Below, one piece after another: positions 1 to 37,500 of a stretch of 37,500 nucleotides of DNA. The notes under the pieces were generated by a model. It had not been told where the DNA came from, searched no databases, and saw nothing but the letters and a program-made list of their open reading frames with translations. The stretch covers positions 135,001 to 172,500 of the forward strand of contig NZ_AP017312.1 in NCBI RefSeq assembly GCF_002355375.1, in the 5' to 3' direction. The position numbers were made by a program, and so were the translations under genes. The stretch is from Aneurinibacillus soli. Lineage in GTDB: Bacteria; Bacillota; Bacilli; Aneurinibacillales; Aneurinibacillaceae. Positions within the stretch are counted from its first letter, which is position 1; each line of letters starts with the position of its first letter.

Positions 1-517
1 GCTGCTCTAACAATTTGTATAACCGGTCATTTGCCATCCTTCTTCGTTCTGGAACGAGCATAGCCAAAACCCACTCATACAGCCTTATCCCCAGCTTCAT
101 ACCTATTGCACCCGAGAGAATAATCATACTTAATTCTAGGATTCCGTGTGGAAGGATTCCACCAATTAAAACCTTGCTCGCACTGATTCCTTTTGAAGAG
201 ATAGTTTTTAGAAGAAAACCCAGGATCGCTCCATTCATAAGCAAAGTAAATGCCGGATAAATACCAAAGAAAAAAATCCCCAATCCGATCATCATCATTG
301 CTACCATGACATTATTTCTAAAGATCAACCAAAAAATATCCGCACCCGTTTGTTCCTGCTTCGCACTTTTTAGGATACCGTCAATCATCCGCTTTAATGT
401 TTCCGCAAATTGATCTGCACTTATATAACCGATTGCTCCACCCATCACCATCAGAAGGGCGGCAATCCCTATATAGCGCCGATTCTCCTGCAGTATATAA
501 CTTAAACGCTTTACCAT
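1..517 (-). CDS. SpoIIM/DUF95-family membrane protein, C-terminus cut off by window edge
   Basis: Reading the minus strand from an ATG at 517 gives an open frame of 172 codons that runs off the left edge. It starts MVKRLSYILQENRRY and has hydrophobic stretches at about residues 17-33, 70-95 and 115-140. The motif PHGILEL followed by a second hydrophobic segment is typical of the SpoIIM/DUF95 stage II sporulation family. A good ribosome-binding site (GGAAGG) lies 10 bases upstream. In B. subtilis SpoIIM scaffolds the peptidoglycan-degrading engulfment complex at the septum. This copy sits beside pdaB and gerD, where B. subtilis has kbaA, so it may be a paralogue with another role. The family call is fairly safe; calling it SpoIIM itself is not. 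Confidence 0.75.
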   Translation of the reverse strand, partial: MVKRLSYILQENRRYIGIAALLMVMGGAIGYISADQFAETLKRMIDGILKSAKQEQTGADIFWLIFRNNVMVAMMMIGLGIFFFGIYPAFTLLMNGAILGFLLKTISSKGISASKVLIGGILPHGILELSMIILSGAIGMKLGIRLYEWVLAMLVPERRRMANDRLYKLLEQ

Positions 518-595
518 CCGATGCTTCCCTTCCTTCAAATCTTTTCTTTAACTTGATCATATCACACTATCCCTTTTCTCTTTTCATTTCATACC

Positions 596-625
596 GGCAT
601 ATCCTGATCTTGTCCGCATACATAT
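596..625 (+). promoter_or_regulatory. Candidate sigma-E-type promoter for pdaB
   Basis: GGCATAT at 596-602 resembles the sigma-E -35 element and CATACATAT at 617-625 matches its -10 element, with a 14-base spacer. The TTG start of pdaB lies 35 bases downstream. B. subtilis pdaB is expressed in the mother cell under sigma-E, which agrees. Prediction from motif only. Confidence 0.5.
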
Positions 626-659
626 ATAGTGGACAAAGCCTAACAGGGGGGTGTGACCG

Positions 660-1421
660 TTGTTCTGGATTGTAAACGCCAGACGGATTAAGCAATACCT
701 TATTATTTTTACCGCTGCCCTTTTTGCGCTCGGCATTGCCTGGGCAGAGCGCGAAAACATCACGGTACTTGCGAGCGGAGGAAAATCAGGGCCGAACGCT
801 GTGTACAAAGTTGATACGAAAGAAAAAAAACTCGCTCTCACCTTTGATATCAGCTGGGGAGAAGAGCGAACCGGCCCCATTCTGGATATCCTAGAGAAGA
901 AAGGTGTCAAAAAGGCAACATTCTTCCTTTCCTCTCCATGGAGCCAGAGTCATCCGGACGTCGTAAAGCGCATCAAGGATATGGGATATGAAATCGGTTC
1001 CCATGGGCATAAGCACGTAAACTACAGTAGCCTGAGCGATGAAGAAATCCAGGCGCAGATTGGTAAAGCACACGGCATCCTGAAAGACCTCACTGGCACC
1101 GCTCCTAACCTGATCCGCACGCCAAACGGAGATTTTGACAAGCGTGTCCTCCGTATTGCGAACAACATGGGCTATACTGTGATTCAATGGGACACTGATT
1201 CTAGAGATTGGATGAATCCAGGGACTGAACAAATCGTTACAAACGTGATCAAAAAAGCACATCCAGGTGACATCATTCTCATGCATGCCAGTGATACATG
1301 TAAGCAGACTCATCTGGCACTTCCAACAGTGATCGATAAACTGCGCAGCGAAGGATACGAGTTCTTATCCGTCTCCGAGCTGCTCGCCGGCACAAAGGTC
1401 CAGACCAAAGAAGTACAATAA
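660..1421 (+). CDS. pdaB: Sporulation polysaccharide deacetylase PdaB
   Basis: The 253-residue protein begins at TTG (660) behind a strong AGGGGGG ribosome-binding site at 645-651. One N-terminal transmembrane or signal-anchor helix (residues 11-28) is followed by a NodB homology domain. Visible motifs are TFDISWGEE (D63), the metal-binding pair in SHGHKH (H115 and H119), RTPNGDFD (R153) and the terminal LMH (H209). Length and motifs match PdaB (YbaN), about 254 residues, needed in B. subtilis to keep spores stable after cortex formation. Motif 1 has a single Asp (FDISWG) rather than the usual DD pair, a known trait of the PdaB branch, so the true substrate is less certain than in active chitin or peptidoglycan deacetylases. 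It is transcribed alone from a sporulation-type promoter and ends at a strong terminator. Confidence 0.9.
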   Translation: MFWIVNARRIKQYLIIFTAALFALGIAWAERENITVLASGGKSGPNAVYKVDTKEKKLALTFDISWGEERTGPILDILEKKGVKKATFFLSSPWSQSHPDVVKRIKDMGYEIGSHGHKHVNYSSLSDEEIQAQIGKAHGILKDLTGTAPNLIRTPNGDFDKRVLRIANNMGYTVIQWDTDSRDWMNPGTEQIVTNVIKKAHPGDIILMHASDTCKQTHLALPTVIDKLRSEGYEFLSVSELLAGTKVQTKEVQ

Positions 1422-1434
1422 CCATATGCATGTA

Positions 1435-1466
1435 CCAAAAAGCCCGGCAATTCCGGGCTTTTTTGG
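1435..1466 (+). terminator. Intrinsic terminator after pdaB
   Basis: Perfect 7-bp stem AGCCCGG/CCGGGCT (1441-1447 and 1453-1459) with a 5-base loop, followed by TTTTTT. It is preceded by AAAA, so it could also act on the other strand. Confidence 0.9.
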
Positions 1467-1650
1467 TTTCGATATAAGGTCCATGCAGTTACATAATTAG
1501 ACTGTATATTACACAACAGCAGTAAGTTAGCGTTATCCCCCTGCTCTCCCTTCAAGTAGAATCGCTTCCAGTTCCTCCACAGGATAAACGACCGTCCGCT
1601 TTCGTATGCTAAGTCATAAACCGACATCTTAACGAAAGGCGGTTACAACT

Positions 1651-2289
1651 ATGACTCGGTCATTCAAACCTATCCGGTACGTACTAACATCTATGCTTGC
1701 CCTGTCGCTGTTCACCACAGGTTGTGGCGGTGGAAGCCCCGAGAAGTCTTCTTCCACATCAGGCAACTACAATGAAACAAAACAGATGGTGGTCGATATT
1801 CTTAAAACAAAAGAAGCGCAGAAGGCTATTAAAGAATCTTCTGGCGGCAGTGGGAAGATGAGCATCCAGAGTACCGGCGATCCAAAAGCAATGGAAGACC
1901 ATCTTAAAACTCAGACCCATGAAATGATGCAAGACCCGAAATTCGCGGCAGCACTCGCAAAAGCGATGCAGGAAGAAAACAAAAAACTACTCAAAAACTT
2001 AATGAAGGACCCGGAATACCAAAAAATGATGCTTAGCATCATGAAAGACCCCGAGCATCAAAAAACAGTAACCCAGAGCATGCAAAGCCCGGCTTATCGC
2101 CAACAAACGATGACCATTATGAAAGAAGCCCTACAAAGTCCAATGTTCCGTATGGAGATGGTTACACTCATGCAAAAAGCACAGGAACAACTCATGAAGC
2201 CTGAAACAAAGGGCAAGGAACAAAAAGGGGGCCAGCAGGGGGGCCAACAAAAAGGCGGCGGCAAGGGTGGTGGTGGTGGCGGAAAATAA
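1651..2289 (+). CDS. gerD: Spore germination lipoprotein GerD
   Basis: A 212-residue lipoprotein precursor: hydrophobic signal peptide with lipobox LFTTGC, then a polar, Met- and Lys-rich helical body. The body carries repeated helices of the form MKDPEYQKMM / MKDPEHQKTV / MQSPAYRQQT, and the tail is Gly/Lys-rich (GGGKGGGGGG). This is the GerD architecture; GerD sits in the spore inner membrane and clusters nutrient germinant receptors so that germination is fast. The ATG at 1651 has an AAAGGCGG ribosome-binding site 9 bases upstream. Its place next to salA, cwlD and ybaK is the conserved Bacillales order. I could not find a convincing sigma-G promoter in the 229-base gap after pdaB. The Gly-rich tail looks longer than usual. 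Confidence 0.9.
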   Translation: MTRSFKPIRYVLTSMLALSLFTTGCGGGSPEKSSSTSGNYNETKQMVVDILKTKEAQKAIKESSGGSGKMSIQSTGDPKAMEDHLKTQTHEMMQDPKFAAALAKAMQEENKKLLKNLMKDPEYQKMMLSIMKDPEHQKTVTQSMQSPAYRQQTMTIMKEALQSPMFRMEMVTLMQKAQEQLMKPETKGKEQKGGQQGGQQKGGGKGGGGGGK

Positions 2290-2312
2290 GCCGCTCCTAC
2301 CTGGAATCAAAT

Positions 2313-2352
2313 AAAAAACGGAAGGGGGCAGACTGCCTCACTTCCGTTTTTG
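2313..2352. terminator. Bidirectional terminator between gerD and salA
   Basis: AAAAACGGAAG at 2314-2324 pairs with CTTCCGTTTTT at 2341-2351, and an inner GGCA/TGCC stem extends the hairpin. The A-run and T-run serve both strands, as expected between convergent genes. Confidence 0.9.
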
Positions 2353-2354
2353 CA

Positions 2355-3473
2355 TTACGAACGTACAGGTGTCTTCTCGACAACTTTACGCGCCAGATCC
2401 ATATATATCGTACCGATCAGCTCATTCTCCTGGTAGACCGAAGGCGCATAGCGCTCTTCGTCCCGCATTGGTTCTGGCTGACCGAGTGGAATTTGTGCCA
2501 GCGTCTCAGTTCCAAGCTCTTCTGACAGCTTCTCACCACCACCGCTTCCGAAGATCGGATCATGCTTACCGTCCTGGGTAATGTAGTACGACATGTTCTC
2601 TACTACACCGAGAATTTCATGATTCGTCTTAATCGCCATCGCACCTGCACGCGATGCTACAAAGGCAGCAGTTGGATGCGGCGTCGTCACGATGATCTCT
2701 TTGCTCTGCGGGATCATCTGATGAATGTCAAGCGCGACATCCCCTGTTCCTGGCGGCAAGTCAAGAATCATGTAATCAAGTTCATCCCAGTGAATTTCAC
2801 TGAAGAAGTTTCGAATCATCTTGCCAAGCATAGGGCCGCGCCAAATAATTGGAGAGTTATCCTCTACAAAGAAGCCCATGGAAATCACTTTGACACCGAG
2901 ACGCTGAACCGGCAGAACCATGTTGTTAATTACAACTGGACGCTGAGTAATTCCCATCATATCTGGAACACTAAAGCCATAAATGTCTGCGTCGATAATG
3001 CCGACTTTCTTACCAAGGCGGGCAAGTGCCACAGCGAGATTGACTGTTACGGTTGATTTACCTACCCCACCCTTACCGCTTGTCACGGCAATAAACTGTG
3101 TTTTAGACTCTGGACCAAGCAGTGGAGAGAGTTGGTTTAGACCTGCTCCATGTCCCTGTACCGTGCCATTCTGCGCTGCCTGTGCTGGGCTTTCGCCACG
3201 GATCAGTGCTGCTACACGCGCACGTTCTTCATCTGTCATCGCACCAAAACGCAGATCTACCTCAGATGCACCAAGCGCTTTAATGGCATTTACGACGTCT
3301 TCCTGAATCTTTACTTTCAACGGACAGCCCTGAATAGTCAGAACAACCTCAAGCGCTACCCGATCGTTATCAATCTGTATGTTGCGCACCATGCCGAGTT
3401 CTACCACACTGCGGTGAAGCTCCGGGTCTTCTACTCCCTTGAGCGCCTCAAGAACTTTATCTTCTGTAATCAC
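2355..3473 (-). CDS. salA: Mrp/NBP35-family P-loop ATPase (SalA-like)
   Basis: The 372-residue protein starts at GTG (3473) behind AAGAGGTG. Residues 1-75 form a MIP18/DUF59 domain (VEDPELHRSVVELGMV, then QGCPL with C50). A linker leads to a ParA/MinD-like ATPase with deviant Walker A GKGGVGKS (133-140), DADIYG switch I and DLPPGTGD Walker B/switch II. Mrp proteins usually carry [4Fe-4S] clusters to apoproteins. The B. subtilis orthologue SalA also affects expression of the exoprotease gene aprE by repressing scoC. Only one cysteine is present in the whole protein (C50), and the C-terminal CxxC that bridges the cluster in canonical ApbC/Mrp is absent after VVENMSYY. This favours a SalA-type regulatory role over classical cluster transfer. 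Position next to gerD and cwlD is conserved. Confidence 0.88.
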   Translation of the reverse strand: MITEDKVLEALKGVEDPELHRSVVELGMVRNIQIDNDRVALEVVLTIQGCPLKVKIQEDVVNAIKALGASEVDLRFGAMTDEERARVAALIRGESPAQAAQNGTVQGHGAGLNQLSPLLGPESKTQFIAVTSGKGGVGKSTVTVNLAVALARLGKKVGIIDADIYGFSVPDMMGITQRPVVINNMVLPVQRLGVKVISMGFFVEDNSPIIWRGPMLGKMIRNFFSEIHWDELDYMILDLPPGTGDVALDIHQMIPQSKEIIVTTPHPTAAFVASRAGAMAIKTNHEILGVVENMSYYITQDGKHDPIFGSGGGEKLSEELGTETLAQIPLGQPEPMRDEERYAPSVYQENELIGTIYMDLARKVVEKTPVRS

Positions 3474-3536
3474 TTTTATTCACCTCTTCACCATACGTTG
3501 CCATCATTATACCATTGACACCGCCTGCTTCCAAAC

Positions 3537-4250
3537 TCATTGTACGTCCGGAACTCTCTCCCCTGAGCTGTATCGAAGTATACCCTGATAAATCGCGTTG
3601 GCCATCTGCTTCTGATACTGGTTTGTATTCATTAGCTGAGCTTCTTTATCATTAGAGAGAAAGCCCACTTCCACAAGCACAGCCGGACGCTCGAGCATAC
3701 GCAAAATATAAATATCATCTGTTTGTTTAGCAGCCCGGTTTGTATTTTGTAGCACCCGTTTAATTTCTTCCTGAACAAGTGCCGCGATTTGTCCCGACTC
3801 CTTCACGCGCGGTGCGTAGAACGTCTGCGCTCCTGTCCATTGCTTGGACGGAATCGCATTTAAGTGAATGCTAATTAGCATATCCGCATTTTGTTCATTC
3901 ACCATCTGCACACGTTTCTTCAAGTCTTCTACTTTTCTCCGGCTCCAGCCTTTTGTATCCGATTCAGCTAGATCATAATCTCCATCTCGCGTCATGACGA
4001 CAACAGCCCCCGCCTGCTGGAGAAAATCCCGTAGATACATGCTAAGTGGCAGAGTCACATTCTTCTCTACAACTCCACCGGAACTACTCGCCCCTCCATC
4101 CGGACCTCCATGTCCCGCATCAATAACAATGACCTTGCCTGATAGCGGCAGAGACCAGCCTGACCAAGAACGATCCGTCGGCATGTTATAGGCGAACAGG
4201 GCAATCAGCAGCATGCAGGCTGTGATCCAGAGCAACGCTTTTCGCTTCAT
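3537..4250 (-). CDS. cwlD: Germination N-acetylmuramoyl-L-alanine amidase CwlD
   Basis: Using the ATG at 4250 gives 237 residues, the usual CwlD length. Upstream in-frame extension is possible, but this ATG has a strong GAGGGGGAG site. An N-terminal membrane segment (5-21) is followed by an Amidase_3 domain. Zinc ligands are H47 (IDAGHGG), E62 (VVEKN) and H129 (SIHLNA), and E194 (VLVEVGFLSN) is catalytic. During sporulation CwlD cleaves the stem peptide from cortex muramic acid so that PdaA can form muramic delta-lactam, the mark recognised by cortex-lytic enzymes at germination. It lies between ybaK and salA in the conserved order. A terminator separates it from ybaK, so it probably has its own sporulation promoter. 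Confidence 0.93.
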   Translation of the reverse strand: MKRKALLWITACMLLIALFAYNMPTDRSWSGWSLPLSGKVIVIDAGHGGPDGGASSSGGVVEKNVTLPLSMYLRDFLQQAGAVVVMTRDGDYDLAESDTKGWSRRKVEDLKKRVQMVNEQNADMLISIHLNAIPSKQWTGAQTFYAPRVKESGQIAALVQEEIKRVLQNTNRAAKQTDDIYILRMLERPAVLVEVGFLSNDKEAQLMNTNQYQKQMANAIYQGILRYSSGERVPDVQ

Positions 4251-4319
4251 GTCTCCCCCTCTTCCTCTCCATCTTCTCCTTACAGCATATGTACAACCTC
4301 CCTCCTCATATGACACAGA

Positions 4320-4346
4320 AAAAGACAGGCCCTTATTGGACCTGCC
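4320..4346 (-). terminator. Intrinsic terminator after ybaK
   Basis: On the minus strand CAGGTCC pairs with GGGCCTG (4326-4344, one G-U pair, 5-base loop), followed by TCTTTTTC. It lies between the ybaK stop and the cwlD start. Confidence 0.8.
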
Positions 4347-4363
4347 CGATGCATGTTTACGGT

Positions 4364-4807
4364 TTATAACAATCGTAATTTGCGCTGTTTCCTGCCGTAT
4401 GCAAGGCCATGCTGAAACCATCGACCCGCCAGATCTTCCGCGAGAACGGAAATCGAATACAAATCCCACTCGTTGAGGTGGCGGGACAGCCTATAATCGC
4501 CTGACAATGAATAGATCGAGGCAAATAGCCGCTTCATGGCGGCCCGTTCAATTTCTTTATCTGTCCGACCCAACTCATATTCTCGACTTGCATCCACACC
4601 GTGTATAAAAAAAGAGGTAATGATTTCAGCCAGATACTCTTCCACGATATAGCGCTGAAGCAATGTTAGATGCTCGATGGAAGCGCGGATCACATTTTCG
4701 TAGTACTGATAAACTTCTCGACGATCGATGCCTGACAGAAGCTTCTCGCGCATCATCTTTTCCCGTGCCCGGACATGCGTTTCAAAGGAAACAATGTTAT
4801 TTTCCAT
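4364..4807 (-). CDS. ybaK: YbaK-like protein (DUF2521), function unknown
   Basis: A 147-residue protein with no signal peptide or membrane segment, mostly helical and charged (EKMMREKLLSGIDRREVYQYYENVI...). It has the same length and genomic position as B. subtilis YbaK, between rpsI and cwlD. The ATG at 4807 is preceded by AAGGGTGAT. No catalytic motif is visible. Neighbouring germination genes suggest a sporulation link, but this is by position only. Confidence 0.75.
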   Translation of the reverse strand: MENNIVSFETHVRAREKMMREKLLSGIDRREVYQYYENVIRASIEHLTLLQRYIVEEYLAEIITSFFIHGVDASREYELGRTDKEIERAAMKRLFASIYSLSGDYRLSRHLNEWDLYSISVLAEDLAGRWFQHGLAYGRKQRKLRLL

Positions 4808-4860
4808 GCGATCACCCTTATCTCAGTATATGCATCTTGCACTTAGCATACCCATCGCAC

Positions 4861-4897
4861 AAAAAACAAAAACCGGCCCCACAAAGGGACCGGTTGA
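4861..4897 (-). terminator. Intrinsic terminator after rpsI
   Basis: AACCGGTCCC pairs with GGGGCCGGTT on the minus strand (4871-4880 with 4886-4895, one G-U pair), followed by TTTGTTTTTT. It ends the rplM-rpsI operon. Confidence 0.9.
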
Positions 4898-4919
4898 ACG
4901 TTGCATATAAAAGATATAA

Positions 4920-5312
4920 TTAACGTTTTGAGAACTGAGGCGCGCGACGAGCAGCTTTAAGACCGTATTTTTTACGCTCTTTCATACGTGGGTCGCGAGT
5001 CAGGAAGCCTGCTGCTTTAAGAGCGCCACGGAGTTCCGGGTTCGCTTCAAGCAGAGCGCGGGATACGCCATGACGGATTGCGCCAGCCTGGCCAGTAGTA
5101 CCACCGCCGTTTACGTTAACAAGCACGTTGTACTTACCTTCTGTTTCAGTAAGAACGAGCGGTTGTTTTACGATCAGCTTCAGGGTTTCAAGACCAAAGT
5201 ATTCGTCCATAGAACGTTTGTTAATAATGATTTGACCATCGCCCGGTACGAGACGTACGCGTGCAATAGAGTTTTTACGACGACCTGTGCCGTAGTATTG
5301 AACTTGTGCCAC
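4920..5312 (-). CDS. rpsI: 30S ribosomal protein S9
   Basis: 130 residues beginning [19 protein letters not shown] and ending in the hallmark basic tail with [17 protein letters not shown], whose last Lys-Arg reaches the P-site tRNA in the ribosome. Full length. It follows rplM by 18 bases and shares its promoter and the terminator at 4861-4897. Confidence 0.98.
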
Positions 5313-5330
5313 GATTTTTCCCTCCTTTTA

Positions 5331-5768
5331 CTATCCGCGGATTTCCCAGTTTTCCGGCTTTTGCGCTTGATGCGGATGCTCAGCACCTGCATAAACGTTC
5401 AGCTTCGTGAACAATTGACGGCCCAGACGGTTTTTCGGCAGCATGCCTTTAACAGCAAGCTCGATTACACGTTCCGGCTTAGTAGCCAGCATTTGACCCG
5501 CTGTAGTCACACGAAGACCACCTTGGTAACCAGAGTGACGGTAGTATTTCTTGTCAGACAGTTTTTTACCAGTCAGATGTACTTTGTCAGCATTGATGAC
5601 GATTACGAAGTCACCCGCGTCAATGTGCGGTGTGAATTCCGGTTTGAACTTTCCACGCAGAATGGATGCGATCTCGCTGGACAGACGACCAAGAGTTTGG
5701 CCTTCAGCATCAACTACATACCATTTACGCTCAACTTCCATTGGCTTTGCCATGTATGTGGTGCGCAT
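5331..5768 (-). CDS. rplM: 50S ribosomal protein L13
   Basis: 145 residues, [29 protein letters not shown] onward, containing [19 protein letters not shown]; full length. It is an early 23S rRNA assembly protein. The ATG at 5768 has a strong GGAGGG site. First gene of a two-gene operon with rpsI. Here the operon has its own promoter and leader because recQ and other genes separate it from truA, its usual upstream neighbour. Confidence 0.98.
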
Positions 5769-5827
5769 TGTTTTCCCTCCTAAGAAACGATTGCCTAAAT
5801 TGCTTTTAGTTTCCGATAACCATTATA

Positions 5828-5876
5828 TTTTAAAAACCATCACATTCGGGGCTAGTGGGGTTTTAAAATACCGAAT
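5828..5876 (-). promoter_or_regulatory. Structured 5' leader of rplM (candidate L13 leader)
   Basis: In the transcript UUUUAAAACC (5868-5859) pairs with GGUUUUUAAAA (5838-5828), one base bulged. Separately AUUCGG (5876-5871) just upstream is complementary to CCGAAU (5849-5844) in the loop. The two helices interleave, giving either an H-type pseudoknot or two competing folds. An L13 leader RNA family is known upstream of rplM in Firmicutes and is a likely match. Helices are read directly; autoregulation by L13 is inference. Confidence 0.5.
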
Positions 5877-5879
5877 TTG

Positions 5880-5909
5880 ATCTTACTATACATTGGGTAT
5901 ATAAGTCAA
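5880..5909 (-). promoter_or_regulatory. Sigma-A promoter of rplM-rpsI
   Basis: On the minus strand TTGACT (5909-5904) and TAAGAT (5885-5880) are separated by 18 bases. The predicted start lies just upstream of the structured leader, about 110 bases before the rplM ATG. Confidence 0.65.
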
Positions 5910-5939
5910 GATTTTTTATACGCCGGGTTGCGTTGTTTT

Positions 5940-7721
5940 TTACTGAACCGTCTGTGCGCCCACGTATTTCTGGATGGCTTCCAGAAAAATGAGGCCGTAC
6001 CGTTCAAACTTAACATCTCCCATCCCTTTCACCCGGTGCATCTCTTCTTCATCGGCCGGGCGCAACTCACTCATCTCACGCAGAGTGCGATCTGAGAACA
6101 CGATATACGGCGGAATGCCTTCCCGCTGGGCAATTTCCTTACGCACCGCACGCAGCTGCTCGAATAATGCATCATCAGGTGCTGCTTTCTGCTTCTCTAC
6201 CCGGACCTTCCGCAGTACCTGCTCCCCGTTCTTAAGAACCGCCCACGATTTGGGCAGAAGGCTAAGTACGGGATACTTGCCTTCTGATAAGGCAAGATAT
6301 CCTTCTGCTGTGAATAGATGAATGAGATCGACAATCTGCTTTTCCGTATAATTCGCCATAATCCCGTAAGTTGGTAAGCTGTTAAATCCCGTATCGAGCA
6401 CTTTTTTGCTCCGTGAACCCTTCAGCACCCCTGCTACCATCGCCGCACCAAATCGCTCCCGCATGCGGTAGATGCAGGAGAAGATCTTCTGCGCGTCCAC
6501 CGTACTGTCCACCATTTCCGCTTCGTCCGTACAGCTGCTACATGCCCCACACGCAGCTGGAGCCGCTTCACCAAAATATTGCAACAGATGCTGACGCAAG
6601 CAGTGTGTCGTATGGCAGTAATCGACCATCGCCTGCAACTTACGATATTCATTCTCTTTCCGCTCAGGTGGCAATTCACTCTGTTCGATGAAGAAGCGCT
6701 GTGTCTGCACATCTTGGGGACCAAATAGCAGGACACACTCCCCCGGTTCTCCGTCCCGACCCGCTCGGCCTGCTTCCTGGTAGTATGCTTCGATATTTTT
6801 GGGCATATTGTGATGAATAACATAGCGCACGTTCGACTTGTTAATTCCCATCCCAAACGCATTGCTTGCCACCATCACTTCCAGATCGTCATGCAGGAAC
6901 CGCTCCTGCATCTCGCTACGCTCTGTATCGGATAATCCCGCATGATAACGCCCCGCCGTAATTCCCTTCCGCACAAGCAAGGCATGCAGCCCGTCCACTT
7001 CCCGCCGTGTCGCCGCATAGATGATGCCAGATTGCCCCTTGTTCACTTTTATATAGGAAAGAATGAAATCCTGCTTATTCTCTCCCTTCCGCACCAAAAA
7101 GGTAAGGTTGTCCCGGTCAAACCCGGATATATACACATTCGGATTGCGAAGGGCGAGCAGGCGAATAATATCCTCCCGTACTTCCTGCGTGGCGGTCGCG
7201 GTAAAAGCCCCGATCAGTGGGCGCTCAGGCATCTCTGCAACCCAGTCCGCAATCGCACGGTAGCTTGGACGGAAGTCGTGCCCCCACTGCGACATGCAAT
7301 GCGCTTCGTCGATGGCGAGGAACGAGACTGGCATGTCGAGAATCATCGCTCGGAAGCCTGGTGCTTCCAGACGCTCCGGTGCGATGTATAACAGCTTATA
7401 CTCTCCCAACCGTGCCGCCCGCATCCGAGCACTCACTTCGGAGCCGGACAGGGAGCTATTGATGAAGCTTGCCTGAATGCCCATACTAGCAAGCGCATCG
7501 ACCTGATCTTTCATCAGGGCGATAAGCGGGGAGATAACGAGTGTCAACCCCGGAAACAATAACGCTGGAATTTGGTAACAGACGGATTTTCCGCCGCCTG
7601 TTGGCATGATGCCAAGCGTATCTTGTCTAGCAAGCAGGCTTGTTACAATTTCTTGCTGTCCGTTGCGAAAGGAAGCATATCCGTAATAGCGTTGGAGCTG
7701 CTTTTCCGCTTCTCTAAACAT
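5940..7721 (-). CDS. recQ: ATP-dependent DNA helicase RecQ
   Basis: 593 residues from the ATG at 7721, chosen because AGGGGGAG sits 6-7 bases upstream; a longer in-frame ATG would place this site inside the gene. Helicase motifs: MPTGGGKS Walker A (39-46), DEAH box (138-141) followed by the RecQ aromatic-rich loop HCMSQWGHDFRPSY, and AYYQEAGRAGRDG motif VI. The RQC region has its zinc cysteines in the CACSSC-type cluster near residue 395 (YFGEAAPAACGACSSC). A C-terminal HRDC domain follows (PPYIVFSDRTLREM... GVGDVKFERYG-like helix-hairpin). It is a 3'-5' helicase acting in recombination and stalled-fork repair. Complete three-domain form. It lies between truA and rplM, not a usual position in Bacillus. 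Confidence 0.95.
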   Translation of the reverse strand: MFREAEKQLQRYYGYASFRNGQQEIVTSLLARQDTLGIMPTGGGKSVCYQIPALLFPGLTLVISPLIALMKDQVDALASMGIQASFINSSLSGSEVSARMRAARLGEYKLLYIAPERLEAPGFRAMILDMPVSFLAIDEAHCMSQWGHDFRPSYRAIADWVAEMPERPLIGAFTATATQEVREDIIRLLALRNPNVYISGFDRDNLTFLVRKGENKQDFILSYIKVNKGQSGIIYAATRREVDGLHALLVRKGITAGRYHAGLSDTERSEMQERFLHDDLEVMVASNAFGMGINKSNVRYVIHHNMPKNIEAYYQEAGRAGRDGEPGECVLLFGPQDVQTQRFFIEQSELPPERKENEYRKLQAMVDYCHTTHCLRQHLLQYFGEAAPAACGACSSCTDEAEMVDSTVDAQKIFSCIYRMRERFGAAMVAGVLKGSRSKKVLDTGFNSLPTYGIMANYTEKQIVDLIHLFTAEGYLALSEGKYPVLSLLPKSWAVLKNGEQVLRKVRVEKQKAAPDDALFEQLRAVRKEIAQREGIPPYIVFSDRTLREMSELRPADEEEMHRVKGMGDVKFERYGLIFLEAIQKYVGAQTVQ

Positions 7722-7867
7722 GTATGTCTCCCCCTTCATTAATCAAGCTACTTCAGGTATATATACCCATTTTATCTTCCCTATTACATTCCCTTTCGTC
7801 CTATTCTCGTAAATTCGGTAGAATAGGAAGAAAATACGTACAAAAGCAAGGAGAACCGAGCTAACAA

Positions 7868-9841
7868 ATGAAGCATGTACATCCTTTGTCCATCGTGATG
7901 TTACTGACGATGATTTTTGTTTTCCTAACAGGATGCACTCCTGTCTCACAATCGAGCCCACCTACCGCTTCCAAAGGGGTTCTCGATTTACGCACATGGG
8001 ATTTTGCACAGGATGGAGCCGTAAAATTGAACGGAGAGTGGGCGTTCTATTGGCGAGAACTACGCGAATCTCCTCCATCTCCTACGGTTTCCCGCCATTT
8101 TTTAACCTTGCCACACGTATGGAATGGATATGAATGGAACGGAACCAAGCTTCCAGCAGAAGGATATGCAACCTTCATGTTGACAGTACGACTGAACCCA
8201 CACGAAAAAAATCGATTACAAGCCATCTACATGCCAATTGCTTCTACCGCATACCGACTGATTGTAAATGGACAACAACTGTCGACGAATGGTATTGTCG
8301 GAACGACGAAAGAGACAATGAAGCCTCAATATCTACCACGCTTAATCTATTTACAACCAGAAACAGACACGCTGCATATCGTATTACAAATTTCGAATTT
8401 CATGCATAAAAACGGTGGGATATGGAAAGAGATCCAGCTTGGTGACGCTCAGCAGCTTGCGAATTGGAAAGAAGGTACCATCATTAAGCAAAGCTTCTTC
8501 ATCGCAACCTTTCTTGTGTTTGGGCTGTACCATCTCGCCATCTATATCCCTCGCCGCCGAGATGTATATTCCTTGTACTTTGGAATTTTCTGTTTCCTTA
8601 TCAGCATTCGGGCAGCCTTACAAGATAACATCTCTTTAATTCAACTTTTTCCTAACTTCAACTGGGAACTCGCGCTCAAAATCGAATACTGTGCTATATT
8701 CATTGGGATTCCGACTTTCATGATGCTCATTCAATCTTTATATCCACAAGAAGTAAACAGAAAATTCGTTCGCATTATTCAGATGATAAGCTTGTGTTTT
8801 ATATTCGTTACAGCTGTCACCCCAGCTAGTATCTATACTCGACTTATCACGGCATATTATCTCGTTATGCTTATTGTAATTACATACATGATATATGCCC
8901 TTGTTCTTACTGCCGTCCGCAAGCGGGCGTTCGGTATTGCTAACTGTCTCGCCGCAAATTTCTTTTTGATTACCGCGATTTGCGATATTCTGTACTACAA
9001 TCAGATCATCCGTTATGGAAATTTCACATCGCTTGGTCTATTCGTATTTACGCTCGTCCAATTTACTAATCTATCTGTCTTTTATGCTCGTAACTATCGC
9101 GATGTAGAACAGCTATCTGACGAATTAAAAAACCTGAACAATACACTCGAACACCGTGTACAGGAACGGACGAAATCACTGGAGCGTTCCATACGCGAGA
9201 CCTCTAAAGCAAGGGCCGAGATGTCAGCACTAGAAGAAAGAAATCGCATTGCAGGAGATATTCATGATATTGTCGGGCATACGCTGACAACAACCATTGT
9301 ACAAATCGAAGCCGGCAAGCGACTCGTTGAGAAAGATTTGCCACGGGCATTAGAGAAGTTCGAACTATCACAAGAGCTCGTACGTAACGGATTGACTGAA
9401 ATCAGGCGCGCGATCCGAATTGAAAATGAGGATGAGCAATCTTTTATCTTTCCGTATGCACTGGAACATCTCATTGCTGAAACGACAAAATATACAGGGG
9501 TGACAATCGATGCTTCGATCTCCCCTCTGCCTTCTCTTACTGTGGCACAAAAAAAGTTTATCTATCATGCACTGCAAGAAGGCCTGACAAACGGGATCCG
9601 TCACGGGCAAAGCACACACTTTATTTTCCTCCTGGAACGGCGGAATGCGACCCTGCACTTCGTACTCAAGGACAACGGCGTAGGCTCATCTGCCATCACA
9701 TGTGGCTTCGGACTGACCATGATGCAAAAACGTGCTCGACAACTGAAAGGGGACGTCACCCTTTCATCACAATCGGGAAAAGGATACACAATCTCCATTA
9801 CGATGCCAATCATCCAAATGGGGAAGGAGTCTCTCCTGTAG
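7868..9841 (+). CDS. Orphan lipoprotein-type 7TM-DISM sensor histidine kinase (HisKA_3 class)
   Basis: A 657-residue membrane kinase. The N-terminus is a signal peptide with lipobox FLTGC (C23), followed by an extracellular beta-rich DISM domain (about 35-195: LNGEWAFYW, LPHVWNGYEWNG). Seven hydrophobic segments span about 205-405 (7TMR-DISM). A coiled coil (LKNLNNTLEHRVQERTKSLE) leads to a HisKA_3 dimerisation box with phospho-acceptor H466 (GDIHDIVGH). The HATPase_c domain has N575 (LTNGIRHG), DNGVGSS and GFGLTMMQ. This is the DesK/NarL-type kinase class, normally paired with a LuxR-type response regulator. None is encoded nearby: the downstream gene is convergent. The ligand is unknown; DISM domains often bind carbohydrate-like molecules. 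The ATG at 7868 is the first possible one (in-frame stop at 7862) and its AAGGAG is 14 bases away, rather far. Confidence 0.88.
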   Translation: MKHVHPLSIVMLLTMIFVFLTGCTPVSQSSPPTASKGVLDLRTWDFAQDGAVKLNGEWAFYWRELRESPPSPTVSRHFLTLPHVWNGYEWNGTKLPAEGYATFMLTVRLNPHEKNRLQAIYMPIASTAYRLIVNGQQLSTNGIVGTTKETMKPQYLPRLIYLQPETDTLHIVLQISNFMHKNGGIWKEIQLGDAQQLANWKEGTIIKQSFFIATFLVFGLYHLAIYIPRRRDVYSLYFGIFCFLISIRAALQDNISLIQLFPNFNWELALKIEYCAIFIGIPTFMMLIQSLYPQEVNRKFVRIIQMISLCFIFVTAVTPASIYTRLITAYYLVMLIVITYMIYALVLTAVRKRAFGIANCLAANFFLITAICDILYYNQIIRYGNFTSLGLFVFTLVQFTNLSVFYARNYRDVEQLSDELKNLNNTLEHRVQERTKSLERSIRETSKARAEMSALEERNRIAGDIHDIVGHTLTTTIVQIEAGKRLVEKDLPRALEKFELSQELVRNGLTEIRRAIRIENEDEQSFIFPYALEHLIAETTKYTGVTIDASISPLPSLTVAQKKFIYHALQEGLTNGIRHGQSTHFIFLLERRNATLHFVLKDNGVGSSAITCGFGLTMMQKRARQLKGDVTLSSQSGKGYTISITMPIIQMGKESLL

Positions 9842-9933
9842 TATATCATGCTGAGAGTACGAGGGGACTTTAGGGCACAGTCTGTGCATCTTTTATAGAA
9901 CCACTTCATTATTCCATTTATTTCTATATTATC

Positions 9934-9975
9934 AAAAAAGAGGCTATCTCGAAAGTAACTTCGGGACAGCCTCTT
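9934..9975 (-). terminator. Intrinsic terminator after the soluble chemoreceptor
   Basis: AAGAGGCT at 9938-9945 pairs with AGCCTCTT at 9968-9975, and TCGAA/TTCG-like inner pairing extends the stem. On the minus strand it ends in TTTTTT. The sequence resembles the ends of some IS elements, but no transposase is near. Confidence 0.85.
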
Positions 9976-9982
9976 CTTAATT

Positions 9983-10834
9983 CTATATGGATAGAGAGTT
10001 AGATAACTCTTCTATTTTTTTCGCATTTTCCTCTAATACAATCATCGACGCACTAATCTCTTCTGTAGCAGCCGCTTGTTGTTGCGCGTGAGCATCGATT
10101 TTAAAGATCCCTTCTGTCATTTTTTCAACTGAATGTAAAATTTGATTCATTTTGTTAGAAATGTCATCCAGACTTCCCTTTGTATCCTGGGCTAACTTTC
10201 GTACTTCGTCCGCCACCACAGCAAATCCCCTGCCGGCGTCTCCCGCCCGCGCTGCCTCAATCGCAGCGTTCAATGATAATAAATTTGTCTGATCAGCAAT
10301 ACGCTTAATCAGCTTAAGTACATCCCCGATCATCATGATTTCAGACTTTGCTTCTCCGGAAACCGCGTTCAAATCACGCACCGCATCCGCTAACCCGGAA
10401 GCCCCCATTGCGATTTCTTCACTAGCTTTCGTTGTACTTAACGAGGTCTCAATCAGATTAGAAGCCATATCAATGAGTGCCTGTTGTTTGGTTAACGGAG
10501 ACGTAATGCCCAGACAGCCAACAACCTTCCCATGAGAGTCCATAACGGGAATCGCTAGTCCTTGATAAGCAACTTGAAAAGATGATTCTGCCTTTGTGAC
10601 CATTTGTGACATTCTTTTTTTCGCGTTCATTACTTGAGCAGACAAAACATTTGTTGGGATTTTATCCCCTACTTTAAGCTTCAGATGAATGTCACCCTCC
10701 AGGTATCCTAAAACCTCCAGTTCCCGATTTACAACAAGCACTGTACTGACCTGATTAAAAAGTTCATATATATGCTTTCCTGCTTCAATCGCATACTCTA
10801 GTTCCTTGCATATCTCTACTGTTTGTGTGCTCAT
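9983..10834 (-). CDS. Soluble methyl-accepting chemotaxis protein (YfmS-like), riboswitch-controlled
   Basis: 283 residues with no membrane segment. The N-terminal 110-120 residues form a small sensory domain ([40 protein letters not shown]), like the PAS/Cache-like input of B. subtilis YfmS (286 residues). The rest is an MCP signalling domain with a complete hairpin tip ([20 protein letters not shown], about 179-198, then [15 protein letters not shown]), so it can bind CheA/CheW. It is a cytoplasmic receptor that modulates flagellar taxis from an internal signal. The ATG at 10834 has an excellent AAGGAGG site. The distinctive feature is its leader: a c-di-GMP-I riboswitch followed by a terminator, so transcription should respond to c-di-GMP. 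Confidence 0.92.
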
Positions 10835-10901
10835 AAGTATTTCCTCCTTGTATGTGCTTCTCTCCTACATGACTCTCTCTTGCTATCTCTATTTTTTTCT
10901 T

Positions 10902-10940
10902 AAAAAAGGGCCATTTCTCGCATCGCAAGAAATAGCCCCG
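10902..10940 (-). terminator. Riboswitch expression-platform terminator
   Basis: On the minus strand GGGCTATTTCTTGC pairs over 14 bp (three G-U pairs) with GCGAGAAATGGCCC across a 3-base loop, then TTTTTT (10907-10902). It lies 7 bases past the riboswitch P1 helix and 68 bases before the chemoreceptor start. Its left arm (GGCTATTTC, 10937-10929) could instead pair with GAAAGCC (10958-10952) at the edge of the aptamer, a candidate antiterminator. Confidence 0.9.
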
Positions 10941-10946
10941 AAATAA

Positions 10947-11059
10947 GATAAGGCTTTCGGTAACCCGGCTGTCATAGTTTACAAGAAACCATAGACCCGT
11001 GGCTTTGCGTCCTCACCTTTCAATGAGTTTGCCATTGTCGATGCACAATAATCTTTATC
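10947..11059 (-). promoter_or_regulatory. Cyclic di-GMP-I (GEMM-I) riboswitch
   Basis: The minus strand contains the GEMM-I core: GGCAAAC, a GAAA tetraloop (TTGAAAGG), the conserved GGACGCAAAGCCACGGG, the GGGTCTA strand, then CAGCCGGGTTACCG. P1 can form from GATAAAG (11059-11053) and CCTTATC (10953-10947) with one mismatch. By alignment to the V. cholerae Vc2 aptamer, the base contacting one guanine (G20) is a G here (complement of 11032). The C of TTACCG (C92 equivalent) and the intercalating A (A47) are kept, so c-di-GMP rather than cGAMP is the expected ligand. It precedes only the soluble chemoreceptor gene. With the terminator at 10902-10940 it most simply acts as a transcriptional OFF switch; that direction is inference. 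The 10835-11186 gap holds nothing else I can support, and no clear promoter was found upstream. Confidence 0.95.
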
Positions 11060-11186
11060 CTCAAAGTTTATAGTACCAAAGAAACATAGTCCCTTCCCAA
11101 AAAAATGCAATATTTGCACCATGTTCCTCCATAAGGTACTCTACTTGACTCCACAAACGACTGCCATCTTCCACCCCCCAAAAAAA

Positions 11187-12188
11187 TCACCACATCATAC
11201 TATCTGGCAATCTGTCATATTTCTGAATATGTTCGTACGTTCTTTGCAAACCACCGCGTGGCTTCACCCCTGCCCGTACCGCATACTCGTACTCTCGCAC
11301 CCATTCCTTTTTCAATCCATATCGCAGCAACCACCGCAATAATACATACATTTTCACTTCGTCATCACGACCCACATAATACGCGTTGAACTGATGAATT
11401 CCTTCCTCATAGTCTCCTAGAGTAAACTGGATAATGAGCACTGCCGTGATCAACTCTTCGATTCTTGCATGAAACTGCTCAGGCTTTTTCGCAACTTTTT
11501 GCTCAAGTACACACTGCACCAATAAACTCTCACACTGTTCAAGAATCTCTTGTTTCTCTGTTTCTTGCTCAGCGAATGTAAGCAACTCGTCTAGTAAATC
11601 CGTCCACATCAGTTCCTGATCAGTATCATAGTTAAAAACGAGTGCAACCGCATCTGCCGTCCATTTCGCAAGCGGTTCTCTTGCCCTTTTCAAAGCCAGC
11701 ACATCCCGGAAAAAATAACGCTGATCAATCATAATCGAACGGAACGGATCTTCTGTATTAAAGAGATACTCTCCACAAGCCCGACAGATAAGAATATAAA
11801 GCGCTTCAAACAATCTGGCTGGTTCCGCTCCATATTTCGGATCACCCGCAAACTTCTGCAATTGATCCATAAATCGTTTCACAACAAAACGCCACTTCGA
11901 ACGCTCTTGCTTCGGAATGACTCGGTTCGGTGCCACATAATACTGGTTGTCCACATTTGTGATAAACTGTTCGATTTCCAACTTCACCTGCATAAAGTCA
12001 GGTTCCATCACAACTTTTTTATCACTTTTTCGTTCGACGAGAAACGCATTACAATCTTTCACCAGCTCATCTACTTGTTTTTCTTCTATTACTTTTTTGG
12101 GTATCATCTTATACATCTCTACAATAATCGTTTGCATATCCTTCTCAGATAGCTGTGATACCCGATTACGCAATTCAACGATTTTCAT
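11187..12188 (-). CDS. Unrecognised 333-residue helical protein
   Basis: I do not recognise this gene. From the ATG at 12188 (MKIVELRNRVSQLSEKDMQ) it encodes 333 residues with no signal peptide or membrane segment. An in-frame extension to 12239 is possible but would overlap the promoter-like TGCTATACT. The sequence is almost entirely helical, with charged N-terminal helices and then repeated Glu/Leu-rich helices (EILEQCESLLVQCVLEQK, ARIEELITAVLIIQFTLGDYEEGIHQFNAYYV) resembling TPR- or HEAT-like helical pairs. The ribosome-binding site is weak. It stands alone, transcribed with the operon direction, between the riboswitch region and truA. Confidence 0.7.
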   Translation of the reverse strand: MKIVELRNRVSQLSEKDMQTIIVEMYKMIPKKVIEEKQVDELVKDCNAFLVERKSDKKVVMEPDFMQVKLEIEQFITNVDNQYYVAPNRVIPKQERSKWRFVVKRFMDQLQKFAGDPKYGAEPARLFEALYILICRACGEYLFNTEDPFRSIMIDQRYFFRDVLALKRAREPLAKWTADAVALVFNYDTDQELMWTDLLDELLTFAEQETEKQEILEQCESLLVQCVLEQKVAKKPEQFHARIEELITAVLIIQFTLGDYEEGIHQFNAYYVGRDDEVKMYVLLRWLLRYGLKKEWVREYEYAVRAGVKPRGGLQRTYEHIQKYDRLPDSMMW

Positions 12189-12212
12189 AAAAATTCCAGC
12201 CTTTTTCTTTTC

Positions 12213-12221
12213 AGTATAGCA
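12213..12221 (-). promoter_or_regulatory. Extended -10 promoter for the 333-residue protein
   Basis: TGCTATACT on the minus strand is an extended -10 element, 25 bases upstream of the chosen ATG. No good -35 hexamer accompanies it. Confidence 0.4.
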
Positions 12222-12362
12222 TGATCTACATGAGTCCATACCTTAATAGAAAACTCTAGATCTCTTACTAACGCCTCATTGCCGATTTTCAAGCAAGAAG
12301 TGCTGCATGAAGTAGTAAGTGGGAAGAAAAAAGGAGAGAATACACAGGAACGATTGCAAGGT

Positions 12363-12386
12363 AGGAAAAGGTAACTGTCTTTTCCT
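12363..12386. repeat. Inverted repeat downstream of truA
   Basis: AGGAAAAG at 12363-12370 and CTTTTCCT at 12379-12386 form a perfect 8-bp stem with an 8-base loop. It lies 46 bases past the truA stop and may end truA transcription, though no T-run follows on the minus strand. Confidence 0.4.
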
Positions 12387-12431
12387 GTCCTCTAATCACT
12401 CCTATGTTTTCTCTCCCCATCTCTTTTTACA

Positions 12432-13205
12432 CTACTCTTTATACTTCACATCCCACAAATACAGCCCCTGTGGCGGAACATTCACCTTGCGAACAGATGG
12501 ACTCTTAGACGCAAGCATATCCTTCACATACTCCGGTGTCCAGCGGCCCTTCCCGACCTCAAGCAGCGCCCCCGTCAGCATCCGCACCATATTGTACAGA
12601 AATCCACTGCCCCGGAACGTCAGCCAAATATCTTGCCCCTGTCCCTTCACATACGGATCGCGCTCCTCTACATCAATCCGTATCTCATAGATGGTTCTCA
12701 CCTTACTATCCACATGTGTCCGCACCGAACAAAATGATGTAAAATCATGCGTACCAATGAAGTGCTCGGCTGCCGCACGCATCTGCTCAATCCGAAGCGG
12801 TACGCGCACCCAATATGCTCGATCCAGCAAAAACGGATCGGACTGGCGTTGATTCAGAATGCGGTAGCGATACGTTTTCTCCACCACATCATACCGCGCA
12901 TGGAAGTCAAACGGCATCTCTTTAGACTCTAACACCACAATATCATCGGGCAAAAACGTATTCATCGCTTGAACAAATCGCTCACCCGGTATACCACATG
13001 TCGTAATAAAGTGGGCGGTCTGATACCGGGCATGTACTCCCGCATCTGTCCGTCCCGATACCGCAAGCGATACCTCGTGGCCCACAAGTCGCTTCAATAC
13101 CTTCTCCATCTCTCCCTGTACACTTGGCAGCACTCGCTGGCGCTGAAAGCCGTGATAAGCGGTACCTCGATATGAAAATACAAGTTTAATCTTACGTTCC
13201 TGCAT
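12432..13205 (-). CDS. truA: tRNA pseudouridine(38-40) synthase TruA
   Basis: 257 residues. MQERKIKLVFSYRGTAYHGFQRQ opens a typical TruA, and SGRTDAGVHA carries the catalytic Asp. It isomerises uridines 38-40 in the anticodon arm of many tRNAs. The ATG at 13205 has AAGGGGAAG upstream. It follows ecfT by 11 bases and ends the ecfA1-ecfA2-ecfT-truA transcription unit. In Bacillus rplM-rpsI follows directly; here about 6.7 kb of other genes intervene. Confidence 0.97.
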   Translation of the reverse strand: MQERKIKLVFSYRGTAYHGFQRQRVLPSVQGEMEKVLKRLVGHEVSLAVSGRTDAGVHARYQTAHFITTCGIPGERFVQAMNTFLPDDIVVLESKEMPFDFHARYDVVEKTYRYRILNQRQSDPFLLDRAYWVRVPLRIEQMRAAAEHFIGTHDFTSFCSVRTHVDSKVRTIYEIRIDVEERDPYVKGQGQDIWLTFRGSGFLYNMVRMLTGALLEVGKGRWTPEYVKDMLASKSPSVRKVNVPPQGLYLWDVKYKE

Positions 13206-13216
13206 CCTGCTTCCCC

Positions 13217-14020
13217 TTATGTGCGAAATACAATAATCACAACCGCTACAACCATAATCACGACTCCGAGTCCAACATCTACGACCCCATAGCGAAGCTG
13301 TCGATATTTCGTCCGACCCACGCCGCCGCGATAACCGCGCGCTTCCATCGCAAACGCAAGCTCCTCCGCCCGCCGGAACGACTGCACGAACAGCGGCACA
13401 ATAATAGGCAGCATGCTCTGTACACGCTTAATGAGCGAACCACTAGAAAACGAAGCACCTCGCGACATTTGCGCTTTGGCGATTTTTTCAGTTTCTTCCA
13501 TCAGTGTCGGAATAAAGCGAAGCGAGATCGACATCATCAACGCCAGCTCATGCGCCGGAAACCCCACACGCTTCAGCGGCGAAAATACACTCTCTAGCCC
13601 ATCTGTCAACTGAATGGGAGACGTCGTCAGCGTGAGAAGCGACGCGGTCATCATCAACAAAATAATACGCGCCGATACAAACACTGCATCCCGCACGCCC
13701 TGTTCATGAATCTGGAGGAACTTCCACGTGAACAACAGCCGACCTTCTTCATTCATAAACAATTGCAACAATGCAGTGAGCACAATAATCCACAGTGCTG
13801 GCTTTAACCCACGCAGCACATACAAAATCGGCACACGGGAGATTCCAATCCCTACAAAACAGACTAAAGCCGCTACGATCATCGAAAGGGGCGTATTCGC
13901 CAAAAAAACAAGGATAAGAAACAGGCACGTGCCAATTAGCTTACTGCGTGGGTCGCAGCGATGCAATACCGAGTTTCCTGGCACATATTGACCAATCGGT
14001 ACACGGTTCACCAAATTCAT
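13217..14020 (-). CDS. ecfT: ECF transporter transmembrane protein EcfT
   Basis: 267 residues with about five hydrophobic helices (CLFLILVFLANTPLSMIVAALVC; GLKPALWIIVLTALLQLF; a C-terminal VGVVIMVVAVVIIVF). The cytosolic coupling helices carry the Ala-Arg-Gly-type signatures SRGAS and EARGYRGG that engage the two ATPases. It is the energy-coupling membrane scaffold shared by several vitamin-specific S components encoded elsewhere. Its start overlaps the end of ecfA2 by 4 bases, implying translational coupling. Confidence 0.95.
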   Translation of the reverse strand: MNLVNRVPIGQYVPGNSVLHRCDPRSKLIGTCLFLILVFLANTPLSMIVAALVCFVGIGISRVPILYVLRGLKPALWIIVLTALLQLFMNEEGRLLFTWKFLQIHEQGVRDAVFVSARIILLMMTASLLTLTTSPIQLTDGLESVFSPLKRVGFPAHELALMMSISLRFIPTLMEETEKIAKAQMSRGASFSSGSLIKRVQSMLPIIVPLFVQSFRRAEELAFAMEARGYRGGVGRTKYRQLRYGVVDVGLGVVIMVVAVVIIVFRT

Positions 14021-14910
14021 CGTCGCACCCCTCCCTTCCTGCCAAAGCGGTGCGAGATTTCATTAGCAAGCTTTTCCGAATCAAAAATATCATACGGAAG
14101 CGGCTTTATCGAAAGCGGCTCAGCTTTTAAACGCTCGTTGAATTGCATAATAAACTGTGTAATGTCCGGCAGATCCAACCCGGCCGCCCGAATGCGCTTC
14201 GGGTCGCAGAATACGTCTGCAGGTGTACCTTCCATCCACAACTGCCCTTCATTCAGCACATATAAATAATCCGCATACAGCGCCGCGTCTTCCATGCTGT
14301 GTGTCACAAGCACCGTTGTCCGCTTCTCTGTACGATGAATGCGAGCGACCATCTCCAAGATTTCTTTATGTCCGGCCGGATCAAGGCCGGCGGTTGGCTC
14401 ATCTAGCACAAGCACCTGTGGGTCCATCACCAGCACACCCGCAAGCGCTACACGCCGCATCTGTCCACCACTAAGCGCAAACGGAGACTTTTCTCCGACT
14501 TTATCGGGGTCAAGCCCAACAAGCCGCAGCGCTGCATCTGCGCGCCCGGCAATCATCTCCGTAGGCAACCCCATATTTACAAGCCCGAAGGCTACATCTT
14601 TGCGAACCGTCTCTTCAAAAAGCTGATACTCCGGGTACTGAAACGCAAGTCCGACTTTCTGACGGAGCACTTCCAGCCCTTTTTTCTTTTTAACCGGAAG
14701 AATAAAATCCCCAATCGCCATCGTTCCTTCTGTTGGCGCAAGCAAGCCGTTAAGCATCTGGATGAGCGTAGACTTGCCGGAACCCGTATGTCCAATTACT
14801 GCTACATATTGGCCATAGGGGATCGAGAGCGACATCTCCCGTAGCGCTCGCTGCTCGAAAGGTGTGGCTTTGCCGTATGTATAGCCTACTTCTTCAAAGC
14901 GGATGTCCAT
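14017..14910 (-). CDS. ecfA2: ECF transporter ATPase EcfA2
   Basis: 297 residues: Walker A GHTGSGKST (about 40-48), Q-loop FQYPEYQLF, ABC signature ALSGGQMRRVALAG, Walker B VLVLDEPTAGLDP and the H-loop VTHSMED. The C-terminal extension after the ATPase core is typical of the A2 subunit. It pairs with EcfA1 to drive vitamin uptake with EcfT. Its first 25 bases overlap the end of ecfA1, so the two are tightly coupled. Confidence 0.95.
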   Translation of the reverse strand: MDIRFEEVGYTYGKATPFEQRALREMSLSIPYGQYVAVIGHTGSGKSTLIQMLNGLLAPTEGTMAIGDFILPVKKKKGLEVLRQKVGLAFQYPEYQLFEETVRKDVAFGLVNMGLPTEMIAGRADAALRLVGLDPDKVGEKSPFALSGGQMRRVALAGVLVMDPQVLVLDEPTAGLDPAGHKEILEMVARIHRTEKRTTVLVTHSMEDAALYADYLYVLNEGQLWMEGTPADVFCDPKRIRAAGLDLPDITQFIMQFNERLKAEPLSIKPLPYDIFDSEKLANEISHRFGRKGGVRR

Positions 14911-15737
14911 AGACGGTCTAACACCCCTTCCGTCGTCATCTCAAGCCCCGGGAACGAAAGCCCCTTCTTCTGCAACCGATCTTGCAAGCCAGAAGCAAAC
15001 GGTACATCAAGCCCTAAGCTACGCAGCCAGTCTACACGTTGATACACCTCAGATGGCATACCCTCCCCGACTTTAGAGCCGTTATCTATTACAATAATCC
15101 GATCACTTGCAAGCGTTTCCTCTAAATAATGCGTAATCTGAATCACAGTCATGCCAAGCTCACGATTCATCCGATGTACAACATCCAGCACTTCACGGCG
15201 TCCGCGCGGATCAAGCATCGCTGTCGCTTCGTCGAGCACAAGCACGGCTGGACGGATTGCTAGAATCCCAGCAATGGCCACCCGCTGCTTCTGCCCGCCG
15301 GAGAGACGGTTCGGCTCTGCCTGCCGATACGCGGTCATATGTACTTTCTCTAATGCATCCATAATCCGTACTTCCATCTCTTCTGGAGGTACACCGAGAT
15401 TCTCCATCCCGAACGCAATATCATCTTCCACTGTAGGAGCGACGAACTGATTATCTGGATTCTGGAACACCATGCCGACGGTCTGACGCACATCCCAGAT
15501 ACGCTCCTCATCCACTGTTACAGCCCCATTTACTTCTACGACTCCTTCGACTGGCAAAAGCAAGCCATTCAGCATTTTGGCAAGTGTTGACTTACCAGAC
15601 CCATTATGGCCAATAATCGAAAGAAATTCGCCCTGCTTCACTTCAAACGAAACGCCTTTCACCGCACGCTCGTCTGCCCCCTCATATGCAAACGAAACAT
15701 CTGTTAGGCGGATGATGATACTCCCACTCACGCCCAT
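14886..15737 (-). CDS. ecfA1: ECF transporter ATPase EcfA1
   Basis: 283 residues with Walker A GHNGSGKST, Q-loop FQNPDNQF, signature LSGGQKQRVAIAG, Walker B VLVLDEATAMLDP and ITHYLEE switch. It is the partner of EcfA2. The AAGGAG site ends only about 3 bases before the ATG at 15737, while the in-frame GTG two codons later (15731) is optimally spaced, so GTG may be the true start. It follows the rplQ terminator by 33 bases and is probably expressed by readthrough or from an unseen promoter. Confidence 0.95.
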   Translation of the reverse strand: MGVSGSIIIRLTDVSFAYEGADERAVKGVSFEVKQGEFLSIIGHNGSGKSTLAKMLNGLLLPVEGVVEVNGAVTVDEERIWDVRQTVGMVFQNPDNQFVAPTVEDDIAFGMENLGVPPEEMEVRIMDALEKVHMTAYRQAEPNRLSGGQKQRVAIAGILAIRPAVLVLDEATAMLDPRGRREVLDVVHRMNRELGMTVIQITHYLEETLASDRIIVIDNGSKVGEGMPSEVYQRVDWLRSLGLDVPFASGLQDRLQKKGLSFPGLEMTTEGVLDRLWTSALKK

Positions 15738-15770
15738 CCTCTCCTTGCCGCTCAGATCGTTTTTTTATAC

Positions 15771-15806
15771 GCAAAAAAAGGGTGATTACTCCTCACCCTT
15801 TCTTGC
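15771..15806 (-). terminator. Terminator after rplQ, end of the ribosomal superoperon
   Basis: AAAGGGTGA pairs perfectly with TCACCCTTT (15777-15785 with 15793-15801), with outer GCAA/TTGC support and a TTTTTTT run on the minus strand. It separates rplQ from the ecf genes. Confidence 0.88.
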
Positions 15807-15817
15807 GTCAGTGCTAA

Positions 15818-16183
15818 CTATTCAACTAACTCAAGATATACCATCGGTGCACCGTCTCCACGACGCGGTCCGATTTTTAAGATGCGAGTGTAACCACCTT
15901 GACGCTCAGAAAAGCGAGGTGCAATTGTATCGAACAACTTTTGGATTGCATCCTGGTTTGTTTCAGCGTTCGCTACTTCTTTACGCACAAAAGCGGCTAC
16001 TTGACGACGAGCGTGCAGGTCACCGCGTTTAGCCAGAGTAATCATTTTATCAGCGATCGAACGCAGCTCTTTCGCTTTGCTTTCAGTCGTTTCAATACGC
16101 TCGTGGATGATGAGATCTGTTACAAGATCACGGAACAGAGCCTTACGAGCGGAGCTGTTACGGCCTAATTTAGAGTATGCCAT
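15818..16183 (-). CDS. rplQ: 50S ribosomal protein L17
   Basis: 121 residues starting [20 protein letters not shown], with [25 protein letters not shown] and the [24 protein letters not shown] end; complete short-type bacterial L17. Last gene of the S10-spc-alpha block, 29 bases after rpoA, followed by a strong terminator. Confidence 0.98.
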
Positions 16184-16212
16184 ACTTTTTCCCTCCTTAA
16201 AGACAAGATGTT

Positions 16213-17160
16213 CTATTCGTCTTTGCGAAGACCCAGTCCAAGCTCTTCCAGCTTTTCCTGTACTTCTTCAAGCGATTTGCGGCCCAGATTACGGACTTTC
16301 ATCATATCTTCTTCTGTTTTTTGTGTCAGTTCCTGAACAGTGTTGATGCCAGCGCGCTTCAGGCAATTGTAAGAGCGAACAGAAAGGTCGAGTTCCTCAA
16401 TCGTCATCTCAAGGACTTTCTCTTTCTTATCTTCCTCTTTCTCTACCATAATCTCTGCTTCCTGGGCTTCATCCGTCAGGCCAACGAACAGATTAAGATG
16501 TTCTGTCATAATCTTCGCACCGAGGCTAACCGCTTCTTCCGGACGAATACTTCCATCTGTCCATACTTCTAACGTTAATTTATCGTAGTTTGTCACCTGA
16601 CCCACACGTGTATTTTCTACCTGGTAGTTTACACGGGTGATTGGTGTGTAGATTGAATCAATCGGAAGTACGCCAATCGGCATATCTGGACGTTTGTTCT
16701 GGTCAGCGGAAACATATCCACGGCCACGATTCGCATACATACGGATACGGAGACGGGCTCCCTGCTCCATTGTCGCGATGACGAGATCCGGGTTAAGGAT
16801 TTCCACGTCGCTATCCGCACGGATATCTGCTGCTGTAACAACGCCAGCGCCTTCCGCATCAATTTCAAGAACTTTCTCCTCGTCCGAATGGATTTTGAGA
16901 GAAAGAGTTTTTAAATTTAAGATGATCTGGGTAGTATCTTCTACCACGCCTTCGATCGTGGAGAACTCGTGGAGGACCCCATCGATTTGAACGCTGGTAA
17001 TTGCGGCGCCCGGAAGCGAAGAGAGCAGAATACGGCGCAGCGAGTTACCGAGCGTAGTCCCGTATCCTCGTTCAAGCGGTTCAACCACAAATTTACCATA
17101 GGTAGAGTCTTCACTTGCTTCTACCACTTCGATCTTTGGCTTTTCGATTTCGATCATCAA
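16213..17160 (-). CDS. rpoA: DNA-directed RNA polymerase subunit alpha
   Basis: 315 residues. The N-terminal dimerisation/assembly domain ([10 protein letters not shown]... [22 protein letters not shown]) is followed by a Glu/Lys-rich linker and the C-terminal DNA- and activator-binding domain ([41 protein letters not shown]). Two adjacent ATGs (17160 and 17157) are possible; AGGAGGG is better spaced for the first. A 180-base gap with an inverted repeat precedes it, larger than any other gap in the alpha segment. Confidence 0.99.
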
Positions 17161-17185
17161 CGAAACCCTCCTTCAAAACGTCGAA

Positions 17186-17221
17186 AATTCCGGACGGGTC
17201 ATAAGGTCCACGACCGGAATT
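17186..17221 (-). promoter_or_regulatory. Hairpin in the rpsK-rpoA gap
   Basis: AATTCCGG at 17186-17193 and CCGGAATT at 17214-17221 form a perfect 8-bp stem, with an inner GGTC/GACC pair possible. Four U follow on the minus strand, too few for a strong terminator. It sits 25 bases before the rpoA start and could be a processing or attenuation site. Nothing else is visible in 17161-17340. Confidence 0.4.
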
Positions 17222-17340
17222 CCCCTTTACGGTTACCAGTAAATCGCAACCAAAGCACAGACCTGCTTGTATCATACTACCATATTATGCACAGGCGTAT
17301 AACTTTTTAAACTTGCTATTATATGCGACTTGCTGACAAA

Positions 17341-17745
17341 TTATACACGGCGACGTTTTGGTGGACGGCAACCATTATGAGGAATCGGAGTAACGTCTTT
17401 AATCATGTTAACTTCGAGTCCTGTTGCTTGCAGGGAACGGATTGCAGCTTCACGGCCTGACCCTGGACCTTTAACCAGAACTTCAACCACCTTCATGCCA
17501 TGCTCCATTGCTGCTTTACCAGCTTGCTCAGCAGCCATTTGTGCAGCGAACGGAGTGCTTTTACGGGAACCACGGAAGCCGAGGCCACCAGCACTTGCCC
17601 AGGAGATTGCATTTCCGTGCGGATCAGTAATAGTAACGATGGTGTTATTGAATGTAGAACGGATATGCGCGATGCCAGACTCAATATTTTTACGATCGCG
17701 ACGACGTGTACGAGTCGCAGCTACTTTTCTTTTCGCCAACTTCAT
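17341..17745 (-). CDS. rpsK: 30S ribosomal protein S11
   Basis: 134 residues; core [21 protein letters not shown]...[21 protein letters not shown] and the C-terminal [13 protein letters not shown] are diagnostic. The basic N-terminus ([24 protein letters not shown]) is slightly longer than in B. subtilis. Start ATG 17745 behind AAGGAGG, 9 bases after rpsM. Confidence 0.98.
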
Positions 17746-17754
17746 TTACCTCCT

Positions 17755-18123
17755 TTACTTCTTCTTGTTCGCTACAGTGCGGCGCGGACCTTTACGAGTA
17801 CGAGCATTTGTTTTCGTACGCTGACCACGAACCGGCAGACCTTTGCGGTGACGAACACCACGGAAGCAGCCGATTTCCACAAGGCGCTTGATGCTGAGGG
17901 ATACTTCACGGCGAAGGTCACCTTCAACTTTAACACTTTTGTCGATGTATTCACGAAGCTTACCAGCTTCTTCTTCTGTCAGATCGCGAACGCGAGTCTG
18001 CTCGCTGATGCCTGTTTCAGTCAGGATCTTCTCAGCTGTTGGACGGCCGATGCCGAAAATATACGTTAACGCGATTACTACGCGTTTGTCACGAGGTAAA
18101 TCAACTCCCGCAATACGTGCCAC
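17755..18123 (-). CDS. rpsM: 30S ribosomal protein S13
   Basis: 122 residues: [21 protein letters not shown] start, helix-two-turns-helix [11 protein letters not shown], and basic C-terminal tail [19 protein letters not shown] that contacts P-site tRNA. Complete. It lies between rpmJ and rpsK as in all Bacillales. Confidence 0.98.
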
Positions 18124-18145
18124 GTGTCGTGCACCTCCTTATAAA

Positions 18146-18259
18146 TTAACCTTGACGCTGCTTATGTTTCGGATTTTCGCAGATTACCATAACTTTGCCT
18201 TTGCGTCGAATGATTTTGCATTTCTCGCAAATCTGCTTTACAGATGGTCTTACTTTCAC
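18146..18259 (-). CDS. rpmJ: 50S ribosomal protein L36 (zinc-binding form)
   Basis: A 37-codon gene with a GTG start at 18259 behind AGGAGG. The protein starts [19 protein letters not shown] and ends NPKHKQRQG. The zinc ribbon C-x2-C ... C ... H ([13 protein letters not shown]) is intact, so this is the C+ paralogue used under zinc-sufficient conditions. It lies between infA and rpsM in the canonical order. Confidence 0.97.
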
Positions 18260-18291
18260 TCGAATAACCTCCTGTCATTTCTAGAAAGCCG

Positions 18292-18333
18292 GAAGTATTA
18301 GAGGTTGGAGGTCATATTCGCACCTCTAACTTC
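18292..18333 (-). promoter_or_regulatory. Hairpin between infA and rpmJ
   Basis: TTAGAGGT (18298-18305) pairs with ACCTCTAA (18322-18329), flanked by GAAG/CTTC (18292-18295, 18330-18333). There is no U-run, so it is more likely an RNA processing or stability element than a terminator. Confidence 0.35.
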
Positions 18334-18345
18334 TTGTTTCCGTCT

Positions 18346-18564
18346 CTATTTATAGCGATATGTGATCCGCCCACGGGTCAAATCATACGGTGATAATTCA
18401 ACGGTAACTTTGTCACCTGGCAGTATACGAATGAAATGCATACGGATTTTCCCGGATACGTGAGCAAGCACTTTGTGCCCGTTCTCCAGCTCTACGCGGA
18501 ACATCGCGTTCGGTAGAGGCTCAATCACGGTTCCTTCCACTTCAATTACGTCTTCTTTCGCCAT
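18346..18564 (-). CDS. infA: Translation initiation factor IF-1
   Basis: 72 residues from the ATG at 18564 (AAGGAG upstream), the standard length: [21 protein letters not shown], an OB-fold with [14 protein letters not shown] and RGRITYRYK at the end. It blocks the A site during initiation. An in-frame extension to 18621 has no support. It follows map by 80 bases. Confidence 0.98.
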
Positions 18565-18644
18565 AAAGCCACTCTCCTTTCGTAAGCCGGTTTGCTTCAT
18601 AAGCATGTTATCCAACGGCAATCATACCACATCATGTAGTACAA

Positions 18645-20062
<1,418 letters not shown>

Positions 20063-20090
20063 TTAATGAACAGCCTTCTTTGTACTACTT

Positions 20091-21398
20091 CTACTTAATA
20101 AAACCTTTGTAATGCCGTTTTACAAGCTGAGTTTCGATTTGCTTCATCGTATCGAGTGCAACCCCGATCACAATCAAGATGGTTGTTCCTCCGATTCGAA
20201 TGCTAGCCGGAAGCCCGCTTACCGCGGAGAACAGCATAGGCAAAATCGAGATCACGGCCAAAAATACCGCGCCTGCCAACGTAATTCGGTTTAATGTTCG
20301 AGTAATATACTGGGCTGTCTCATCTCCTGGACGTATCCCCGGGATATATCCGCCGTTCTTTTTCATGTTGTCAGCCATCTGTGTCGGATTAACCTGAACG
20401 AACACGTAGAAGTACGTGAATCCAAGAATAAGCAGCACATACAGCACGATACCAAGCCAGTTGCTTGAGCTCATTGTCTGGATATTAAACGTCTGGATCA
20501 CCCAGTTTGCTACCGGATTCCCCGCCCAGAATTGAGCAATCGTTGGCGGGAAAATGACTAAAGACAGAGCGAAGATTACAGGAATAACTCCGGCACTGTT
20601 TACTTTTAACGGGATGTGAGTCGATTGACCCCCATACATCTTGCGGCCAACCACGCGCTTTGCATACTGCACCGGCACTTTACGAATGCCCTGCTGGACA
20701 TACACAACTGCCATGATGAGCAATACGAGCGCCAGCACAATTCCTACGAGTTTCACGATGTTCATAAACACCTGATCCCCCGCGCCGAGGAACTCGGTCG
20801 CATAGAGCTGCTTCGCTCCATTCGGAATCGCAGCTACGATCCCCGCAAAGATAATAATAGAAATCCCGTTTCCGATGCCCTTCTCGGTAATTTGCTCACC
20901 GAGCCACATCAGGAATGCTGTACCCGCAGTGAGTACAATTGCGATTAACGCATATGTTGTGAAAGAAGGATCCTTGACAAGTCCTGGCATCATTCGGTTA
21001 AATCCGATTGATAACCCGGTTGCCTGAATCACCCCAAGAACGATTGTTCCATACCGGGTGAACTGGGCAATTTTACGCCGACCAATATCTCCCTCTTTCG
21101 ACCACTGCGTCAATGTCGGTACGACATCCATAGACAAAAGCTGCATGATAATGGATGCGGTGATGTATGGCATAATCCCCATCGCGAAGATGGAGAAGTG
21201 AGCCAGTGCACCACCAGAGAACGTATTTAGAAACCCAAACACATTATTCTGCTGCGACAGTTGCTCAAGTACCGATACGTTGATATTAGGTACCGGAACA
21301 AAGCTGCCAATCCGAAAGACGACAAGCATCAAAAGGGTAAAAATCACCTTTCGACGCAAGTCGGCAATCTTGAATATATTGGCAACAGTGGAGAACAT
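20091..21398 (-). CDS. secY: Preprotein translocase subunit SecY
   Basis: 435 residues with ten predicted membrane helices, starting [25 protein letters not shown], with the GIMPYITASIIMQLL plug/TM2b region and the cytosolic loops VQQGIRKVPVQYAKRVVG and NPTQMADNMKKNGGYIPGIRPG that dock ribosome and SecA. It forms the channel of the Sec translocase. The rplO stop and secY start share one base (TAATG at 21400-21396), so they are translationally coupled. Confidence 0.99.
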   Translation of the reverse strand: MFSTVANIFKIADLRRKVIFTLLMLVVFRIGSFVPVPNINVSVLEQLSQQNNVFGFLNTFSGGALAHFSIFAMGIMPYITASIIMQLLSMDVVPTLTQWSKEGDIGRRKIAQFTRYGTIVLGVIQATGLSIGFNRMMPGLVKDPSFTTYALIAIVLTAGTAFLMWLGEQITEKGIGNGISIIIFAGIVAAIPNGAKQLYATEFLGAGDQVFMNIVKLVGIVLALVLLIMAVVYVQQGIRKVPVQYAKRVVGRKMYGGQSTHIPLKVNSAGVIPVIFALSLVIFPPTIAQFWAGNPVANWVIQTFNIQTMSSSNWLGIVLYVLLILGFTYFYVFVQVNPTQMADNMKKNGGYIPGIRPGDETAQYITRTLNRITLAGAVFLAVISILPMLFSAVSGLPASIRIGGTTILIVIGVALDTMKQIETQLVKRHYKGFIK

Positions 21399-21838
21399 TA
21401 GATCACCTCGGTTTTTCCGCCAAGAGCCTCAATCTTTTCAACTGCAGATTGAGAAAACTTCTGGGCTTGAACCGTCAGCTTAACGTTTAATTCTCCGTTC
21501 CCTAAAATCTTAACGCCATCACGGACGTTTTTAATGATGCCTGCTTCAAGCAGAGCTTCAGGTGTAACAACCGCATCAGCCGCAAACTTGTTCAGCTGAT
21601 CCAGACCCACAATCGCAAACTCTTTACGGTTCGGATTTGTGAAGCCACGTTTCGGCAGACGACGGTACAGCGGGTTTTGACCACCCTCGAAACCTGGACG
21701 AACACCACCGCCTGAACGGGAGTTCTGACCTTTGTGACCGCGACCAGCAGTCTTGCCGTTACCGGAACCAATACCGCGACCTACACGGTTGCGTGTTTTG
21801 CGGGAACCTTCAGCAGGTTGAATTTCGTGTAACTTCAT
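21398..21838 (-). CDS. rplO: 50S ribosomal protein L15
   Basis: 146 residues from the ATG at 21838 (GGAGGTG upstream): [22 protein letters not shown], then the Gly/Arg-rich extension [27 protein letters not shown]. The longer frame opening at 21862 would put the ribosome-binding site inside the gene. Complete. Confidence 0.97.
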
Positions 21839-21870
21839 CGTTGCACCTCCTCTGTATCGCAAAGTATATA

Positions 21871-22056
21871 TTACGCTTCGATTTCTTTAACTTCAACCAT
21901 GTGCTTTACTTTTTCCACCATGCCGCGCATTGCAGCGTTGTCTTCTTTAACAACTGTCTGGTGGATTTTGCGAAGACCGAGAGCAGCTACAGTAGCTTTC
22001 TGGTTTTCCGTGCGACCAATCAGGCTGCGTTTAAGAGTAATTTGCAGTTTCGCCAT
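21871..22056 (-). CDS. rpmD: 50S ribosomal protein L30
   Basis: 61 residues, [30 protein letters not shown] with the usual [17 protein letters not shown] end; complete short bacterial L30. It lies between rpsE and rplO. Confidence 0.97.
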
Positions 22057-22070
22057 GAGTTAAGTTCCTC

Positions 22071-22568
22071 CTAACCTAAAAGCTCTTCCGCAGTCTTACC
22101 GCGAAGCTTTGCAACTTGATCAACTGTTTTCAGGCGGCTTAAGCCTTCAAGTGTTGCGTTAACCATGTTGATCGGGTTGTTAGATCCCAGAGATTTACTC
22201 AGTACATCGCCTACACCAGCAAGTTCGAGCACTGCACGAACCGGGCCACCAGCGATAACTCCAGTACCTTCTGAAGCAGGTTTCATAAATACGCGACCTG
22301 CGCCAAAACGTCCGTGTACTTCGTGTGGGAGTGTAGTTCCTACGAGTGGAACTTTAATCAGGTTTTTCTTTGCATCTTCGATGGCTTTACGGATTGCATC
22401 CGGCACCTCTTGAGCTTTACCCATACCTGTGCCAACGTGTCCGTTTTTATCGCCAACGACTACTAGAGCGCTGAAGCTGAAGCGACGGCCACCTTTAACA
22501 ACTTTTGCTACGCGGTTAATGGCGACAACTTTCTCTTCGAGCTCCAGGTTGGAAGCGTCAATACGCAT
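22071..22568 (-). CDS. rpsE: 30S ribosomal protein S5
   Basis: 165 residues: double-stranded RNA-binding N-domain ([33 protein letters not shown]) with the K-K-G-R-type loop implicated in accuracy and spectinomycin response, then [26 protein letters not shown]. Complete, strong ribosome-binding site. Confidence 0.98.
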
Positions 22569-22606
22569 GAAGTTCCCTCCTTATATAAGGATTTTCGATC
22601 AAATAA

Positions 22607-22975
22607 TTAGAATTGCAGGCCAGCTTCACGAGCAGCATCTGCAAGAGCTTTAACACGTCCATGGTAGAGATATCCACCACGGTCAAATACAACTTCTTTC
22701 ACGCCTTTTTCGATTGCACGTTTTGCCACGAGTTCGCCGACTTTTGCAGCAGACTCCTGGTTACCACCGTGACCGAGTTGGCCTTTCAGTTCCGGATCAA
22801 CAGTAGAAGCAGCAGCGAGTGTTACACCTGCTACGTCATCAATCAGTTGAGCGTAGATGTGGTTCGAAGAACGGTATACGTTCAGGCGCGGCATTTGAGC
22901 TGTGCCATTTACTTTCTTACGAACACGCAGATGTCTTTTCTTGCGACTTTTGTTTTTATCCTGTTTCGTAATCAC
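22607..22975 (-). CDS. rplR: 50S ribosomal protein L18
   Basis: 122 residues starting at GTG (22975) with AAGGAG 9 bases upstream; [20 protein letters not shown]-like core and [24 protein letters not shown] end. It binds 5S rRNA with L5. Complete. Confidence 0.97.
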
Positions 22976-23011
22976 GTACTTTCACTCCTTTCCTTACAAT
23001 CGCCTTAGCGA

Positions 23012-23551
23012 TTACTTCTTACCAGTTTTACCTTCTTTACGACGTACGCGCTCACCTTGGTAGCGAATACCTTTACCTTTGTAAGGCTCTGGTTTGCGGA
23101 CAGCACGGATTTCAGAAGCGATTTGGCCTACACGCTCTTTGTCGATACCTTTGACAATGATTTGTGTTTGAGCCGGCACTTCGAATTCGATGCCTGCTTC
23201 CGGAGTGATTTCAACCGGATGAGAGTAACCCACGTTCAGAGTCAGGTTCGAGCCGCTTTTCGCTGCACGGTAACCTACACCAACGAGTTCAAGTGCTTTA
23301 GAGAATCCGTTCGTTACACCTTCTACCATGTTGGCGATGACGCTACGAGTTGTACCATGCAGAGCACGGTGCAGTTTATTGTCAGAAGGACGCTCAACGT
23401 TAATTGCGTTGCCTTCAACTTTTACGATAACTTCGCTGTGAAGTGTACGGGACAGTGTGCCTTTCGGTCCTTTGACAGTCAGGGTCACGCCGTCGAGCGT
23501 CACTTCAACGCCGGCTGGAATTACAACCGGTTTTTTACCAATACGGGACAT
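23012..23551 (-). CDS. rplF: 50S ribosomal protein L6
   Basis: 179 residues, [17 protein letters not shown] onward, two repeated alpha/beta domains, ending with [25 protein letters not shown]. It lies near the sarcin-ricin loop and GTPase centre. Complete. Confidence 0.98.
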
Positions 23552-23581
23552 TCGTTACACCTCCGTTCGTTGTCGAATGTA

Positions 23582-23980
23582 TTACCAAACGTATGCTAAT
23601 ACTTCGCCGCCCGCTTGCTGTTGACGAGCTTGTTTATCAGTCATAACACCTTTAGATGTAGAGATAACCGCGATTCCAAGTCCGCCCAGAACGCGTGGAA
23701 TCTCATTGTTTTTTGCGTATACACGCAGGCCTGGTTTGCTGATGCGTTTCAGACCGTTAATTACGCGCTCATTGCCCGTACCGTACTTCAGAAAAATACG
23801 GAGGATGCCCTGCTTGTTATCTTCCACATATTCAACGTCACGTACAAAGCCTTCTTCTTTCAGAATGTTAGCGATGTCGCGCTTGATTTTGGAAGCAGGC
23901 ACTTCCAGTTTCTCATGACGCACCATATTGGCATTGCGAATACGTGTAAGCATATCTGCAATTGGATCTGTCATTACCAT
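23582..23980 (-). CDS. rpsH: 30S ribosomal protein S8
   Basis: 132 residues; [30 protein letters not shown] start and the [29 protein letters not shown]-binding end. AAGGAGG lies 8 bases before the ATG at 23980, favouring it over the ATG two codons on. Complete. Confidence 0.98.
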
Positions 23981-24009
23981 ATGTTTAACCTCCTTCCCGT
24001 TCTCAGGGA

Positions 24010-24195
24010 TTACCAGCTTGCTTTTTTAACTCCAGGTAGTTGACCCTGGTATGCTAAGTCGCGAATACAAATCCGGCAAAGTTTAAATTTGCGATACACT
24101 GAATGCGGACGTCCGCAACGTTCGCAACGAGTATAACCTTGCACTTTAAACTTCGGCGTACGTTGCTGTTTCACGATCATGGATTTTTTAGCCAC
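24010..24195 (-). CDS. rpsN: 30S ribosomal protein S14, zinc type (type Z)
   Basis: 61 residues, [24 protein letters not shown]. Four cysteines in two C-x2-C pairs (CERC and CRIC) identify the short zinc-binding S14 (RpsN1/type Z), typical of low-GC Gram-positives. A zinc-independent paralogue, if present, lies outside the window. Confidence 0.98.
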
Positions 24196-24227
24196 GTGTT
24201 TCCCTCCTTATCAAATAAAATCGGAGA

Positions 24228-24770
24228 TTACTTGACGAAAGGAGCGCCGAGTTGTGTTAACAGTTCACGGGCTTCTTCGTCCGTATTTGCTGTTGTTACG
24301 ATAACAATGTCCATACCACGGATGGCATCAACTTTATCGTACTCAATTTCCGGGAAGAGAAGCTGTTCTTTCAGACCGAGTGTGTAGTTACCGCGACCAT
24401 CGAAAGCTTTCGACGAGATACCGCGGAAGTCACGAACACGCGGGAGAGAAATGTTGAACAGTTTATCTAAGAAGTGATACATACGCTCACCGCGTAGCGT
24501 CACTTTGCAACCGATTGGCATACCTTCACGAAGACGGAAGCCTGCGATTGATTTCTTTGCACGAGTGACAACCGGTTTTTGACCTGCGATTAATTCGAGT
24601 TCACGAACCGCGCTGTCGAGGATTTTCGGATTGGCAACAGCCTCACCGAGACCCATATTGATAACAATTTTATCAAGCTTAGGCGCCTGCATTACGGATT
24701 TGTAACCGAATTTTTGCATCATCGCCGGCATGATTTTTTCTTTGTATGTCTCAACCATTCTTGCAGCCAT
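24228..24770 (-). CDS. rplE: 50S ribosomal protein L5
   Basis: 180 residues with [37 protein letters not shown] and the [18 protein letters not shown] end. It binds 5S rRNA and contacts P-site tRNA. ATG 24770 has AAGGAGG upstream. Complete. Confidence 0.98.
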
Positions 24771-24798
24771 TCAAATGACCTCCTTTCCGACCTGACTA

Positions 24799-25125
24799 CT
24801 ATTCGATAACTTCGCCAGATTTTTTCGCGATACGAACTTTCTTTCCGTCTACAATCTTGTGACCAATACGAGTCGGTTCACCTGTTTTCGGATCTGCGAT
24901 CATTACGTTGGAAGAGTGAATTGCTGCTTCCTGTGTAACGATGCCACCTTGCGGATTGTTCGGGTTCGGACGAGTATGTTTCTTCACCATGTTCACACCT
25001 TCAACAAGCACACGGCCTGTTTTTGGGTAAGCAGCGAGAACGCGTCCTTTTTTTCCTTTATCTTTACCGCTGATAACAACAACGTTATCACCAGTTTTCA
25101 CGTGCAGTTTAATGCGTTCGGACAT
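24799..25125 (-). CDS. rplX: 50S ribosomal protein L24
   Basis: 108 residues with the KOW motif [21 protein letters not shown] at the N-terminus, and [25 protein letters not shown]. It is an assembly initiator near the exit tunnel. Complete. Confidence 0.97.
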
Positions 25126-25170
25126 GACGGCACCTCCTTGTCATTCAACTTAATGCCTTTTTTTCAGGAA

Positions 25171-25539
25171 TTACAGTACTTCAGGAGCCAGAGATACGAT
25201 CTTCATGAAGTCTTTATCACGAAGTTCCCGGGCAACTGGTCCGAAGATACGAGTTCCGCGCGGGCCTTTGTCTTCGCGGACGATTACAGCTGCGTTTTCA
25301 TCAAAGCGGATGTAAGAGCCGTCTTTACGACGAGCGCCAGTTTTCGTCCGTACGATTACCGCTTTAACTACGTCGCCTTTCTTAACAACGCCACCTGGTG
25401 TTGCTTGTTTCACCGAGCAAACAATAACGTCACCGATATTAGCGAATTTACGGCCAGAGCCACCCAGAACTTTAATGCACATCAGTTCTTTCGCGCCAGA
25501 GTTGTCGGCTACACGTAAACGAGTTTGAGTTTGGATCAC
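25171..25539 (-). CDS. rplN: 50S ribosomal protein L14
   Basis: 122 residues, [27 protein letters not shown] start, [28 protein letters not shown] end; identical in length to B. subtilis L14. Binds at the subunit interface. Confidence 0.99.
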
Positions 25540-25582
25540 GGAGAGTCCCTCCCTTCAGATGTAACTAAACGTTCGTCAAATA

Positions 25583-25849
25583 CTAGATAATAACGGCTTT
25601 CTCAACCACTTCAACGAGTCTCCAACGCTTGTCTTTAGACAGCGGGCGAGTTTCCATGATTTTTACAAGATCACCGATTTTCGCTGTGTTCTGCTCATCA
25701 TGAGCTTTGAACTTCTTGGAGTATTTCACGCGCTTTCCGTAAAGCGGGTGCTTTTTGTATGTTTCAACAAGAACAACGATGGTTTTATCCATTTTGTCAG
25801 AAACAACTTTACCAAGAACAACTTTACGTGCGTTGCGTTCTACTGCCAT
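25583..25849 (-). CDS. rpsQ: 30S ribosomal protein S17
   Basis: 88 residues, [26 protein letters not shown] with the OB-fold [20 protein letters not shown]. Early 16S rRNA 5'-domain binder. Complete. Confidence 0.98.
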
Positions 25850-25874
25850 GTGATATGCCTCCCTCCTGATTTAA

Positions 25875-26072
25875 TTAGCTAATGCCTAATTCACGTTCAC
25901 GGAGAACGGTTTTTGCACGCGCGATAGCCTTACGAACCTGGCCAATCTGTGCAGTGTTGTCTAATTGACCTGTCGCTAATTGAAAACGGAGGTTGAAAAG
26001 CTCTTCTTTCATAGAAGTAACTTTTTGTTCGATTTCGGCAGTGGTTAAGTTGCGAATTTCATTAGCTTTCAT
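25875..26072 (-). CDS. rpmC: 50S ribosomal protein L29
   Basis: 65 residues from the ATG at 26072 ([18 protein letters not shown], with [18 protein letters not shown]). The frame can open at a GTG at 26084, but the internal ATG matches family length. The start lies inside the end of rplP (11-base overlap), so translation is coupled. Confidence 0.97.
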
Positions 26073-26496
26073 TTGCGTCACCACCCACTTCTTCCCGTTT
26101 TACAAACTTACATTTCACCGGAAGTTTGTGCATAGCCAGACGCATTGCTTCGCGTGCCGTTTCTTCCGGAACACCAGCCAGCTCAAACATAATCTTACCC
26201 GGTTTAACGATTGCTACCCATTTCTCAACAGAACCTTTACCGGAACCCATGCGGACTTCGAGAGGCTTTTGAGTAACTGGTTTATCCGGGAAAATTTTAA
26301 TCCATACTTTACCGCCACGTTTGATGTAACGAGTCATCGCAATACGCGCAGATTCGATTTGACGGTTTGTGATCCAGGAGGCTTCCAGAGCTTGCAGGCC
26401 GTATTCACCGAAAGCTACTTGAGTGCCGCCTTTGGCTTGCCCTCTCATTTTTCCGCGGTGTTGTTTGCGGTGTTTTACGCGCTTAGGAATCAACAT
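26062..26496 (-). CDS. rplP: 50S ribosomal protein L16
   Basis: 144 residues, [24 protein letters not shown] onward with [23 protein letters not shown]. It supports the aminoacyl-tRNA site. Complete; overlaps rpmC by 11 bases and follows rpsC by 2 bases. Confidence 0.98.
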
Positions 26497-26498
26497 GA

Positions 26499-27161
26499 TT
26501 ATTTGCCTCCTTCCTCTTCAGTTCTTTTCTTCGCCTGAGGAAGAACTTCTCCACGGTAAATCCATACTTTTACGCCGATTTTTCCGTACGTAGTATCGGC
26601 TTCAGCAGTACCGTAATCAATATCAGCACGAAGTGTGTGAAGCGGAACTGTACCTTCGCTATATCCTTCAGAACGAGCGATATCCGCGCCACCAAGACGG
26701 CCACTTACCATTGTTTTAATACCTTGTGCACCCGAACGCATTGTGCGTTGCAGAGACTGCTTTTGTGCACGACGGAAAGAAATACGGTTTTCGAGCTGAC
26801 GAGCAATGCTCTGAGCTACGAGGTTTGCATCCATATCCGGATTTTTGATTTCGTTGATGTTGATGTGAACTTTCTTGCTTGTCAGGCTAGACAGTGCTTT
26901 GCGCAGTTTTTCAACTTCGCTACCGCCTTTACCAATTACCATGCCTGGCTTAGCAGTGTTAATTGTAACATTTACACGGTTAGCTGCGCGCTCGATTTCT
27001 ACTGTAGAAACAGAAGCGTCTTTCAGCTGGTCCTTAACGAATTGACGGACTTTCAAGTCTTCGTGAAGAAGAGTAGCATAGTCTTTGTCTGCGAACCATT
27101 TGGATTCCCAGTCACGAATAACGCCTACACGAAGTCCAATCGGGCTAACTTTCTGACCCAC
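26499..27161 (-). CDS. rpsC: 30S ribosomal protein S3
   Basis: 220 residues: [22 protein letters not shown], the KH type II motif [12 protein letters not shown], and the C-domain [32 protein letters not shown]. mRNA entry and helicase component. Complete. Confidence 0.98.
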
Positions 27162-27174
27162 TCGCTATCCCTCC

Positions 27175-27507
27175 TTATTTTTCAGATACTACAACCGTAA
27201 TGTGGCTAGTACGCTTATTGATTCGGCTTGCGCGACCCATTGCACGTGGGCGGAAACGCTTCAGCGTCGGGCCTTCATCTACAAATACTTTGCTTACGAC
27301 CAGGTCGTTCGCATCTAAATTCATGTTATGCTCAGCATTCGCAACAGCAGAGAGCAACACTTTCTCGATTACTGGAGAACCAGCCTTCGGAGTGTGCTTC
27401 AGGATTGCAAGAGCCTCACCTACTTGCTTGCCTCGAATCAGGTCTACAACGAGACGAACTTTACGAGGTGCAATACGGATATAACGTGCTACCGCTTTTG
27501 CTTCCAT
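27175..27507 (-). CDS. rplV: 50S ribosomal protein L22
   Basis: 110 residues, [27 protein letters not shown] and the tunnel-lining hairpin [29 protein letters not shown]. Complete. No macrolide-resistance-type indel is evident in the hairpin. Confidence 0.98.
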
Positions 27508-27544
27508 AGTGAGTGACCTCCTCTCTTAACTTGACGTCCGAGTA

Positions 27545-27823
27545 TTACCGTCTCGTCTTCTTGTCAGTGTCTACGTGACCTTTGAAGGTACGAGTTGGAG
27601 CAAATTCTCCAAGTTTATGTCCGACCATATCTTCGGTTACATATACAGGTACATGCTTGCGACCATCGTACACTGCAAATGTGTGACCAATGAAATCTGG
27701 GAAGATTGTAGAGCGACGAGACCAAGTTTTAATAACCTTTTTGTCTTCTTTCGCGTTATGCTCTTCGACCTTTTTCATGAGGTGGTCATCTACAAAAGGT
27801 CCTTTTTTTAAGCTGCGTCCCAT
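27545..27823 (-). CDS. rpsS: 30S ribosomal protein S19
   Basis: 92 residues, [19 protein letters not shown], with [22 protein letters not shown] and [14 protein letters not shown]. Complete head protein of 30S. Confidence 0.98.
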
Positions 27824-27848
27824 GAACGAACCTCCCTTCGTGATAGAA

Positions 27849-27870
27849 GTGCGGTTTCAAATGACCGCAC
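27849..27870 (-). promoter_or_regulatory. Hairpin between rplB and rpsS
   Basis: GTGCGGT (27849-27855) and ACCGCAC (27864-27870) form a perfect 7-bp stem with an 8-base loop in the 57-base gap. No U-run follows; a processing or stability role is possible. Confidence 0.35.
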
Positions 27871-27880
27871 CGTTATACCA

Positions 27881-28711
27881 TTATTTTTTGCGGCTACGAA
27901 CAATGTATTTGCTAGAGTGCTTGTTTTTCTTACGAGTTTTCGCACCAAGCGTCGGTTTACCCCAAGGAGTGAGTGGACCGCTACGACCAATTGGAGCGCG
28001 ACCTTCACCACCACCGTGTGGGTGATCATTCGGGTTCATTACGGAACCACGAACGGTTGGACGCTTGCCTAACCAGCGAGAGCGACCTGCTTTACCGATG
28101 TTGATCAGTTCATGATCTCCATTACCTACGCCACCGATTGTAGCACGGCACTCTTTACGGATCATACGAGTTTCACCAGAAGTGAGACGTACGATTGCGT
28201 AATCGCCATCGCGACCGAGCAATTGAGCTGATGTACCAGCAGAACGAACCAGCTGTCCACCTTTGCCTGCTTTCAGTTCGATGTTGTGGATAACTGTACC
28301 TACCGGAATTTTCTCAAGCGGCAGTGCGTTACCTACTTTGATATCTGCATCTACGCCAGATTCGATAATCGTGCCAACTTGAAGTCCTTGTGGAGCCAAG
28401 ATGTAACGTTTCTCACCATCTGCATAGTTGATAAGAGCAATATTAGCCGAACGGTTCGGATCGTATTCGATTGTTGCTACACGACCTGGGATGCCGTCTT
28501 TGTTACGTTTAAAGTCAATGATACGGTACTTCTGCTTATGACCGCCACCATGATGACGAACAGTAATTTTACCCTGGTTGTTACGACCAGCGTTTTTGCT
28601 TTTCGGAGCAAGCAAGGATTTTTCCGGCTTCGAAGTAGTGATCTCTTCGAAAGTGGATACTGTCATCTGACGACGAGCAGGAGAAGTCGGTTTGTACTTT
28701 TTAATTGCCAT
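27881..28711 (-). CDS. rplB: 50S ribosomal protein L2
   Basis: 276 residues, [25 protein letters not shown], with [24 protein letters not shown] and the [22 protein letters not shown] segment holding the conserved His implicated in peptidyl transfer. Complete. Confidence 0.99.
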
Positions 28712-28743
28712 TTGTTTTCCCTCCTTCGCTCTGTCTTTAGATA

Positions 28744-29034
28744 TTAAATGCCTTCGAAGAATTCGAGAGCTTTGCTATCTTCGCTTAATTGAACGATTGC
28801 TTTTTTCCAGTCAGAACGTTTACCTAAATATTTACCTACGCGCTTCGGTTTACCTTTAACACGCAATGTGTTTACGTTCAGAACTTTCACGTCGAAGATG
28901 CGTTGAACAGCATCTTTGATTTCTGTTTTGTTTGCACGTAAATCAACTTCAAATACGTATTTGTTGCTAGACATCATGTCAGCAGTACGTTCGGTAATGA
29001 CCGGGCGCTTGATAATATCACGAGGATCTTTCAT
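28744..29034 (-). CDS. rplW: 50S ribosomal protein L23
   Basis: 96 residues, [40 protein letters not shown]. It sits at the tunnel exit and docks trigger factor and SRP. Its ATG shares one base with the rplD stop (29034). Confidence 0.98.
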
Positions 29035-29657
29035 TATGCAAGCACCTCCTCAACTTTTGCCACTGCATCTTGCGTGATGATCATTTTTTCATGATGCAGA
29101 ACATCAAGAACGTTGATCCCGCTAGCAGAAACAAATTTTACACCAGGAATGTTGCGAGCAGACAGTGCAACGTTGTCGTTGTAGTCGCCTGTTACAACAA
29201 GAACTTTTTTCGAAGCGTTCAGACTTCCGAGCACTTGAACCATTTCTTTTGTTTTCGGTGCATCGAAGTTCAGAGCGTCAAGAACAATAACTTCATCGCT
29301 TTGCACTTTAGAAGACAGTGCAGATTTGATAGCCAAACGACGAACTTTTTTCGGGAGCTTGTAAGAGTAGCTACGCGGAGTCGGTCCGAATACTACACCA
29401 CCGCCAACCCATTGTGGAGAACGGATACTACCCTGACGAGCGCGTCCTGTTCCTTTTTGTTTCCACGGTTTACGTCCACCACCGCGAACAGCGGAGCGGT
29501 TTTTCACAGCGTGTGTACCAGCGCGAAGGGAAGCCTGCTGCATGATTACATAATCAGCAAGTACCGCTTCGTTCGGCTCGATTCCGAATACTGTATCGTT
29601 CAGTTCGACTTCGCCTACTTGAGCGCCAGTTTGGTTAAAAAGTGTTACTTTAGGCAT
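29034..29657 (-). CDS. rplD: 50S ribosomal protein L4
   Basis: 207 residues with the tunnel loop region [29 protein letters not shown] and [16 protein letters not shown]. In E. coli L4 represses its own operon; here the rpsJ leader is a candidate site for such control but this is not shown. Complete. Confidence 0.98.
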
Positions 29658-29677
29658 TGCGAGTCCTCCTTTCTTAA

Positions 29678-30310
29678 TTAGTTGCTACCTTTTACAGCGT
29701 TTTTTACAGTTACGAAGCTGTTTTTCGGGCCTGGAATTGCACCTTTCACTAACAGCAGGTTACGTTCTGTATCGATTGAAACGATCTCAAGGTTCTGAAC
29801 TGTGATCTGCTCGCCACCCATACGTCCTGGCAATGCTTTGCCTTTCAGTACGCGGTTAGCAGCGATTGAGCCCATTGAACCAGGACGACGATGGTAACGG
29901 GAACCGTGAGCCATCGGTCCGCGAGATTGACCGTGACGTTTGATCGAACCAGCGAAACCTTTACCTTTTGAAGTACCGGTTACGTCAACGATGTCTCCCT
30001 CTGCAAAAATATCAGCTTTAATCTCTTGACCTACTTCGTATTGACCGAGGTCTACATTACGAAGTTCACGAACGAAGCGCTTAGGCGTTGTGTTAGCTTT
30101 CGCTGCATGGCCTTGTTCCGGTTTGTTTGTACGAACTGCTTTCTTATCAGCAAAGCCGATTTGGATCGCTTCGTATCCGTCAGTTGTTGCATCTTTCTTC
30201 TGAAGAACAACACACGGACCTGCTTCGATAACAGTTACCGGAATAACAATGCCTTCTGGAGTGAAAACTTGAGTCATTCCAACCTTTTTACCTAAGATTC
30301 CTTTGGTCAT
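29678..30310 (-). CDS. rplC: 50S ribosomal protein L3
   Basis: 210 residues from the ATG at 30310 ([20 protein letters not shown]). A GTG three codons upstream lies within the AGGAGGTGG ribosome-binding site, so it is unlikely to be the start. [30 protein letters not shown] marks the loop reaching the peptidyl transferase centre. Complete. Confidence 0.98.
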
Positions 30311-30368
30311 GATAGCCACCTCCTATTAAGTAATCAGTTAATATATGTTTTCGTTCATTGCATTCAGC

Positions 30369-30719
<351 letters not shown>

Positions 30720-30725
30720 TCAGCG

Positions 30726-30770
30726 AAAAAACCTGACAACCGGCCATGGCATCGGAGCCTGGTGTGTCAG
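30726..30770 (-). promoter_or_regulatory. Terminator-like attenuator in the rpsJ leader
   Basis: CTGACA pairs with TGTCAG (30770-30765 with 30738-30733), with ACC/GGT and further GGC/GCC pairs inside, followed by GTTTTTT on the minus strand (U-run 30731-30726). It lies between the promoter and rpsJ, 49 bases before the start, so it could attenuate the whole operon. The 30678-31032 gap holds this, the promoter below, and the plus-strand promoter of the next small gene. Confidence 0.65.
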
Positions 30771-30810
30771 CAACCTCCCGCGTCATCGCGTCTACAAACC
30801 AACATTCAAA

Positions 30811-30839
30811 AGTATATCAAAAGCACCCAGTGAATGCAA
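30811..30839 (-). promoter_or_regulatory. Sigma-A promoter of the S10 operon
   Basis: TTGCAT (30839-30834) and TATACT (30816-30811) with a 17-base spacer; five of six and five of six... closely consensus. The predicted start near 30804 gives a leader of about 125 bases before rpsJ. Confidence 0.8.
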
Positions 30840-30962
30840 GCTTTTTCTACATCTAGATTATTTTTTTATTTGATAACCCAGACCTTGAACATTCTATCCT
30901 ATCCCTTCAAAAATTGCAAGGTGAGTATTTTAACTTTTTTTACGCCAGATCTGACCAGCTTC

Positions 30963-30992
30963 GGTATAAAAATATCCGATCTACATACGTTA
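30963..30992 (+). promoter_or_regulatory. Candidate sporulation promoter for the 49-residue protein
   Basis: CATACGTTA at 30984-30992 fits the -10 of the sigma-E/K/G class (CATAnnnTA for sigma-K), with GGTATA at 30963-30968 as a possible -35. Spacing does not single out one factor. Confidence 0.35.
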
Positions 30993-31032
30993 AGCATGTA
31001 CATCTTAGTGAAGACGGAGGGATATAATCACC

Positions 31033-31182
31033 ATGGCACAGAAGAATAAGAAGAAACAGGAAATCCATGATGTTCACACACTTATTAATGAGATGGAAAA
31101 AACACCGGCTATGGTCAATGTAGCTGATGAGATTGAACAGGATGAGGTCAATCACAAAGATACCGGTATTACAAACAACTAA
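31033..31182 (+). CDS. Small 49-residue hydrophilic protein, unrecognised
   Basis: I do not recognise the family. The ATG at 31033 has GGAGGG 11 bases upstream, and the frame encodes 49 residues starting MAQKNKKKQEIHDVHTLINE, basic at the N-terminus and acidic later. A very strong terminator starts 10 bases after the stop. A sporulation-type -10 lies upstream. Composition (charged, Asn/Gln-rich, no Cys) resembles small spore proteins, but homology is not established. Confidence 0.65.
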   Translation: MAQKNKKKQEIHDVHTLINEMEKTPAMVNVADEIEQDEVNHKDTGITNN

Positions 31183-31191
31183 AATGAAAAA

Positions 31192-31230
31192 GCAAAAAGA
31201 GAAAGGGGATCAGTCCCTTTCTCTTTTTGC
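31192..31230. terminator. Bidirectional terminator
   Basis: A perfect 16-bp stem, GCAAAAAGAGAAAGGG (31192-31207) with its complement at 31215-31230, and a 7-base loop. A/T-rich outer arms provide U-runs in both directions. It lies between the 49-residue gene and the convergent globin receptor gene. Confidence 0.92.
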
Positions 31231-31247
31231 TTTCTTTATATGTAGCT

Positions 31248-32576
31248 TTATGCCTGGTTGATCCGACGGTTAATTTCACGGCTTAACTCAGCCAGCTCAG
31301 CTGCCATCCCCGCTACATTACTTGCTGCATCCCGCATCTCTTCTGACACCGTCTCCAGATTTTTAATATCACTTGTCACCTGTTTAATGCTTGCAAGCGA
31401 CGCTGAAATCGCCTTCAAAATGTCTTGGAAGCTTGATCTTGCTTCGGAAGCATGACTTGTTCCTGCTTCCACCAGGCTTGTCGTACCTTGCAGGGAATTT
31501 ACAACATCTTGTACATCCGCCTGCGAGATCTGCACAAGATCAGAAATTTCTGTGAGCGCCTTGCTTGTATCATCCGCAAGCTTCTTGACTTCATTCGCTA
31601 CAACCATAAAGCTGCGTCCGTGCTCTCCCCCGGCCCGTGATGCTTCAATCGCTGCGTTGAGTGCGAGGATGTTGGTCATCTTGGAAATTTTCTGAATAAA
31701 TTCAATGATTGATTCAATCTGGTTGGAGCTGTCACTCAGCTTGGCAATCTTCTGCTGAACCGATTCGAAGAAGTTCTCGATCTGCTCCATCGTATCGAAC
31801 GTCTGGTCAATGATGCGTTCTCCAGCTGTCGCATGCTTCATAATATTTTCTGAGCTTTCTTCTACATTCTGTGCATCGTTGTATACTTTTTCTGTGGCAT
31901 AGAACATCTCACTGGCAGAAGAACTCGTCTGCTGAGCCGTTGCCGCTAGCATCTCACCAGACCCAACAAGTTTATGCTGTACCTGCTTGATCTCTTCTTG
32001 TACGCGCATGCGGTCTTTAATGTAGATAGCAATATACGACTCCATGATAATCTGTGTATCCAGATTTATAAGAGCTGAGATGGCTGTAACCAGTTCAATA
32101 CCGCGTTCGAGATCACGCGCCGCATATTTCTCCATAATTTTGCGGATAAAAAATTCCATGATCAGTTGATTAGCCGCAATGTACCAGCTCGGCAGAAGCC
32201 GCACTCGATTGTGCACGTTGCCAATCTTCATGCGATAGTTTACATATTCCATATCCACCTGATCCGTTGCGAGAGAGCCACAGTACATTTTAAACGTCTT
32301 GCCAAGTCGATCTACTGTTGTATGCTCTTGAATGATACCTTTCAGCTCATCTGTATTCATCAACTTATCATAAAAAATCTCAATTAATTCGTCTGCCACA
32401 TCCTCCATGAACCCTTTACTTTCGGCTAACAATTTTAAGCGCTTGGGTGTAAGATTGAGAAATTCTTTGCGCTTTTCAAGCTCCACTTCAGTCATATGTT
32501 GAAACACATTAGGTCGTCCACTCTTAACCAGTTCGTGGTAGTCATCCAGAATTTGTTCTTTTGTCGTACTGTGCAT
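31248..32576 (-). CDS. hemAT: HemAT-type globin-coupled aerotaxis receptor
   Basis: 442 residues from the ATG at 32576 (GGGGGAG site). Residues 40-190 are a protoglobin sensor. The proximal haem ligand is H122 in [20 protein letters not shown], and Y69 (IFYDKL) matches the O2-contacting Tyr70 of B. subtilis HemAT (H123/Y70). The C-terminal half is a cytoplasmic MCP coiled coil with a signalling tip ([20 protein letters not shown]). No membrane segment, as expected for this soluble O2 receptor, which signals through CheA/CheW to steer cells by oxygen. The tip has one extra residue ([10 protein letters not shown] against the usual RAGE.GRGF) and several substitutions, which may alter kinase coupling. 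Confidence 0.93.
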
Positions 32577-32653
32577 ATTTCTTTTCTCCCCCTTTAGTCT
32601 TCCCTTATCTATGTACATTGCCTTCTTTATTAAAGAGGTAATAATCACATTTT

Positions 32654-32683
32654 ATCATAACCCTACACAAAAAGATGGTTAAA
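32654..32683 (-). promoter_or_regulatory. Candidate sigma-A promoter of hemAT
   Basis: TATGAT (32659-32654) with a weak TTTAAC (32683-32678) and an 18-base spacer on the minus strand, about 78 bases before the ATG. TGTGATTATT (32649-32640) follows directly, a decamer also found upstream of the hemerythrin operon. Confidence 0.4.
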
Positions 32684-32728
32684 TTATACTTTTACGGATA
32701 AAAATCCTATGATGATATATGGCATTTT

Positions 32729-32749
32729 GAGGGCGGATAATCCGCCCTC
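32729..32749. repeat. GC-rich inverted repeat after the 34-residue ORF
   Basis: GAGGGCGGA and TCCGCCCTC form a perfect 9-bp stem with a 3-base loop, 4 bases past the small ORF stop. On the minus strand it is followed by AAAA, not U, so it is an atypical terminator at best. Confidence 0.6.
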
Positions 32750-32753
32750 TCCA

Positions 32754-32858
32754 TCAATAAAGTCGCCTCTTTATATATTGATATACATGAGACCAAAGCG
32801 TCCACAAAGCAGCGCATCGTACAGGAATCTGAATACGGACCTTTTCCTTGTGGGCCAT
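32754..32858 (-). CDS. Candidate 34-residue basic peptide
   Basis: An ATG at 32858 sits behind an excellent AGAAGGAG site (8 bases) and opens 34 codons, MAHKEKVRIQIPVRCAALW onward to KRRLY. The peptide is basic, with Trp and Tyr pairs that could form an amphipathic helix. It lies 58 bases after the CZB-like gene on the same strand and is followed at once by a stable hairpin. No family is recognised; the ribosome-binding site and hairpin are the evidence that it is real. Confidence 0.45.
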   Translation of the reverse strand: MAHKEKVRIQIPVRCAALWTLWSHVYQYIKRRLY

Positions 32859-32916
32859 CGTGATTTCTCCTTCTCGTTCGAAATCTTCATATCATCACCG
32901 TAGTATGAACAACCCG

Positions 32917-33429
32917 CTACAATCGCTCCATGCCCATCAGTTCAATTTCTGTGTTACTAATATCAGATGCCAGCCGCCTGAGTTGCTGCACGACTTCTCC
33001 TGAGCAGCGTTCCAGCTCCCGAAGCATCTCCCGCGCTTCCTTCGACTTACCATCTACTGAAGCCCTATAGATAGCAAAAGCCAGGTCATGCATTTTTCGA
33101 TGCGGCTTCTCCAACGCCTCAATTGCTTGATTGGATTGCTTCAACTGCACATTCAGCTGGCACATCACAACCTTCGTTCCACACTCCACTTCCTCCGTCT
33201 CTTGCTGCATCCGGCTAATCGTCTCATTCACCCGGGAGACCGATGCTGTCGTCTGGGCCGCAATATTATTAATGAAGCCGACTACGTTTGCGATGTCGAT
33301 CATTTTCCCGAAATGGCCGAACCCGCTTCTGTACAAAATCAGGAGAAATTCGTGTGAAAAACATAGCAGCAGCTCCTTCCCAAATTTATTCTTGTTCAAC
33401 AGCTGGTATAAAACGCTCTCGTCCTCCAC
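32917..33429 (-). CDS. Helical protein with a CZB-like C-terminus, possibly a receptor remnant
   Basis: The frame opens at GTG (33429) with no ribosome-binding site and encodes 170 residues; an internal ATG at 33303 would give 128. The middle (VVGFINNIAAQTTASVSRVNETISRMQQETEEVE) looks like chemoreceptor coiled coil. The end (EKPHRKMHDLAFAIYRASVDGKSKEAREMLRELE) resembles the last two helices of a chemoreceptor zinc-binding (CZB) domain, including the P-H-x3-H motif (109-114). The first CZB helices with their His and Cys ligands are not recognisable, and there is no MCP tip. So it is either a truncated receptor or a small stand-alone regulator. It is transcribed divergently from the 115-residue gene. 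Confidence 0.5.
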   Translation of the reverse strand: MEDESVLYQLLNKNKFGKELLLCFSHEFLLILYRSGFGHFGKMIDIANVVGFINNIAAQTTASVSRVNETISRMQQETEEVECGTKVVMCQLNVQLKQSNQAIEALEKPHRKMHDLAFAIYRASVDGKSKEAREMLRELERCSGEVVQQLRRLASDISNTEIELMGMERL

Positions 33430-33461
33430 AGGCTAACAGAAGAAAACGGAGGTGTTAGCAC

Positions 33462-33809
33462 ATGAAACTCTCACAGTTACCCATTAATCAGGAGCAGCTT
33501 GTACAGGCATGGCAGCAAACGCTCCCCTCTACTTTCCATCCGACAGACCGGGTGGAAGTAACGGCTGATACACGTAACCCACAGTCCCTTCTGATTCATG
33601 TTCATACAGCCGGACACTCAAACTATTCATTTGATTATGAATGCCGCTACATGGACCCACGCGAGGTTCAAGTACGTCTGATCGAAATGCAGAGAGACGG
33701 CTATGCCATTTCAAAGCCGAGTCCGGACATTGAAGATCTGTCAGGTACCTATATGCGGCACATTCATGAGTGTGCACAGACGCTACATCCGACTACTCAT
33801 CCACACTAA
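33462..33809 (+). CDS. Unrecognised 115-residue protein
   Basis: Starts MKLSQLPINQEQLVQAWQQ behind GGAGGTG (ATG 33462). Soluble, no signal peptide; a likely mixed alpha/beta fold (DRVEVTADTRNPQSLLIHVHTAGHSNYSFDYECRYMD) and a His-rich tail (MRHIHECAQTLHPTTHPH) that could bind metal. No family recognised. It is followed after 22 bases by the 50-residue gene on the same strand, probably one transcript. Confidence 0.65.
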   Translation: MKLSQLPINQEQLVQAWQQTLPSTFHPTDRVEVTADTRNPQSLLIHVHTAGHSNYSFDYECRYMDPREVQVRLIEMQRDGYAISKPSPDIEDLSGTYMRHIHECAQTLHPTTHPH

Positions 33810-33831
33810 AGCAGAATGGAGGACACACCTA

Positions 33832-33984
33832 ATGACCAAAAATCATAACCCTGGTGTTGATAAGAATCTGCAAAATGTCGTAAAAGATCTGAATCAAGTG
33901 AAAGCCGGGAGCTTCCATGCCAAACAGATTCAACAAGATGTAAATGACCGGCGTCACCAGGATGACATGAATCACAATGAATAA
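33832..33984 (+). CDS. Small 50-residue hydrophilic protein, unrecognised
   Basis: From the ATG at 33832 with a GGAGG site 9 bases upstream: MTKNHNPGVDKNLQNVVKDL onward, ending RRHQDDMNHNE. Rich in Asn, Gln, Asp and His, no Cys, no membrane segment. It resembles in character the 49-residue protein at 31033, which also ends in an Asn/Asp-rich tail, but there is no clear alignment. Second gene after the 115-residue protein. Confidence 0.6.
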   Translation: MTKNHNPGVDKNLQNVVKDLNQVKAGSFHAKQIQQDVNDRRHQDDMNHNE

Positions 33985-33990
33985 GGGGTA

Positions 33991-34030
33991 AAAAATACTA
34001 CCTGACAGAGAATGTTTGCTGTCAGGTAGT
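33991..34030 (-). terminator. Intrinsic terminator after the HD-GYP gene
   Basis: ACTACCTGACAG (33997-34008) pairs perfectly over 12 bp with CTGTCAGGTAGT (34019-34030), then ATTTTTT on the minus strand. It may also slow plus-strand transcription of the small gene pair. Confidence 0.92.
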
Positions 34031-34036
34031 GTTTGA

Positions 34037-35083
34037 TTACAGTATTTTCTTAATATGAATTTCTTTTTCTTCAGCCAGATCCACAATCTTCGGCTGCTTC
34101 ATTGGTCGGTTAACCCGGTTAAAATATACTTTTACAATCGGAGTTACACCACTGTTTTTCCGGACGTTAATAACTACACCCGTCTCTCCGGTTGAAAGGG
34201 AAACAAGCGATCCGAGCGGATATACAGCAATATGCTTACAAAATACGTCGACTACACTTCCATCAAAGTACTTGTTCTTTCCTTCCATCAGAATTCCAAG
34301 TGCTTCACGTGGAAGTTTTCCGTTCATGTTTACCAACGTATCGTACTCCTCTACTACCGCTACAATCCGGCTAGACAGCGGAATTTCTTCCCCCTTTTTC
34401 GCAGATGGATAGCCACTTCCATCCCAGCGCTCATGATGATTCAACACCATATCCGCTACTGAACCCGGCATTCCCATTTCTTTAAGAATGTAATAGCCGT
34501 AGCGGGAGTGTTCCGCAAACTGTGCTTTCTCATAGCTGCTCAGTTCCTTGCCACCAATTAAAAACGGCATCTCCCGCAGCCCTACATCATGTAGGAATGC
34601 ACCCATCCCAATACAGTACACGTCTTCATCAGAAAGATTCATCAATCCACCAACAAGCATAGACAGCACGCCTGAATTGACGATGTGGTTGTAGAAGGAG
34701 TCATTATCGAGTACACGAAGTTCCATCAAAAGCGAAAGCAAGTCCTCATTATTCAGCACCTGATGCATCATCGGACGCACACGTGCGGCCACATCATACA
34801 CCTGGTCACTCAGATTGGCTCCTCGGTCGTCCGGAGCATAAAGCGCCAGCCTTTCTTCACTCATCTGCAAAAGCTTCTGCTTCAAAGAATCAATAGGATT
34901 CAACATCAAAGTGTAGCGGTCGTTGATCGCAACAGATAGAATGGAGCGCTTCTCAAGTGATGAAATTACTACTTCATTCAGCGTTACTCCCGCTTTTACA
35001 AGCACCATTTTCGTCCGTGGACAGGTCACATCTTCCTTGACCACCATGCCCGGACGAAGCTCACGAACTGGAACCCGATCCAT
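34037..35083 (-). CDS. HD-GYP domain protein, probable c-di-GMP phosphodiesterase
   Basis: 348 residues. An N-terminal region of about 120 residues (VPVRELRPGMVVKEDVTCPRTKMVLVKAG) is common in HD-GYP proteins. The catalytic domain follows: H133, H165-D166 (FLHDVG), H192 (AEHSRYG), H216-H217 (LNHHERWDGSGYP) and the GYP signature at 224-226. All visible metal-binding residues are present, so activity is expected: hydrolysis of c-di-GMP to pGpG/GMP. The C-terminal 70 residues form a small extra domain (LGSLVSLSTGETGVVINVRKNSGVTPIVKVYF). ATG 35083 has AGGGAG. It is the last gene of a hemerythrin-hemerythrin-HD-GYP operon. Confidence 0.92.
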   Translation of the reverse strand: MDRVPVRELRPGMVVKEDVTCPRTKMVLVKAGVTLNEVVISSLEKRSILSVAINDRYTLMLNPIDSLKQKLLQMSEERLALYAPDDRGANLSDQVYDVAARVRPMMHQVLNNEDLLSLLMELRVLDNDSFYNHIVNSGVLSMLVGGLMNLSDEDVYCIGMGAFLHDVGLREMPFLIGGKELSSYEKAQFAEHSRYGYYILKEMGMPGSVADMVLNHHERWDGSGYPSAKKGEEIPLSSRIVAVVEEYDTLVNMNGKLPREALGILMEGKNKYFDGSVVDVFCKHIAVYPLGSLVSLSTGETGVVINVRKNSGVTPIVKVYFNRVNRPMKQPKIVDLAEEKEIHIKKIL

Positions 35084-35110
35084 GTGGCTCCCTGCCTTTC
35101 TTTATAGAAA

Positions 35111-35530
35111 TTACAGATGGGCTTCCATCTCAATAGAAGCCAGTTTCTTGTCCTGCACCTGAATATGCATAATCAACCACTCCAACAGCTCTTTTTTCAG
35201 TGTCTGAACAAGCGCTTGTGTAATCCCACTTTCTTCAATTTCCATTTTCAGCGCGAACATCTTCTTGATAAAGATCGAGTGCTGATCACGATGCATCTCA
35301 AACTCCTCATACAAGGAGCGCATCATAACATTTTCTTCGCTTTTAAAATGAAATAACGTGTACTGCAAAACATAGCCAACTGTATCTTCAATAAACTCTT
35401 CATCATTCTGCTGAATGGCGTCTAGCAGCATATTAATGCGGTCAATCAATTGACGATGCTGATCATCCACAAATTCGATTCCGGTGTATAGATCATCTGT
35501 GAATTCTACTTTTGTAATTTCTTCACTCAT
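35111..35530 (-). CDS. Bacteriohemerythrin (second copy of the tandem pair)
   Basis: 139 residues, a four-helix bundle carrying the di-iron ligand set: H25 (DDQHRQL), H61 and E65 (HFKSEE), H80 and H84 (HRDQH), H122 and D127 (HIQVQD). It is expected to bind O2 reversibly. Uses include O2 delivery, sensing or NO protection. It follows the first hemerythrin by 23 bases and precedes the HD-GYP gene by 27, so the three are probably cotranscribed. Confidence 0.95.
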   Translation of the reverse strand: MSEEITKVEFTDDLYTGIEFVDDQHRQLIDRINMLLDAIQQNDEEFIEDTVGYVLQYTLFHFKSEENVMMRSLYEEFEMHRDQHSIFIKKMFALKMEIEESGITQALVQTLKKELLEWLIMHIQVQDKKLASIEMEAHL

Positions 35531-35553
35531 TTCTTCTCCCCCTTATGCAGTGA

Positions 35554-35970
35554 TCACCATCTATAGCGGGATACTTCTTTCTGATGGATGGTAGCCAAGT
35601 GTTTATCCCGGACATTGATGTGATTCACAAGCCAGTCCACCAGATCAGTTTTTAGCGTGGCTACAAGTTCAGGTGTAACACCACCCACTGCGATCTTACG
35701 CTTTATCTGGTATACATTCTTAATGAACTTGGAATGCTCGTCTCTGTGTGAGGCAAAACCAGGATATGAATCTTTAATCATAATTCCCTCTTCGGCACTA
35801 AAATGCTCAATTACATACTCAGCTAGATAGTCCACCGTCTGCAGCGTAAGGACTGTGTCATTCTGATCAGCTACCCGGAAAAACTCGATGATTCGATCAA
35901 ATAATTCACGATGCTGATCATCAACAATGCCAATGCCAGTTTCTAGATCGGAACTCCATTGAATCTCCAT
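35554..35970 (-). CDS. Bacteriohemerythrin (first copy of the tandem pair)
   Basis: 138 residues with all ligands: H20 (DDQHREL), H56 and E60 (HFSAEE), H75 and H79 (HRDEH), H117 and D122 (HINVRD). It is similar in length and layout to the next gene but clearly diverged, suggesting an old tandem duplication. First gene of the operon; ATG 35970 behind GGGGGAAG, with a sigma-A -10 (TATAAT) about 50 bases upstream. Confidence 0.95.
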   Translation of the reverse strand: MEIQWSSDLETGIGIVDDQHRELFDRIIEFFRVADQNDTVLTLQTVDYLAEYVIEHFSAEEGIMIKDSYPGFASHRDEHSKFIKNVYQIKRKIAVGGVTPELVATLKTDLVDWLVNHINVRDKHLATIHQKEVSRYRW

Positions 35971-36020
35971 CCTACTTCCCCCTTCGTATGATGCGATGTT
36001 TTTTCCTTAATTTTACTACG

Positions 36021-36050
36021 ATTATACTAAATTATGAGAAAATAATCACA
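36021..36050 (-). promoter_or_regulatory. Hemerythrin operon promoter with Fnr/Crp-like half-palindrome
   Basis: A consensus TATAAT (36026-36021) is preceded by TGTGATTATTTTCTCA (36050-36035), close to the B. subtilis Fnr box TGTGA-N6-TCACA (one mismatch in the right arm). Its centre would lie near -28, overlapping the -35 region, which fits repression better than activation. A -35 is poor (TTGTGA at 19 bases). Confidence 0.45.
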
Positions 36051-36079
36051 ATTTATTTTGAAAATTTAAACTTCTTATT

Positions 36080-36107
36080 TTGAGTGGAATGGGCATGCTA
36101 TGATAAT
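36080..36107 (+). promoter_or_regulatory. Candidate promoter of kapB
   Basis: TTGAGT (36080-36085) and GATAAT (36102-36107) with a 16-base spacer, only 8 bases before the AAGGAG site, giving a very short leader. Confidence 0.45.
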
Positions 36108-36129
36108 AAGAAAAAAGGAGATTGGTTAC

Positions 36130-36522
36130 ATGCCTGATATAACACTTACACCCGGCACACTTGTTACAGCTTCCTATAAATCAGGGGAGTATATCGGAGA
36201 AATTGTTGAACTTTATCCGCCACGTGTGGCTGTCGTCAAAATTCTGGCCGTACAAAAACACCCGGCGCAGGGAGATCTGCACCATCCGTTTGCCACAGAT
36301 GTGCCGCTCTTTCACCAACGCCGGGCGCTCTCGTATCAGGAGAAGGCATCCGCTCCACTTGCTTCTGTTCGTCTACATACCGGCGAAGTGCCGGGCTATA
36401 AGGAATCTCTCTTAGCAGCACTGGATGCAGAAATCCACACGCTGCAAAATGATGACTCCGAATGGGCAAAACGCGCTCTCTCTGAACTGCATGCCCTTCA
36501 GAATGAATACCGTACTCTGTAA
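36130..36522 (+). CDS. kapB: Kinase-associated protein KapB
   Basis: 130 residues from the ATG at 36130, placed 9 bases after AAGGAG; an in-frame ATG at 36100 lies before that site and is unlikely. The sequence PGTLVTASYKSGEYIGEIVEL, VKILAVQKHPAQGDLHHP, HQRRALSYQEKA and GYKESLLAALDAEIHTL matches the KapB family. In B. subtilis KapB (reported as a lipoprotein) is needed for the KinB branch of the sporulation phosphorelay. No lipobox is visible here, so this copy looks cytoplasmic. KinB itself is not in the window. Confidence 0.88.
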   Translation: MPDITLTPGTLVTASYKSGEYIGEIVELYPPRVAVVKILAVQKHPAQGDLHHPFATDVPLFHQRRALSYQEKASAPLASVRLHTGEVPGYKESLLAALDAEIHTLQNDDSEWAKRALSELHALQNEYRTL

Positions 36523-36523
36523 T

Positions 36524-36715
36524 TCATTCCATCTCTTCTTCATCAGGCCGCCTGTCTGCTTTTCGTGCAGACAGGCGGCCTGATTTGCGTACGGCTTCCC
36601 GCAGCAAAAACTCAATGTGTGTGTTTACACTTCTGAATTCATCGGCCGCCCAGCCTTCCAGTGCCTCATACAATTTTGGATCGAGTCGAAGAAGAAATCG
36701 TTTTTTCTCCGCCAC
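36524..36715 (-). CDS. Ribbon-helix-helix (Arc-like) DNA-binding protein
   Basis: 63 residues starting at GTG (36715), MAEKKRFLLRLDPKLYEALEGW, then AADEFRSVNTHIEFLLREAVRKSG: a beta strand and two helices of the Arc/MetJ fold. The start lies 3 bases after the SPFH stop without a clear ribosome-binding site, implying coupling. An Arc-like gene beside an SPFH gene is a recurring pair in related Bacilli. The last 20 codons are written in a perfect 18-bp inverted repeat and give a charged tail (ARKADRRPDEEEME). It ends 1 base from the convergent kapB stop. Confidence 0.8.
   Translation of the reverse strand: MAEKKRFLLRLDPKLYEALEGWAADEFRSVNTHIEFLLREAVRKSGRLSARKADRRPDEEEME
36542..36584. repeat. Perfect 18-bp inverted repeat inside the Arc-like gene
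   Basis: ATCAGGCCGCCTGTCTGC (36542-36559) and its exact complement (36567-36584) flank a 7-base loop. It lies 20 bases past the kapB stop and within the last codons of the Arc-like gene, so it probably ends transcription from both sides, though U-runs are poor. As double-stranded DNA it could also be an operator. Confidence 0.85.
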
Positions 36716-36718
36716 TGC

Positions 36719-37500
36719 TTAGTAGAGAGAACCAGAATTAATAACAGGCTGGGCAGAACGTTCAGACACAATGGCAACCAAGAGATTGTTAATCATCGCT
36801 GCCTTGCGCTCTTCATCAAGTACAAAACCATCCTGCTCGAGCTGAGCAATGGCTAACTGCACCATTCCAACTGCACCCTCCACAATCTGCTGACGGGCAG
36901 AGATGATGGCACTAGCCTGCTGGCGCTGCAGCATCGCACTTGCAATCTCTGTTGCATACGCTAAGTGCGTCAGTCTGGCTTCCATTACTTCAACCCCTGC
37001 TACTGTGAGCCGGGACTGTAACTCACGCACGAGTTCTTCCGCAATTTCTTCGCTGTTACCGCGCAGGCTGTATCCTTCTCCATGTGCGTGATCATACGGA
37101 TAACGGCTTGCTACATAACGAAGCGCGGTCTCACTTTGAATCTCAACGAATGTCTCGTAATTGTCTACATCAAACAGCGCTTTAGCCGAGTCTACTACTT
37201 TAAAAACTACAACTGCTGCAATTTCAATCGGATTTCCTTCCACGTCATTTACTTTCAAACGTGCACTGTTAAAATTACGCACCTTAAGCGACACAGAACG
37301 ACGCACTGTAAATGGTACAGTCAGCCACATCCCATTATTTGAAATCGTGCCCAAATAACGTCCAAAGAAAATAACCGCCTTCGCCTGGTTCGGCTGTACA
37401 ATTACGATGCCGCTTGCAAGAAGAATCGCACCAATAAGCAGAATCAAACCAAACGGATTCTGCATGAGCACCAATACATAGGCACCTCCCAACCCGATGA
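36719..37500 (-). CDS. SPFH/stomatin-like membrane protein, N-terminus cut off by window edge
   Basis: The frame stays open to the right edge; a TTG at 37492 could start it, but [27 protein letters not shown] looks like the interior of a membrane hairpin, so the gene probably begins beyond 37500. After the hydrophobic segments comes an SPFH domain ([51 protein letters not shown]) and a helical region ([34 protein letters not shown]). Such proteins organise membrane microdomains or partner with NfeD-like proteases, here with an Arc-like protein instead. Confidence 0.88.

Follow-up and report, generated by a model that had tools for sequence, protein, structure and literature searches.

We found that a c-di-GMP-I (GEMM-I) riboswitch precedes the gene of a cytoplasmic chemoreceptor in Aneurinibacillus soli and that it probably works as a transcriptional OFF switch of this receptor, in the P-A-T-H manner of Cd1. 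The window analysed is the whole stretch of 37,500 nucleotides (NZ_AP017312.1, positions 135,001 to 172,500), and all positions below are counted within it (table 1). At low c-di-GMP, strand A of the leader would leave P1a and pair with strand T before strand H is made; with A:T formed, polymerase would pass the U-run and the receptor would be produced. At high c-di-GMP, the ligand would keep A in P1a, perhaps also paired to the 5' leader as a closing helix, and with A held in this way T would be free for H and transcription would stop. The scheme supposes that the aptamer binds c-di-GMP, that the response runs in this direction and that a short-lived A:T hairpin could delay the terminator for long enough. 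The element offers a clear case, open to experiment, in which c-di-GMP would govern how much of a single cytoplasmic receptor is made. If it is a true OFF switch, the receptor would be one of the low-c-di-GMP, presumably planktonic, state.

An earlier note on this DNA had claimed a complete GEMM-I core with the equivalents of G20, A47 and C92 and had asked for a covariance-model search with RF01051. Infernal found one c-di-GMP-I aptamer on the minus strand of the window, matched over model positions 1-87 of 87 with 89.4 bits (E 1.2e-16 for the window), far above the gathering score of 35, and all three core bases were located when read from the sequence of that strand (G20 at 11033, A47 at 11006, and C92 at 10960). 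Their numbering was mapped via the equivalence of Bc1 G11/A38/C81 with Vc2 G20/A47/C92, which is itself a prediction of the Bc1 authors (PMC11218506). A GAAA tetraloop lies at 11021-11018, and no broken pair is marked in either helix aligned to the model. The tetraloop and the receptor helix are present in the sequence and their tertiary contact is predicted. The assignment of the aptamer to the c-di-GMP-I class holds, and the ligand would be expected to bind it.

Table 1. Features of the riboswitch leader and its gene (positions in the window).
Feature	Positions	Strand	Basis
c-di-GMP-I (GEMM-I) aptamer	10956..11043	minus	RF01051, full length, 89.4 bits
Candidate closing helix P0, 5' strand (AAGAU), possible partner AUCUU 10949-10945	11051..11055	minus	suboptimal fold
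P1a 5' strand (UCG), possible partner CGA 10959-10957	11039..11041	minus	listed pairs
Strand A, candidate antiterminator 5' strand (GAAAGCCUU), overlapping the P1a 3' strand	10950..10958	minus	pairing calculations
Strand T, putative switching strand (GGGGCUAUUUC): part of the terminator left arm, partner of A	10929..10939	minus	
Strand H, terminator right arm	10907..10921	minus	
Six-U run of the terminator	10902..10907	minus	sequence
Soluble chemoreceptor, 283 aa: N-terminal domain (about 1-115) and MCP signalling hairpin (about 115-282)	9983..10834	minus	

The terminator, which the earlier note had given as 14 bp with six U, was found as described, with a stem (10939-10907) of 15 pairs including G-U, or 14 without the outermost, around a loop of 3. 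Its best hairpin together with the U-run has -22.8 kcal/mol, a value reached by none of 1000 dinucleotide-preserving shuffles of the 120 nt downstream of the aptamer (best shuffle, -16.3). Since it begins 16 nt past the aptamer end and does not overlap the aptamer, the terminator is compatible with the bound state. The ATG of the receptor gene lies 121 nt past the aptamer, with AAGGAGG ahead of it. No convincing promoter candidate was found for the leader; the best sigma-A-like match in the window (8/12) lies elsewhere than that of genome G006, which carries the only close orthologue of the receptor (96% identity).

Strands A, T, and H are named as in PMC9262584, and A:T is the antiterminator of the earlier note, slightly lengthened; in its original form, GAAAGCC (10958-10952) can pair with GGCUAUUUC (10937-10929) across a 2-nt bulge. 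What stood of that claim is that the strands can pair and that GAA overlaps P1a, so that the pairing does touch P1; the pairing itself proved to be weak. The A:T duplex of the window has -8.5 kcal/mol (p 0.147 against shuffled A) and ranks 17/49 among partners. Before H is made, its AGCC:GGCU part has a probability of 0.26, and the probability of GAA:UUC, the only part (3 pairs) that overlaps P1a, is at most 0.14. The window's own A:T pairing is weak and not exceptional. P1a, with 3 pairs in the window, is itself predicted with a probability of at most 0.03 there in the absence of ligand. A hairpin CCGAAA/UUUCGG (10960-10955 with 10943-10938) competes with A:T in the window. As a second antiterminator it was rejected, because most of the terminator stem is spared, because both structures coexist in the best fold, and because the 3' strand reads UUUCAG in G006, which breaks one pair.

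The comparison with other leaders was based on 93 inspected loci, that is, 92 among the RF01051 matches listed for 61 genomes including that of the window (those listed for G000-G015, G034, and G053 and one of three for G035, the listed matches of other genomes being left out) and one from the window genome. As in the window, the A:T pairs are all possible in the orthologous leader of G006 and in L080 and L085, the leaders of CheY-like genes (PF00072) in sister species, with one A-U replaced by G-U. In these three leaders, the AGCC:GGCU part has a probability of 0.92-0.96 before H and the GAA:UUC part, which is the P1a overlap, one of 0.41-0.57; P1a without ligand stays at or below 0.19 in each of them, as in the window. 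When the last four aptamer bases (CGAA) were withheld, the platform lost about 1.2 kcal/mol before H in all four leaders, while the same withholding cost about 5.3 kcal/mol in the relatives L105 and L123. An antiterminator strand shared with the closing helix is possible in four leaders and accompanied by an aggregate signal, but its P1a overlap is 3 pairs, worth about 1.2 kcal/mol.

With regard to similarity to the window, the platform of L085 comes 2nd and that of L080 4th, each above the best of its 50 shuffles. Because the aptamer of L080 ranks only 13th and that of L085 only 30th, this likeness of platforms does not establish a common descent of the whole element. The leader of G006 agrees with the window in 85/88 columns of the aptamer, 49/52 of the platform, and 66/70 from the platform to the ATG (121/199 columns upstream); the whole leader being equally alike, this identity does not point to selection on the switch in particular. 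For the aggregate signal, 54 of the 93 leaders proved to have a terminator at least as stable as -8 kcal/mol, and the 39 without one were left out; 5 more (including L004) were dropped because the terminator lay inside the aptamer or less than 6 nt past its end. In the remaining 49 leaders, the mean energy of the own A:T pairing was -5.85, against -4.63 (sd 0.28) for permuted T arms (0/5000), and the count was also 0/5000 for 41 nonredundant leaders. A stretch of the aptamer taken as a control, from 27 to 10 nt ahead of its end, prefers its own T arm as well, with a smaller effect (-7.03 vs. -6.39, 24/5000), and therefore part of the A:T signal may be due to relatedness. In single leaders, the shuffled-A test gave p up to 0.05 in 16 of 49 (up to 0.01 in 5), the window not being among them. 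Taken together, these comparisons suggest that an OFF platform of the A:T form is supported for the group and plausible for the window. The OFF model of the earlier note was therefore borne out in part: the terminator lies outside the aptamer, the competing strand overlaps P1, and the pairing is possible in four leaders, while the weakness of A:T in the window speaks against it. The set of 93 leaders may serve as a start for separating ON from OFF platforms by sequence.

Once H exists, the full terminator is more stable than A:T, with a difference of over 10 kcal/mol; the switch would therefore have to act kinetically and depend on slow refolding. The antiterminators of Cd1, too, are described as stable only for a while, with refolding over time (PMC9262584). 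There, A pairs with the aptamer 5' strand or with T, and T pairs with H, which is the scheme predicted for the window. Cd1, a GEMM-I OFF switch of flagellar genes in Clostridioides difficile (PMC9262584), differs in its target gene.

It is rather unlikely, yet deserves to be weighed, that the element is a constant attenuator, that is, that the aptamer binds c-di-GMP while the strong terminator fires nearly always and expression hardly responds. The energies are in line with this, since the terminator (-22.8 kcal/mol) far exceeds A:T (-8.5 kcal/mol) and withholding the P1a strand shifts the platform so little before H. There is also a precedent in Bc1-mcpE of the Bacillus cereus group, which is reported to give no response in vitro and no response of expression to cellular c-di-GMP (PMC11218506). 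Against a constant attenuator, A:T can form in four leaders, and the preference of 49 leaders for their own pair suggests that these platforms are kept as switches in the group. The likeness of the G006 leader does not help to choose, since it extends over the whole leader.

Bc1 is also among the closest known arrangements. It shares with the window element a c-di-GMP-I aptamer whose core bases agree, termination at an intrinsic terminator, and a downstream MCP gene. Bc1 has two terminators within a platform that can reach 220 bp, and in its native form it hardly responds (PMC11218506); in the window one terminator was found, the ATG follows the aptamer by 121 nt, and the gene encodes a soluble receptor. 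Of 155 genomes of the B. cereus group, 98.7% carry Bc1-mcp (PMC11218506), and the link between a c-di-GMP riboswitch and an MCP gene has thus already been published for that group. Bc1 binds c-di-GMP and its expression is described as unresponsive apart from a slight response with Zur (PMC11218506); since it binds without changing expression, a response of the window element cannot be taken for granted. Among the papers listed for c-di-GMP riboswitches with chemoreceptors or MCPs, Bc1 was the only close case recognised by title and abstract start, and none of those listed for Aneurinibacillus riboswitches concerned this element by title.

The candidate closing helix P0 would close the bound aptamer and make the aptamer and A:T mutually exclusive, but its support is slim. 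It requires a transcript start upstream of 11055, and the best sigma-A-like match of G006 (9/12) would start transcripts within or after the P0 5' strand, that is, too late. A single double change, from G-C to A-U, speaks for P0 in G006, where the calculation also makes the helix energetically costly. The P:A pairing ranks 28/93 in the window and 60/93 in G006, and its signal over all 93 loci is the weaker one (31/5000). At the end of T, the constrained energies of the window are -32.8 to -34.1 kcal/mol for A:T against -29.5 kcal/mol for P0 with P1a, a gap that a tightly bound ligand could reverse.

The opposite direction is very unlikely. In an ON switch, the ligand would block the pairing of the P1b 3' arm with 10953-10945, free A, and favour antitermination. 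AAGGUGAGG does pair with CCUUAUCUU in a fold of -52.3 kcal/mol, which comes within 0.4 of the best one, and in B. subtilis, reporters are said to be switched on by Bc1 (PMC11218506); by inspection of the sequences, however, the P1b-arm pairing is unavailable in L080 and L085, and strand A is not shared by the terminator, unlike in the ON switch pilM (PMC9262584). It is highly improbable that the aptamer has 3',3'-cGAMP or some other cyclic dinucleotide as its ligand, for despite an A at position 20 in a number of relatives, including L085 with its window-like platform, both the window and its orthologue in G006 carry G20, the base typical of c-di-GMP-binding members (PMC6274999).

Considering that G20A is the change used to study cGAMP binding (PMC6274999), the distribution of this base among the relatives is of interest in itself. 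An A replaces G20 in 16 of the 93 inspected loci, all in Gram-positive genomes (L085, L092 with two, L093, L094, L098, L103, L105, L108, L109, L114, L116, L122, L138, L054, and L055), and a C replaces it in one more (L137). Riboswitches for cGAMP have been described from Geobacter or Gram-negative bacteria. In sister species, L080 (G20) and L085 (A20) each precede a CheY-like gene of the same type. Such A20 aptamers in Gram-positive relatives, together with the difference between L080 and L085, are a more interesting lead than the window element. A wider picture seems quite unlikely as a whole: related terminator platforms behind GEMM-I aptamers would set the soluble receptor, the CheY-like protein, and membrane receptors in Aneurinibacillus and its order, G20 and A20 would switch between leaders of the same CheY-like gene, and c-di-GMP would read out the chemotaxis make-up of one species, a role that in the sister species may fall to cGAMP or to both dinucleotides. 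Two of the A20 leaders, L054 and L055, lie before a 485-aa protein, which in L054 is an aldehyde dehydrogenase (PF00171), and a soluble chemoreceptor-like gene follows farther downstream.

The gene behind the window's riboswitch encodes a soluble chemoreceptor, as the earlier note had proposed. PF00015 matches at residues 135-279 (E 1.6e-28), and the highest 19-residue hydropathy is 1.09, so no membrane segment is expected. By signalling domain and hydropathy the protein is a soluble MCP, and its coupling to CheA/CheW is predicted. A structure model from a 3-sequence alignment (mean pLDDT 61.8) shows a long helical hairpin (115-196 and 200-282), and the small N-terminal domain is of low confidence (pLDDT below 50 over residues 43-92). 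A PDB search with the N-terminal domain gave no convincing match (best E 0.014, short), and a single-protein search of named genomes with the receptor gave no relative among 24 stretches. The N-terminal alignment contained 2 relatives among 117 stretches, from Aneurinibacillus danicus and A. aneurinilyticus. In 61 genomes including that of the window, 11 matched the receptor at E up to 1e-30, the next after G006 having 44-47%; an orthologue occurs in only 2 of the 7 genomes of the genus, the window's included. The receptor may be akin to the YfmS-like small orphan chemoreceptors of Bacilli. These are small MCPs that combine an N-terminal domain with a short signalling hairpin. YfmS is named as an orphan receptor in PMC5137498.

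GEMM-I aptamers are common in this group, with RF01051 present in 44 of the 61 genomes. The 4.12-Mb single-contig genome of the window has 4 matches: the window element, L004 before an MCP with a membrane segment, L003 before an HD-domain protein (PF13487) with an HD-GYP motif, and L002 without a clear gene. Its domain matches comprise 50 MCP, 17 GGDEF (16 over the cut-off), 9 EAL, and 6 PF01584 (CheW). In 21 of the 93 inspected loci, from 12 genomes, the 800 nt that follow the aptamer contain the start of an open reading frame with an MCP motif, so that an MCP behind a GEMM-I aptamer is routine here. By hydropathy, 16 of these 21 MCPs (the window's included) have a membrane segment and 5 look soluble. 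Such units, with the aptamer likewise upstream of an MCP, occur in Aneurinibacillus and its relatives (L004, L067, L068, L070, L093, and others). The window element is a genuine riboswitch whose family is known, as is the kind of gene behind it, and its arrangement is not unusual.

Some other features of these loci were recorded. Ten aptamers (L002, the second of L068, L076, L078, L079, L081, L096, L111, L112, and L113) end in CGAAAGGAG or CGAAAGGGG; the terminator search returned no terminator for them, and few have a clear gene. As L096 has an open reading frame with a transposase domain (PF01527) 12 nt downstream, some of the aptamers with these endings may be translational or mobile. A U stands for C92, at a fixed offset from the aptamer end, in 6 of the 93 loci (L003, L088, the second aptamer of L092, L111, L112, and L113), and these six end in AUCGAA. 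In the window, truA and the riboswitch are separated by a gene for a 350-aa protein with no Pfam match (11187-12239, minus strand). In G006, what precedes the riboswitch resembles, by eye, the end of truA, and thus this gene seems to have been gained in one genome or lost in the other. Moreover, an S10-Clostridia ribosomal protein leader was found at 30691-30794 on the minus strand of the window (44.9 bits, cut-off 35.1).
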